From positions 1-35,550 of the IMG/VR virus record IMGVR_UViG_3300010392_000274: a stretch of 35,550 nucleotides of DNA. One strand, written 5' to 3'. Source of the stretch: a virus. The notes under the pieces were generated by a model. It saw only the letters and a list, made by a program, of their open reading frames with translations, had not been told where the DNA came from and did no database searches. Made by a program: the position numbers and the translations under genes. Of this stretch, positions 1 to 35,550 are shown piece by piece. The first letter of the stretch is position 1; each line of letters begins with the position of its first letter.

Positions 1-127
1 AGGAACCGAAGACTTGAAGGATCTGGCACTGATCCAGGAGAACGTGGACGACAAGATCCTGGAGGTGGTCACTTTAAGAGTACAGAAGGCGGTTGTCCGT
101 CCGATACTTGGAACAGCTTTTTATAAG
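1..127. repeat. Terminal direct repeat, left copy (contig overlap)
   Basis: These 127 bases are identical to 35424-35550. The connector gene is cut at this point and its reading frame continues exactly from the right end into the left end, so the molecule is circular or circularly permuted. The length equals a common assembler k-mer, so I read it as an assembly overlap and not a biological direct terminal repeat. Confidence 0.95.
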
Positions 128-493
128 AGACTGAGCACAGGGATCGCTGACGATGATCTCACAGCTAAGGAAGTTGAATGTCTGGAGGACTACATCCAGC
201 CACTCATGGCTTGCGCTTGTGATAGGAAGAGTGTCAAGGCACTCACCTACAAGATCATGGCGAAGACTGCGGGGAAGGCTCAGGATGAACATATCCAGGC
301 GGTGAGTGAGAGCGAAAGTGTGAGACTTGAGGATGACATCACAGAGGACATCGACATCGCAAGAGATGACTTAATCGGTTACTTGTGTGACAACATTGAC
401 GAGTTTGCCACATACAAAACATGGACACAGAACAGTGAAAACAGAGCGCCATTTAAGAAGAAGGGCGGAGCGAATACAGTTAGTTTTATTTAG
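2..493 (+). CDS. Head-tail connector protein (3' part; gene continues from the right end)
   Basis: This is the main part of a 170-residue protein whose true ATG is at 35404, reached by joining the window ends; in the linear window it is open from base 2 and stops at 493. It is acidic and mostly helical by composition, with no membrane segment. Its size, its place just after the portal gene, and its general look match the DUF6712-type connectors of Bacteroidota phages, which form the ring between portal and tail. The family call is from memory of sequence character and synteny, so function is likely but not proven. A TTG at base 14 could be mistaken for the start, but the upstream frame shows it is internal. 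Confidence 0.65.
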   Translation, partial: GTEDLKDLALIQENVDDKILEVVTLRVQKAVVRPILGTAFYKRLSTGIADDDLTAKEVECLEDYIQPLMACACDRKSVKALTYKIMAKTAGKAQDEHIQAVSESESVRLEDDITEDIDIARDDLIGYLCDNIDEFATYKTWTQNSENRAPFKKKGGANTVSFI

Positions 494-497
494 AGAT

Positions 498-608
498 ATG
501 AACCCAGTGATCACACCAAAAACAAGGACTAAATTGAGACAATTCTTTGACTCCGAAAATGGGAGAAAAAAGAACAAAAAGACAGTTTCACATAGTAAAA
601 AAAATTAA
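498..608 (+). CDS. Small basic protein, unknown function
   Basis: A 36-residue frame starts at ATG 498, four bases after the connector stop, and ends TAA at 606-608. It is very rich in lysine and arginine with one short hydrophobic patch (LRQFF) and no recognisable domain. The close spacing to the connector favours real translation, but the lysine-rich tail lies in A-rich DNA and could be chance. If real, a nucleic-acid-binding or virion-internal role would be conceivable; I do not recognise it. Confidence 0.4.
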   Translation: MNPVITPKTRTKLRQFFDSENGRKKNKKTVSHSKKN

Positions 609-748
609 TAAATGCAAATAGCCTGTTTTCCATTTTCGTGACCTCTAACGAACGAACGGTTTCGACAAGGTCGGAATATACTGACCCCACAGAGAAGTGT
701 CAACAGAATGAAAAACGGCTTTTTTAACTCATAAAAAAAAGGACAATA
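609..748 (+). other. Intergenic region before the virion protein gene
   Basis: This 140-base stretch has no supported gene. It holds an imperfect hairpin at 669-686 (GGTCGG, loop AATATA, CTGACC, one G-T wobble) and a later A-run/T-run (AAAAACGGCTTTTTT near 712-726) that could act as a weak terminator or leader structure. No TATATTTG-type promoter is visible. It is one of the longest non-coding gaps in the genome. Confidence 0.4.
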
Positions 749-1543
749 ATGAAGACCCACGAACATAGAGATCCATGGATATTACACGCACTTGAAAACA
801 TTGAAAAGGAGTTCGGTGTCCAGGTGAGTGTCACCTCAAAAGACAAAGACCTTTTAAAGTTTGGAAGGACTGAAGAGGTACAAACCACGAAGACCACGAT
901 CATGTCACATAAGTCTGGAACTTACAACGAGACATACATCAGTGACAACTTAATCGACACCCTTTCCAGTAGTGAGGGATCGGACACTGAGGAGGTTCGG
1001 GTTGAGGGTCACACCATAGACGGGAACGGAGACTTCCACTTCAAGGTTCAGACCGTAACACTTGACGGACAGAACAAGGCTGTCCTTGGTACTCCGCTGG
1101 CTCGTATGACTAGGATCAGAAACAACAACGGCACGGATCTAGTGGGTACAATTTACGGATATCAGGACACGGCTATAGTGGGGGGGGTTCCTACAGACGG
1201 CACGAAGGTGCACTGTACAATCCCGGCAGGACTCAACTCCAGTGAGAAGTGTGCGACAACTTTGTCGAGCGTTGACTATTGGATTGTCACAACTATCCGG
1301 GGGAACGTCCTTGAAAAGAATTTACAGTACGGAGACTTCCACCTAGAGATCCGAAACAAAGGCGGGGTTTTTATTGATGTGCAGGATTTTGCGTCTGCGT
1401 CTGGATCAGATGGCGGGTACAAGTTCAAGCCGTACCTAATCATTCCAGCAAACTCAGACATCAGGATGAGGGCAACAGCTGGAGCCAACAACAAAGAGAT
1501 GAGCGCAAGCATCCAGGGCGTACTTGCAAAAGTCTACACATAA
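749..1543 (+). CDS. Virion structural protein (beta-rich, decoration or fibre candidate)
   Basis: The 264-residue protein has a short charged helical N-terminus (about 1-40), a Ser/Thr/Asp-rich linker (about 41-85), then a beta-rich body. The body has a pattern I associate with structural proteins of many marine phages: an LARMTRIRN segment near residue 117, a CTIPAGLNSSEKCATT stretch, and a C-terminal LIIPANSDIRMRATA strand pair. It starts after the purine leader AAAAAAGGACAAT at ATG 749, and its stop overlaps the next ATG (1543). The position between connector and the lectin-tipped protein fits a virion component such as capsid decoration or fibre. I cannot tell which; the structural assignment itself is moderately sure. 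Confidence 0.5.
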   Translation: MKTHEHRDPWILHALENIEKEFGVQVSVTSKDKDLLKFGRTEEVQTTKTTIMSHKSGTYNETYISDNLIDTLSSSEGSDTEEVRVEGHTIDGNGDFHFKVQTVTLDGQNKAVLGTPLARMTRIRNNNGTDLVGTIYGYQDTAIVGGVPTDGTKVHCTIPAGLNSSEKCATTLSSVDYWIVTTIRGNVLEKNLQYGDFHLEIRNKGGVFIDVQDFASASGSDGGYKFKPYLIIPANSDIRMRATAGANNKEMSASIQGVLAKVYT

Positions 1544-2904
1544 TGAGAGTAACACCTAACAACATACGGGTCGAGCTGGAGGCAATTCAGACAGCTCACA
1601 AGAACCTGGAAAGCTATTTCTGGGGAGACTTTCTTCGAGCATATCAAGAGGAGGAACAGGTCTATCCATTGATGGGCGCGTACCTGACTGGATTAAACCA
1701 GGAGAGGAAACTTGTGCCGACTACCTTGGTGATCTATGTGTGTGATGTTTACAATGAAGCCTATGAAAGTATTGAGGACGTAGAGAGTGACATGGCTCAA
1801 ATCTGTCGCGACATCTACAGCGTAATGGAACAGAGTAGACGATGGAAGAAGCTCGTGACTGTACGCTCAGCTGTGGCGAACAAGTTCATCCAGCGAGGTG
1901 GTGACGTTGTGGCTGGGTACACTATGCAGGTTCAACTGGACATTAAGGACGCTGTCTGTCTGGCTTCTATTCCGTTAGATGATTATGACTTCGAGCAAGA
2001 GCTTCCTGATCCGGTGACTTGTGCTGATGGTTTAATCTTCAATAGTGACGAGGTTCAGATCGGCACGGTTGTGAGTGGTGGATCTATCACAATAACAGAC
2101 AGCAATGTCTCGAACAGTGACGACTCCTTCAGCCAGAACATTCTGGCACAGGAGGATCTGGAGCTTGATGATATAACCGTCACAGCAAAGAACTCAGAAG
2201 ACACCACGCTCATCGCGAACATTGCACAGCCTTCAGCTGTAGACGCTGAACTGACTGTTCCAGACATCACTGTGACAGACTCAGATGGAAGTAGCTCATC
2301 CTATCCAGCTGGTAAGGACTTCACCTGTCAACCTGATACTGGAAGCGTAGGGAAGAAGATCTTAAAAACAGGGCAGACAATAAGCTACAGAACTGGAGAC
2401 GATGGAGATCTTGAGAAGGGTCGACAGACTAACTTCACAACACTCCCCTCAAACAATCCCTTCGGGAACACCAACCGCTTCACCGATACGCTGGGAGGTC
2501 AGACCTATGCGAATGACTGGGTGATCGACTGGTCTACATACGACGGGAGTGAAGCGCTCGGATATTACAGGGCGGAGTTAAATAATGTGGACTTTGATGG
2601 AGCTGTTGACGCCTGTGTCGCAGGAACCTTTGGGACATATAGCGACTGCCGACTAGCCAACTTTAACGAGATGTTCAACATTTGGGACAAAGAGCTGACC
2701 AGCCTAATGGCTTACAGCCCATTTAATCATGGGACAGGCTTCCGAAGATATTGGTCATCCACGACATACTTAAAGAACACAACAAGAGCTCACGCCTTCC
2801 AACAGTCTGGGGTCACTGTTGCCGTCCTAGCTAAGACAACATTGTCAACCTTTGACTACTATGTCCCAGTTCGGGAGTTCACAAACGCAGACCTCGGTCT
2901 TTAA
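1543..2904 (+). CDS. Tail-completion-like domain fused to Lcl_C/DUF1566 lectin-like tip
   Basis: Three parts are visible in 453 residues. Residues 1-150 look like the small tail-completion or terminator-type proteins of Bacteroidota phages (WGDFLRAYQEE near 27, a GYTMQVQLDI strand near 125, ending in DDYDF). Residues about 160-265 are Ser/Asp/Thr-rich beta repeats with the motif DITVT appearing twice. Residues about 270-446 match the Lcl_C/DUF1566 domain, with TGQTISYRTGDDGDL near 276, DCRLANFNEM at 368, YWSSTT at 403 and the closing YVPVRE near 440. That domain occurs in adhesins and phage fibres. The join implies a neck- or tail-anchored host-binding or decoration protein. The lectin-like assignment is stronger than that of the N-terminal domain. 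Confidence 0.6.
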   Translation: MRVTPNNIRVELEAIQTAHKNLESYFWGDFLRAYQEEEQVYPLMGAYLTGLNQERKLVPTTLVIYVCDVYNEAYESIEDVESDMAQICRDIYSVMEQSRRWKKLVTVRSAVANKFIQRGGDVVAGYTMQVQLDIKDAVCLASIPLDDYDFEQELPDPVTCADGLIFNSDEVQIGTVVSGGSITITDSNVSNSDDSFSQNILAQEDLELDDITVTAKNSEDTTLIANIAQPSAVDAELTVPDITVTDSDGSSSSYPAGKDFTCQPDTGSVGKKILKTGQTISYRTGDDGDLEKGRQTNFTTLPSNNPFGNTNRFTDTLGGQTYANDWVIDWSTYDGSEALGYYRAELNNVDFDGAVDACVAGTFGTYSDCRLANFNEMFNIWDKELTSLMAYSPFNHGTGFRRYWSSTTYLKNTTRAHAFQQSGVTVAVLAKTTLSTFDYYVPVREFTNADLGL

Positions 2905-2914
2905 CAACAAGATT

Positions 2915-3163
2915 ATGCCACAAAATAAAACATACCAATTTGATCAATTCAATGTCTCAATAGTTAACCCGAGTGTCGAGGTCGTAGGGATATATGACGA
3001 GCTTGATGTCTGCGGTGTTGACATTGTCCTATCACTTGGATCCGTAAACAATAAGAGCGTCTCCTTTGGGGTTCGTCTTGACGGGTTTACATACACAGGA
3101 GACTGGACACGCGAAGAGGTTGACGCCTGGGTTGAGCAAGAGCTAATTAAATACGAACAATAA
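2915..3163 (+). CDS. Hypothetical protein, 82 aa
   Basis: I choose ATG 2915, ten bases after the previous stop; an upstream in-frame ATG at 2852 would overlap the lectin-like domain gene by about 50 bases and add low-quality sequence. The protein has no membrane segment. It reads as a small beta-rich domain (VSIVNPSVEVVGIYD, VDIVLSLGSV) with an acidic helical end. Unknown function. It sits between tail and lysis genes, one base ahead of the first membrane protein gene. Confidence 0.6.
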   Translation: MPQNKTYQFDQFNVSIVNPSVEVVGIYDELDVCGVDIVLSLGSVNNKSVSFGVRLDGFTYTGDWTREEVDAWVEQELIKYEQ

Positions 3164-3164
3164 G

Positions 3165-3431
3165 ATGGACGACAAGGTCATTAAAGAACTAAAGAACAGC
3201 ATCGAGCACGCTAATGATGGGAACTGGATGCCACTCCTGGCTCTTGCCGGGATGCTTGTGATCATCTTCGGACTATTGCGATACATATATGTGAGGGATC
3301 GCAAGACTATCGAAGGCAGACAAGACAAGCAGGGGGATCTCATGGAGAAGCTCACAGAGGTAAGCACAGAGAACCAGAAGATCATCGGGATCCATGAGGC
3401 TGAGATCAACAACTTAAAGCGACCAGCATGA
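3165..3431 (+). CDS. Small membrane protein with C-terminal coiled coil (holin or XhlA-like candidate)
   Basis: The 88-residue protein has one clear transmembrane helix at about 22-43 (WMPLLALAGMLVIIFGLL) followed by a basic stop-transfer patch and a charged helical tail with heptad-like spacing (about 50-85). This topology is common in XhlA-type lysis helpers and some single-span holins. It starts one base after the previous stop, and its own stop overlaps the ATG of the next gene (ATGA at 3428), tying it into the lysis block. Role inferred from topology and neighbours. Confidence 0.55.
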   Translation: MDDKVIKELKNSIEHANDGNWMPLLALAGMLVIIFGLLRYIYVRDRKTIEGRQDKQGDLMEKLTEVSTENQKIIGIHEAEINNLKRPA

Positions 3432-3667
3432 AACTATTCACAACTTTGAAAGAATTAAGCGGGAAGCAATCCATAAAAAGATGGGCTTCATTTTCTGCGT
3501 TCTGGGTAGGGGTTTTGTACGCCTTCGCCCCTGCGGTGGTGACAGAGTTTGAGGTGCACGAGTTTGTCTTTTGGGGGTTCATCACATACTCAGGGACAGC
3601 CCTGGGTCTTACTGTGTGGAACAAGAAGATCGACAAGTCAGCAACTAACCAAACACCAGAACAATGA
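3428..3667 (+). CDS. Holin candidate, two transmembrane helices
   Basis: The 79-residue protein has two hydrophobic helices, about residues 20-39 (FSAFWVGVLYAFAPAVV) and 46-64, joined by a short acidic turn and flanked by lysines. Size, two-span topology and the position directly ahead of the candidate endolysin (ATGA overlap at 3664) are typical of class II holins, which permeabilise the inner membrane at the end of infection. There is no family-specific motif, so the call rests on topology and synteny. Confidence 0.6.
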   Translation: MKLFTTLKELSGKQSIKRWASFSAFWVGVLYAFAPAVVTEFEVHEFVFWGFITYSGTALGLTVWNKKIDKSATNQTPEQ

Positions 3668-4194
3668 GACCACCGAAGCAACCAAGTACAAAGCCAGATC
3701 CAAAACAGAAGAACATGATCCTAGAGCTCAAGAGAATGAAGGACGACGGTGACACGACTATCGGGATCCTTTACATTAACGGGATCTTCGAGTGCTTCAT
3801 TGTCGAAGACCAGGAGGCACACGTCAAGCAGTGGGGAGAGATGCGGATCCTTGAGGGAGAGTATGATGTGGATCTACGACTGGAGGGATCCTTCCACGCA
3901 CGATACTCCAAGAAGTTCCCAGAGTTCCACGCTGGGATGTTGTGCATCCATAACGCTCCAGACTGGAAAATCATCAAGGACGGGATCACCTTCCAGTTCG
4001 TGCTACTTCATATAGGAAACGATGACGATGACACAGCTGGATGTCCGCTTGTCAATACTTCTATTAACAGCAAGACTATGACAGGCTCAGGATCTACAGA
4101 CGCGTATCGACAATTCTATCCAAAGGTTGCCCGTCATCTCCTGGATGGAGGGAAGTGCAAGATCCGTATCACTGACATAGAGACAGGACGATGA
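3664..4194 (+). CDS. DUF5675 family protein, candidate endolysin
   Basis: The 176-residue protein begins with a lysine/proline-rich leader and then the DUF5675 pattern: MILELKRMKDDGDTTIGIL from residue 18, FIVEDQEAHVKQWGE near 45, ILEGEYDVDLRLEGSF, GMLCIHNAPDW near 90, and a closing FVLLHIGNDDDDTAGCPLV segment. The conserved His and Cys in LLHIG and AGCPLV are plausible active-site residues, recalling L,D-transpeptidase-like folds. The domain is often placed in phage lysis regions where no classic lysozyme is found, as here. Catalytic activity is inferred. It could start at Met18, but the first ATG overlaps the holin stop. Confidence 0.6.
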   Translation: MRPPKQPSTKPDPKQKNMILELKRMKDDGDTTIGILYINGIFECFIVEDQEAHVKQWGEMRILEGEYDVDLRLEGSFHARYSKKFPEFHAGMLCIHNAPDWKIIKDGITFQFVLLHIGNDDDDTAGCPLVNTSINSKTMTGSGSTDAYRQFYPKVARHLLDGGKCKIRITDIETGR

Positions 4195-4475
4195 TCAAGA
4201 TCACAGACAAAGCAAAGTTTTGGATCGCTGTCTACGCTCTTGTGATCACGGTGGTGATGATCATCCTGGCGGTGATGATCTCCAGGCACGAGTGTCCTCA
4301 GCCAGACCCCACAGCAATAGACTACAAGATCCGAGAGTCACAACTTAAAATCGAACACTATGAAGAACTTATTGATCGCGACAGTGTTGCTATTCATAAC
4401 AGCAACAGGAGCACCAGGGACAGTCTACGGACAGCCTACTTCCTCAGATACTTGTACGGGGATTCATTACACTGA
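4191..4475 (+). CDS. i-spanin (Rz-like) candidate
   Basis: The 94-residue protein has a short basic N-terminus, one transmembrane helix at about 10-31 (WIAVYALVITVVMIILAVMI) and a charged, helix-forming extracytoplasmic domain. That is the layout of inner-membrane spanins, which help disrupt the outer membrane after peptidoglycan cleavage. It overlaps the endolysin stop by ATGA and is itself overlapped out of frame by the next gene for 116 bases, as Rz and Rz1 genes often are. No sequence-level family match is claimed. Confidence 0.55.
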   Translation: MIKITDKAKFWIAVYALVITVVMIILAVMISRHECPQPDPTAIDYKIRESQLKIEHYEELIDRDSVAIHNSNRSTRDSLRTAYFLRYLYGDSLH

Positions 4476-4722
4476 TCAGATGGACAAGGCTTGTCTGGAG
4501 TGCTGGGCAAACTCAGTGCACCGTGACAGTATCACCAAGATCTACAAAGAACTATCAGAGGATCTAAAGGACGAGTACAATCTTGTCATGATCCAGAACA
4601 CAGAGCTCCAGGGAGAGGTCGAGAAGACCAGGAAGAAACTGAAGAGAACCAGGTGGATCGTGGTGGGTGTCTCAGGGGTTGCAATCATTGAGACAGTCCT
4701 GTTGTTCTTCGGGTTTAAATAA
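4360..4722 (+). CDS. Secreted/membrane protein overlapping the i-spanin gene (spanin-like)
   Basis: The 120-residue product opens with a convincing signal peptide (MKNLLIATVLLFITATGA, likely cleaved after VYG), continues with a Cys-containing segment and a coiled-coil-like helix (about 60-95), and ends in a transmembrane helix at about 97-118. A secreted N-terminus with a C-terminal membrane anchor is the layout of unimolecular spanins, but there is no lipobox cysteine, so the outer-membrane attachment would differ. It lies in another frame over the last 116 bases of the i-spanin gene. A shorter start at 4480 exists, but it would lose the signal peptide. Confidence 0.5.
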   Translation: MKNLLIATVLLFITATGAPGTVYGQPTSSDTCTGIHYTDQMDKACLECWANSVHRDSITKIYKELSEDLKDEYNLVMIQNTELQGEVEKTRKKLKRTRWIVVGVSGVAIIETVLLFFGFK

Positions 4723-4779
4723 CTATATTTACCGCTGACAATACGAGTCCTTCCAGGCTCGCATAGTTTTGAGTTAGAG

Positions 4780-4806
4780 AGGGAGATCGAGAGATCTCCT
4801 TTTCGC
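4780..4806 (+). terminator. Rho-independent terminator closing the late/lysis block
   Basis: A perfect 7-bp stem GGAGATC/GATCTCC (4782-4788 with 4793-4799) with a GAGA loop, extendable by two weak pairs, is followed by TTTTCGCTTT. It lies after the last lysis gene and just before the first early promoter region, so it would insulate late from early transcription. Confidence 0.65.
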
Positions 4807-4814
4807 TTTGTTAT

Positions 4815-4834
4815 AACTGTATTAAAATATAGTT
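4815..4834 (+). promoter_or_regulatory. Palindromic operator-like site 1
   Basis: The 20 bases read AACTGTATTAAAATATAGTT and are the exact reverse complement of site 2 at 7905-7924. The site is an imperfect palindrome with half-sites ACTRTATT. It lies two bases upstream of a TATATTTG -7 box, covering the region where a -33 element would sit, so a bound protein would control this promoter. A partial copy of the half-site (AACTATATTT) occurs at 4721-4730. Confidence 0.6.
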
Positions 4835-4836
4835 CT

Positions 4837-4844
4837 TATATTTG
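4837..4844 (+). promoter_or_regulatory. Bacteroidota-type -7 box TATATTTG, first early promoter
   Basis: The sequence TATATTTG matches the Bacteroidota consensus TAnnTTTG and is 19 bases upstream of ATG 4864. A TTTG at 4807-4810 is farther upstream than the usual spacing, so recognition may depend on a factor bound at the palindrome. Confidence 0.55.
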
Positions 4845-4847
4845 ACC

Positions 4848-4859
4848 AACTCAAAACAA
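4848..4859 (+). promoter_or_regulatory. Early leader motif AACTCAAAACAA
   Basis: This A-rich leader is shared word for word with the sequences just before ATG 5218, 7960 and 11682. It replaces a Shine-Dalgarno sequence and probably promotes initiation in the manner of Bacteroidota A-rich leaders. Confidence 0.55.
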
Positions 4860-4863
4860 GAAT

Positions 4864-5208
4864 ATGTCAAAAATCTACAAAGGTGTCTACGCTCGCAAGA
4901 GCCGACGCAGAACTCTGAACAATAAGGAGAAGACAAAGATCCGTAAAGCCTGGAGAGACGGGCAGGATCTTGACCAAATCAGCGAAGACTTCAATATCAT
5001 CAGGAGCGTAATGTTCAAACAGATCCAGGGGATGTCTGGGAGGGTTCACATGGAGATCCCCACATCGATCGGTATGGGACACAAGAACGCAACATACTAC
5101 ACTGAAGAACAGCTGATCCAGGGGATCCCTAACTACGACCACCTGGCTGAACAATTCAAACACCACGAACTCCCTAAAGGCTGGGAGCTCTATCAAATAA
5201 TCAATTAA
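4864..5208 (+). CDS. Putative HTH DNA-binding protein, first early gene
   Basis: The 114-residue protein starts with a strongly basic tail (KSRRRTLNNKEK) followed at about 21-57 by a helix-turn-helix-like stretch (KIRKAWRDGQDLDQISEDF, then a second helix around IRSVMFKQIQ). The rest is a mixed helical domain ending near GWELYQIIN. As the first product of the operator-controlled early promoter, it is a natural candidate for a regulator, possibly acting on the palindromes at 4815, 7905 and 11622. The HTH reading is from the pattern only; the link to the palindromes is inference. Confidence 0.5.
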   Translation: MSKIYKGVYARKSRRRTLNNKEKTKIRKAWRDGQDLDQISEDFNIIRSVMFKQIQGMSGRVHMEIPTSIGMGHKNATYYTEEQLIQGIPNYDHLAEQFKHHELPKGWELYQIIN

Positions 5209-5217
5209 CTCAAAACA
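5207..5217 (+). promoter_or_regulatory. Early leader motif before the replication initiator
   Basis: AACTCAAAACA directly precedes ATG 5218, with the same spacing as the copies before 7960 and 11682. It supports this start codon. Confidence 0.5.
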
Positions 5218-5916
5218 ATGATAAGAAGAAGTAAACACTCACAGAACTACACGGTGATCCCGAACGAGATCCTGGAACACATTGATGACGCCCTAGCGAT
5301 TGGGCTCCTTGTTTATTTGTTAAGCAAGCCAGCGAACTGGAACGTCACAAAGCAACAGCTTTACAAACACTTCAGACAGGGACGTCAAAGCCTGGATAAA
5401 TCCTTCAAGCTCCTGGAGAAGATCGGCTACATCAACGGAGAACAACAGACCGATGAGGGTGGAAGATTTAAGGGACACCACTGGATCGTCTCAGATGTTC
5501 CTGACCAGTTGCACGTTCACGTGTTCATGGATAACCAGGTGACGGAAAACCGTCAACCGTCAACCGATCAACTAATAAGTACTATAGAAGTAAGTACTAT
5601 AGAACAAAGTAAAGAAGAGAATAATATCGACTTTGATCTTCTTCTGTCTTATTTGAATACAACACTAGGGAAGAAGCACAAGCTGATCCCTGGATCCATT
5701 AGGGACAAATACAAAGCCAGGATAAAAGAAGGGTTCACCCAGGAGGATATTCACCAGGCTATCAAGATAGCGAGCATGGACGACTATCACCAGGGCACCA
5801 CGCCAAAGAACAAACACCTGACCCCTGAGTTCTTCAGTCGTCCAGACAAGCTGGACAAGTTCCTCAGCCAGGCACCCACAACAGAAGACATTAACGAATA
5901 CAACCCACGAGCATGA
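5218..5916 (+). CDS. Replication initiator: winged helix plus Phg_2220_C-type C-terminal domain
   Basis: The 232-residue protein has an N-terminal winged-helix region (about 10-85, with VIPNEILEHIDDALAIGLLVYL and GRQSLDKSFKLLEKIGYI). A low-complexity linker follows (about 108-135), then a C-terminal domain (about 138-217) that fits the conserved phage C-terminal domain found in DnaD/lambda O-like initiators: LLSYLNTTLGKKHKLIP, then IKEGFTQEDIHQAI, ending in TPEFFSRPDKLDKFL. Such proteins melt the origin and recruit the helicase, which is encoded one gene downstream. The linker-coding DNA contains tandem repeats that may be the origin. It starts after the conserved leader motif. Confidence 0.75.
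   Translation: MIRRSKHSQNYTVIPNEILEHIDDALAIGLLVYLLSKPANWNVTKQQLYKHFRQGRQSLDKSFKLLEKIGYINGEQQTDEGGRFKGHHWIVSDVPDQLHVHVFMDNQVTENRQPSTDQLISTIEVSTIEQSKEENNIDFDLLLSYLNTTLGKKHKLIPGSIRDKYKARIKEGFTQEDIHQAIKIASMDDYHQGTTPKNKHLTPEFFSRPDKLDKFLSQAPTTEDINEYNPRA
5541..5604 (+). repeat. Iteron-like repeats inside the initiator gene, candidate replication origin
   Basis: The stretch contains a small hairpin (GACGG aaaa CCGTC, 5541-5554 inclusive of flank), three tandem 7-mers at 5548-5568 (AACCGTC, AACCGTC, AACCGAT) and a 14-base direct repeat TAAGTACTATAGAA at 5576-5589 and 5591-5604, followed by A-rich DNA. Repeats plus an AT-rich tract in the linker-coding part of an initiator gene recall the lambda origin in gene O. 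Confidence 0.4.
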
Positions 5917-6194
5917 AAACACCAATACAAGAGTTAAGAAATGCGTTAGATAAGAATGAAAAAAATCACGACTACGCAATAGCAACCGATTCAGTAAGGG
6001 CGTACTTAGACCTAATTGAAGAACAGTTTAAGCAAGCTATTATAGAGGCTATCACAAGCACCTTTCCTAAAGATGTCAAAATGGAGAAGGTAGAAGAAAA
6101 TGGGAATTGTTATTATATAATGTTTAACGAAGACACAACAAAAGAATTAGCAGAACAATACTACAAAGACAAATACGAAACAAATGAACATTGA
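5913..6194 (+). CDS. Hypothetical protein, 93 aa, AT-rich
   Basis: The ATGA overlap with the initiator stop and the 11-base overlap with the helicase start place it firmly in the early operon. The protein is acidic and helical (AYLDLIEEQFKQAIIEAI) with a short beta segment (GNCYYIMFNE). I do not recognise a function. Its DNA is clearly more AT-rich than its neighbours and lacks the tetramer GATC altogether, whereas the helicase gene beside it has about 28, so it looks recently imported. Confidence 0.7.
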   Translation: MKTPIQELRNALDKNEKNHDYAIATDSVRAYLDLIEEQFKQAIIEAITSTFPKDVKMEKVEENGNCYYIMFNEDTTKELAEQYYKDKYETNEH

Positions 6195-7494
6195 AGCCAA
6201 AGTCCTGGGGGTCTTATTATCACATGACCGCCAACAGATCCAGACAATAGTAAACAAGATGAGCGTCGAGTGGTTTGAGATCTCACTACACAAAAAGATC
6301 TTCTCATCCATCGATCACTTAATCAGACAGCGCAAGCCACACGACAGCCTGGGGGTCACTCAACACCTCCGCGAGAAGAAGATGCTGGAGAAGGGGATGA
6401 TCGGCAAGATCAGCCAGATCACAAGCGACTCCTCCATGCACAGCTTGAGCTTCACGAACCTGATCAACGAGCTCAGAGCTCAGCACAACAAGCGCCAGGT
6501 TCAGATCCACCTACAACGAACACAGCAACAGATCCATGAGGACACCTTCACGATCGACGACTACATCACTAGATCCACAGAGATCAACGAGATCTTAACA
6601 GACAAGGAGGTTGAGGACAAGGACAACCACTGGACGATTGAGGACGTGATCATGTCACACGATAAAGCCAAGGAGGGGAAACTACCAGGGATGGAGCTCG
6701 GCTTCAGTAACATGAGCGAGAAGGTGCTCCTGGAGGATGTGGATGTGATGATCGTGGGAGCTCGTCCATCGGTTGGGAAGACCTCCTTCGGTGTGACAGT
6801 AGCCTGCAAGAAGATCATGGACGACAACAAGAAGGTCGCGTTCTTCGCTCTTGAAATGTCCAGGACTCAGATGATGAGGAGGGTGGTCAGTTACTTCACA
6901 GAGATCGACAGCAACAAAATCAAATACGGCAAGTGCGACAAGAAGGATATCAACATGATCAAGTCACTACACGAACGTGAGGAGATCGACAACCTCAAGA
7001 TCTTCGACGGTGCTCACACCATCCGCGACATCATCAGGAAGGTGACAGAGATGAAGCACACAGAAGGGTGTGACCTGGTGATCATTGACTACGTCCAGAA
7101 GATCCAGAACGATAAAAGCAAGCGATACGAAGCGGTGACAGAGAACTCAAACAGTGTTAAGTACATGAGCCAGAACTTGCAGATCCCTGTGATCGCACTC
7201 GCTCAGCTGAAACGTGACACCGACAAGACCAAGAAGCGTCCAGTCTTATCAGATTTAAAAGACTCAGGAGAGATAGAACAAGATGCTTCCATTGTTGCCT
7301 TCCTCCACCGCCCTGAGTACTTCGGTGAGAAGACCACAGAGGACGGTGAGGACTCGAAGAACTACGGGGAGGTGATCATCGCAAAGAACAGGGAGGGGAT
7401 CCTGGGGATCCACAAAATGAACTGCGACATGGCGACCAACAAGTGGAGCACTTACAACCCACACAAAACCGCAGACCCGGATGAACTACTCTAA
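6184..7494 (+). CDS. DnaB-like replicative DNA helicase
   Basis: The 436-residue protein has the DnaB layout: an N-terminal helical domain (about 1-140) and a RecA-like motor. Walker A is GARPSVGKT at 192-200, Walker B is LVIIDY at 298-303, followed by the AQLKR motif at 340-344 and the arginine-finger segment AKNREG at 400-405. It would unwind DNA 5'-3' as a hexamer at the fork. No DNA polymerase or primase gene is seen in the genome, so host enzymes must complete the replisome. It is near the usual DnaB length (about 440-470). Confidence 0.92.
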   Translation: MNIEAKVLGVLLSHDRQQIQTIVNKMSVEWFEISLHKKIFSSIDHLIRQRKPHDSLGVTQHLREKKMLEKGMIGKISQITSDSSMHSLSFTNLINELRAQHNKRQVQIHLQRTQQQIHEDTFTIDDYITRSTEINEILTDKEVEDKDNHWTIEDVIMSHDKAKEGKLPGMELGFSNMSEKVLLEDVDVMIVGARPSVGKTSFGVTVACKKIMDDNKKVAFFALEMSRTQMMRRVVSYFTEIDSNKIKYGKCDKKDINMIKSLHEREEIDNLKIFDGAHTIRDIIRKVTEMKHTEGCDLVIIDYVQKIQNDKSKRYEAVTENSNSVKYMSQNLQIPVIALAQLKRDTDKTKKRPVLSDLKDSGEIEQDASIVAFLHRPEYFGEKTTEDGEDSKNYGEVIIAKNREGILGIHKMNCDMATNKWSTYNPHKTADPDELL

Positions 7495-7906
7495 TCGCGA
7501 CAAGATCCTTAAGGGGGAGATCTGCCCGTACTGTGAGACGACGCCCTGGATCGTGGACTCGACCCTGGTCTATGGTTATGACTACAACCAGAGTGTGGCG
7601 GTCTGTTGGGACTGCGACGCCTGGGTTGGATGTCACAAGGGCACGGTGAGACCGATGGGACGCCTGGCGAACAAGTCGCTCAGGAAGGCAAAACAACGGG
7701 CACATAGTTACTTTGATCCACTCTGGAAGCACAAAGTCAAGAACGGAATGCCGAAGAACAAGGCAAGATCCAAGGCGTACAAATGGCTGTCTGAACAAAT
7801 GGGAACAGATCCAGATGAGACCCACATCGGGATGTTCGACCTGGATCAATGTCACCAGGTGTCAAGCATCTGTCTCCCGTACTATAAAAAAATCTTCAAT
7901 CTTTAA
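7481..7906 (+). CDS. DUF3268-type zinc-finger protein
   Basis: The 141-residue protein fits the DUF3268 pattern: CPYC at 15-18, a second cluster CWDCDAWVGCH at 42-52, then the family's PMGRLANKSLRKAKQRAH and FDPLWK segments and a KAYKWLSEQMG helix. The four cysteines likely bind zinc. Members are common next to phage replication genes, but their exact role is unknown. It overlaps the helicase end by 14 bases, so it is probably translated by coupling. Operator-like site 2 begins at its stop codon. Confidence 0.75.
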   Translation: MNYSNRDKILKGEICPYCETTPWIVDSTLVYGYDYNQSVAVCWDCDAWVGCHKGTVRPMGRLANKSLRKAKQRAHSYFDPLWKHKVKNGMPKNKARSKAYKWLSEQMGTDPDETHIGMFDLDQCHQVSSICLPYYKKIFNL

Positions 7907-7924
7907 CTATATTTTAATACAGTT
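7905..7924 (+). promoter_or_regulatory. Palindromic operator-like site 2
   Basis: AACTATATTTTAATACAGTT is the exact reverse complement of site 1 and starts within the TAA of the preceding gene. A weaker -7-like sequence (TAACTTAG, 7929-7936) follows at similar spacing to sites 1 and 3. It precedes the gene at 7960. Confidence 0.6.
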
Positions 7925-7948
7925 TTATTAACTTAGACGAAATTTTTA

Positions 7949-7959
7949 AACTCAAAACA
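7949..7959 (+). promoter_or_regulatory. Early leader motif before gene 7960
   Basis: AACTCAAAACA sits immediately before ATG 7960, identical to the copies before 5218 and 11682. With the upstream palindrome it marks the start of a second early transcription unit. Confidence 0.5.
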
Positions 7960-8184
7960 ATGGAAAACAGTCAAATACATCTAAGCATCGCGACACTTGA
8001 GAGCCTCTTGAAGTCAGCGAAGAAGACAAAGGCGGAGGGTCACAACCTTAGCGACATTGTCAGGATCACAAAAACAGCCTACAGGCAACCAGGAGAAGCT
8101 GAGGACAAAGTGGAGACCCACATACTCACAGCGAACACAACACACCCGAGTGTTAACTATAGCGGGGAGCTGGTCAACTTCTAG
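7960..8184 (+). CDS. Hypothetical protein, 74 aa
   Basis: First gene after operator site 2. It is polar, with a helical N-terminal half (SIATLESLLKSAKKTKAEG) and a short C-terminal beta-like half. No domain is recognised and there is no membrane segment. The perfect leader motif before its ATG and the two-base gap to the next gene support it as real. Confidence 0.65.
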   Translation: MENSQIHLSIATLESLLKSAKKTKAEGHNLSDIVRITKTAYRQPGEAEDKVETHILTANTTHPSVNYSGELVNF

Positions 8185-8186
8185 GA

Positions 8187-8477
8187 ATGGCAAGTAGTAA
8201 ACTTATCAAGGCTTATAAGGGAGGGTTCCTTGTGGATCTACACAGCGCGATGGTTAAGGACGGCACGAACATCTCAATAGATGAGATTGATCAGCTGTGC
8301 AAGTACTACGGAGACGCTGACAAGAGCTGTCTGGACATGACGAACCAGGAGCTCCACGATGTGATCGAGGTGGCTATCCAATTAGGTCAACAAGTTGGTG
8401 TCAAATTAGAGTACCCAAACGAGGTCAAGGATGACATTGACCTGGACTGGAACCGAACAGAAAATTCAAATCAATAA
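8187..8477 (+). CDS. Hypothetical protein, 96 aa
   Basis: Acidic, mostly helical protein (SIDEIDQLCKYYGDADKSC, ELHDVIEVAIQLGQQVGV) with no recognisable motif. It starts two bases after the previous stop within the second early unit. Function unknown. Confidence 0.65.
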   Translation: MASSKLIKAYKGGFLVDLHSAMVKDGTNISIDEIDQLCKYYGDADKSCLDMTNQELHDVIEVAIQLGQQVGVKLEYPNEVKDDIDLDWNRTENSNQ

Positions 8478-8496
8478 TAATCAAATACAAATCAAA

Positions 8497-8943
8497 ATGA
8501 ACAATTTCAAACAGAGTAAAATCAAAGAAGTACACAACGTGGGGGAACCATATGGACAGTATCAAACAATCTACCACAAGCTCCTAATGGAGAACGGTGA
8601 CAAGATCGACATCGGGAAGAAGTCAGTCCAGCAAGTAGGATGGAACCTGGAGTACAAGATCACAGAAGACAGTCATGAGTATATGAAGGCGAAGGCGTTA
8701 AACAAGGAGGAGCGCGAGCAACTTAATGCAAGTGCACCAGCTCAAACACCAGGAGATCCTCAACAGCGTGCTCCATTTACACAGGATCCAGACAAGGCGA
8801 GATCCATCGAGATGCAGACGTGTCTCAAGGAGGCGAACCTGTACCACGCGACCCATGGCTTCATAGCTGATGATCACGCCCAGAGGTTGGTGGAACTGAC
8901 AACCACAGCGAAAACATTCTACGATCTAACTTTCAAAGTATAG
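8497..8943 (+). CDS. Hypothetical early protein, 148 aa, possible OB-like N-terminal half
   Basis: I choose ATG 8497, preceded by an A-rich leader (CAAATACAAATCAAA); the frame is open from further upstream, but that would overlap the previous gene by some 45 bases. The N-terminal half reads as beta strands (IKEVHNVGEPYGQYQTIYHKL then GDKIDIGKKS), followed by a Pro/Gln-rich linker and a helical C-terminal half (SIEMQTCLKEANLYHATHGF). The layout would suit a nucleic-acid-binding protein of the recombination module, but I do not recognise the family. Confidence 0.6.
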   Translation: MNNFKQSKIKEVHNVGEPYGQYQTIYHKLLMENGDKIDIGKKSVQQVGWNLEYKITEDSHEYMKAKALNKEEREQLNASAPAQTPGDPQQRAPFTQDPDKARSIEMQTCLKEANLYHATHGFIADDHAQRLVELTTTAKTFYDLTFKV

Positions 8944-8945
8944 CC

Positions 8946-9344
8946 ATGGACATACACGAATTAGTTCAGAACGTGATCGACGGGCAGGAGTCTCCACTTC
9001 TTGCCCTGGCTATTCTACGAGAAGAGAAGAAGCAAGTGGACAAATGTATTAAGGAGATCGAGGAGCAAGCAATGACCGAGGCGGAGAACTTCCAGGAGAA
9101 GAGCTTCACCCATAAAGGTTTCAGCTTTGAGAAGAGAGTGGGGGGCAGGACATTCATCTTCAAGGGGATCCCTGACTGGCAAATGAAGAAGTCAGAGCTT
9201 GACGCTATAGAAGACAGAGCGAAGCAAGCCTTCATATCTAAGGAGAAGGGGCTGATGACCGCCTCACAAGACGGTGAGGTGATAGATCTCCCAGAAGTGA
9301 GCTACAAGAAGGACAACCTAGTGATCAAACAGATAAAGCTATAG
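8946..9344 (+). CDS. Hypothetical early protein, 132 aa (Gp157/Gam-like character)
   Basis: Starts two bases after the previous stop. The N-terminal helix pair (about 20-52, EEKKQVDKCIKEIEEQAMTEA) and the following FEKRVGGRTFIFKGIPDW segment recall small helical proteins of phage replication/recombination modules, such as those annotated as Gp157- or Gam-like. The C-terminal end is beta-like (LPEVSYKKDNLVIKQIKL). The resemblance is loose; treat function as unknown. Confidence 0.65.
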   Translation: MDIHELVQNVIDGQESPLLALAILREEKKQVDKCIKEIEEQAMTEAENFQEKSFTHKGFSFEKRVGGRTFIFKGIPDWQMKKSELDAIEDRAKQAFISKEKGLMTASQDGEVIDLPEVSYKKDNLVIKQIKL

Positions 9345-9346
9345 CC

Positions 9347-9604
9347 ATGCCTAAACCTATTTTAGTGATCAAGATCCCGTACTTCGACAGGCTGACGCCG
9401 GTCGAGCTGGACAACCTGGAGAGGGTGACAAAGAAGAAGACAGAGGACGAGTATCACGTCCTCGTCTTCATGACCCCAGGACAGGAGGATCCGATGAAGG
9501 TCGAGCTCTTCAAGACTACAAGGCTGAAGGATCTGGACATCCCAAACCTCCGCAAGTATTTACGAACCAAGATAAAAGAATATGAAGCAAGACAAGCAGA
9601 TTAA
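9347..9604 (+). CDS. Hypothetical protein, 85 aa
   Basis: Two bases after the previous stop. A short alpha/beta protein (ILVIKIPYFDRLTPVELDNL, then YHVLVFMTPG) with a strongly basic C-terminal helix. No family recognised. Its last 23 bases overlap the XRE-like gene in another frame. Confidence 0.65.
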   Translation: MPKPILVIKIPYFDRLTPVELDNLERVTKKKTEDEYHVLVFMTPGQEDPMKVELFKTTRLKDLDIPNLRKYLRTKIKEYEARQAD

Positions 9605-9800
9605 ACTGGAGGACAGCTTTGAGCAACAGCTCCGCAATAAGGTCGAGAACTACATGGATCGTGAGGATCTCAAGACCGCACACCTAGCAGACAAGACCGA
9701 GCTCAATCCGCAGACCATCAAGAGGTGGCTGGACGGCAAGACCTCGATGAGCCTGGTAAACTACGAGAAGATTCACAACTTAATGGAGGGCAATGAATAA
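9582..9800 (+). CDS. Small XRE-like helix-turn-helix protein
   Basis: The 72-residue protein is almost entirely an XRE/HTH_3-type domain: helices at about 28-37, 40-51 and 57-67, with the DNA-reading part in LKTAHLADKTELNPQTIKRW. It lacks a dimerisation extension. It is embedded in the early operon, overlapping the genes on both sides, and is one of two candidates (with the product of 4864) to bind the palindromes. It could be a repressor or activator; that is inference. Without an integrase nearby it does not by itself imply lysogeny. Confidence 0.65.
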   Translation: MKQDKQIKLEDSFEQQLRNKVENYMDREDLKTAHLADKTELNPQTIKRWLDGKTSMSLVNYEKIHNLMEGNE

Positions 9801-10614
9801 GAACCTACTGATCACGGTCTCAGGGGGAAGATCCTCCGCTTTTATGGCTCGCCACATCCAGACGAGTGAGAAGTACAAAGACCTTAAAAAGTTGTATGTC
9901 TTCTGCAACACTGGACAAGAGCGTCCTGAGACCATTCAGTTCCTCAAGAACATAGTCGAGCACTGGGGGATTCCCCTCAACCTAATAGAAGGTAAGTATT
10001 CACAAGAGAAGGGCGTCGGAGTTAAGCACAACCTCGTCGGGTTCCACAATCTAGACATGACTGGACGACCATACAAGGAAGCGATCCAGCAAATGAACAA
10101 GAACAAGATCGTGGGGGTTCCTTGTTCAGTCGTTCCTTATTGTTCTGAATACCTAAAGATTCGACCAGCTCATAGCTTCGCGAAGGAGATCTTCGGGACA
10201 GTTAACTACATCAAAGCGATCGGATACAGACGCGAGGATCTATATAGTCGCACGTCCATGACAGAGATCAAAGCGAACAAGAAGATCATCGCCCCACTGA
10301 TCACAGACTTCCATGAGCCTATAGGCAACCCAGAGCTCAATGACTTCTATAATGACAACCCCTTCCAGTTGGGTATCCACAACAAGCTAGGCAACTGTGA
10401 GCTCTGTTGGAAGAAGTCAGACCGCAACCTGATAGAGGCGATACAATACGGGACTAGGTTCATAGAGTGGCACCAGGAACAGGAGCAGACCTATGGGAAT
10501 ATGTTCTTCAGAGATCGCAAGAGTATCATGGACTTGGTCGCACTAGCTCAACAGGGGGAACAGTTAGATCTATTTGACGACACCAACGGGGACGGGTGCG
10601 TCTGTGAATTTTAA
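9793..10614 (+). CDS. PAPS-reductase-like / PP-loop ATP pyrophosphatase family protein
   Basis: The 273-residue protein opens with the PP-loop SGGRSSAFMA at residues 10-19, the ATP-binding signature of the adenine nucleotide alpha-hydrolase fold used by PAPS reductases, DndC and tRNA thiolases. Further on are the VFCNTGQERPETIQFL segment, a CSVVPYCSEY pair and cysteine clusters GNCELCWKKS and CVCEF near the end, which could bind metal or a cluster. Phage members are common and usually unassigned; sulfur chemistry on DNA, RNA or small molecules is possible. It overlaps the XRE-like gene by eight bases. Confidence 0.75.
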   Translation: MNKNLLITVSGGRSSAFMARHIQTSEKYKDLKKLYVFCNTGQERPETIQFLKNIVEHWGIPLNLIEGKYSQEKGVGVKHNLVGFHNLDMTGRPYKEAIQQMNKNKIVGVPCSVVPYCSEYLKIRPAHSFAKEIFGTVNYIKAIGYRREDLYSRTSMTEIKANKKIIAPLITDFHEPIGNPELNDFYNDNPFQLGIHNKLGNCELCWKKSDRNLIEAIQYGTRFIEWHQEQEQTYGNMFFRDRKSIMDLVALAQQGEQLDLFDDTNGDGCVCEF

Positions 10615-10674
10615 TAGAACAACAAAAAAGAAACCTATCTAAATACAATAACAAATAACTAAACCTTCAAATAA

Positions 10675-10911
10675 ATGAACTTTATAAAGAATGGGACAAA
10701 GGTCACAATCATGGACTCAGAGCTCACTGGCGTGGTGATCGGTGTGTGTATCCGAGGGGTCGAGAACTGCACGATCGAATACCAGGTTCAATGGATAGGA
10801 TCTGGAGGAGCGAGTAGTGAGTGGCTATATGACTACCAAGTTAAAGTCTATCAGGACAACAGTCAGACGCCTGGGCTCGTTAATTATGAAACAACACCAG
10901 CCACAACATGA
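10675..10911 (+). CDS. Hypothetical small beta-barrel-like protein, 78 aa
   Basis: The sequence alternates strands and turns (GTKVTIMDSELTGVVIGVCI, then TIEYQVQWIG, SSEWLYDYQVKVY) as in small SH3/KOW-like barrels found beside phage nucleic-acid genes. It follows a 60-base A-rich gap, which contains no TATATTTG box, and its stop overlaps the ATG of the next gene (ATGA). The fold guess is weak; function unknown. Confidence 0.6.
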   Translation: MNFIKNGTKVTIMDSELTGVVIGVCIRGVENCTIEYQVQWIGSGGASSEWLYDYQVKVYQDNSQTPGLVNYETTPATT

Positions 10912-11633
10912 TCGAGCCAAAGAAAAAACCGTGCAAAGCGATCGGCAAAGCCAAAGGCTCAGGGGTTGAGGGTTGTGGCGAGGTGATCCTCACAAGGGTC
11001 TACGGTCTTTGTCCTGGATGTTACTCTAATTTTCTACTAAATACCACAGAGGGACAAGAGAAGCTCAAGAGAAGCGCCTTAAAAGCCACAGGGTCGACAA
11101 TGAAGGAGCTGATCCGGTCAGCTGAAGCTACGAAGAGAACCTTCAAGATCGAGGACATGAGTCCAGACAAGTACAGAGCCAGCCAGATCCAGCCGAAGAT
11201 CAACCTGATCGCCAGGCTCATCGATAAAGGTCAGAGCTGTATCGCAAACCCAGGACGAACCACTGGCAAAATGGCAGGGGGACACCGCCACAGTGTCGGA
11301 CACAACAGAACCCTGGCGCTGAACCTCCACAACATCCACATCCAGAGCTAAGAGTCGAATGACAAGAAGGCGGGGGATCATATAAAGTACAGGGCAGGAG
11401 TCAAACAGATCTATGGCGTGGACTATGCTGACTTTATTGATGAGGATCTAGTTCAGTGCCCTCCATTGAAGCTAACAAAGCAAGAGCTCCAGGATCTACT
11501 CCCTAAAGTGAAGAAGATTATCAAGCGCCTTGAATCATTGAATTTAACCTACACACCGAAGCAAAGGATCCGGCTCAGGAACGAGATCAACAAGGAGCTG
11601 GGGATCTATTCCGACCGCTTCGCTGTATTTTAA
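10908..11633 (+). pseudogene. NinG-like recombination protein interrupted by an in-frame TAA
   Basis: The first 147 residues carry a zinc-ribbon-like LCPGC pair and the NinG-type core SQIQPKINLIARLIDKGQ, then GKMAGGHRHSVGHN and NLHNIHIQS. A TAA at 11349-11351 stops it exactly there. The same frame then continues without another stop for 93 codons (GDHIKYRAGVKQIYGVDYADF, LTKQELQDLLP, ending at TAA 11631-11633), which is what the rest of a Bacteroidota NinG-like protein looks like, so full length would be 241 codons. Both halves keep coding character. This may be a recent nonsense mutation, a consensus error, or read-through. NinG-like proteins act in phage recombination and resolve branched DNA. 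Confidence 0.65.
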
Positions 11634-11639
11634 TACAGT
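11622..11639 (+). promoter_or_regulatory. Palindromic operator-like site 3
   Basis: CTGTATT/AATACAG at 11623-11638 is a perfect palindrome with a TT centre and matches site 2 at 16 of 18 positions. It overlaps the stop codon of the NinG-like gene and lies nine bases upstream of a TATATTTG box. With the following T-rich run it could also form a weak hairpin terminator, so the two roles may overlap. Confidence 0.6.
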
Positions 11640-11647
11640 ATTTTTTC

Positions 11648-11655
11648 TATATTTG
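11648..11655 (+). promoter_or_regulatory. Bacteroidota-type -7 box TATATTTG, third early unit
   Basis: Exact TATATTTG, 26 bases before ATG 11682 and just downstream of operator-like site 3. No clear TTTG -33 element at the standard distance. Confidence 0.55.
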
Positions 11656-11663
11656 TACGAAAT

Positions 11664-11681
11664 AACTCAAAACTCAAAACA
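11664..11681 (+). promoter_or_regulatory. Early leader motif, duplicated copy
   Basis: AACTCAAAACTCAAAACA precedes ATG 11682: the same leader as at 5207 and 7949, with the ACTCAAA core occurring twice. The duplication may raise initiation. Confidence 0.5.
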
Positions 11682-12071
11682 ATGAACCACATTTTAAACA
11701 GGTTTCCAGTGACCATCCCTAGAATACTGGCAAAAGTATACAAACAAGCACAGCATGAGAAGACAGAGTTCTTTGTGTGCCGTGTAATGATCACCCCAGA
11801 CGCTCCAGACATCACGATCTGGACAGACGAGGATGCAAGCAAGCACATGGAGAAGGTCGTGAACCTTCAGATGTCCAGCTCGAAGCTCGGCTTCCTGGTC
11901 AATAAAGAGATCTACATCATCAGGGGACACATTAACAGATCTAAAGGTTCCAGGATCGACATCGACATCCAGACAATGACCTACCTGGGGACAACCAGAT
12001 CCTCAAATGGTAGTGTCCTAGCGATGGATACATTCGTAGTTAACAAGGAAACCCACCAACAGGATGCTTGA
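11682..12071 (+). CDS. Hypothetical early protein, 129 aa
   Basis: First gene after operator site 3, with the conserved leader before its ATG. The sequence is alpha/beta (TEFFVCRVMITPDAPDITIW, then KLGFLVNKEIYIIRGHI) with no membrane segment and no motif I can name. It overlaps the start of a tiny membrane gene by eight bases. Confidence 0.65.
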   Translation: MNHILNRFPVTIPRILAKVYKQAQHEKTEFFVCRVMITPDAPDITIWTDEDASKHMEKVVNLQMSSSKLGFLVNKEIYIIRGHINRSKGSRIDIDIQTMTYLGTTRSSNGSVLAMDTFVVNKETHQQDA

Positions 12072-12177
12072 GATCTTAAACACCCTTAACATAGTTGTGA
12101 ACATTGCCATCACCATCCTCGCGCTGGTTGGTGGCTGTGTTCTTATAGTTTTATTCATTAAACAAATAATCAAATGA
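12064..12177 (+). CDS. Tiny single-span membrane protein, 37 aa
   Basis: ATG 12064 lies inside the end of the previous gene and the stop TGA 12175-12177 overlaps the next ATG (12174), an arrangement typical of translated genes here. Apart from a short N-terminus, the product is one hydrophobic helix (about 8-33, IVVNIAITILALVGGCVLIV) ending in KQIIK. Function unknown; small membrane proteins of this type are often involved in superinfection exclusion or host takeover, but nothing here shows that. Confidence 0.55.
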   Translation: MLEILNTLNIVVNIAITILALVGGCVLIVLFIKQIIK

Positions 12178-12398
12178 ACATTCAATTTAAAGGGGATCCG
12201 ATAGAGCTCCCCAAAGGCTACACCTGGAGCGTCTTCAGATACTTCACACCAGCAGGGACACAAGTGAGCCCTGTCAAGTTTAATAAGTTCGACAAAGCTA
12301 TCCACCACTGGCAGGATGGAGACTTCCACCTGTTTGAATTATGGAGGGGATCCATGAGGGTCATGGCTTACTGTCTAATTAAATACACAAAGAAATGA
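12174..12398 (+). CDS. Hypothetical protein, 74 aa
   Basis: Overlaps its neighbours by ATGA on both sides (12174 and 12395). Aromatic-rich small protein (GYTWSVFRYFTPAG, HHWQDGDFHLFELW) without a recognisable domain. Unknown function. Confidence 0.6.
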   Translation: MNIQFKGDPIELPKGYTWSVFRYFTPAGTQVSPVKFNKFDKAIHHWQDGDFHLFELWRGSMRVMAYCLIKYTKK

Positions 12399-12919
12399 GC
12401 GAGGACAAATACAAGCTAGAAGAGATCACAAAAAAGGAGCCTCCATATCTGGGTCTTCGTTTTGTATGTAGGTCTGAGTCATTCCTAAGAACCTGCGACT
12501 TCATGATCCACCAGAACGATATGGAAGAGCTGGAGAAGAAAACCTCCTCCGATGGTTTGGCGCTCACAGAACTCCATCAATTAGAGAGACTTTATGGAGT
12601 AAGGAAAGAACCGGACGAGATCTTCCCCGGAACACTTGACCAGCTGGACGGTATAAACATAGGCTTCGAGGGAATCCATAACATAGCGACAGACTTCAAG
12701 GTTAAGATCAGACCACTGTACGACGTCGCCAAGGAGGTGACAGACCAGGTCATCGAGTCCTATGACGTGAAGGATCTCCCTGACTTCATCACAAACTGCA
12801 AGATCATAATGGTCAACCACCTGGAGAAGCTCCACAAGGAACACCAGGACACTCACAACGAGACCCATGAAGAGATGAGACTCATCAAAAAAGTCTGTGA
12901 GATATTAGAAAATAGTTAG
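12395..12919 (+). CDS. Hypothetical early protein, 174 aa
   Basis: Acidic alpha-rich protein: an N-terminal LGLRFVCRSESFLRTCDFMI segment, a middle helical part (LDQLDGINIGFEGIHNIA) and a long charged C-terminal helix (about 135-172, with several His). No family recognised. Last protein gene of the third early unit, ending 11 bases before the tRNA. Confidence 0.6.
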   Translation: MSEDKYKLEEITKKEPPYLGLRFVCRSESFLRTCDFMIHQNDMEELEKKTSSDGLALTELHQLERLYGVRKEPDEIFPGTLDQLDGINIGFEGIHNIATDFKVKIRPLYDVAKEVTDQVIESYDVKDLPDFITNCKIIMVNHLEKLHKEHQDTHNETHEEMRLIKKVCEILENS

Positions 12920-12930
12920 TACATTGCACT

Positions 12931-13006
12931 CGCGGAGTGGAGAAGTTGCTATCTCGCCTGGCTCATAACCAGGAGGACGGGGGTTGGAGTCCCTCCTCCG
13001 CAACTA
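12931..13006 (+). tRNA. Initiator-type tRNA-Met (CAT anticodon)
   Basis: The 76 positions fall exactly on standard numbering. Stems pair: acceptor CGCGGAG/CTCCGCA with the initiator hallmark mismatch C1-A72, D stem GAGA/TCTC including A11-T24 (typical of bacterial initiators), anticodon stem CCTGG/CCAGG with loop CTCATAA, T stem GGGGG/CCCTC with one wobble. Two of the three initiator G-C pairs (30-40, 31-39) are kept and 29-41 is T-A. Position 19 is C and 56 is G, the reverse of the near-universal G19-C56. The 3' end is CTA, so CCA must be added post-transcriptionally. Confidence 0.9.
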
Positions 13007-13029
13007 AAAGCGGTAGCCCCGCGAAATTA

Positions 13030-13054
13030 GAGCCTCAACGGGCTCTTTTTTTTT
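13030..13054 (+). terminator. Rho-independent terminator after the tRNA
   Basis: Stem GAGCC/GGCTC (13030-13034 with 13041-13045), six-base loop, then nine T residues. It closes the third early unit behind the tRNA. A smaller GCGG/CCGC hairpin lies at 13010-13022. Confidence 0.75.
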
Positions 13055-13057
13055 GCT

Positions 13058-13065
13058 TATATTTG
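13058..13065 (+). promoter_or_regulatory. TATATTTG box just before the sigma-like gene
   Basis: TATATTTG ends six bases before ATG 13071, so transcription from it would give a leaderless or nearly leaderless mRNA. It directly follows the terminator T-run, which leaves no standard -33 element; it may be coincidental. Confidence 0.35.
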
Positions 13066-13070
13066 AACCC

Positions 13071-13553
13071 ATGGAAGGACAAGATCATGATCTGGATCTA
13101 GAGAAGCAATACAGATACGCCAGGAGCCTCGTGGGAGACGACTATCGCGACCTTGTCCACCACTGTTACCTCCGCTTTGTTCGCTTCACCGAAGGCAAGA
13201 CAATAGCAAACCCGAACAGCTACTTCTATCAGATAATGATCCGACAGCTCCGCGACCGTGACGAGTTCATGAGGCTGTACAAGATCAAGTCAATCCCATA
13301 TGAAGACATCACCCACGCGATAGAGCTGAGCGACAAGAATAATGTCTACGACGCTGAGAAGATCCACCAGATACTAGAGGATTTAACAAATGAAGGACAC
13401 CGTGAGGAGGTTGAGGTCTTCAAGTGGATAGCAACCCACAAGAATAAGAGCGAACTATCCCGTCAGTCTGGTATCTTAAGGCGCGACATTAGAAAAATTT
13501 GTAATTTTATCAAAATCGAAACGAGAAAAAGATATGGAGCTCACAGCTATTAG
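13071..13553 (+). CDS. RNA polymerase sigma-like factor
   Basis: I choose ATG 13071; the frame is open slightly upstream to a TTG at 13053, but that lies inside the terminator/promoter DNA. The 160-residue protein has a region-2-like N-terminal half (VGDDYRDLVHHCYLRFVRF at about 21-39, NPNSYFYQIMIRQLRDRDE at about 48-65) and a short HTH-like C-terminal part (KNKSELSRQSGILRRDIRKI, about 124-143) that would read the -35 element. This is a compact ECF-like layout, seen in phages of Bacteroidota. It probably redirects host RNA polymerase to later genes; the target promoters are not evident. Confidence 0.65.
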   Translation: MEGQDHDLDLEKQYRYARSLVGDDYRDLVHHCYLRFVRFTEGKTIANPNSYFYQIMIRQLRDRDEFMRLYKIKSIPYEDITHAIELSDKNNVYDAEKIHQILEDLTNEGHREEVEVFKWIATHKNKSELSRQSGILRRDIRKICNFIKIETRKRYGAHSY

Positions 13554-13797
13554 TTTATTTATATCGATACTATTAACCGAGGAGATCAATGTCGGGTACT
13601 ACATCCGCAGGATCCTCGGAATAAGAAGATCAAAGACCATTAAGATCCTGGACTGTTTCCCTTGTTTCACCTTCTGGCTGAGCTTGTTGGTAGTGGCTCC
13701 AGTTTTATACATATACGAAGTGCAAGATCTCAGGGATCTCGCCTTCTCAATTTTATTCACATACATAATATCAAAACTCTATGAACACAGAAGTTAA
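13534..13797 (+). CDS. Membrane protein, 87 aa
   Basis: Overlaps the sigma-like gene by 20 bases and the next gene by 17. It has an N-terminal hydrophobic helix (ISLFISILL), a central DCFPCFTFWLSLLVVAPVLYIY helix with a CxxC pair at its start, and a third, weaker one near the end (LAFSILFTYIIS). I do not recognise it; a host-membrane role is likely. Confidence 0.6.
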   Translation: MELTAISLFISILLTEEINVGYYIRRILGIRRSKTIKILDCFPCFTFWLSLLVVAPVLYIYEVQDLRDLAFSILFTYIISKLYEHRS

Positions 13798-14416
13798 ACT
13801 TCCAGAGATCCCTCAGTGGCTTCGCGATATGGCGGAGACAAGGGGACAAATTAACTACAGCAAGATCACGAAGGCGCAATTCCTTACAATGACAGAGGTC
13901 TATGAGGACATCACCGCGATCACAACCAAGAGAGCCAGGAAGCTCAAGGACTGTGATAGCTGTATAGCCACCGCTTTGTTGATCACGTACAACTGGATCC
14001 ACTACTATGAGCACAAGTATGACTCAAAGAAGCAGGAGCAGAAGAAGCCAGGGATCGAGACCCAGGTGGACGAGGTGAAGGTACAAGTCGGACAAAAGGA
14101 TCCATCAACCTTAAGCCTTCAAGCACTCCGGGAGACATATCCAGACATCAAGGCACGATCAAAGGACAGCTTCCTGGTTAAACTTAAAGAAGCCAAGGAA
14201 GGGAAGAAGACCGTCATGGTCGTGGAGTGCAAGAGCGAAGCCCTAAAGGACATCTACAGCCACGTGGACGACCTACCAGATGACATCCACCAGATCGTAG
14301 TGGTCAATCCAGGGCTCGATGTAGATGAGAAGGTCACAAAGCTCCCAGGAATGTACAAGTCCTCAGAGCTTGAAGCTTTAACTGAGAAGGTACAAAATGA
14401 AATTAAGGACAAATAA
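13781..14416 (+). CDS. Hypothetical protein, 211 aa, with a SAP/HeH-like segment
   Basis: An N-terminal helical domain (about 1-85) with a cysteine pair in KDCDSCIATA is followed by a charged linker. Residues about 110-137 contain SLQALRETYPDIKARSKDSF, a short helix-extended-helix pattern that closely matches one in the head-region protein at 32745 (SELREEYPNVKAKTKKELI). The C-terminal part is alpha/beta. SAP-like segments often bind DNA or are small adaptor folds. Overall function unknown. Confidence 0.6.
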   Translation: MNTEVKLPEIPQWLRDMAETRGQINYSKITKAQFLTMTEVYEDITAITTKRARKLKDCDSCIATALLITYNWIHYYEHKYDSKKQEQKKPGIETQVDEVKVQVGQKDPSTLSLQALRETYPDIKARSKDSFLVKLKEAKEGKKTVMVVECKSEALKDIYSHVDDLPDDIHQIVVVNPGLDVDEKVTKLPGMYKSSELEALTEKVQNEIKDK

Positions 14417-14507
14417 GATAAGTAAGACCGCCCTGGTGATCGGTCTCGTCCTAGGTGGCGGGTCATTGATCTGGGGGGTCTATTGTTTAATCAAATTAAT
14501 AGGATAA
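14397..14507 (+). CDS. Tiny single-span membrane protein, 36 aa
   Basis: ATG 14397 overlaps the end of the previous gene and the TAA at 14505-14507 is two bases before the next ATG. The basic N-terminus (MKLRTNKISK) followed by one helix (TALVIGLVLGGGSLIWGVYC) is a sound single-span membrane protein. Function unknown. Confidence 0.55.
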   Translation: MKLRTNKISKTALVIGLVLGGGSLIWGVYCLIKLIG

Positions 14508-14509
14508 CC

Positions 14510-14767
14510 ATGGGCAGAAAAGTGTCAGGATATAGAAGCGGAGACAGTCCCTTCTTTAGGGAGGAAACACTCCACAACAGGATCAAAAAATTCGCACTAA
14601 GCAGGGGGCTAGTGTTAACCAATAAGAAGACAGGGAAGCTCCAGCTCCAGAAGAGAGCTGTCAAGGAGTACATAAACAAGTACAACGAGCTCCACGATAA
14701 ACACTTCACCGAGATCGCGAGCTTCAAGTTCAAAGGATCCGATCAAGTATATTTAACATTTAAGTAA
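14510..14767 (+). CDS. Hypothetical basic protein, 85 aa
   Basis: ATG 14510 follows an AGGATAACC leader two bases after the previous stop; the frame continues a little upstream but without support. The protein is rich in Lys/Arg (TLHNRIKKFALSRGLVL, LQLQKRAVKEYINKY) and may bind nucleic acid. No family recognised. Confidence 0.6.
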   Translation: MGRKVSGYRSGDSPFFREETLHNRIKKFALSRGLVLTNKKTGKLQLQKRAVKEYINKYNELHDKHFTEIASFKFKGSDQVYLTFK

Positions 14768-14787
14768 ACAAATAAAAATCACATATT

Positions 14788-14925
14788 ATGAATGATTCAA
14801 GAACACCAAACCAAGAAGAGGAGAACAAAGAACAAACTCCACAACCATCGACAGCTGGATTAATCTCCGGGCTCGTGGCTCTTATCGCTGTAGGTTATGC
14901 TATTTATGTACTGTTAACCATATAG
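14788..14925 (+). CDS. Tiny tail-anchored membrane protein, 45 aa
   Basis: Starts at ATG 14788 after an A-rich leader (AATAAAAATCACATATT). The polar, glutamate-rich N-terminus (about 1-20) precedes one transmembrane helix (AGLISGLVALIAVGYAIYVL) ending almost at the C-terminus. Third tiny membrane protein of this region; function unknown. Confidence 0.55.
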   Translation: MNDSRTPNQEEENKEQTPQPSTAGLISGLVALIAVGYAIYVLLTI

Positions 14926-14927
14926 TC

Positions 14928-15098
14928 ATGGGCACACAGATAGCACTAGCAAAGCAACGCCTATCCAAGGCGACAAGCGTCCAACACTGGAACATGATCA
15001 GGGACGAGCTCAAGACAAAGGTCGACATGAGCACAATCAACCACATAGACATCTGGGGCTTCATCAAAGAAGTCAGTATAAACTGGACAAAGAACTAA
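14928..15098 (+). CDS. Hypothetical protein, 56 aa
   Basis: ATG 14928 lies two bases after the previous stop. Small basic protein with likely helices (QIALAKQRLSKATSVQHW, NHIDIWGFIKEVSINW) and no membrane segment. Supported by spacing and protein-like composition only. Confidence 0.5.
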   Translation: MGTQIALAKQRLSKATSVQHWNMIRDELKTKVDMSTINHIDIWGFIKEVSINWTKN

Positions 15099-15110
15099 CA
15101 ATAAAAGAAA

Positions 15111-15470
15111 ATGCTAACAGATAAAGCAAAAGAAGAATTTGAGTGGTACTGGGAACCGCTGCCAAGAGAAGAAAGGTTAATCAAATACAAAGCAACTAAA
15201 GATAGTATAGACTTCTCATGGTCGGTTAATGAGTTTTACGACCTCCCCTTTTCTATGCAATACGGTTGTTATGTAGACTTCTTTGATAGTGTTGGGATTT
15301 ACATTCAAGCCGAGTCTTTTTATCATGCAATGGAGCATCTATCATTTGAGCATAGAATAAGGTATAAAGGTAAAACCATAACAAACGGACAACCGTATTA
15401 TAGAACAAGAAACGAAGCAAGAAAGAAAGCAATAGAAAAAGCAAATACAATTTACAATGAAACTAACTAA
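15111..15470 (+). CDS. Hypothetical protein, 119 aa, AT-rich import
   Basis: An aromatic-rich small protein (EEFEWYWEPLPREERL, GIYIQAESFYHAME, basic C-terminal helix with NEARKKAIEKAN). I do not recognise the function. Its DNA is markedly AT-rich, uses A/T-ending codons and contains no GATC, unlike nearly all neighbours, so it looks recently acquired. It lies 12 bases after the previous stop and 36 before the small terminase gene. Confidence 0.7.
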   Translation: MLTDKAKEEFEWYWEPLPREERLIKYKATKDSIDFSWSVNEFYDLPFSMQYGCYVDFFDSVGIYIQAESFYHAMEHLSFEHRIRYKGKTITNGQPYYRTRNEARKKAIEKANTIYNETN

Positions 15471-15471
15471 A

Positions 15472-15504
15472 GAGCTAACAATAAGCTCCTGACAAAACCT
15501 GTCA
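15472..15504 (+). promoter_or_regulatory. Two short hairpins ahead of the small terminase gene
   Basis: GAGCT/AGCTC (15472-15476 with 15484-15488) and TGACA/TGTCA (15490-15494 with 15500-15504) lie back to back, the second ending two bases before ATG 15507. They could affect translation start or mark a packaging-related site; both stems are only five pairs, so chance is possible. Confidence 0.25.
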
Positions 15505-15506
15505 AC

Positions 15507-15908
15507 ATGGCAAAAGTTTCCGACATAGAATTTTGGCACGCAATGAGAGAGTCCTCCGGGCTTTATTCTAGGGCTGTCCAGTATATCAAGGAACATTACA
15601 ATCAAGACATCACACGGCAGTCTGTAAGGGAGAGAGCGCTCAAAGACGAGGCTCAACTCCTAGACATCCGTGAAGAGGTCAAGGACAAAGCAGAGGGCAC
15701 ACTGATGGATCTCATGGAAAACAGTGACCAGGATCAGGTTCGCTTCAGATCCTCCACCTATGTCTTGGATAGACTCGCAAAGGAGCGAGGATATGGTGAG
15801 ACCGTAGACGTCACAAGCGGAGGGGAACAACTCAAGCCTGTAGACATCACTCAAATAATAAAGAATTTTATAAATGCAGGGAACCCCCAAACAGATCCAA
15901 GCGTATGA
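15507..15908 (+). CDS. Small terminase subunit
   Basis: The 133-residue protein has an N-terminal HTH-like part (about 5-48, SSGLYSRAVQYIKEHYNQDITRQ reduced here to its core) for binding packaging DNA, a central helical oligomerisation part (EGTLMDLMENSDQDQVRF), and the typical DRLAKERGYGE segment near residue 88-98. It sits directly before and overlaps the large terminase gene by 35 bases, the usual order. It would recognise the genome and feed it to the motor. Confidence 0.75.
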   Translation: MAKVSDIEFWHAMRESSGLYSRAVQYIKEHYNQDITRQSVRERALKDEAQLLDIREEVKDKAEGTLMDLMENSDQDQVRFRSSTYVLDRLAKERGYGETVDVTSGGEQLKPVDITQIIKNFINAGNPQTDPSV

Positions 15909-17229
15909 CTACCTGAATGATCAGGTGACAGAGCAACTCCTTTATGGCGGTTCAGCTGGAGGGGGGAAGTCTGCCCTCGGTTGCTTCTGGCAAATCACCA
16001 GGCGACTAGCTTATCCAGGGACAAAGGGGTTCATCGCCAGGGAGTCACTGACAAAGATCCACCAGTCCACCCTGATCACCTTCATAGACATCGCTAAGAT
16101 GTTAGGGTTCGCTCAATACAATATCAACTACCAGAGGAACTACATACAATTCGAGAACGGGAGCAGGATCGATTTGCTCGACGCCAGATATCTACCCAGG
16201 GATCCCCTCTTCGAGAGGTTCGGATCCTTAGACTACACAGATGGATGGATCGAGGAGGGCAGTGAGCTCGTTCAATTAGGATATGAGACCCTTCTGACCA
16301 GGATCGGGAGATGGAAGAATGAGGAGCACGGGATCATCGGCAAGCTGTTGACAACGTGCAACCCATCAAAGGGATATCTGTACCCGATGTTCTACAAGCC
16401 GGATAGACTGAACAAGCTCCCGGAGACCATGAAGTTCGTCAAGGCGTTCATGACAGACAACCCTCACCTCCCTGAGTCGTACATCAAGAAGATGCAAGCG
16501 ATCAAGAACAAGAACATATACCAGCGTCTTGTCCTGGGGAACTGGGAATATGATGACAGCCCTGATGCTCTATGTGACTATGACGATATCACAGCGGTCT
16601 TCACAAATAGCCATATCTATATGGATGAACATGGCAAGCCAAAGGGAGGACTCAAGAAGTACATCACTGCGGATATTGCACGACTAGGATCTGACAAGGC
16701 GATCATCGCAGTCTGGGAGGGTTGGACGATAGTGGAGTTTGTGATCTTCGACAAGAGCAAGACCACAGACATCCAGAGGGCTATCACAGCCCTACGTGTT
16801 AAGCACCAGATCCCAGCGAAGAACTGCGTGGCTGATGAGGATGGAGTAGGTGGCGGAGTAGTGGACAGCTGTGGGATCAAGGGATTCGTTAACAACAGCC
16901 GACCGCTTAAGGTTAACACATCAGGGGACAAGCTGGTGCCTAACTATCAGAACCTACAAGCTCAGTGTTCATATGGACTAGCTGAACAGATAAATGAGAA
17001 CAAGATCTACATACACGCAGACCTGTCAGAGGATCACAAGAACGAGATCATCCAGGAGCTCGAATGGTTAAGATCCTACAAGGTAGACCAGGGAGGAGCT
17101 CTTCGTGTGGTGCCGAAGGACGTGATCAAGGGAGAGATCGGGAGATCTCCAGACTGGAGGGACACGCTCCTGATGAGGAAGTGGTTCGATCTAAACCCAT
17201 ACAAAGGAAACTACGCCATAGGCGGATAA
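15874..17229 (+). CDS. terL: Large terminase subunit (ATPase and nuclease)
   Basis: The 451-residue protein has the full TerL set. Walker A is GGSAGGGKS at 25-33, Walker B with catalytic acids is in DGWIEEGSE at 123-131, and the coupling motif is TTCNP at 160-164. The nuclease acids lie in TADIARLGSDKA (D267), ADEDGVGG (near D321) and SPDWRD (near D427). It pumps DNA into the prohead and cuts it at the end. The first ATG overlaps the small subunit by 35 bases. Packaging type (cos or headful) cannot be read from this. Confidence 0.93.
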   Translation: MQGTPKQIQAYDYLNDQVTEQLLYGGSAGGGKSALGCFWQITRRLAYPGTKGFIARESLTKIHQSTLITFIDIAKMLGFAQYNINYQRNYIQFENGSRIDLLDARYLPRDPLFERFGSLDYTDGWIEEGSELVQLGYETLLTRIGRWKNEEHGIIGKLLTTCNPSKGYLYPMFYKPDRLNKLPETMKFVKAFMTDNPHLPESYIKKMQAIKNKNIYQRLVLGNWEYDDSPDALCDYDDITAVFTNSHIYMDEHGKPKGGLKKYITADIARLGSDKAIIAVWEGWTIVEFVIFDKSKTTDIQRAITALRVKHQIPAKNCVADEDGVGGGVVDSCGIKGFVNNSRPLKVNTSGDKLVPNYQNLQAQCSYGLAEQINENKIYIHADLSEDHKNEIIQELEWLRSYKVDQGGALRVVPKDVIKGEIGRSPDWRDTLLMRKWFDLNPYKGNYAIGG

Positions 17230-17240
17230 ATTAAAATGAC

Positions 17241-17540
17241 ATGACTATACAACTAGAAGACATCCAGGAGGACATCAATGATCTGAAGAGTGAGTTCGAT
17301 CACCTCAGCCAGTTCACTGACATCTATTTCAATAGAGGGAACAACTCCTTCGTGTTTGAGAATTACAAGTTCGATGAAGGAGAGACACCGATCGAGGTCT
17401 CAGCTGACGAGATCATGGAGAAGGTTCACAACACAATAGACGAAGGAACAGATCCCGACAGGATTGTGCTCAGGACTATGGAAGTTCTGGACGAATATGC
17501 TGGGCAAATATTGGAGAGCGAAAATTGTGAAAATGATTAA
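17241..17540 (+). CDS. Hypothetical acidic protein, 99 aa
   Basis: Eleven bases after the terminase stop. A very acidic helical protein (QEDINDLKSEFDHLSQF, SADEIMEKVHNTIDEG). No family recognised. Its position next to the terminase is common for small accessory proteins, but nothing ties it to packaging. Confidence 0.6.
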   Translation: MTIQLEDIQEDINDLKSEFDHLSQFTDIYFNRGNNSFVFENYKFDEGETPIEVSADEIMEKVHNTIDEGTDPDRIVLRTMEVLDEYAGQILESENCEND

Positions 17541-17706
17541 AAGGATCCATTCACATACTAATAAAAAAGCAGTAATCAAAATGGTCTATTTCGCGATCTG
17601 GAGCTCCCTGTTGACACTTCCACATCAACAATGTCTTAGGACACTGGGAAGTCGTAGATCTGTCACTAGATACAAACTCCGATTTTCTAATCATCGGATT
17701 GATTAA
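17533..17706 (+). CDS. Doubtful small basic ORF, 57 aa
   Basis: ATG 17533 overlaps the previous stop; the product has one hydrophobic patch (VYFAIWSSLLTL) and a basic, low-quality tail. From 17615 to 17713 another frame encodes a more protein-like stretch (NNVLGHWEVVDL, DFLIIGLIKI) that has no start codon of its own. The region may hold one small gene broken by a frameshift. A 6-bp hairpin TCCGAT/ATCGGA lies at 17678-17698. Otherwise 17541-17731 shows nothing else. Confidence 0.3.
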   Translation: MIKRIHSHTNKKAVIKMVYFAIWSSLLTLPHQQCLRTLGSRRSVTRYKLRFSNHRID

Positions 17707-17731
17707 GATTTAATCGTTAATTTTACAAGCA

Positions 17732-18049
17732 ATGGAAGACAATGTTTTGATAGAAACAAAGAAGGAACTGGAGGCAATGGAGAACGCCAGCTTCTTGATC
17801 AGTGAGATAAAAAGATACAAGGAGGAGAACGATCGGCTCCGGTTAAAACAGAAGCACTTCTATAGCCTCATGGCAATCGCTAAGAAGCAGAACAAGCTCA
17901 TCTCATTCATCAGAGGATCTCAAAGCGAGAACATCAGCAACCAAGCGAAGGAACTGTTTGAAAAGTTCTGGGAAGTTATAAACATATATCAATCAGAAGT
18001 ACATGGCAAAGAACAACAAACCAGCCCAGCACCCTCTAAGGGTAGTTAA
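17732..18049 (+). CDS. Hypothetical coiled-coil protein, 105 aa
   Basis: A long charged helix spans about 5-55 (ETKKELEAMENASFLISEI, YKEENDRLRLKQKH), followed by a second helical stretch. No catalytic motif. It overlaps the next gene by 47 bases. Unknown function. Confidence 0.6.
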   Translation: MEDNVLIETKKELEAMENASFLISEIKRYKEENDRLRLKQKHFYSLMAIAKKQNKLISFIRGSQSENISNQAKELFEKFWEVINIYQSEVHGKEQQTSPAPSKGS

Positions 18050-18275
18050 GGGAGCGACACAATCAGAGAAGGATGAAGTCCTTCAGAAGATAGCGAAGTG
18101 TCAGACCCTCATGATGAACGCCAGGGCAGTGATCAAAATGGTCTCAGGATTTGAATCCAAGGACGTAGACCTGACAATCTCCCAACTGAATGAAATGATA
18201 GAGGAGATCAATCAAATGGAAGAAGGTGAAGACACCCTTCCGAAATTCAAAGAAGATGAAAGTAATAGTATTTAG
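18003..18275 (+). CDS. Hypothetical helical protein, 90 aa
   Basis: Starts inside the previous gene and overlaps the glycosyltransferase start (ATG 18256) by 20 bases. Basic N-terminus then helices (SEKDEVLQKIAKCQTLM, TISQLNEMIEEINQM) and an acidic tail. Unknown; the tight overlap suggests co-translation with the glycan cassette. Confidence 0.55.
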   Translation: MAKNNKPAQHPLRVVKGATQSEKDEVLQKIAKCQTLMMNARAVIKMVSGFESKDVDLTISQLNEMIEEINQMEEGEDTLPKFKEDESNSI

Positions 18276-19521
18276 TAGTCCAGGACGCGAGGAGATGCTT
18301 GACCGACTGATCCAAGAGCTGGAACTCAAGGGGATGATCGACCACGACATCATCGCAGACCCTCAAACATACGGGAAGGAAAACTTCTGGAAGAGATGGG
18401 AGCAAGCTCGTCAGATGTGCCTGGACTCAGATCAGGACGACTTCATGATCATCCCGGACGACATTTGTCAAATAGATCTCAAGACCGTCAAGGATCTACA
18501 TGGTCAATTCAGAGACGACCGCTTCATGGTTAGCATAATATCAGACGGTCGACTGCAATGCTGGGGATCTACTCCACGAGCTGATCGCTATTTCAACATG
18601 AACGGCTACCAGTTTAAGGATTTGCAATTCTTTGACTGTGGAGGAGTGACAAACCGCAAGACCCTCAAGTCCTTCAAGGTTGAGCCTATTAAGGGGAACT
18701 GGTTCGATGAGCCAGGGAAGAGCTCAGGGGTTGGGGCACAGATCACAAGGAAGCTAAAAGAGAAGAGGATCCCGATGTACCAAGTCGAGCCGTCACTATC
18801 TTATCATGGAATGCACGAGAGCAAGATGCACCCATCAGAGCGCAAGAACACGCCACTGGTCTCAATACCTAAACGTCCGAAGGTGGTCATCGGAATGGCG
18901 ACCTTTGGGGTCAGGGATGAGTTCAGGAAGAAAACCATAGACTCATTAATCGGTCAAGCTGATAGGATAATCATCTACAACAATGACGACAATCCTGACC
19001 TGGTAGACAATGCTAAATTCTACGGGCTTAAAATGTACCAAGACCCACAGGATCCAGTGTACTACTTTACTGTTGATGATGACATAATCTATCCACCCAC
19101 ATATGTAGAGGATATGATCACCGCCATAGAGCTCCACAAGTGCATAGTGACACATCACGGTCGGATCGTTGAGAACAAGGGGGTGCCCTACTATCGAGGG
19201 CATAAAGCCATCCATTGCTTGCAGAACAGCGGGGCAGACATAGAGGTCACAGTTCCAGGGACGGGTGTCTGTGCATGGCGGACGGACTACTTCCTCCCAA
19301 AGGATCTACACAACCATGAGCTCCAGCGGATGAGTGACTGCATCTTTGCCCTGGAAGTGGCAAAGCAGGGCAAGAAGATCATGGCACTGAAGCACAAAAA
19401 GGGGTACTTCAAGTACATGGACGTTCCTATTGAGAGCACGATCCACACAACAGAACACAAGAAGGCACACAAACAGCGAGAGATTTGTGACCAGATAATA
19501 GACATAAAAGCATCGAGATGA
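18256..19521 (+). CDS. Two-domain glycosyltransferase-like protein
   Basis: I choose ATG 18256 because MKVIVFSSPGREEML is a natural first beta strand; the frame extends ten codons upstream. Of 421 residues, the N-terminal half (1-200) has a glycosyltransferase-like layout with DDFMIIPDDI at 61-70. The C-terminal half (about 207-415) starts a new fold with VVIGMATFGVR at 210-220, IIIYNNDDNP near 238 and a DxD-type YYFTVDDDIIYP at 269-280 for metal and nucleotide-sugar binding (GT-A/GT2-like). Two donor sites in one chain suggest consecutive sugar transfers. It begins the cassette of surface-chemistry genes; sugars and acceptor are unknown. Confidence 0.7.
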   Translation: MKVIVFSSPGREEMLDRLIQELELKGMIDHDIIADPQTYGKENFWKRWEQARQMCLDSDQDDFMIIPDDICQIDLKTVKDLHGQFRDDRFMVSIISDGRLQCWGSTPRADRYFNMNGYQFKDLQFFDCGGVTNRKTLKSFKVEPIKGNWFDEPGKSSGVGAQITRKLKEKRIPMYQVEPSLSYHGMHESKMHPSERKNTPLVSIPKRPKVVIGMATFGVRDEFRKKTIDSLIGQADRIIIYNNDDNPDLVDNAKFYGLKMYQDPQDPVYYFTVDDDIIYPPTYVEDMITAIELHKCIVTHHGRIVENKGVPYYRGHKAIHCLQNSGADIEVTVPGTGVCAWRTDYFLPKDLHNHELQRMSDCIFALEVAKQGKKIMALKHKKGYFKYMDVPIESTIHTTEHKKAHKQREICDQIIDIKASR

Positions 19522-20222
19522 GATACAGCTTAATAGTGACAGGCTACAACTGTGAACGGTTTGTTCGTCCTTGCATTGATAGCCTATTGAGGCAGACCTA
19601 TAAAGATTTTGAGATCTTAGTGTTCAATGACGCGAGCACAGACAACACCCTCCAGGTCTTAAATGAGTACAAGGACAAGATCAAGATCTACTCCAGCCTG
19701 GACAATGTCGGAGCCCTTGAGCATAGATACAACGCGATCCACGAGTATGTCACCGGGGACGTAGTTGCATTTGTTGGGCTCGATGATATGCTCGCCTCGA
19801 ACGCCCTGGAGACCCTAAATAAATACTACACAGAAGAGATCAAAATGACCTACGGCTCATGGATCACTGACCTGGGTGGTGTGTTTGTGGCTGAGCCCTA
19901 TCCCTCTAAAGTCTACAAGAGGAAGAGCTTCAGAGGAGAGAAGTGGAGAGCTACAGCTCTAAACACTTTTAGGACTGGATTGATTAAGCAGATCCCACCC
20001 AGTCAGCTCAAACATAAGGGGGAGTTCTTTAAGAATTGCACAGATTTAGCGTACAGCTTCCCGTGTCTTGAGATCTGTGAGGAGAGCGAGGTCGCAGTGG
20101 TCACTGAACCTATATACATCTATAGGAAGGCACACAGCAACACAACGCTCAAGCGGTTCGGTAAACCACAGAAGACAATCATCAGAAACTTGTTAAAGGA
20201 AAAGCCATGTATGAAAGTGTAA
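19518..20222 (+). CDS. Family 2 glycosyltransferase
   Basis: The 234-residue protein is a clear GT2 enzyme: YSLIVTGYNCERFVRPCIDS at 3-22, QTYKDFEILVFNDASTDNT near 26-44, and an acidic GDVVAFVGLDD at about 80-90 in place of the DxD motif. The C-terminal part includes an LEICEESEVAVVTEPIYIY segment usual in this family. It has no membrane segment, so it acts in the cytosol. It overlaps the previous stop by ATGA. It would transfer one sugar in the same pathway as the upstream enzyme. Confidence 0.85.
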   Translation: MRYSLIVTGYNCERFVRPCIDSLLRQTYKDFEILVFNDASTDNTLQVLNEYKDKIKIYSSLDNVGALEHRYNAIHEYVTGDVVAFVGLDDMLASNALETLNKYYTEEIKMTYGSWITDLGGVFVAEPYPSKVYKRKSFRGEKWRATALNTFRTGLIKQIPPSQLKHKGEFFKNCTDLAYSFPCLEICEESEVAVVTEPIYIYRKAHSNTTLKRFGKPQKTIIRNLLKEKPCMKV

Positions 20223-20764
20223 AATATTGGAATGACAGGTTCAATCCAAACAAGAGGAATGGAACCAACACAACAGAGGAGAGTTATCTCCCTGAGTTCT
20301 TGAAGGGAGCGATCAACATCCTGGACTTCGGCTGTGGTGTCGGTCGTACATTTAAGTTTTATAAGAATGCTGTCCAGGTGTTTGGTGTGGACTTCAGTGA
20401 GAACTATCGACAAAGAGCCATACAGGAAGCACATGACCAGAATCTTAACTACAAGCACATCATCCACAACGTCCACCAGGATCCTCTTCCTTTATCTGAT
20501 AGAACGATTGAGAAGGGGTTGCTCTTGAGAGTCCTCCTTCACGCTCCTCCTGGAGAAGTGGAGACAATCATCAAGGAGATGGGGAGAGTCTGCAATGAGG
20601 TGCTCTTGATTAGTTACCATGGAACAAGTAAGGGGCTGAGCTCCCACTGTTTCGCTCATGATTATGTGGATCTAGTTGAGAAGCTAGGCTTCGCCATTAA
20701 ATTCAAAGAAATAACAAAAGACCAAATTGTGTTGATTTATGATAGTAGTAGTAGCAGGAATTAA
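20207..20764 (+). CDS. Class I SAM-dependent methyltransferase
   Basis: The 185-residue protein shows motif I ILDFGCGVGRTF at 38-49 and motif II VFGVDFSENY at 58-67 of the Rossmann methyltransferase fold; after that, VLLISYHG (about 130-137) fits a later strand. It has no DNA-target recognition region or Asn/Asp-Pro-Pro-Tyr motif, so a small-molecule or glycan substrate is more likely than DNA. It overlaps the glycosyltransferase by 16 bases and the sulfotransferase by 26, implying a joint product, for example a methylated sugar. Confidence 0.8.
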   Translation: MYESVKYWNDRFNPNKRNGTNTTEESYLPEFLKGAINILDFGCGVGRTFKFYKNAVQVFGVDFSENYRQRAIQEAHDQNLNYKHIIHNVHQDPLPLSDRTIEKGLLLRVLLHAPPGEVETIIKEMGRVCNEVLLISYHGTSKGLSSHCFAHDYVDLVEKLGFAIKFKEITKDQIVLIYDSSSSRN

Positions 20765-21236
20765 GAGATCAGGATCCACCGCACAGTTCAACATGGTGAG
20801 GCTAGTCCTGGAGGAACACTTCAGTGAGATCAATCTAACTGGTGACCTTATGGAGCTGAAGCCAGGGGTGAACATCGTGAAGATGCACAGGTTCGATCAG
20901 GCTCTATACAATAAAGCGGACTACATTTTCACCACTAACAGATCCGACCAGGACATCCTCAAGTCCTTGAGCAAGTTCTCAAAGAACGAGGAGAAGCCTC
21001 TGGCAAAGATGCGGGAATACCTCAATAAGTGGAGGCGTAGATCTCAACATATGGACTACCATGAAATCGTTCTACATCCTGGTGAGTGTATTGAGAAGAT
21101 CAGCGAAGTGATGGAGCTACCTGTTGACCTGGACAAAGTCACAAAAGACTTCAAGGCTATAAAGCCACCAGCGGAGGGATATGACCCGAAGACTTTTTTA
21201 TTCAGTAACCACATAACACAAGACCATGTCAAGTAA
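20739..21236 (+). CDS. Sulfotransferase-family protein
   Basis: The 165-residue protein has a 5'-phosphosulfate-binding loop at the N-terminus (VVVAGIKRSGSTAQFNMVR, residues 3-21), a KMHRF segment at 48-52 where the family has its KxH/P motif, and a 3'-phosphate-binding-like FTTNRSDQDILKSL at 64-77. It is shorter than many family members (usually 200-300), a compact form known in phages and bacteria. It would transfer sulfate from PAPS, most likely to a sugar made by the neighbouring transferases. It overlaps genes on both sides. Confidence 0.7.
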   Translation: MIVVVAGIKRSGSTAQFNMVRLVLEEHFSEINLTGDLMELKPGVNIVKMHRFDQALYNKADYIFTTNRSDQDILKSLSKFSKNEEKPLAKMREYLNKWRRRSQHMDYHEIVLHPGECIEKISEVMELPVDLDKVTKDFKAIKPPAEGYDPKTFLFSNHITQDHVK

Positions 21237-21915
21237 AACAAAGAAAGTTAAGTTCGTGGACATACGTGTCCCAAAGACTAAGGACGACTACAGGATCCGA
21301 CACGCCCGTGCCTGTATGGATCCTCAATTCCAACTGGAGAAGATAAGCCTAGAAGGGAAGCTGATCTTCTTGAGTAGACTCCTGGGGAAGTCGAAGCAGT
21401 TCATCGGATCCTTCGATGTTGGTGATATGCACAAAATATACTACAGGGTGATGAAGGACATCGGTCAGATGAGGATAGCAGACGCTCCTCCTGAGAAGAT
21501 CGAGATCAATGGCAAGAGCTACGAGCTTGTGGATCTAGAACGTCCACCTGTGAGCTGGGTGGTTGACACTGAAGGATCTGACCTGGACAAGGATCCGGTG
21601 AGACTGGCGTGCCTTTGTTACATTCCAGAGGGTACAAAGTACGGGGAGAAGGATGAGAACAAGAACGCCCTCCACCCGATCAAGGACAGATACAAGGACT
21701 TTGAGGATCACTTTCCCCTGGAGACTTTTGTACAGCTTAACGCTTTTTTTTTGAAGCAATACGAACGCTCCGCGACAAAATACATCCAACAGAAACAGGC
21801 GGAGAAGATGACAAAAAGAATAATAAACGGGGCAAGACTCTTGTTAACAACTGGTTCATGGCGATCGACTACGTCGCACAGCACTACCACGGGGGAGACT
21901 GGGAGCCAGTCCTAA
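21226..21915 (+). CDS. Tail assembly chaperone-like protein, zero-frame product
   Basis: The 229-residue protein has a basic N-terminus (KKVKFVDIRVPKTKDDYRIR), a middle with LERPPVSWVVDTEGSDLDK and VRLACLCYIPEGTKYG, and a helical part (FVQLNAFFLKQYERSATKYI). This layout recalls a family upstream of tail genes in Bacteroidota phages. After about residue 196 the zero frame turns into low-complexity Ser/Thr sequence, while the -1 frame becomes strongly protein-like; a slip-prone ACA AAA AGA lies at 21811-21819 and a run of nine T at 21744-21752. It looks like the gpG part of a G/GT pair, with the zero-frame product ending at 21915. The overlap with the sulfotransferase stop may be chance. Confidence 0.55.
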   Translation: MSSKTKKVKFVDIRVPKTKDDYRIRHARACMDPQFQLEKISLEGKLIFLSRLLGKSKQFIGSFDVGDMHKIYYRVMKDIGQMRIADAPPEKIEINGKSYELVDLERPPVSWVVDTEGSDLDKDPVRLACLCYIPEGTKYGEKDENKNALHPIKDRYKDFEDHFPLETFVQLNAFFLKQYERSATKYIQQKQAEKMTKRIINGARLLLTTGSWRSTTSHSTTTGETGSQS

Positions 21916-22019
21916 AGATGAACATTCACGGCTTTATGTTTAAGCTCAAGTTCCTAGGTTTCAAAACAAAGAAGGAAGCGTCTCACAAGAAAGCACAGCG
22001 CACTCATGTCAGAAGGTGA
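21816..22019 (+). CDS. Minus-1 frame extension of the chaperone (gpGT-like), or separate small gene
   Basis: Read one base back, the sequence from about 21816 gives KNNKRGKTLVNNWF, then MAIDYVAQHYHGGDWEPVLK, then NIHGFMFKLKFLGFKTKK, ending at TGA 22017-22019 and overlapping the next ATG at 22006. A helical domain of this kind after a chaperone gene is what lambda-type GT fusions provide to load the tape measure protein. If no frameshift occurs, an ATG at 21858 could start a 53-residue protein. No RNA pseudoknot was established. Confidence 0.55.
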   Translation, partial: KNNKRGKTLVNNWFMAIDYVAQHYHGGDWEPVLKMNIHGFMFKLKFLGFKTKKEASHKKAQRTHVRR

Positions 22020-22578
22020 TATCTTACGGTCTATGAATTTGGGGATCTCCCAGGCTATCCTGGAGAACCAACCAGGCAACCCGATGGGAGACCTCCTTAT
22101 GTCTATGACTAACGAGATTATTGACGACCTACGCAAAGCACTACAAGACAGAAACATTAACACGGCACAGCGTGGACTATCACAAAGCATAAAGCCATCC
22201 AGGGTTGAGTTCTCAGGGGACGCTGTCTCTATCAGTATAATGATGGAGGACTACTGGAAGTTTGTCAACTACGGGGTGAACGGTACAGAAGAGAACCATG
22301 GAGCACCTAATTGGGGGACAGCTCCATCTGGAGAGAAAACCTTTCACGAGGCGATAGTTGACTGGATCCCTGCAAGAGGACTATCACTTCCCGCTGAGTT
22401 CAAAGACTTCGACAGCTTCGCCTGGGCAATACAGACCAACATCAAGAAGTTCGGGAAGAAGGGGAGACCGTTCTTTGAGGATGTGGTCAATGACAGCTTA
22501 ATACAAAAAATGAGGATCCCGATCGAGAACGTACTCGGCAGAGCGATCGAAATAAATATCACAGCACCATGGCAATAA
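22006..22578 (+). CDS. Neck protein, HK97 gp10-like candidate
   Basis: The 190-residue protein has a helical N-terminal half (MTNEIIDDLRKALQDRNI), an internal SIMMEDYWKFVNYGVNG segment and a Trp/Lys-rich middle, ending with a GRPFFEDVVNDSLI helix. The YWKFVNYG element and the GRPFF close are usual in phage tail-completion/neck proteins of the HK97 gp10 type in Bacteroidota phages. It would join the connector to the tail. It overlaps the chaperone extension and the next gene (ATG 22569), so it is part of the tail operon. Confidence 0.6.
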   Translation: MSEGDILRSMNLGISQAILENQPGNPMGDLLMSMTNEIIDDLRKALQDRNINTAQRGLSQSIKPSRVEFSGDAVSISIMMEDYWKFVNYGVNGTEENHGAPNWGTAPSGEKTFHEAIVDWIPARGLSLPAEFKDFDSFAWAIQTNIKKFGKKGRPFFEDVVNDSLIQKMRIPIENVLGRAIEINITAPWQ

Positions 22579-23696
22579 GTTTCCATTCAATTCCAAACAA
22601 CTACGCACCAAGTGACAACCCACTGACCTATGTCTTCAGCTCCGACCAAACAGCTCAAGACAATTTTAGCTTTAAGGTGGAGGTGATCCTGGCGGGTACA
22701 GTATTGAGCGAGGACAAGGTCTTCCCAGAGGTAAGCAACAGAGCACACTTTGACGCTTCGACTTATGTCCTGGACGCGATAGATCTACCAGCCAAGACTA
22801 CAGGACTAGAGACAGAGCTCCTACCAGTTAGAGGGGTGAAGCTCCGAGTGACAGAGAACTATGGAACGCCACCAGCTGACCAGGCGACAAGCACATCAAC
22901 AGAGACCTACACATTCAAGGCTGGACTGAGTGACATCGACTGGAGTTCTATCGACTTTGAGACTGACTGGGTGAACCAGAAGTTCCTGACAAACTACCCA
23001 CAAACAGAGGACTGGAATATATTGAGGAACCAGGATGTATTTTTACAGATCCTTAGCGACAACACAAGCCAACAGCTGAAGATCATCCTATACGATGCAA
23101 ATGACGCCTCCATCAACACCTATACAGTCAACCAGACCTATATCGCCTGGCAGTTAAATCTCAGCGAGTCGAACCTGGAGACAGTTTTCTCAGCTCTTGA
23201 GCTAGACCAGACAGCGTACTTCACTATTCAAATAGGGACAAGTGAGATCCGAACCTTCAGATATAAGGATGATTATTGTTGGACAGCTCACTCACTTATG
23301 TGGGGGAACCGCTTCGGAGGATGGGACACCTTTGTGTTTGTCCATAACAAGACCGACAAGGGCAAGGTTAAGGCAAGGAACTACATCAAACAGTTCGGAC
23401 AGTGGGACAATCTGAGCTTTAACTACACGCCACTGACATCTGGAGAGATTGACTTTGTGAAGGACATCGAGAACACTGGAACGATCACAACGGAGTACAT
23501 CACAAGAGAGCTCCAGAACTGGCTGGTCGAAGGACTGGCTGGTCTTGGCTATGTTCTTTATGATCCAGCTGGTGACGCTGTGACTGTCAAGATCACAACC
23601 ACGTCCTGGACAGAAGGACAGGATCGCTTTGACGATCTCTTTTTCGAGTCCTGGAAGTACATGAGAACGAACTTAAATAGAACCGTAAAGCTATGA
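22569..23696 (+). CDS. Tail/baseplate structural protein
   Basis: The 375-residue protein is beta-rich in its first two thirds (SIPNNYAPSDNPLTYVFSS at the start) with a conserved-looking central block MWGNRFGGWDTFVFVHNK near residue 238 and a C-terminal part ending near SWKYMRTNLNRTVKL. The NRFGGWDTF block is one I associate with tail proteins of Bacteroidota siphophages, located ahead of a large baseplate-like protein, as here. Probable role in the distal tail. It ends four bases into the next gene (ATGA). Confidence 0.55.
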   Translation: MAISFHSIPNNYAPSDNPLTYVFSSDQTAQDNFSFKVEVILAGTVLSEDKVFPEVSNRAHFDASTYVLDAIDLPAKTTGLETELLPVRGVKLRVTENYGTPPADQATSTSTETYTFKAGLSDIDWSSIDFETDWVNQKFLTNYPQTEDWNILRNQDVFLQILSDNTSQQLKIILYDANDASINTYTVNQTYIAWQLNLSESNLETVFSALELDQTAYFTIQIGTSEIRTFRYKDDYCWTAHSLMWGNRFGGWDTFVFVHNKTDKGKVKARNYIKQFGQWDNLSFNYTPLTSGEIDFVKDIENTGTITTEYITRELQNWLVEGLAGLGYVLYDPAGDAVTVKITTTSWTEGQDRFDDLFFESWKYMRTNLNRTVKL

Positions 23697-25996
23697 GCGA
23701 CACTTTACAAGCGAACGGCTTCGAGCTACAGATCACCAAGAAGATCGCCTTCCCAATTACTAAGGCGGTCGCGGATGCTAAGGATCCAAGCAAGAGGAAG
23801 AGAGACTTCTCCAAGACTATAGAGCTGTCTGACACAGTGGAGAACCGTCGCTTCTTCAGAGGATCCTATTCCTTGACGGTGACAGATGGATCTATCAACT
23901 TCGATGCAACTCAAAGGATCGAGGCAATATACTGGAAGAAGGGGATCCCCATCATGAAGGGGATGCTCAAGCTGGTAAAGATTAAGGAGCTGAGGGGGAA
24001 CATTGTCTTCGTTTGTCAGCTGTTCAGTGAGACCGCTGACTTCTTCAAGCTGATGTCAAATGTTAAGATCAATGAGCTGGACTGGTCAGATTATGACCAC
24101 ACCCTCAGCCGTGCGAATATAGGAGCGAGCTGGTTGACCGCTTCTGGATCTGGATATCGGTATGGATTAATAGAACGAGGACTTCCAAGAGCTGGGACAC
24201 TGATCTGGAAGGTGACGGATCTAGTCCCTCAAGTTCACTGGAGGGAGGTGCTGGTTAAGCTGTTTGAATATGTAGGGATCACAGTGACGTCTACATCACT
24301 AGACTCCGACAGGTTCAAGAACATCCTGTTCGGATATGGAGGCGGGGATCTCAAGACACTGCCACCTTCAGAGGTGGATGATCGGATCGTAGACCTGGAC
24401 GCTGGAACATATGACTGGACAGCAAACGTCAACGGGTTCACTCCAGCCACATATGGAACAAGTCAATATATCGGAGCTCTATCCTCGAACCTTGCGGTCT
24501 TGAGTGACACATACTTCACGCCAGTGGTAACACAGGACAACTTCGCACAATGGGACAATGGAGTTCTGACAATCCAGAAGACTGGGAACTACAAGCTCAC
24601 TATCAATATGGTGCTGGACTACACTGTCAACCTTGGGAGCTGGACATTCGACTACATACGACATCATCACCTATATGTCACCAAGAACTTCGGACAGCTC
24701 GGAGCCTTTGAGGCAACTCCACAAACTGACACAGGGAACACTGGAACAGTGACATACTCTGGTAGTATAATAATCAGCGCAAACTCTGGGGACGTGATAG
24801 ACTTCAAGATGAGATACATCGGGAAGGTATATGTGTCAGATGGAACTGGGGCAGGAATAAGCACACCCGTAACTGTAGACTACACTGAGAACACTCCGGT
24901 GACTTTAGACCTGGAGAGTATAGACACAACGATCACAGACGGGGACACTGTAGTGCTCAATCAATTCCTTCCAGAGATGAAGGGGAGCGAGTTCCTGATG
25001 TCAGCGATCAAACACGCGAACCTGTACATCACAGACCCAAATGAGGACAACGAGGTGGACATCGTATCGTTGCCAGACTACTATCAAGACACCACTGAGT
25101 TCGAGGACATCACTCAGATCGTAGACCATAAGAAGGAGATCCTCACCACACCGATCGCGAACAAGTACAAGAAGACCCACAACTTCACATTTAAGGACGG
25201 CAAGGATCAGGACATGATTGACTACTTTGATAAGTGGGGGGAGAAGTATGGAGATCACAGCTTCGAGAATCAAAGCACCTTCGCCAAAGGGAAGCAGGAG
25301 TACAAACTCAACTATGGGACGATCATACCCTACGAGATCAGCCCGGGGATCTTGGTGCCCAGGTTTATCAAGATTAACAACGGGGTTGTCAAGCCTAACA
25401 AAGGAGCGCCCAGGGTCATGATGTGGAACGGACTGAAGACAGGGAACTGGATCCTGACGGATGCACTGGCACCAGCAAATCAAACAGCACACGCCACATA
25501 TCCATCGCTTCATCACTTCGATGATTGGGAGGATCCTGACTTTGATCTGAACTTCAAGCTGGTGATTGAGCTCTATTATATTGCTACTGTAGCGACAACC
25601 ACGAACTCATTCAGTGAGTGGTACTTTGAGTTCATCAATGAGATGACCAGCTCAGCGGGCAAACTATTAGAGGTATATCTTAAGCTGACAAAGTCAATGG
25701 TAAAGACTCCACAGTTCAATCTGTTGAGGATGTGGAATGGTGCTTTGTTTCGTTTGAATATTATAGATGACTTTGATGACGAGATACAAGAGACGACAAA
25801 AGTGGAATTAATAAAGGTTTTGGAAGCTAGGAACCCGAACAGGACAAAGCCGACAATCCCATCACTTCCACCGATATTGACAGAGAATGACCCGATCACT
25901 AACCCAGGGGGAGGACAAGCTCCAGGAGGGGAAGGTGTTCTCATTGGAGGGTTAACAGGATCCGCGCTGGTGACAAGCGGAATAATTAGAGGATAA
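23693..25996 (+). CDS. Large tail/baseplate protein
   Basis: The 767-residue protein begins with a domain (about 10-135) carrying RKRDFSKTIELSDTVENRRFF and GIPIMKGMLKLVKIKELRG, followed by an ELDWSDYDHTLSR segment near 128; I have seen this layout in baseplate/tail hub proteins of Bacteroidota phages. Residues 230-400 hold beta-rich insertions, and the C-terminal 40 residues are Gly/Pro-rich (NPGGGQAPGGEGVLIGG). The ordering between the tail structural protein and the fibre favours a central tail tip role. No peptidase motif was recognised. Confidence 0.55.
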   Translation: MSDTLQANGFELQITKKIAFPITKAVADAKDPSKRKRDFSKTIELSDTVENRRFFRGSYSLTVTDGSINFDATQRIEAIYWKKGIPIMKGMLKLVKIKELRGNIVFVCQLFSETADFFKLMSNVKINELDWSDYDHTLSRANIGASWLTASGSGYRYGLIERGLPRAGTLIWKVTDLVPQVHWREVLVKLFEYVGITVTSTSLDSDRFKNILFGYGGGDLKTLPPSEVDDRIVDLDAGTYDWTANVNGFTPATYGTSQYIGALSSNLAVLSDTYFTPVVTQDNFAQWDNGVLTIQKTGNYKLTINMVLDYTVNLGSWTFDYIRHHHLYVTKNFGQLGAFEATPQTDTGNTGTVTYSGSIIISANSGDVIDFKMRYIGKVYVSDGTGAGISTPVTVDYTENTPVTLDLESIDTTITDGDTVVLNQFLPEMKGSEFLMSAIKHANLYITDPNEDNEVDIVSLPDYYQDTTEFEDITQIVDHKKEILTTPIANKYKKTHNFTFKDGKDQDMIDYFDKWGEKYGDHSFENQSTFAKGKQEYKLNYGTIIPYEISPGILVPRFIKINNGVVKPNKGAPRVMMWNGLKTGNWILTDALAPANQTAHATYPSLHHFDDWEDPDFDLNFKLVIELYYIATVATTTNSFSEWYFEFINEMTSSAGKLLEVYLKLTKSMVKTPQFNLLRMWNGALFRLNIIDDFDDEIQETTKVELIKVLEARNPNRTKPTIPSLPPILTENDPITNPGGGQAPGGEGVLIGGLTGSALVTSGIIRG

Positions 25997-26008
25997 AAAA
26001 CAAAGGAC

Positions 26009-27361
26009 ATGAGCTGTGACAAATACTTCAGACTAATAACAAAACTTACAAACGGGGTGCCGACCATACCAGTGTCAGCTGATCATCGAAATGGTGATTG
26101 GATCGCCACAGATCTCTATGAAGGAGAGCAAGCGATTGACTCGACAACAGGCAAACTCTACACAAGAGTGGGGAGCGCTATCGTCTCACTAGGGACAACG
26201 AGCACCAGCTTCGTGGCTGTTGCTGATCTGAGTGACTTCCCTGCCCCAGTGGCGAACGTCATCACCCTGGTAGACAATACCACATACTTCATCACTGAGC
26301 ATATTGACTTGGATGACAATCGCCTGGTCTGTGGAGATGGGACTGTGTTGATGGGTATCGGGATGTTCAATAGTTCACTAGATGCTACGAACCTGGGGGT
26401 CGCGAATATGATCACAGCAACAAAGCACTTGACCATCATGGATCTAGGGCTTAAGCAAACAGACAGCACTTGTACGGTGACAGACTTCGATGGAGCTGGT
26501 CAAGACTTCGAGCTTCAGATGATCAGAGTCCACTTTGACAACTGTGTGGACATAGGCACCTGGAAGGACGTCGACAGGATCCTTGTGGAGAGCAGTTATT
26601 TTGATGAGCCGGATCAGTTAGTCCTGGATGGGACGATCCTCTTCGTTCACTTCCATGACAACAATATTGTGATGACAGGATCCCAGACCTTCATAGACTC
26701 ACCAGGAGGAGAGACCTACAAGCGGGTTGAGTTTGATGGGAATGACTTCACAGTCGGAGGAACATCTACAGCCCTGGACTTCGACACCACTGTCAACATC
26801 GATGCGGGCAGGTATGTGTTGACAAATAACTACTTCGCTGGAGCTGGGACATACTTGGCTGGACTAGATGAAACAAGTGACGAGATCAGGATGCTAGACA
26901 ACGCAGGGCTCACTCAAAGGGTGGACTCTTCTCGGATCCATATGCAAGGGAATGCGACAGCCACGACTGTGGGAGTGGCGAACACGTTCTACAAGGTTGC
27001 GGGGACAACCACCGAGGACTATGCCAAGACCTTCACAAATGCAACCACGAACAGAACGCAGTACAATGGATATAACAATAAGCAGTATCTAGTCACTGTG
27101 AACATATACTTTACAGGGGCAGAAAATGAGCTCCACGCCTTCGGGATCTATGAGTCTAACGGTGCAACTGTTGACACTTCCAGCGTCATTAGTAGCTTCA
27201 CAGCTTCAGACGGATCAGCTGGTGGTGTTGGGAATTGCTCACTGACATACATATGGACTCCAGCACTAAATGACTATTTAGAAGTTCACGGGAAAAACGT
27301 GGACAGTGCGACAGACTTCACGGTGGTGGACATGATTACCACTATCACAGAATTAAACTAG
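26009..27361 (+). CDS. Tail fibre or spike protein, beta-helix-like
   Basis: The 450-residue protein starts with a short head domain that includes GEQAIDSTTGKLYTRVG near 38-54, a module common at the start of phage fibres. It continues with repeated DN-rich strands (about 90-330, e.g. VRIHMQGN-like turns and FDGNDFTVGG) in the manner of parallel beta-helices, and ends in a jelly-roll-like domain (QYLVTVNIYFTGAEN, LEVHGKNV). It probably binds host surface glycans. The leader AAAGGAC precedes ATG 26009, the late-gene type of leader. No glycanase catalytic set was recognised. Confidence 0.6.
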   Translation: MSCDKYFRLITKLTNGVPTIPVSADHRNGDWIATDLYEGEQAIDSTTGKLYTRVGSAIVSLGTTSTSFVAVADLSDFPAPVANVITLVDNTTYFITEHIDLDDNRLVCGDGTVLMGIGMFNSSLDATNLGVANMITATKHLTIMDLGLKQTDSTCTVTDFDGAGQDFELQMIRVHFDNCVDIGTWKDVDRILVESSYFDEPDQLVLDGTILFVHFHDNNIVMTGSQTFIDSPGGETYKRVEFDGNDFTVGGTSTALDFDTTVNIDAGRYVLTNNYFAGAGTYLAGLDETSDEIRMLDNAGLTQRVDSSRIHMQGNATATTVGVANTFYKVAGTTTEDYAKTFTNATTNRTQYNGYNNKQYLVTVNIYFTGAENELHAFGIYESNGATVDTSSVISSFTASDGSAGGVGNCSLTYIWTPALNDYLEVHGKNVDSATDFTVVDMITTITELN

Positions 27362-27367
27362 AAGGAC

Positions 27368-29806
27368 ATGGCTGAAGAAATTGTATTTAAGGCGAGGGTC
27401 GAGACTGGCAACTCCGCGAACGATATCAACAAAAATATCAATGACCCCCTTCAGAAGGCTGGCAAGAATGTACAGAAGACCTTCGACAATTTGAGGGGAG
27501 AGATCAAGGAGACACAGGAGGCTCTTGACAAGTCGAGTAAATCAACAAAGTCAAATGCTAAAGAAGTCGAGAACCTGGAGAAGAAGCTCAGCGGATTGAC
27601 CTCCGAGTATATGGAGCTGTCTGAAGTGGCGACAGATGTGAACGCCACCTTCGAGGATATGCACGGAGAACTCCAGCCACTTACCACGCAGATCTCTGAA
27701 GCTGAAGACAGGATGCACAAGCTCACCCTGGAGGGGCAAACACAGAGCCAGGAGTTCCAGGAACTACAGCAAAAAGTTGTCACATATAAGCAGGCGATAA
27801 TTGAAACAGACAGAGCAGTCGACGCCCTGGTTGAACAAGGTCGTGGACTTGGTACAGCTTTACAGCTAGGCTCCACAGTCGTGTCTGGATATGGAGCTCT
27901 TGAGGGGACAATGGCAATCCTTGGAACAGAGTCGGAAGCACTACAGCAAACCTTCGTAAAACTCCAAGCGGTTCAGACCATATTGATGAGCCTGGAAGAG
28001 CTGAAGATCGCACTCGATCGTCAGAGTCTTCTGATGACAAAGGCGCGAAGCGTAGCGACCGGAGTGATGACTGTGGCACAGCAAGCATATACATGGGCAA
28101 CCACAGCAACCACCACAGCGATGAAGCTCCTCCGTATTGCCATGCTGGCGATCCCATTGGTGGCTGTCCTTGCTGGAATCATTGCGCTAGTCTCTGCGAT
28201 CACTTCCTTCTGGAAGGAGACAGAGAAGGCAAAAGATATGCAGGATCAGCTCGGCGCTATAATCGAGGAGAACGAGAAGCGGATCAAGAGCGCCAGCGAG
28301 GCGTACATGAGAGACGTCGACAACAGGATTAAGATAGCACAAGCTGAAGGCGCAAGCGCTCAAGAGCTTCATGATCTAGAGATTGAGAGGATCAAGAGAA
28401 TGGAAGCAGTCCGTCGAAAAGACAAGGACGTCCAGACCGCAAAGATTAAAGACCTCCAGGCACTACTTAAGCAAGCCGAGAAGGAGAACAATGAGGAGAT
28501 CATTGAGAGCACGAAGACACAGATCCAAACAGCACAGGACAAGTACGACGAGCTCAAGGCTCTAGATGATCAGTATCATGTAGATCTTAAAGCGTCGAAC
28601 GCTCAGTTCTTAAGAGAACAGCAAGAGGCTGATGACGCAGATCGGAAGGAACGAGCTGACAAGTGGAAGGCGTGGAAGGAGCAACAAGAAGCTGAGGCTG
28701 AAGAGCAAGCTCAAAAGGAGCTACGTCTCAACAGAATGATCAGGGACTTCATGATCGAGTCCATTGATGACGAGAGCACGAAGCGACAGTTAAAGCTCCA
28801 GGAACGTCACAAGCGTGAACGTGAAGATCTGATCAAGGAGTTCGGTGAGGACGCCAAGCTCCTGGAAGCGTTAAGGAGAAAACAAGCAGAGGAGTCGACA
28901 GCGTTGACAAATCAACTTGCAGAGCAAGAACGCGCCAACCTTGAACGTCTTGACCAACAACAAGCACAGAAGGACAAGGAGGCGCTTGATCGTGAAAACG
29001 CGAACGCGAAGGCAGAGCTGGAAGGGAAGCTGATCCAGATGCGTGAAGACTTCGAGGCGACCCAGGAGGTCAAGGCAGAGCTCGCAGAACTAGAGAGAGA
29101 TATCGCGCTACAAGATGAGAACCTAACAGCTGGGGAGAAGTTCAAGATCCAGGAAGAGTACAATGAGAAGCTGGTGAACTTAGCACAAGAGACAGCGGAC
29201 AGGGAGAAGGCTATCAAGGAGGAAGCAATGGCGACAGGGTTCGACATAGCTCAACAAGGAGCGACAGCTGTCCAGGGATTAAGTGACGCAGTCTTCAGCA
29301 TCCAACAGTCAAACCTTAAGGAGGGAGACCAGGCTCACCTGGCTAGTCAGAAGAAACAGTTCAATGTTAATAAAGGTGTCCAGATTGGGATGAGCACGAT
29401 CAGCGGAATCCAGGGAGTCATAAACGCCTTAACAGCTCAGTCTGTAATTCCCGAACCATTTGGCACAATCTTAAAGGCGGTGAACGCTGTGGCGGTTGGT
29501 GCCTCAACAGTGGCAAACATCGCTAAGATTAAGAAGCAACAGTTCCAGGGTGGCGGTGGCGGTGGAGCTGGAACCACTGGATCCGTAGGTGTCGGAGCTC
29601 CAAGTGTTCCAGATATTAGTGGAGGTGGAGACACTACCCTCACCGAGGACTTGCTTGATCAGGCTGGTGTCGATGCTGATGGAGGTGGAGGATCTCTTCC
29701 TTCTCCAGGCGGTGGAGATAAGAAGGTCAAGATCGTGGACAGTGATCTCAAGATCGCACTGGACGACAAGGCTGAAGTGGATGACACAAGCACAATGTCA
29801 GACTGA
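27368..29806 (+). CDS. Tape measure protein
   Basis: The 812-residue protein is mainly charged coiled coil, broken by a hydrophobic stretch at about 254-280 (LLRIAMLAIPLVAVLAGIIAL) as in tape measures that later enter the host membrane. It ends in a Gly-rich tail (QGGGGGGAGTTG, SGGGDTTL) and a short acidic motif. By the usual 1.5 A per residue it would set a tail of about 120 nm. It is the longest gene and follows the fibre gene at six bases, with the leader AGAAGGAC before its ATG. Confidence 0.88.
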   Translation: MAEEIVFKARVETGNSANDINKNINDPLQKAGKNVQKTFDNLRGEIKETQEALDKSSKSTKSNAKEVENLEKKLSGLTSEYMELSEVATDVNATFEDMHGELQPLTTQISEAEDRMHKLTLEGQTQSQEFQELQQKVVTYKQAIIETDRAVDALVEQGRGLGTALQLGSTVVSGYGALEGTMAILGTESEALQQTFVKLQAVQTILMSLEELKIALDRQSLLMTKARSVATGVMTVAQQAYTWATTATTTAMKLLRIAMLAIPLVAVLAGIIALVSAITSFWKETEKAKDMQDQLGAIIEENEKRIKSASEAYMRDVDNRIKIAQAEGASAQELHDLEIERIKRMEAVRRKDKDVQTAKIKDLQALLKQAEKENNEEIIESTKTQIQTAQDKYDELKALDDQYHVDLKASNAQFLREQQEADDADRKERADKWKAWKEQQEAEAEEQAQKELRLNRMIRDFMIESIDDESTKRQLKLQERHKREREDLIKEFGEDAKLLEALRRKQAEESTALTNQLAEQERANLERLDQQQAQKDKEALDRENANAKAELEGKLIQMREDFEATQEVKAELAELERDIALQDENLTAGEKFKIQEEYNEKLVNLAQETADREKAIKEEAMATGFDIAQQGATAVQGLSDAVFSIQQSNLKEGDQAHLASQKKQFNVNKGVQIGMSTISGIQGVINALTAQSVIPEPFGTILKAVNAVAVGASTVANIAKIKKQQFQGGGGGGAGTTGSVGVGAPSVPDISGGGDTTLTEDLLDQAGVDADGGGGSLPSPGGGDKKVKIVDSDLKIALDDKAEVDDTSTMSD

Positions 29807-29845
29807 AAAGTTCCAAATTAAAAGCACGAGCGTCTCACGAATAAC

Positions 29846-31126
29846 ATGGCACTACCATTGTACAAAATAAAGATTAACAGCGAAGACAGCGAGACGGGTG
29901 TGGACTTTAACGCATTAGTCGACGCGCCAGCTCACACAAAAGGCTTCATCTCATTCGGTAAGAATGACGGGATACCTTACTCGTTCGACGAGAACGCCAA
30001 GGGAGAGAAGAGAATGGTGACGGGCGTGATGATCTCCGCAGATACAAAGATCTACAGAAATGACGCTGTACATGGTGAGCATGAGGTTGTCTTCGAGAGT
30101 GAGGACATCTTCGAGATTCACAAGAAATTCCACAGGAACGGGTTCAACAATAACCTGAACGAGATGCACGACGGTGCCAAGCAGATCAAAGGCGTCCACA
30201 TGATGGAGTCGTACTTGATCGGCAAGGGACACAGAGCACAAGCTCCCGAAGCGTTCGCAGACCAGAACCTTAAGGACGGCACCTGGATAGCCACTTACTT
30301 CATCGAGGATGATGAGATCTGGAACAAGGTCAAGGATGGGACTTTCGTGGGCTTCAGTGTTGAGGGGATCTTCGACAGAGTTCCAGCTCAGAACTTCAAA
30401 ATGGCGAAGGGGAAGTTCGGATCCATTACGGAGGTGAGCAAGTGGGACATAGATGTGGATCAGGACAGCTTTGAGCTGGGTGATGAGCTGACAACATCCT
30501 ACACGACTGAGGACGGCACAGTTCACACAAGCAAACTATCAGATGGTGAGTACATGATTGAAGACGGTACAAAAATTCTAGTCGATAGTGACGGAAAAAT
30601 CAGGAATAAATTCAAATCAATAACAATGAAAAAAGGGAAAAAAAGCCTTTGGGATCTTGCCTTCGGGAAAGAGAAAAAGGAAACCTTCGCTTCAGTAACA
30701 TCTGCGGATGGTGTAGAACTCAGTTATGAGGGGACGCTTGAAGTGGGGACTGTCGTGATGACAAAGAACGAAGAAGGGGAGGATATCCCTGCAACTGGTG
30801 AACATCAGGTTTCTGTCGATGACAAGAACTGGGTGATCACATTGGACGATCAAGGTGTTGTAACTGCGATGGAAGAAGTGGAAGCTGGCGATGATATGAG
30901 CGCTCAGGAGTTCACTGCCTTCATGAAGAAGTACGACAAGGAGATCAAGGAGTTCATCAACACGCAAGTGGAAGAGAAACTTCACGAAGTTAAGGAGCTG
31001 GCACTTGCTCATCAGAAAGTGATCGATTTAATCACAGACAGCAAGGACGACAAGTTCAAGCAGAAGGTGAGAAAAATCGCAGGAGAGAAGACAACATTCT
31101 CTGCATTAATCAGAGGATCTAAATAA
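29846..31126 (+). CDS. Prohead protease (XkdF-like) fused to scaffold
   Basis: The first 200 residues match the XkdF-like putative serine protease domain: VTGVMISADTKIYRND near residue 53, FNNNLNEMHD near 99 and the closing VKDGTFVGFSVEGIFD near 158. The Asn/Glu/His set around NEMHD and the Ser of GFSVEG are plausible active-site residues. The C-terminal part (about 230-420) is acidic beta then helical (DMSAQEFTAFMKKYDKEIK), like a scaffold. Such fusions build the prohead and then remove the scaffold. It lies directly ahead of the capsid gene, the usual place. Confidence 0.75.
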   Translation: MALPLYKIKINSEDSETGVDFNALVDAPAHTKGFISFGKNDGIPYSFDENAKGEKRMVTGVMISADTKIYRNDAVHGEHEVVFESEDIFEIHKKFHRNGFNNNLNEMHDGAKQIKGVHMMESYLIGKGHRAQAPEAFADQNLKDGTWIATYFIEDDEIWNKVKDGTFVGFSVEGIFDRVPAQNFKMAKGKFGSITEVSKWDIDVDQDSFELGDELTTSYTTEDGTVHTSKLSDGEYMIEDGTKILVDSDGKIRNKFKSITMKKGKKSLWDLAFGKEKKETFASVTSADGVELSYEGTLEVGTVVMTKNEEGEDIPATGEHQVSVDDKNWVITLDDQGVVTAMEEVEAGDDMSAQEFTAFMKKYDKEIKEFINTQVEEKLHEVKELALAHQKVIDLITDSKDDKFKQKVRKIAGEKTTFSALIRGSK

Positions 31127-31134
31127 TTTGCATT

Positions 31135-32118
31135 ATGTCAAAATTTGCACAAAGATTAAAAGATAAATTCGACTTCGATGTGTCTGCATTGGCAGACTAC
31201 ACAGACGATCAGAGTGGCGAGTTCATTCTGGACATCATAGAGTCGAGCACGTTCCTATCCAAGTTAGTACTTGAGGAAGGAGTGAAGGGTTCGAGAGAGC
31301 TTAAGTTATTAACCGCTGACATGGCTCTACAGACAATGTCAGGATGTACTCCAGCGCCAGATGGTTCTGTGACGTTCTCAGGTAGAACGATCTCAGCGAC
31401 TCGTCTTTATGCTGGTATCGAGTTCTGCAACGAGGATTTGAATGGCAAGTACACTCAGATGTTGAATGTATTAGGAGCCAACCGCCAAGACCAGGAGATG
31501 GTTCTGGAGGATGTTTTGATCGCGTACCTTGGTACACTTTTAAGACGTAAAGCTCAACGCGCTGTTGTACTTGGTGACACAGCAAGCGGTGACCCAGATC
31601 TTGCACACTTCGACGGGTTGGTTAAGTTAATCGACAACGATTCAAGTGTGAATATAGCGTACTCAACAGAGACAGCTATCGACGCGACCAACGGGTACGA
31701 CGTAGCGAAAACTGTGTTCGATACAATCCCATCTGAAGTATTTGATGACGGCTTGAACGTCGTGATACTTACAGGACGACAAGAAGCTCGTGCTGTTATT
31801 GACCAGGTTTGGAATGATAAGGACTTCAATGCGAACATCGACGACCGTCAGGAGATCGGTGGGACATTACAGTTCACGCTTCCAACAACTGACATCAAAG
31901 TGGAGACTATTCCAGAATTGAACGGTCAGGGGAAAATGTATGGTTTCGTTTATAACTATGCCTTTGTGGGTACGGACTTGGAGAGTGATCTTGATACGAT
32001 CGCCATCAAGTATGATGAATATGACAACAAGTTAAAGGCTGAAGCGATGCTTCGACTTGGGACTCAGTTTGTCCTTCCTCAGTACTTCGTTAGGCTACGT
32101 TTAACTCCTACTTCGTAA
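31135..32118 (+). CDS. Major capsid protein
   Basis: The 327-residue protein has the size and synteny of HK97-fold capsid proteins in Bacteroidota phages, with an N-terminal helical arm (KFAQRLKDKFDFDVSALAD) and later blocks like RAVVLGDTASGDPDLAHFDG near 142 and VVILTGRQEARAVIDQVW near 209. It lies eight bases after the protease/scaffold gene. Its codons lean more to T/A-ending and its GATC density is lower than that of the neighbours, consistent with selection for high expression. No separate protease site was identified. Confidence 0.8.
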   Translation: MSKFAQRLKDKFDFDVSALADYTDDQSGEFILDIIESSTFLSKLVLEEGVKGSRELKLLTADMALQTMSGCTPAPDGSVTFSGRTISATRLYAGIEFCNEDLNGKYTQMLNVLGANRQDQEMVLEDVLIAYLGTLLRRKAQRAVVLGDTASGDPDLAHFDGLVKLIDNDSSVNIAYSTETAIDATNGYDVAKTVFDTIPSEVFDDGLNVVILTGRQEARAVIDQVWNDKDFNANIDDRQEIGGTLQFTLPTTDIKVETIPELNGQGKMYGFVYNYAFVGTDLESDLDTIAIKYDEYDNKLKAEAMLRLGTQFVLPQYFVRLRLTPTS

Positions 32119-32139
32119 GAGGTAGATAATCCGACAATT

Positions 32140-32670
32140 ATGTGTGAAATAGAAGAAGGATATGACGCTCTTTGTGATGTGGCTGGTGGTACTGAGACAG
32201 TCTACTGGTATTCGTTAAAAGACGATACTGGAGCAAGTAATGTAGACACTCGAACAGTGTCCGCGGGGAATGTGACAGCTTTGACACTTGTGTCAGGGAA
32301 GTACGCCTACCCTTTGAATGTTGAGATCGAGACCGCTACATTCACAGACACAGCCGTCGGTGAGCGAGCGAATAAAGCCTACGCCAGAGAGCAGTCGAGT
32401 ACAGTGATACTTCACGGGAACACTGCGGCAATGATCAACATGATCGACGTCGGTGCAAAGGGGAGGATCGGCTTAATTCACAAGCTAAATGATGGAACCT
32501 ATGAACACCTATTCCTAGAGAATGGTGCGAAGATGACGGACGAGCGAACACCTGGGACAGCATACGAGGACATGAACGGCAACACCTTAACCTTCACCGG
32601 GAAGGAGAAGACAAAGGCGCCAAAGATCTCGTCGGCTATCGTGACGGCTATGCTTGCACCTACATCGTAG
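32140..32670 (+). CDS. Likely major tail (tube) protein
   Basis: The 176-residue protein is beta-rich with an alpha helix (TAVGERANKAYAREQSS), a middle TVILHGNTAAMINMID segment and a C-terminal GTAYEDMNGNTLTFTGKEK followed by ISSAIVTAMLAPTS. That closing pattern resembles tail tube proteins of Bacteroidota phages, and the gene is placed 22 bases after the capsid gene and just before a strong terminator, as expected for one of the two most abundant virion proteins. A head decoration protein is the alternative. Confidence 0.5.
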   Translation: MCEIEEGYDALCDVAGGTETVYWYSLKDDTGASNVDTRTVSAGNVTALTLVSGKYAYPLNVEIETATFTDTAVGERANKAYAREQSSTVILHGNTAAMINMIDVGAKGRIGLIHKLNDGTYEHLFLENGAKMTDERTPGTAYEDMNGNTLTFTGKEKTKAPKISSAIVTAMLAPTS

Positions 32671-32704
32671 GGAGAAGATAGACATATCAGATAATTATAA
32701 CGAG

Positions 32705-32732
32705 AAGGGGGTGCGAATTGTACCCCCTTTTT
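32705..32732 (+). terminator. Strong Rho-independent terminator after the capsid/tail-tube genes
   Basis: The stem GGGGGT/ACCCCC (32707-32712 with 32722-32727), extendable by AA/TT, has a nine-base loop and is followed by five T. It would give a surplus of capsid and tail-tube mRNA over the genes further along. Confidence 0.85.
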
Positions 32733-32744
32733 AAAGTAAAAGAC

Positions 32745-33065
32745 ATGAAGAAGAAAATACACAAGTTAGATCCTAAAATGGTGGGGGCACGTACCTACAT
32801 CAGAGAAGTGAACACCACGATCACGGTGAACGAGGAAGCAATTCCTGTTTTGTTGCGATATGGGAAGACTGAGTTTTTTGTTGACCAGGTGGCTGTTCCA
32901 AAGAAGACCACGAAAGTGGACAATGTGGACACATCTCGCGAACAAGACAAGCATCGCAAGGCACTCGACAAAATCACCTTCTCAGAGTTGCGGGAAGAGT
33001 ACCCAAATGTCAAGGCGAAGACTAAGAAGGAGCTGATCAACAAAGTAGTCACTGGAAAACTGTAG
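32745..33065 (+). CDS. Hypothetical head-region protein, 106 aa, SAP/HeH-like C-terminus
   Basis: I choose ATG 32745 after the leader AAAAGAC; the frame extends back to a TTG inside the terminator, which is unlikely. Residues 1-55 are beta-like (RTYIREVNTTITVNEEAI, KTEFFVDQVAVPKK). Residues 77-104 (ITFSELREEYPNVKAKTKKE, then LINKVV) form the same short helix-extended-helix motif as in the protein at 13781. Function unknown; its position between tail-tube and portal genes suggests a head or packaging accessory. Confidence 0.6.
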   Translation: MKKKIHKLDPKMVGARTYIREVNTTITVNEEAIPVLLRYGKTEFFVDQVAVPKKTTKVDNVDTSREQDKHRKALDKITFSELREEYPNVKAKTKKELINKVVTGKL

Positions 33066-33071
33066 AACATC

Positions 33072-33452
33072 ATGAGCTTAATCATCGACAAGGGGGTGGC
33101 AAATGAGTTGTGCGTGACGTTGTCAGAATTAATGGACGAGGACATCGCACAGAACTGGCTGTTCGTCTTCACGAAGCTGTCCGGTAACACCATTTACAAG
33201 ACATTCCTAACCGATGAGACAGACTTCCCTGGGAGGTACAATTTATTCACCCTTACAGAGGGGAGTGAGGTGACATTTTCAGAGACAGGTCAATATAAAT
33301 ACGAAGTCTATCAAATGCCAGACACAGATGACACGGATCAGACCCGTGGGGTCTTCGTAGAAAGTGGTAAATTAACTGTAAATAAAGCGACTATTGTGAG
33401 ACCCACAAAGTCAGCGGACAAAACAAGGGTAAGCTATGAGCGAGGAAGCTAA
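33072..33452 (+). CDS. Hypothetical structural-region protein, 126 aa
   Basis: A beta-rich protein (WLFVFTKLSGNTIYKTFL, GRYNLFTLTEGSEVTF, GQYKYEVYQMPDTDD, VFVESGKLTV) of a type found in the head/tail regions of Bacteroidota phages, with a DxTDFPGRYN turn as its most recognisable feature. I know similar proteins there but not their role. It overlaps the portal gene start (ATG 33436) by 17 bases. Confidence 0.6.
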   Translation: MSLIIDKGVANELCVTLSELMDEDIAQNWLFVFTKLSGNTIYKTFLTDETDFPGRYNLFTLTEGSEVTFSETGQYKYEVYQMPDTDDTDQTRGVFVESGKLTVNKATIVRPTKSADKTRVSYERGS

Positions 33453-35397
33453 GGACAAGCCAAAAGAACACAAGAATAAATACCTCTACAGCTACAAGAT
33501 GAGAGAGGCGGAAGCTCCTGATCCTATTGAGAAGGTAAACACGGGCGGATGGGTCGAATATGGGAAGGACAACCTCATGCCTCAGTTCTATTTCAAACTT
33601 GTATACGACTCACCTATTCATGGCGGGATAATTAACCAGAAGACCATCTTCGTGGCGGGGAACGGTGTCAAAGCCACAGGATCCTGGGAAGGATTGGACA
33701 AGGATATACAGCAAAACGGAAAAAGCAAGATGTCCCTGGATGAGATCGTGGAAGAGATTGCTTTTGACTTTGAAGTACAGGACGGGTTTTATCTACTTTT
33801 CAAGAAGAACATGGCGACCTCGAAGTGGTACATGGATGAGGCGAGCTTCGAGATGATCAGACCAGGCGAAAACCTGAAGCTATTCCACTATTCAGACAAC
33901 TGGAAGAGCAAGACACAGAGCAAGGAGAAAACGAACTACAGAACCATCCCTTCGATCCATGAGATACAGGAGACCACAACGGAGTGTTTACTTTATGTAA
34001 AGACAAAGGCGAAGCAGATCCTAACCGATGAAACGAAGAAGGCGAAATTGTCCAGCGGGATCTTCCCGGTGGTTGGATATCGTGGCGCTGTCACTTCTAT
34101 CATGGCGGACATAGAGATGAACTGGTTCCACTATGCTGAGGTGATCAATGGATGGAGCTCGAACACTATCCTAAATCTCAAGGATGGAGTCCCTGAGCCA
34201 GATGAGCGCAAGAAGATCGAGAAGGACATCAAGGAACAATCCACAGATCGCAAGAAGAAGGGCGGGATGATGATCTTGTACAGTGATGGATCCGAGAGAT
34301 CTGCGGAGCTTCTTAATATTGGAGGCAATGGCAATGATCAAAAGTACATCAACACCCAGGAGCACCTGGTGAAGAGTATCATGATCGGGCACAGTGTTCA
34401 GAACCCTGCGCTCTTCGGTCTTGAGATAGCCGGGAAACTAGGCAACACAGACACCAACGCCCTGACCTCTTCGTTCGCACGCTTCAATGAGACCTATGTG
34501 TCCAGGAGACGCAAGAAGATAGCCGACGCTATCACCTACGGGCTGAAGGAGCTGAACGATCTACCAGAGGGTGGACAAATAGAGTTCGAGAACTATACAC
34601 CAGTTTTTGAGCAAGCGACAAGCGAGGACAACAAAGTGGCTACAGCTTTGAGTTCATTGAGTCCACTACTTGCTAACGCCTTGTTGAATGCTATGACATT
34701 AAACGAGAAGAGGACAAACCTCGCAGGGCTTCCTCCTGTTCCAGGTGGAAACGTGATCGAGTCAAAGGGAGGAGGGGACGCCTTCATGGCAGACGATGAG
34801 AAGGTGGTGCTGAGCTTATTCGAGGACGCAGGGATCGACCTGTCGGATCTAAAGATCCTAAAGTCTGACGAGTTCGATGGTAGCACAACAGACGCCAGTG
34901 TGATCGAGGCGTACCTTAAGGACAAGTTCCAGCTGTTCCTGGATGATGCGGATCTGAAGATCTTACAAATGGTAAACAACCAGGAGAACACCAGCGCAAT
35001 GGCTGAAGCTCTTGATATGAAAAGCGTGGATCTAGGGAAGCGACTTGTGAACCTTGAGAACAATGGGTACATCAAAGGCGTGTCTGGAGACGGGCGTGCT
35101 GAGCTGACAAATGACGGGGCTGAGGCGATCGCTACAGCTGACACTTTGCGAGTGCTCTACACTTATGAGTTGAGACCAGACGCTCCTGACTTAAAGCCTG
35201 GAGGAAAGTCGAGAGACTTCTGTGCGACGCTTATCCAATTAAATAGAGCGTACACTCGTGCAGAGATCGAGCTGATCGGTGGACAAGTAGGGAGAGACGT
35301 GTGGCACTATAGAGGAGGCTGGCTTCATAACATCGACACAGGAACCAATCAACCAAGCTGTCGACACTACTGGAAGCAAAATGTAATATTAAACTAG
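33436..35397 (+). CDS. Portal protein with C-terminal winged-helix-like and CRHxW domains
   Basis: The first ~430 of 653 residues read as a portal (GGWVEYGKDNLMPQFYF at 37-53, AEVINGWSSNTI near 234, VQNPALFGLEIAGKLGNT near 321), forming the dodecameric ring through which DNA enters the head. Residues about 500-567 form a winged-helix-like unit (LKILQMVNNQENTSAMAEAL, then KRLVNLENNGYI). Residues 575-650 carry KSRDFC (C596), VWHYRGGWLHN and SCRHYWK (C642/H644), a Cys/His set that recalls MuF-type C-terminal domains. A usual portal is 400-530 residues, so the extra 200 are an extension. Portal call fairly firm, extension role unknown. Confidence 0.8.
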   Translation: MSEEAKDKPKEHKNKYLYSYKMREAEAPDPIEKVNTGGWVEYGKDNLMPQFYFKLVYDSPIHGGIINQKTIFVAGNGVKATGSWEGLDKDIQQNGKSKMSLDEIVEEIAFDFEVQDGFYLLFKKNMATSKWYMDEASFEMIRPGENLKLFHYSDNWKSKTQSKEKTNYRTIPSIHEIQETTTECLLYVKTKAKQILTDETKKAKLSSGIFPVVGYRGAVTSIMADIEMNWFHYAEVINGWSSNTILNLKDGVPEPDERKKIEKDIKEQSTDRKKKGGMMILYSDGSERSAELLNIGGNGNDQKYINTQEHLVKSIMIGHSVQNPALFGLEIAGKLGNTDTNALTSSFARFNETYVSRRRKKIADAITYGLKELNDLPEGGQIEFENYTPVFEQATSEDNKVATALSSLSPLLANALLNAMTLNEKRTNLAGLPPVPGGNVIESKGGGDAFMADDEKVVLSLFEDAGIDLSDLKILKSDEFDGSTTDASVIEAYLKDKFQLFLDDADLKILQMVNNQENTSAMAEALDMKSVDLGKRLVNLENNGYIKGVSGDGRAELTNDGAEAIATADTLRVLYTYELRPDAPDLKPGGKSRDFCATLIQLNRAYTRAEIELIGGQVGRDVWHYRGGWLHNIDTGTNQPSCRHYWKQNVILN

Positions 35398-35403
35398 AGA
35401 CAA

Positions 35404-35550
35404 ATGGCAGACAGCTTATTCATAGGAACCGAAGACTTGAAGGATCTGGCACTGATCCAGGAGAACGTGGACGACAAGATCCTGGAGGTGGTCACTTTAA
35501 GAGTACAGAAGGCGGTTGTCCGTCCGATACTTGGAACAGCTTTTTATAAG
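35404..35550 (+). CDS. Head-tail connector protein (5' part; gene continues at base 2)
   Basis: The gene begins with ATG at 35404, seven bases after the portal stop at 35397, and runs off the window end in the frame that resumes at base 2. The first residues are MADSLFIGTEDL. The short gap after the portal suggests co-transcription and translational coupling. It has no SD-like leader beyond the purine-rich GAGACAA before the ATG. Confidence 0.8.
   Translation, partial: MADSLFIGTEDLKDLALIQENVDDKILEVVTLRVQKAVVRPILGTAFYK
35424..35550. repeat. Terminal direct repeat, right copy (contig overlap)
   Basis: Exact copy of bases 1-127. Removing one copy gives a circle of 35,423 bases. Nothing here resembles a cos site or a promoter; it is coding sequence of the connector gene. 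Confidence 0.95.

Follow-up and report, generated by a model that had tools for sequence, protein, structure and literature searches.

G19-C56 and G18-U55 are textbook invariants of tRNA, used to recognise and to define these molecules. Bacterial initiator tRNA (tRNA-fMet), which many phages carry as well (among them Gordonia phage GodonK, Caulobacter phage CcrSC and Xanthomonas phage Elanor), is the described form most similar to the tRNA that we report here, and the two have in common the anticodon CAU, the anticodon loop CTCATAA, a weak or absent 1-72 pair, A11-U24 and the fold; the nearest phage copies of tRNA-fMet reach 84-86% identity. Our tRNA departs from the bacterial initiator at 29-41, which is U-A, and at the elbow it carries C19-G56, whereas the CAU tRNAs that we found at or beside the most similar records of the phage collection, cultured phages included, have G19-C56 in 21 of 21 cases. 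Background on the elbow comes from several sources: RNA partners contact it by stacking and not in a sequence-specific way (PMC4919913), ribosomal protein L5 meets the P-site tRNA at G19-C56 (PMC4810234), and the substrate consensus of TruB has been given as 53-GUUYRANYC-61 (PMC7912444). Engineered tRNAs with altered elbows, the products of the ZtRNA selections (PMC6337575), demonstrate that D-loop and T-loop partners can be changed together in molecules that still work; those tRNAs came out of laboratory selections and kept U55 and C56, whereas the exchange at 19-56 described here is natural. We found no description of natural 19-56 swaps in phage tRNAs in the literature, the coverage of which was incomplete, so that this is weak evidence of novelty.

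The tRNA gene lies on a metagenome-derived viral contig, and the whole 35,550-base record was analysed and is called the window below. The features of the gene that bear on its identity and on its elbow are as follows.

12931-13003, plus strand: initiator-type tRNA gene with anticodon CAU (ARAGORN, Rfam RF00005, sequence)
12931, plus strand: C1, facing A72 (13002) unpaired, a mark of bacterial initiators (sequence; the Rfam alignment flags 1-72 as non-standard)
12949, plus strand: C19, the 5' base of the reversed elbow pair, in the D-loop AGTTGCTA at 12944-12951 (sequence; D-loop from the ARAGORN brackets)
12959-12961, plus strand: U29 G30 G31, with their partners A41 C40 C39 at 12969-12971 (sequence)
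12986, plus strand: G56, the 3' base of the reversed elbow pair, in the T-loop TTGGAGT at 12984-12990 (sequence; T-loop from the ARAGORN brackets)

ARAGORN called a tRNA-Met(CAT) at 12931-13004, and a covariance-model scan of the locus, which an earlier note on this DNA had proposed, gave 55.5 bits for 12931-13003 with the RF00005 clover-leaf model, against a gathering cut-off of 29. Read by position, the gene is CGCGGAG TG GAGA AGTTGCTA TCTC G CCTGG CTCATAA CCAGG AGGAC GGGGG TTGGAGT CCCTC CTCCGCA A. The earlier note had fitted the gene at 12931-13006 to a 76-position frame without gaps; the tRNA is intact, but its gene ends with the discriminator A73 at 13003. The next three bases are CTA, and the tRNA therefore has to receive its CCA after transcription. 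All stems are fully paired except at 1-72 (C1xA72) in both the sequence and the Rfam alignment, the anticodon CAU (12964-12966) sits in the loop CTCATAA (12962-12968) as in bacterial initiators, and the D-stem GAGA/TCTC contains A11-U24, the purine 11 and pyrimidine 24 of initiators. The two initiator features named in the earlier note, C1-A72 and A11-T24, are thus present, and we class the gene at 12931-13003 as initiator-type on these features, which would imply charging with formyl-Met and a start in the P site.

The anticodon stem, on which the earlier note was silent, is where the gene deviates from the bacterial pattern. Only two of the three G-C pairs of the 3GC criterion (29-41, 30-40, 31-39) are in place, 29-41 being U-A, and this counts to some degree against a working initiator, as use in the P site may be weaker. 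The U29-A41 pair and the missing CCA would also fit a role other than initiation, in which the RNA served as a decoy, as a regulator derived from tRNA or as a poor elongator and the swapped elbow reflected a lost ribosomal constraint. Such a role seems improbable to us, since the gene still has its clover leaf intact, along with C1xA72 and A11-U24, and since a decayed RNA would not retain pairing at 19-56. Nor is the stem exceptional among viral copies: 29-41 was A-U or U-A in 70 of the 90 unique viral initiator-like tRNAs that we sampled and G29-C41 in only 19, so the 3GC criterion fits phage copies poorly, and a strong 1-72 pair was generally absent from the sampled phage initiators.

The bases at 19 and 56 are C and G, as the earlier note had reported. 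G18, T55, G57 and A58 are all present, and the remaining tertiary partners are canonical (U8-A14, G15-C48, G18-U55, U54-A58, G53-C61); when the gene is compared with the canonical elbow, G18-U55 is kept and G19-C56 is replaced by C-G. The elbow of the window tRNA therefore departs from the textbook form only by reversal of its outer pair.

We scanned 2.9 million viral contigs for this change in both directions, once with position 56 fixed and the D-loop free and once with position 19 fixed and position 56 free. With the D-loop unconstrained, C19 was present in all nine distinct viral Met-type (CAU) tRNAs having G56 (the window, L007, L028=L042, L034, L035=L054, L036, L039=L059, L181 and L334), which excludes chance as the origin of the swap in the window, and the U56 tRNAs recovered in the same way carried A19. 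In the reverse direction, with a non-G base fixed at 19, G56 accompanied C19 in three of three viral initiators (the window, L007, L181) and U56 accompanied A19 in L061 and L139; the lone mismatch was A19xC56 (L083=L133). No viral match combined G19 with a base other than C at 56. The exchanged pairs of Met tRNAs were C-G and A-U, and U-A was seen in other tRNAs (L046 Thr, L059 Arg). Terminase, portal-like and Gp23 proteins, all phage hallmarks, are encoded on the contigs from which the swapped tRNAs came.

Covariation also appeared in an unseeded test, for which we took all ARAGORN tRNAs of these contigs and assigned position 19 by a rule blind to the T-loop. Matched non-GC pairs at 19-56 numbered 15 (8 A-U, 4 C-G, 3 U-A) in 413 non-CAU viral tRNAs without G55, whereas 20,000 shuffles averaged 0.47 and peaked at 4. 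The contigs of this set were recruited via Met tRNAs, its D-loop registers are in some cases ambiguous, and kinship was only partly removed from it. When each contig and pair type was entered once, 10 matched pairs were left (shuffle mean 1.02, maximum 6). The 19-56 swap thus recurs in unrelated phages, elongators included, with its pairing kept; the earlier note had overlooked this recurrence, which upholds its reading of the double change as coordinated and not as decay. Pairing at 19-56 is not an absolute constraint, as is evident from the A19xC56 initiator and from about a dozen other viral tRNAs that look mismatched there, some of them through ambiguity of the D-loop register.

A second matched change affects the neighbouring elbow pair. 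T-loops with G55 (TGCRA..) were paired with A18, the D-loop reading AG for GG, in 22 of 23 tRNAs, compared with A18 in 8 of 556 tRNAs without G55, and the carriers include the viral contigs L107, L108, L111, L149, L160, L162, L176 and L180. We take the T-loop of this A18-G55 class to resemble the U-G-N-R-A motif seen in T-loops of other RNAs.

Among cellular genomes, a single C19 core pattern detected no C19-G56 initiators in 84,980 genomes, one per species. The same scan returned five initiator loci with C19 from metagenome-assembled genomes (MAGs), representing four unique sequences (L189, L197, L200/L201, L202), and all of them have C56 and a broken pair, which may be an error, decay or a real feature. 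An initiator pattern with G56 matched in 0 of 300 Bacillota genomes, and the canonical control pattern matched 39/41. All 69 non-CAU tRNAs from four bacterial genomes had G19-C56, a sample too small for significance alone, and a related T-loop comparison gave 37/444 viral vs. 2/69 bacterial tRNAs (p = 0.14). The contrast between viral and cellular tRNAs is clear for initiators within the patterns scanned and suggestive for other tRNAs.

The broken pairs in MAGs, together with the derivation of the window itself from metagenome data, raise the question whether an error of sequencing or assembly, or decay into a pseudogene, produced the swap. We assign this very little probability: in the window both bases have changed jointly, eight further distinct viral tRNAs show the combination, and the rest of the gene is intact. 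Two independent errors that happened to recreate a pair, and did so again in unrelated phages, are implausible.

We consider it likely that the window encodes a functional initiator tRNA of bacterial origin, in which two compensating substitutions turned G19-C56 into C19-G56. Transcription of the tRNA, perhaps jointly with the ORF ahead of it, would be followed by RNase P cleavage and the addition of CCA; the tRNA would then accept Met, be formylated and work in the P site. The elbow is expected to display the flat outer face of 19-56, a surface that a reversed Watson-Crick pair should preserve, and RNase P, the L1 stalk and ribosomal protein L5, which stack on or touch this face, should accept the reversed pair. 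In phage tRNAs the elbow fold would still be selected, and the constraint on letters that holds G19-C56 in cells, for instance through modification enzymes that read the T-loop, may have been lifted. The swap would then be mainly a matter of compensatory evolution, with the pairing under selection and the letters under relaxed selection.

Pseudouridine 55 is predicted to be lost from the window tRNA because its positions 53-61, GUUGGAGUC, fall outside the TruB consensus GUUYRANYC, which needs a pyrimidine at 56. The A19-U56 form would still fit this consensus and the C19-G56 form would not, which gives a direct test. Natural matched exchanges of this kind separate what the elbow needs, the pairing, from what host enzymes need, the letters, and the phage variants are ready-made natural test material for recognition by TruB and TrmA, for RNase P, for ribosome contacts and for T-loop-directed tRNases.

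The changed letters could also be adaptive in themselves, if the swap made the start tRNA unrecognisable to a host factor reading the letters of the T-loop, for example a tRNase that cuts there, and so let translation restart once the host tRNAs had been destroyed. We regard this as possible and on balance unlikely. Where host defences cut tRNAs, phage tRNAs are known to rescue the infection, by evading anticodon nucleases (PMC10264068) or by replacing cut tRNAs (PMC11555353), and they resemble the window tRNA in departing from the host version where a host factor could read it. In contrast to the window, where a tertiary pair is altered and a counter-defence role is conjecture, those tRNAs have changes in the anticodon loop, which is the site of known phage escapes, or act by supply. 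A T-loop-cutting tRNase does exist among CDI toxins (CdiA-CT E479; PMC9086364), and the T-loop letters that such enzymes would read are changed in C19-G56 tRNAs as well as in the separate A18-G55 class; against this, the papers found yielded no anti-phage nuclease known to read C56, and only some tRNAs are swapped in phages with many tRNAs, which would be odd if a single elbow reader were the threat. It is likewise doubtful that phages systematically re-letter the elbow (C19-G56, A19-U56, U19-A56 and, separately, A18-G55) with the fold kept, so that part of the tRNA pool would escape host T-loop recognition by tRNases or modification enzymes during infection. The earlier reading as a whole is partly supported, and what it proposed about nuclease protection, altered recognition by elbow enzymes and a link to A-rich or near-leaderless starts is conjecture, to which no gene near the tRNA lends support. 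Bacteroidota commonly do without strong Shine-Dalgarno sites.

Three further features describe the surroundings of the tRNA gene and the nature of the contig.

12395-12919, plus strand: 174-aa ORF without a family match, its stop 11 nt before the tRNA (ORF and family searches)
13029-13046, plus strand: terminator-like hairpin with a T-run, 3' of the tRNA (one found vs. 1.4 in shuffles, weak by itself)
15874-17229, plus strand: terminase large subunit, which marks the contig as a tailed phage (PHROG 2, E 9e-24; tblastn)

Together with a DnaB-like helicase, a portal protein and tape-measure-like proteins elsewhere on the contig, the terminase bears out the earlier claim that the tRNA is phage-encoded. 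By tblastn, the terminase is 36-50% identical to those of Bacteroides, Flavobacterium, Polaribacter and Cellulophaga phages, and from this kinship the host is probably a member of the Bacteroidota. The spacing of 11 nt suggests that the 174-aa ORF and the tRNA may share one transcript. We found no close relative of the contig, and its terminase relatives share no neighbourhood with it beyond the terminase. An orthologous swapped tRNA was absent from the nearest of these (40-54% identity; best 80 terminase relatives), and L233, the only carrier of an initiator tRNA among the 80, has a canonical elbow, which counts against reading the window tRNA as a working initiator whose elbow change is compensatory. 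A role of the tRNA as a prophage attachment site was set aside, since no integrase was identified among the window proteins searched and the gene sits mid-contig, adjoining structural genes. At 9793-10614 and 19518-20764, the window also holds a PAPS-reductase-like gene and a GtrB-like glycosyltransferase that adjoins a weak tRNA-methyltransferase-like match.

Several other phage tRNAs from our searches are unusual in their own right. A T4-like phage (L059 / L294-L298, G006; Gp23, S77 protease) has about 40 tRNAs, mostly with A54 T-loops (ATCG..), several of which are C19-G56 and two U19-A56. In L028 (5530-5632) and L042, a Met tRNA has a D-loop of ~33 nt, seemingly with an inserted hairpin, and keeps G18 C19 and G56; ARAGORN misses it. 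The A19-U56 initiator-like tRNAs of L026, L041, L056 and L058, which are tandem duplicates ~87 nt apart, were likewise unreported by ARAGORN. Phage tRNA counts may thus be low, as ARAGORN leaves out several elbow variants that are revealed by their covarying pairs (e.g. L026, L028). The records of two cultured phages, Xanthomonas phage DoCa5 (L309) and Xanthomonas phage Elanor (L317), contain an unannotated initiator tRNA, which in DoCa5 lies directly after the terminase gene.

Follow-up and report, generated by a model that had tools for sequence, protein, structure and literature searches.

A four-gene cassette between terminase and tail genes

The window, by which we mean the whole stretch of DNA analysed here, covers all 35,550 bases of its virus record, which may be incomplete or a fragment. 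It contains four ORFs, all on the plus strand, that overlap end to end (Table 1). The gene of a two-domain glycosyltransferase (GT1, 18256–19521) is followed by those of a GT2-family glycosyltransferase (GT2), a methyltransferase and a sulfotransferase, with overlaps of 4 (ATGA), 16 and 26 bases between successive ORFs. The 3' end of the sulfotransferase gene overlaps the following gene by a further 11 bases. An earlier note on this DNA had described four such genes between terminase and tail genes, and re-reading of the ORFs together with Pfam and PHROG matches of their neighbours returned the same coordinates and overlaps. The region 3' of the cassette holds the chaperone-like gene, the neck gene, tail genes (among them those at 22569, 23693 and 26009) and genes for the tape measure (27368), the prohead protease (29846), a capsid candidate (31135–32118) and the portal (33436).

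Table 1. Features of the cassette and its surroundings in the window.
Feature	Position	Strand	Basis
Terminase large subunit, left border of the slot	15874–17229	+	PF04466, E 2e-10; PHROG terminase, E 9e-24
Variable slot, terminase to chaperone-like gene	17230–21225		3996 bases here
GT1 domain A, predicted GT-A glycosyltransferase domain without Pfam family	18256–18879	+	AF2 model, fold match, alignment A11
GT1 domain B, putative GT-A glycosyltransferase domain, PmHS2/KfiA-like	18880–19521	+	phmmer; homologues in virus loci
GT2-family glycosyltransferase	19518–20222	+	PF00535, E 1.5e-21
Class I SAM-dependent methyltransferase	20207–20764	+	PF13649, E 1e-10; motif I
Predicted minimal PAPS-dependent sulfotransferase	20739–21236	+	Predicted structure and invariant residues
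Tail-chaperone-like gene, conserved right border of the slot	21226–21915	+	Alignment A6; synteny
Neck/gp10-like protein, query for the virus lineage	22006–22578	+	Weak match to PHROG 5

Two genes elsewhere in the window are of note. The protein encoded at 1543–2904 has a weak match to the Lcl C-terminal domain (PF07603, E 7e-5) and is a candidate tip or fibre protein. The gene at 9793–10614 encodes a PAPS-reductase-like protein (PF01507, E 3e-4, under the cut-off) that is possibly linked to sulfate chemistry, and a similar-looking gene is found at positions 1418–2236 of the related locus L016.

Enzymes of the cassette

GT2 scored 77.5 bits against its Pfam family (cut-off 23.3), and the methyltransferase, in which motif I reads LDFGCGVG, scored 42.5 bits (cut-off 27). 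The N-terminal half of GT1 (domain A) had no Pfam match. Its AF2 model, built from ten homologues (pLDDT 86), has a GT-A fold, with N-acetylglucosaminyltransferase I (GnT-I) as the best match (Z 14.4 over 177 residues), and Foldseek returned several glycosyltransferases at E values of about 1e-5. Conserved motifs were read from a family alignment of domain A (A11); an alignment of full GT1 with single-domain homologues (A10) misaligned the two GT-A domains. The family alignment contains the motifs PDD (DXD-like), SSGVG and HG.H.S.MHP.ER, and in the acidic metal motif D69 is invariant and D68 nearly so among the ten homologues. By its predicted structure, domain A is thus clearly a GT-A glycosyltransferase domain.

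Homologues of the C-terminal half of GT1 (domain B) were found in 34 virus loci. Residues 239–371 match Pasteurella heparosan synthase 2 (PmHS2) and, more weakly, KfiA (phmmer E 2.8e-10 and 5e-3, respectively). The similarity covers the catalytic core, including DDDIIYP with the DDD motif; the domain B motif is YYFTVDDDIIYP. Judged by this core and motif, domain B would be of the heparosan synthase/KfiA type, a class assignment that does not extend to GlcNAc-to-GlcA specificity, which is not readable from sequence. The heparosan synthase match suggests a HexNAc-type transfer step. Heparosan itself was not accepted as the product, as similarity in one domain does not establish a heparosan-like polymer. 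GT1 resembles PmHS2 in having two GT-A domains, and domain B, DDDIIYP included, resembles both the second of these and KfiA, whereas domain A belongs to a family of its own. The two halves of GT1 are separate genes in L003, a locus from a different virus, and are fused in the same order as in the window in L013.

The fourth protein is divergent and short (165 residues), and its score against PF13469 (17.3 bits) lies under the Pfam cut-off of 27. However, its predicted structure (pLDDT 85.9) matches sulfotransferases in all of the best 50 listed PDB matches (Z 8.9 over 149 residues), and it contains a KRSGST 5'-phosphosulfate loop, a K48-M-H50 motif with the catalytic His and a 3'-phosphate site with the pair R68 and S76. 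Residues R10, S11, G12, T14, H50, R68 and S76, whose roles we take to be those of established SULT enzymology, are invariant across four homologues, from the window, L003 (54%), L016 and a Bacillota metagenome-assembled genome (MAG). Because the predicted structure and the invariant PAPS-site and catalytic residues agree, we regard the identity of this protein as a minimal PAPS-dependent sulfotransferase as settled at the level of predicted activity, despite its Pfam score. The Bacillota MAG holds the closest cellular relative found, which is encoded in a glycan cluster beside genes for a group 1 glycosyltransferase and an FkbM methyltransferase.

These assignments bear out the earlier note, which had named a double glycosyltransferase-like protein, a GT2, a class I methyltransferase and a sulfotransferase-like protein and had expected the set to make and decorate a sugar. 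GT2 and the methyltransferase lie above their Pfam cut-offs and domain B was recognised by sequence. Structure prediction, run for domain A and the sulfotransferase, placed both in the folds that had been named.

An exchangeable slot after the terminase

A search with the neck protein yielded 80 related loci with a conserved order: terminase, slot, a gene like that at 21226, neck and two tail genes. In the 67 loci that have both borders, some of which are near-copies of one another, the slot is at most 605 bases long in 51 and 1.5–4.0 kb long in 16. All 16 long slots contain glycan genes and otherwise only small unknown genes. Their transferases are GT2-like, GT25, group-1-like and rhamnosyltransferase-like; of their methyltransferases, some score under the cut-off and one is close to the rhamnosyl O-methyltransferase family. 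A UDP-galactopyranose mutase is clear in the slot of L092, and a similar gene is present in L091. On a tree of the neighbouring tail gene, the filled slot requires five changes, four of which are forced by well-supported branches. The window's sister clade on this tree, in which long branches leave some parts unsure, consists of five entries that all have an empty slot. The interval between the terminase and the next gene is an exchangeable slot in the virus lineage of the window. The pattern, with different glycan sets or none among members, is what diversifying selection on a surface trait would be expected to produce.

The window has the longest slot filling and is the only record that combines glycosyltransferases, a methyltransferase and a sulfotransferase. 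L016 has glycosyltransferases and a sulfotransferase in the same slot, with no methyltransferase seen. The earlier note did not know the four-part combination as a described phage system. Our search of relatives for the same gene order found the full set in the window only, along with related slot fillings. The cassette does not stand alone: the other fillings of its slot are glycan genes too, and a related set, in which glycosyltransferases accompany the same sulfotransferase, occurs in two other virus groups (L003 and L016). These two loci also rule out that the cassette genes co-occur by chance, as L003 was recovered through the sulfotransferase only and L016 through domain B only, and both carried other cassette genes.

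Most relatives have an empty slot, as might be the case if the cassette were cargo that inserted by chance into a permissive intergenic slot and has no selected function for the virus. We consider this very improbable: the frames of the cassette overlap and are intact, the catalytic residues of the sulfotransferase are all intact in the four homologues, and the 16 long slots hold nothing but glycan genes and small unknowns.

In two relatives with an empty slot, L005 (3945–5212) and L011 (6295–8645), glycosyltransferase genes lie upstream of the terminase, and the set in L011 includes a hexapeptide-repeat acyltransferase-like gene.

Glycan genes in the virion modules of other viruses

Glycan genes recur in the packaging, head and tail region of several virus backbones. 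In L003, the glycosyltransferases and sulfotransferase are found between head genes and the protease and capsid genes, and no methyltransferase was seen. In L020 and L025, a domain B gene lies just upstream of the portal, protease and capsid genes, and a further glycosyltransferase-like gene is found between those for connector and neck. The L017 set, which includes GT25 and GT11 members, is located between terminase and portal. The virus records L028–L030 (L029 is from a 192 kb contig) contain runs of several glycosyltransferase-like genes, among them domain A twice and domain B once. A search of viral contigs with GT1 alone found nothing. Searches of 50,697 phage records with GT1, the sulfotransferase, the major capsid candidate, a tail gene and other GT1/domain B homologues also found nothing, and no cassette-bearing isolate was found among those records.

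Host and neighbouring chaperone-like gene

The terminase had 21 matches among phage records, from phages of Bacteroides, Phocaeicola, Flavobacterium, Polaribacter and Cellulophaga or from unassigned gut and metagenomic records. Of the 44 starts in the window, 4 have a Shine-Dalgarno-like word in front of them, which is under the 20% background. Such words are usually scarce in Bacteroidota. As the terminase matches and the low frequency of Shine-Dalgarno words point to the same phylum, the host is likely a member of the Bacteroidota. No relative of the neck protein was found in 84,980 bacterial and archaeal genomes with a pattern method that needs fairly close relatives, and no integrase was found in the record.

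The gene at the right border of the slot overlaps a second frame (within 21226–22000), whose translation, FMAIDYVAQHYHGGDWEPVLKMNIHGF, is similar to out-of-frame ORFs that occupy this position in L005, L013 and L016. By sequence, the two frames look like a tail-chaperone programmed frameshift of the G/GT type. The Ser/Thr-rich end of the 21226 gene was considered as a glycosylation site, but a simpler explanation is that a tail-chaperone gene ends there in its zero frame, overlapped by a second frame.

Proposed function: a glycan on the virion

We propose that the four overlapping genes form a glycan cassette that is probably expressed late, as the position after the terminase suggests by analogy. 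In the host cytoplasm, sugars would be added by GT1, with its two predicted GT-A active sites, and by GT2, and one or more of these steps may be a HexNAc transfer like that of heparosan synthase. The sugar chain would then be decorated by the methyltransferase and the PAPS-dependent sulfotransferase. The likeliest acceptor is a virion protein, so that the particle would carry a coat of methylated, anionic (sulfated) oligosaccharide. The set sits in the exchangeable slot right after the terminase, in a lineage that probably infects Bacteroidota and whose other members have different glycan sets or none. We hold with modest confidence that the cassette makes a methylated, sulfated oligosaccharide on a virion protein, a reading in which acceptor, sugar identity, timing and benefit are all inferred.

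The main rival is that the cassette alters a surface polysaccharide of the host during infection (a capsule or O-antigen precursor), and so blocks competing phages or adsorption to debris. The sporadic, polymorphic glycosyltransferase clusters of jumbo phages and cyanophages have been interpreted in this way (PMC7824862). They resemble the cassette in having several glycosyltransferases, and differ from it in carrying nucleotide-sugar biosynthesis genes and in their proposed target, the host surface. GT2 is weakly similar to GtrB-like and EPS glycosyltransferases, and variation of a surface antigen would also fit variable slots. However, the cassette proteins all appear soluble: no membrane helix was found in any of 30 such proteins (no 19-residue stretch with a Kyte-Doolittle mean above 1.53), and the checked sets contain no flippase, polymerase or membrane-anchored transferase. 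The repeated placement among head and tail genes is probably too late for most exclusion, and the lack of an integrase in the record and of neck-gene relatives in the bacterial genomes searched also argues against this explanation, which we consider unlikely overall. Serotype conversion of the Gtr type was ruled out as the main reading, given the lack of both membrane helices and a flippase. A virion protein, as a cytoplasmic acceptor that is made late, is favoured over serotype conversion because the enzymes are all soluble, flippase and integrase were not found, the position is in the virion module and whole sets are exchanged.

The enzymes could instead glycosylate a hypermodified base of the phage DNA as protection from restriction. 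There are viral glycosyltransferases that modify DNA (Pyle 2024, as cited in PMC12619734), and a metagenome paper states that nucleotide modification systems based on glycosyltransferases and sulfotransferases have been reported in phages (PMC10829341). The cassette, however, is located among virion genes instead of replication genes, and slot fillings with UDP-galactopyranose mutase or GT25-type enzymes would be expected more for glycans on surfaces or proteins. The thymidylate synthase/hydroxymethylase family (PF00303) is absent from the record, which weighs less as part of the genome may be missing from the record and there are other routes. Modification of DNA is therefore improbable in our view.

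The earlier note had placed the glycan on the virion or on the host surface and preferred the virion. Its preference is strengthened by the recurrence in virion modules of several lineages and by the lack of membrane proteins, flippase and integrase, while the virion acceptor and a shared methylated and sulfated glycan remain inferred. The glycosyltransferase genes that L005 and L011 carry outside the slot count against a virion protein as the target, as does the failure to find a cassette-bearing isolate in the phage records. The virion proteins of the window contain no extreme Ser/Thr tract, so that sequence singles out no acceptor.

Relation to known systems and implications

Virion glycosylation by phage enzymes has been demonstrated in actinobacteriophages, according to the part of the open-access literature available here. 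Mycobacteriophages such as Che8 have glycans on capsid and tail tube (Freeman et al. 2023, as cited in PMC12619734 and PMC11256854), and a Rhodococcus phage with a glycosyltransferase and a methyltransferase has likewise been interpreted as glycosylating its virion (PMC13313380). As in the window, the glycosyltransferases of the mycobacteriophages are phage-encoded. Unlike in the window, the host is of another phylum, the acceptor is shown, the transferases of Maravista are located towards the 3' end of its genome, and the available parts of these sources mention no sulfotransferase.

Phage sulfotransferases are already known singly, and their function has been described as unclear (PMC10580990). 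Those of OM43 phages, cyanophages and Xanthomonas phage FoX4 (PF13469) belong to the same superfamily as the protein predicted here. They differ in that the literature available here does not report them within a glycosyltransferase/methyltransferase cassette, and in that the protein from the window is a minimal form. In the open-access literature, we found no description of a glycosyltransferase-methyltransferase-sulfotransferase cassette or of an exchangeable glycan slot in Bacteroidota phages.

We tentatively extend the proposal, at less than an even chance, to some tailed viruses, probably of Bacteroidota, whose virions would be covered in sulfated and methylated oligosaccharides made by the phages themselves, with cassettes that swap in a serotype-like manner at a fixed slot of the virion module. 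A slot beside the terminase at which a virus lineage, probably of Bacteroidota, swaps whole glycan cassettes would indicate that phage particles have a serotype-like system. The slot supplies matched pairs, with the cassette present or the slot empty, for direct tests. A sulfotransferase in such a slot would give the phage sulfotransferases a concrete, testable role.
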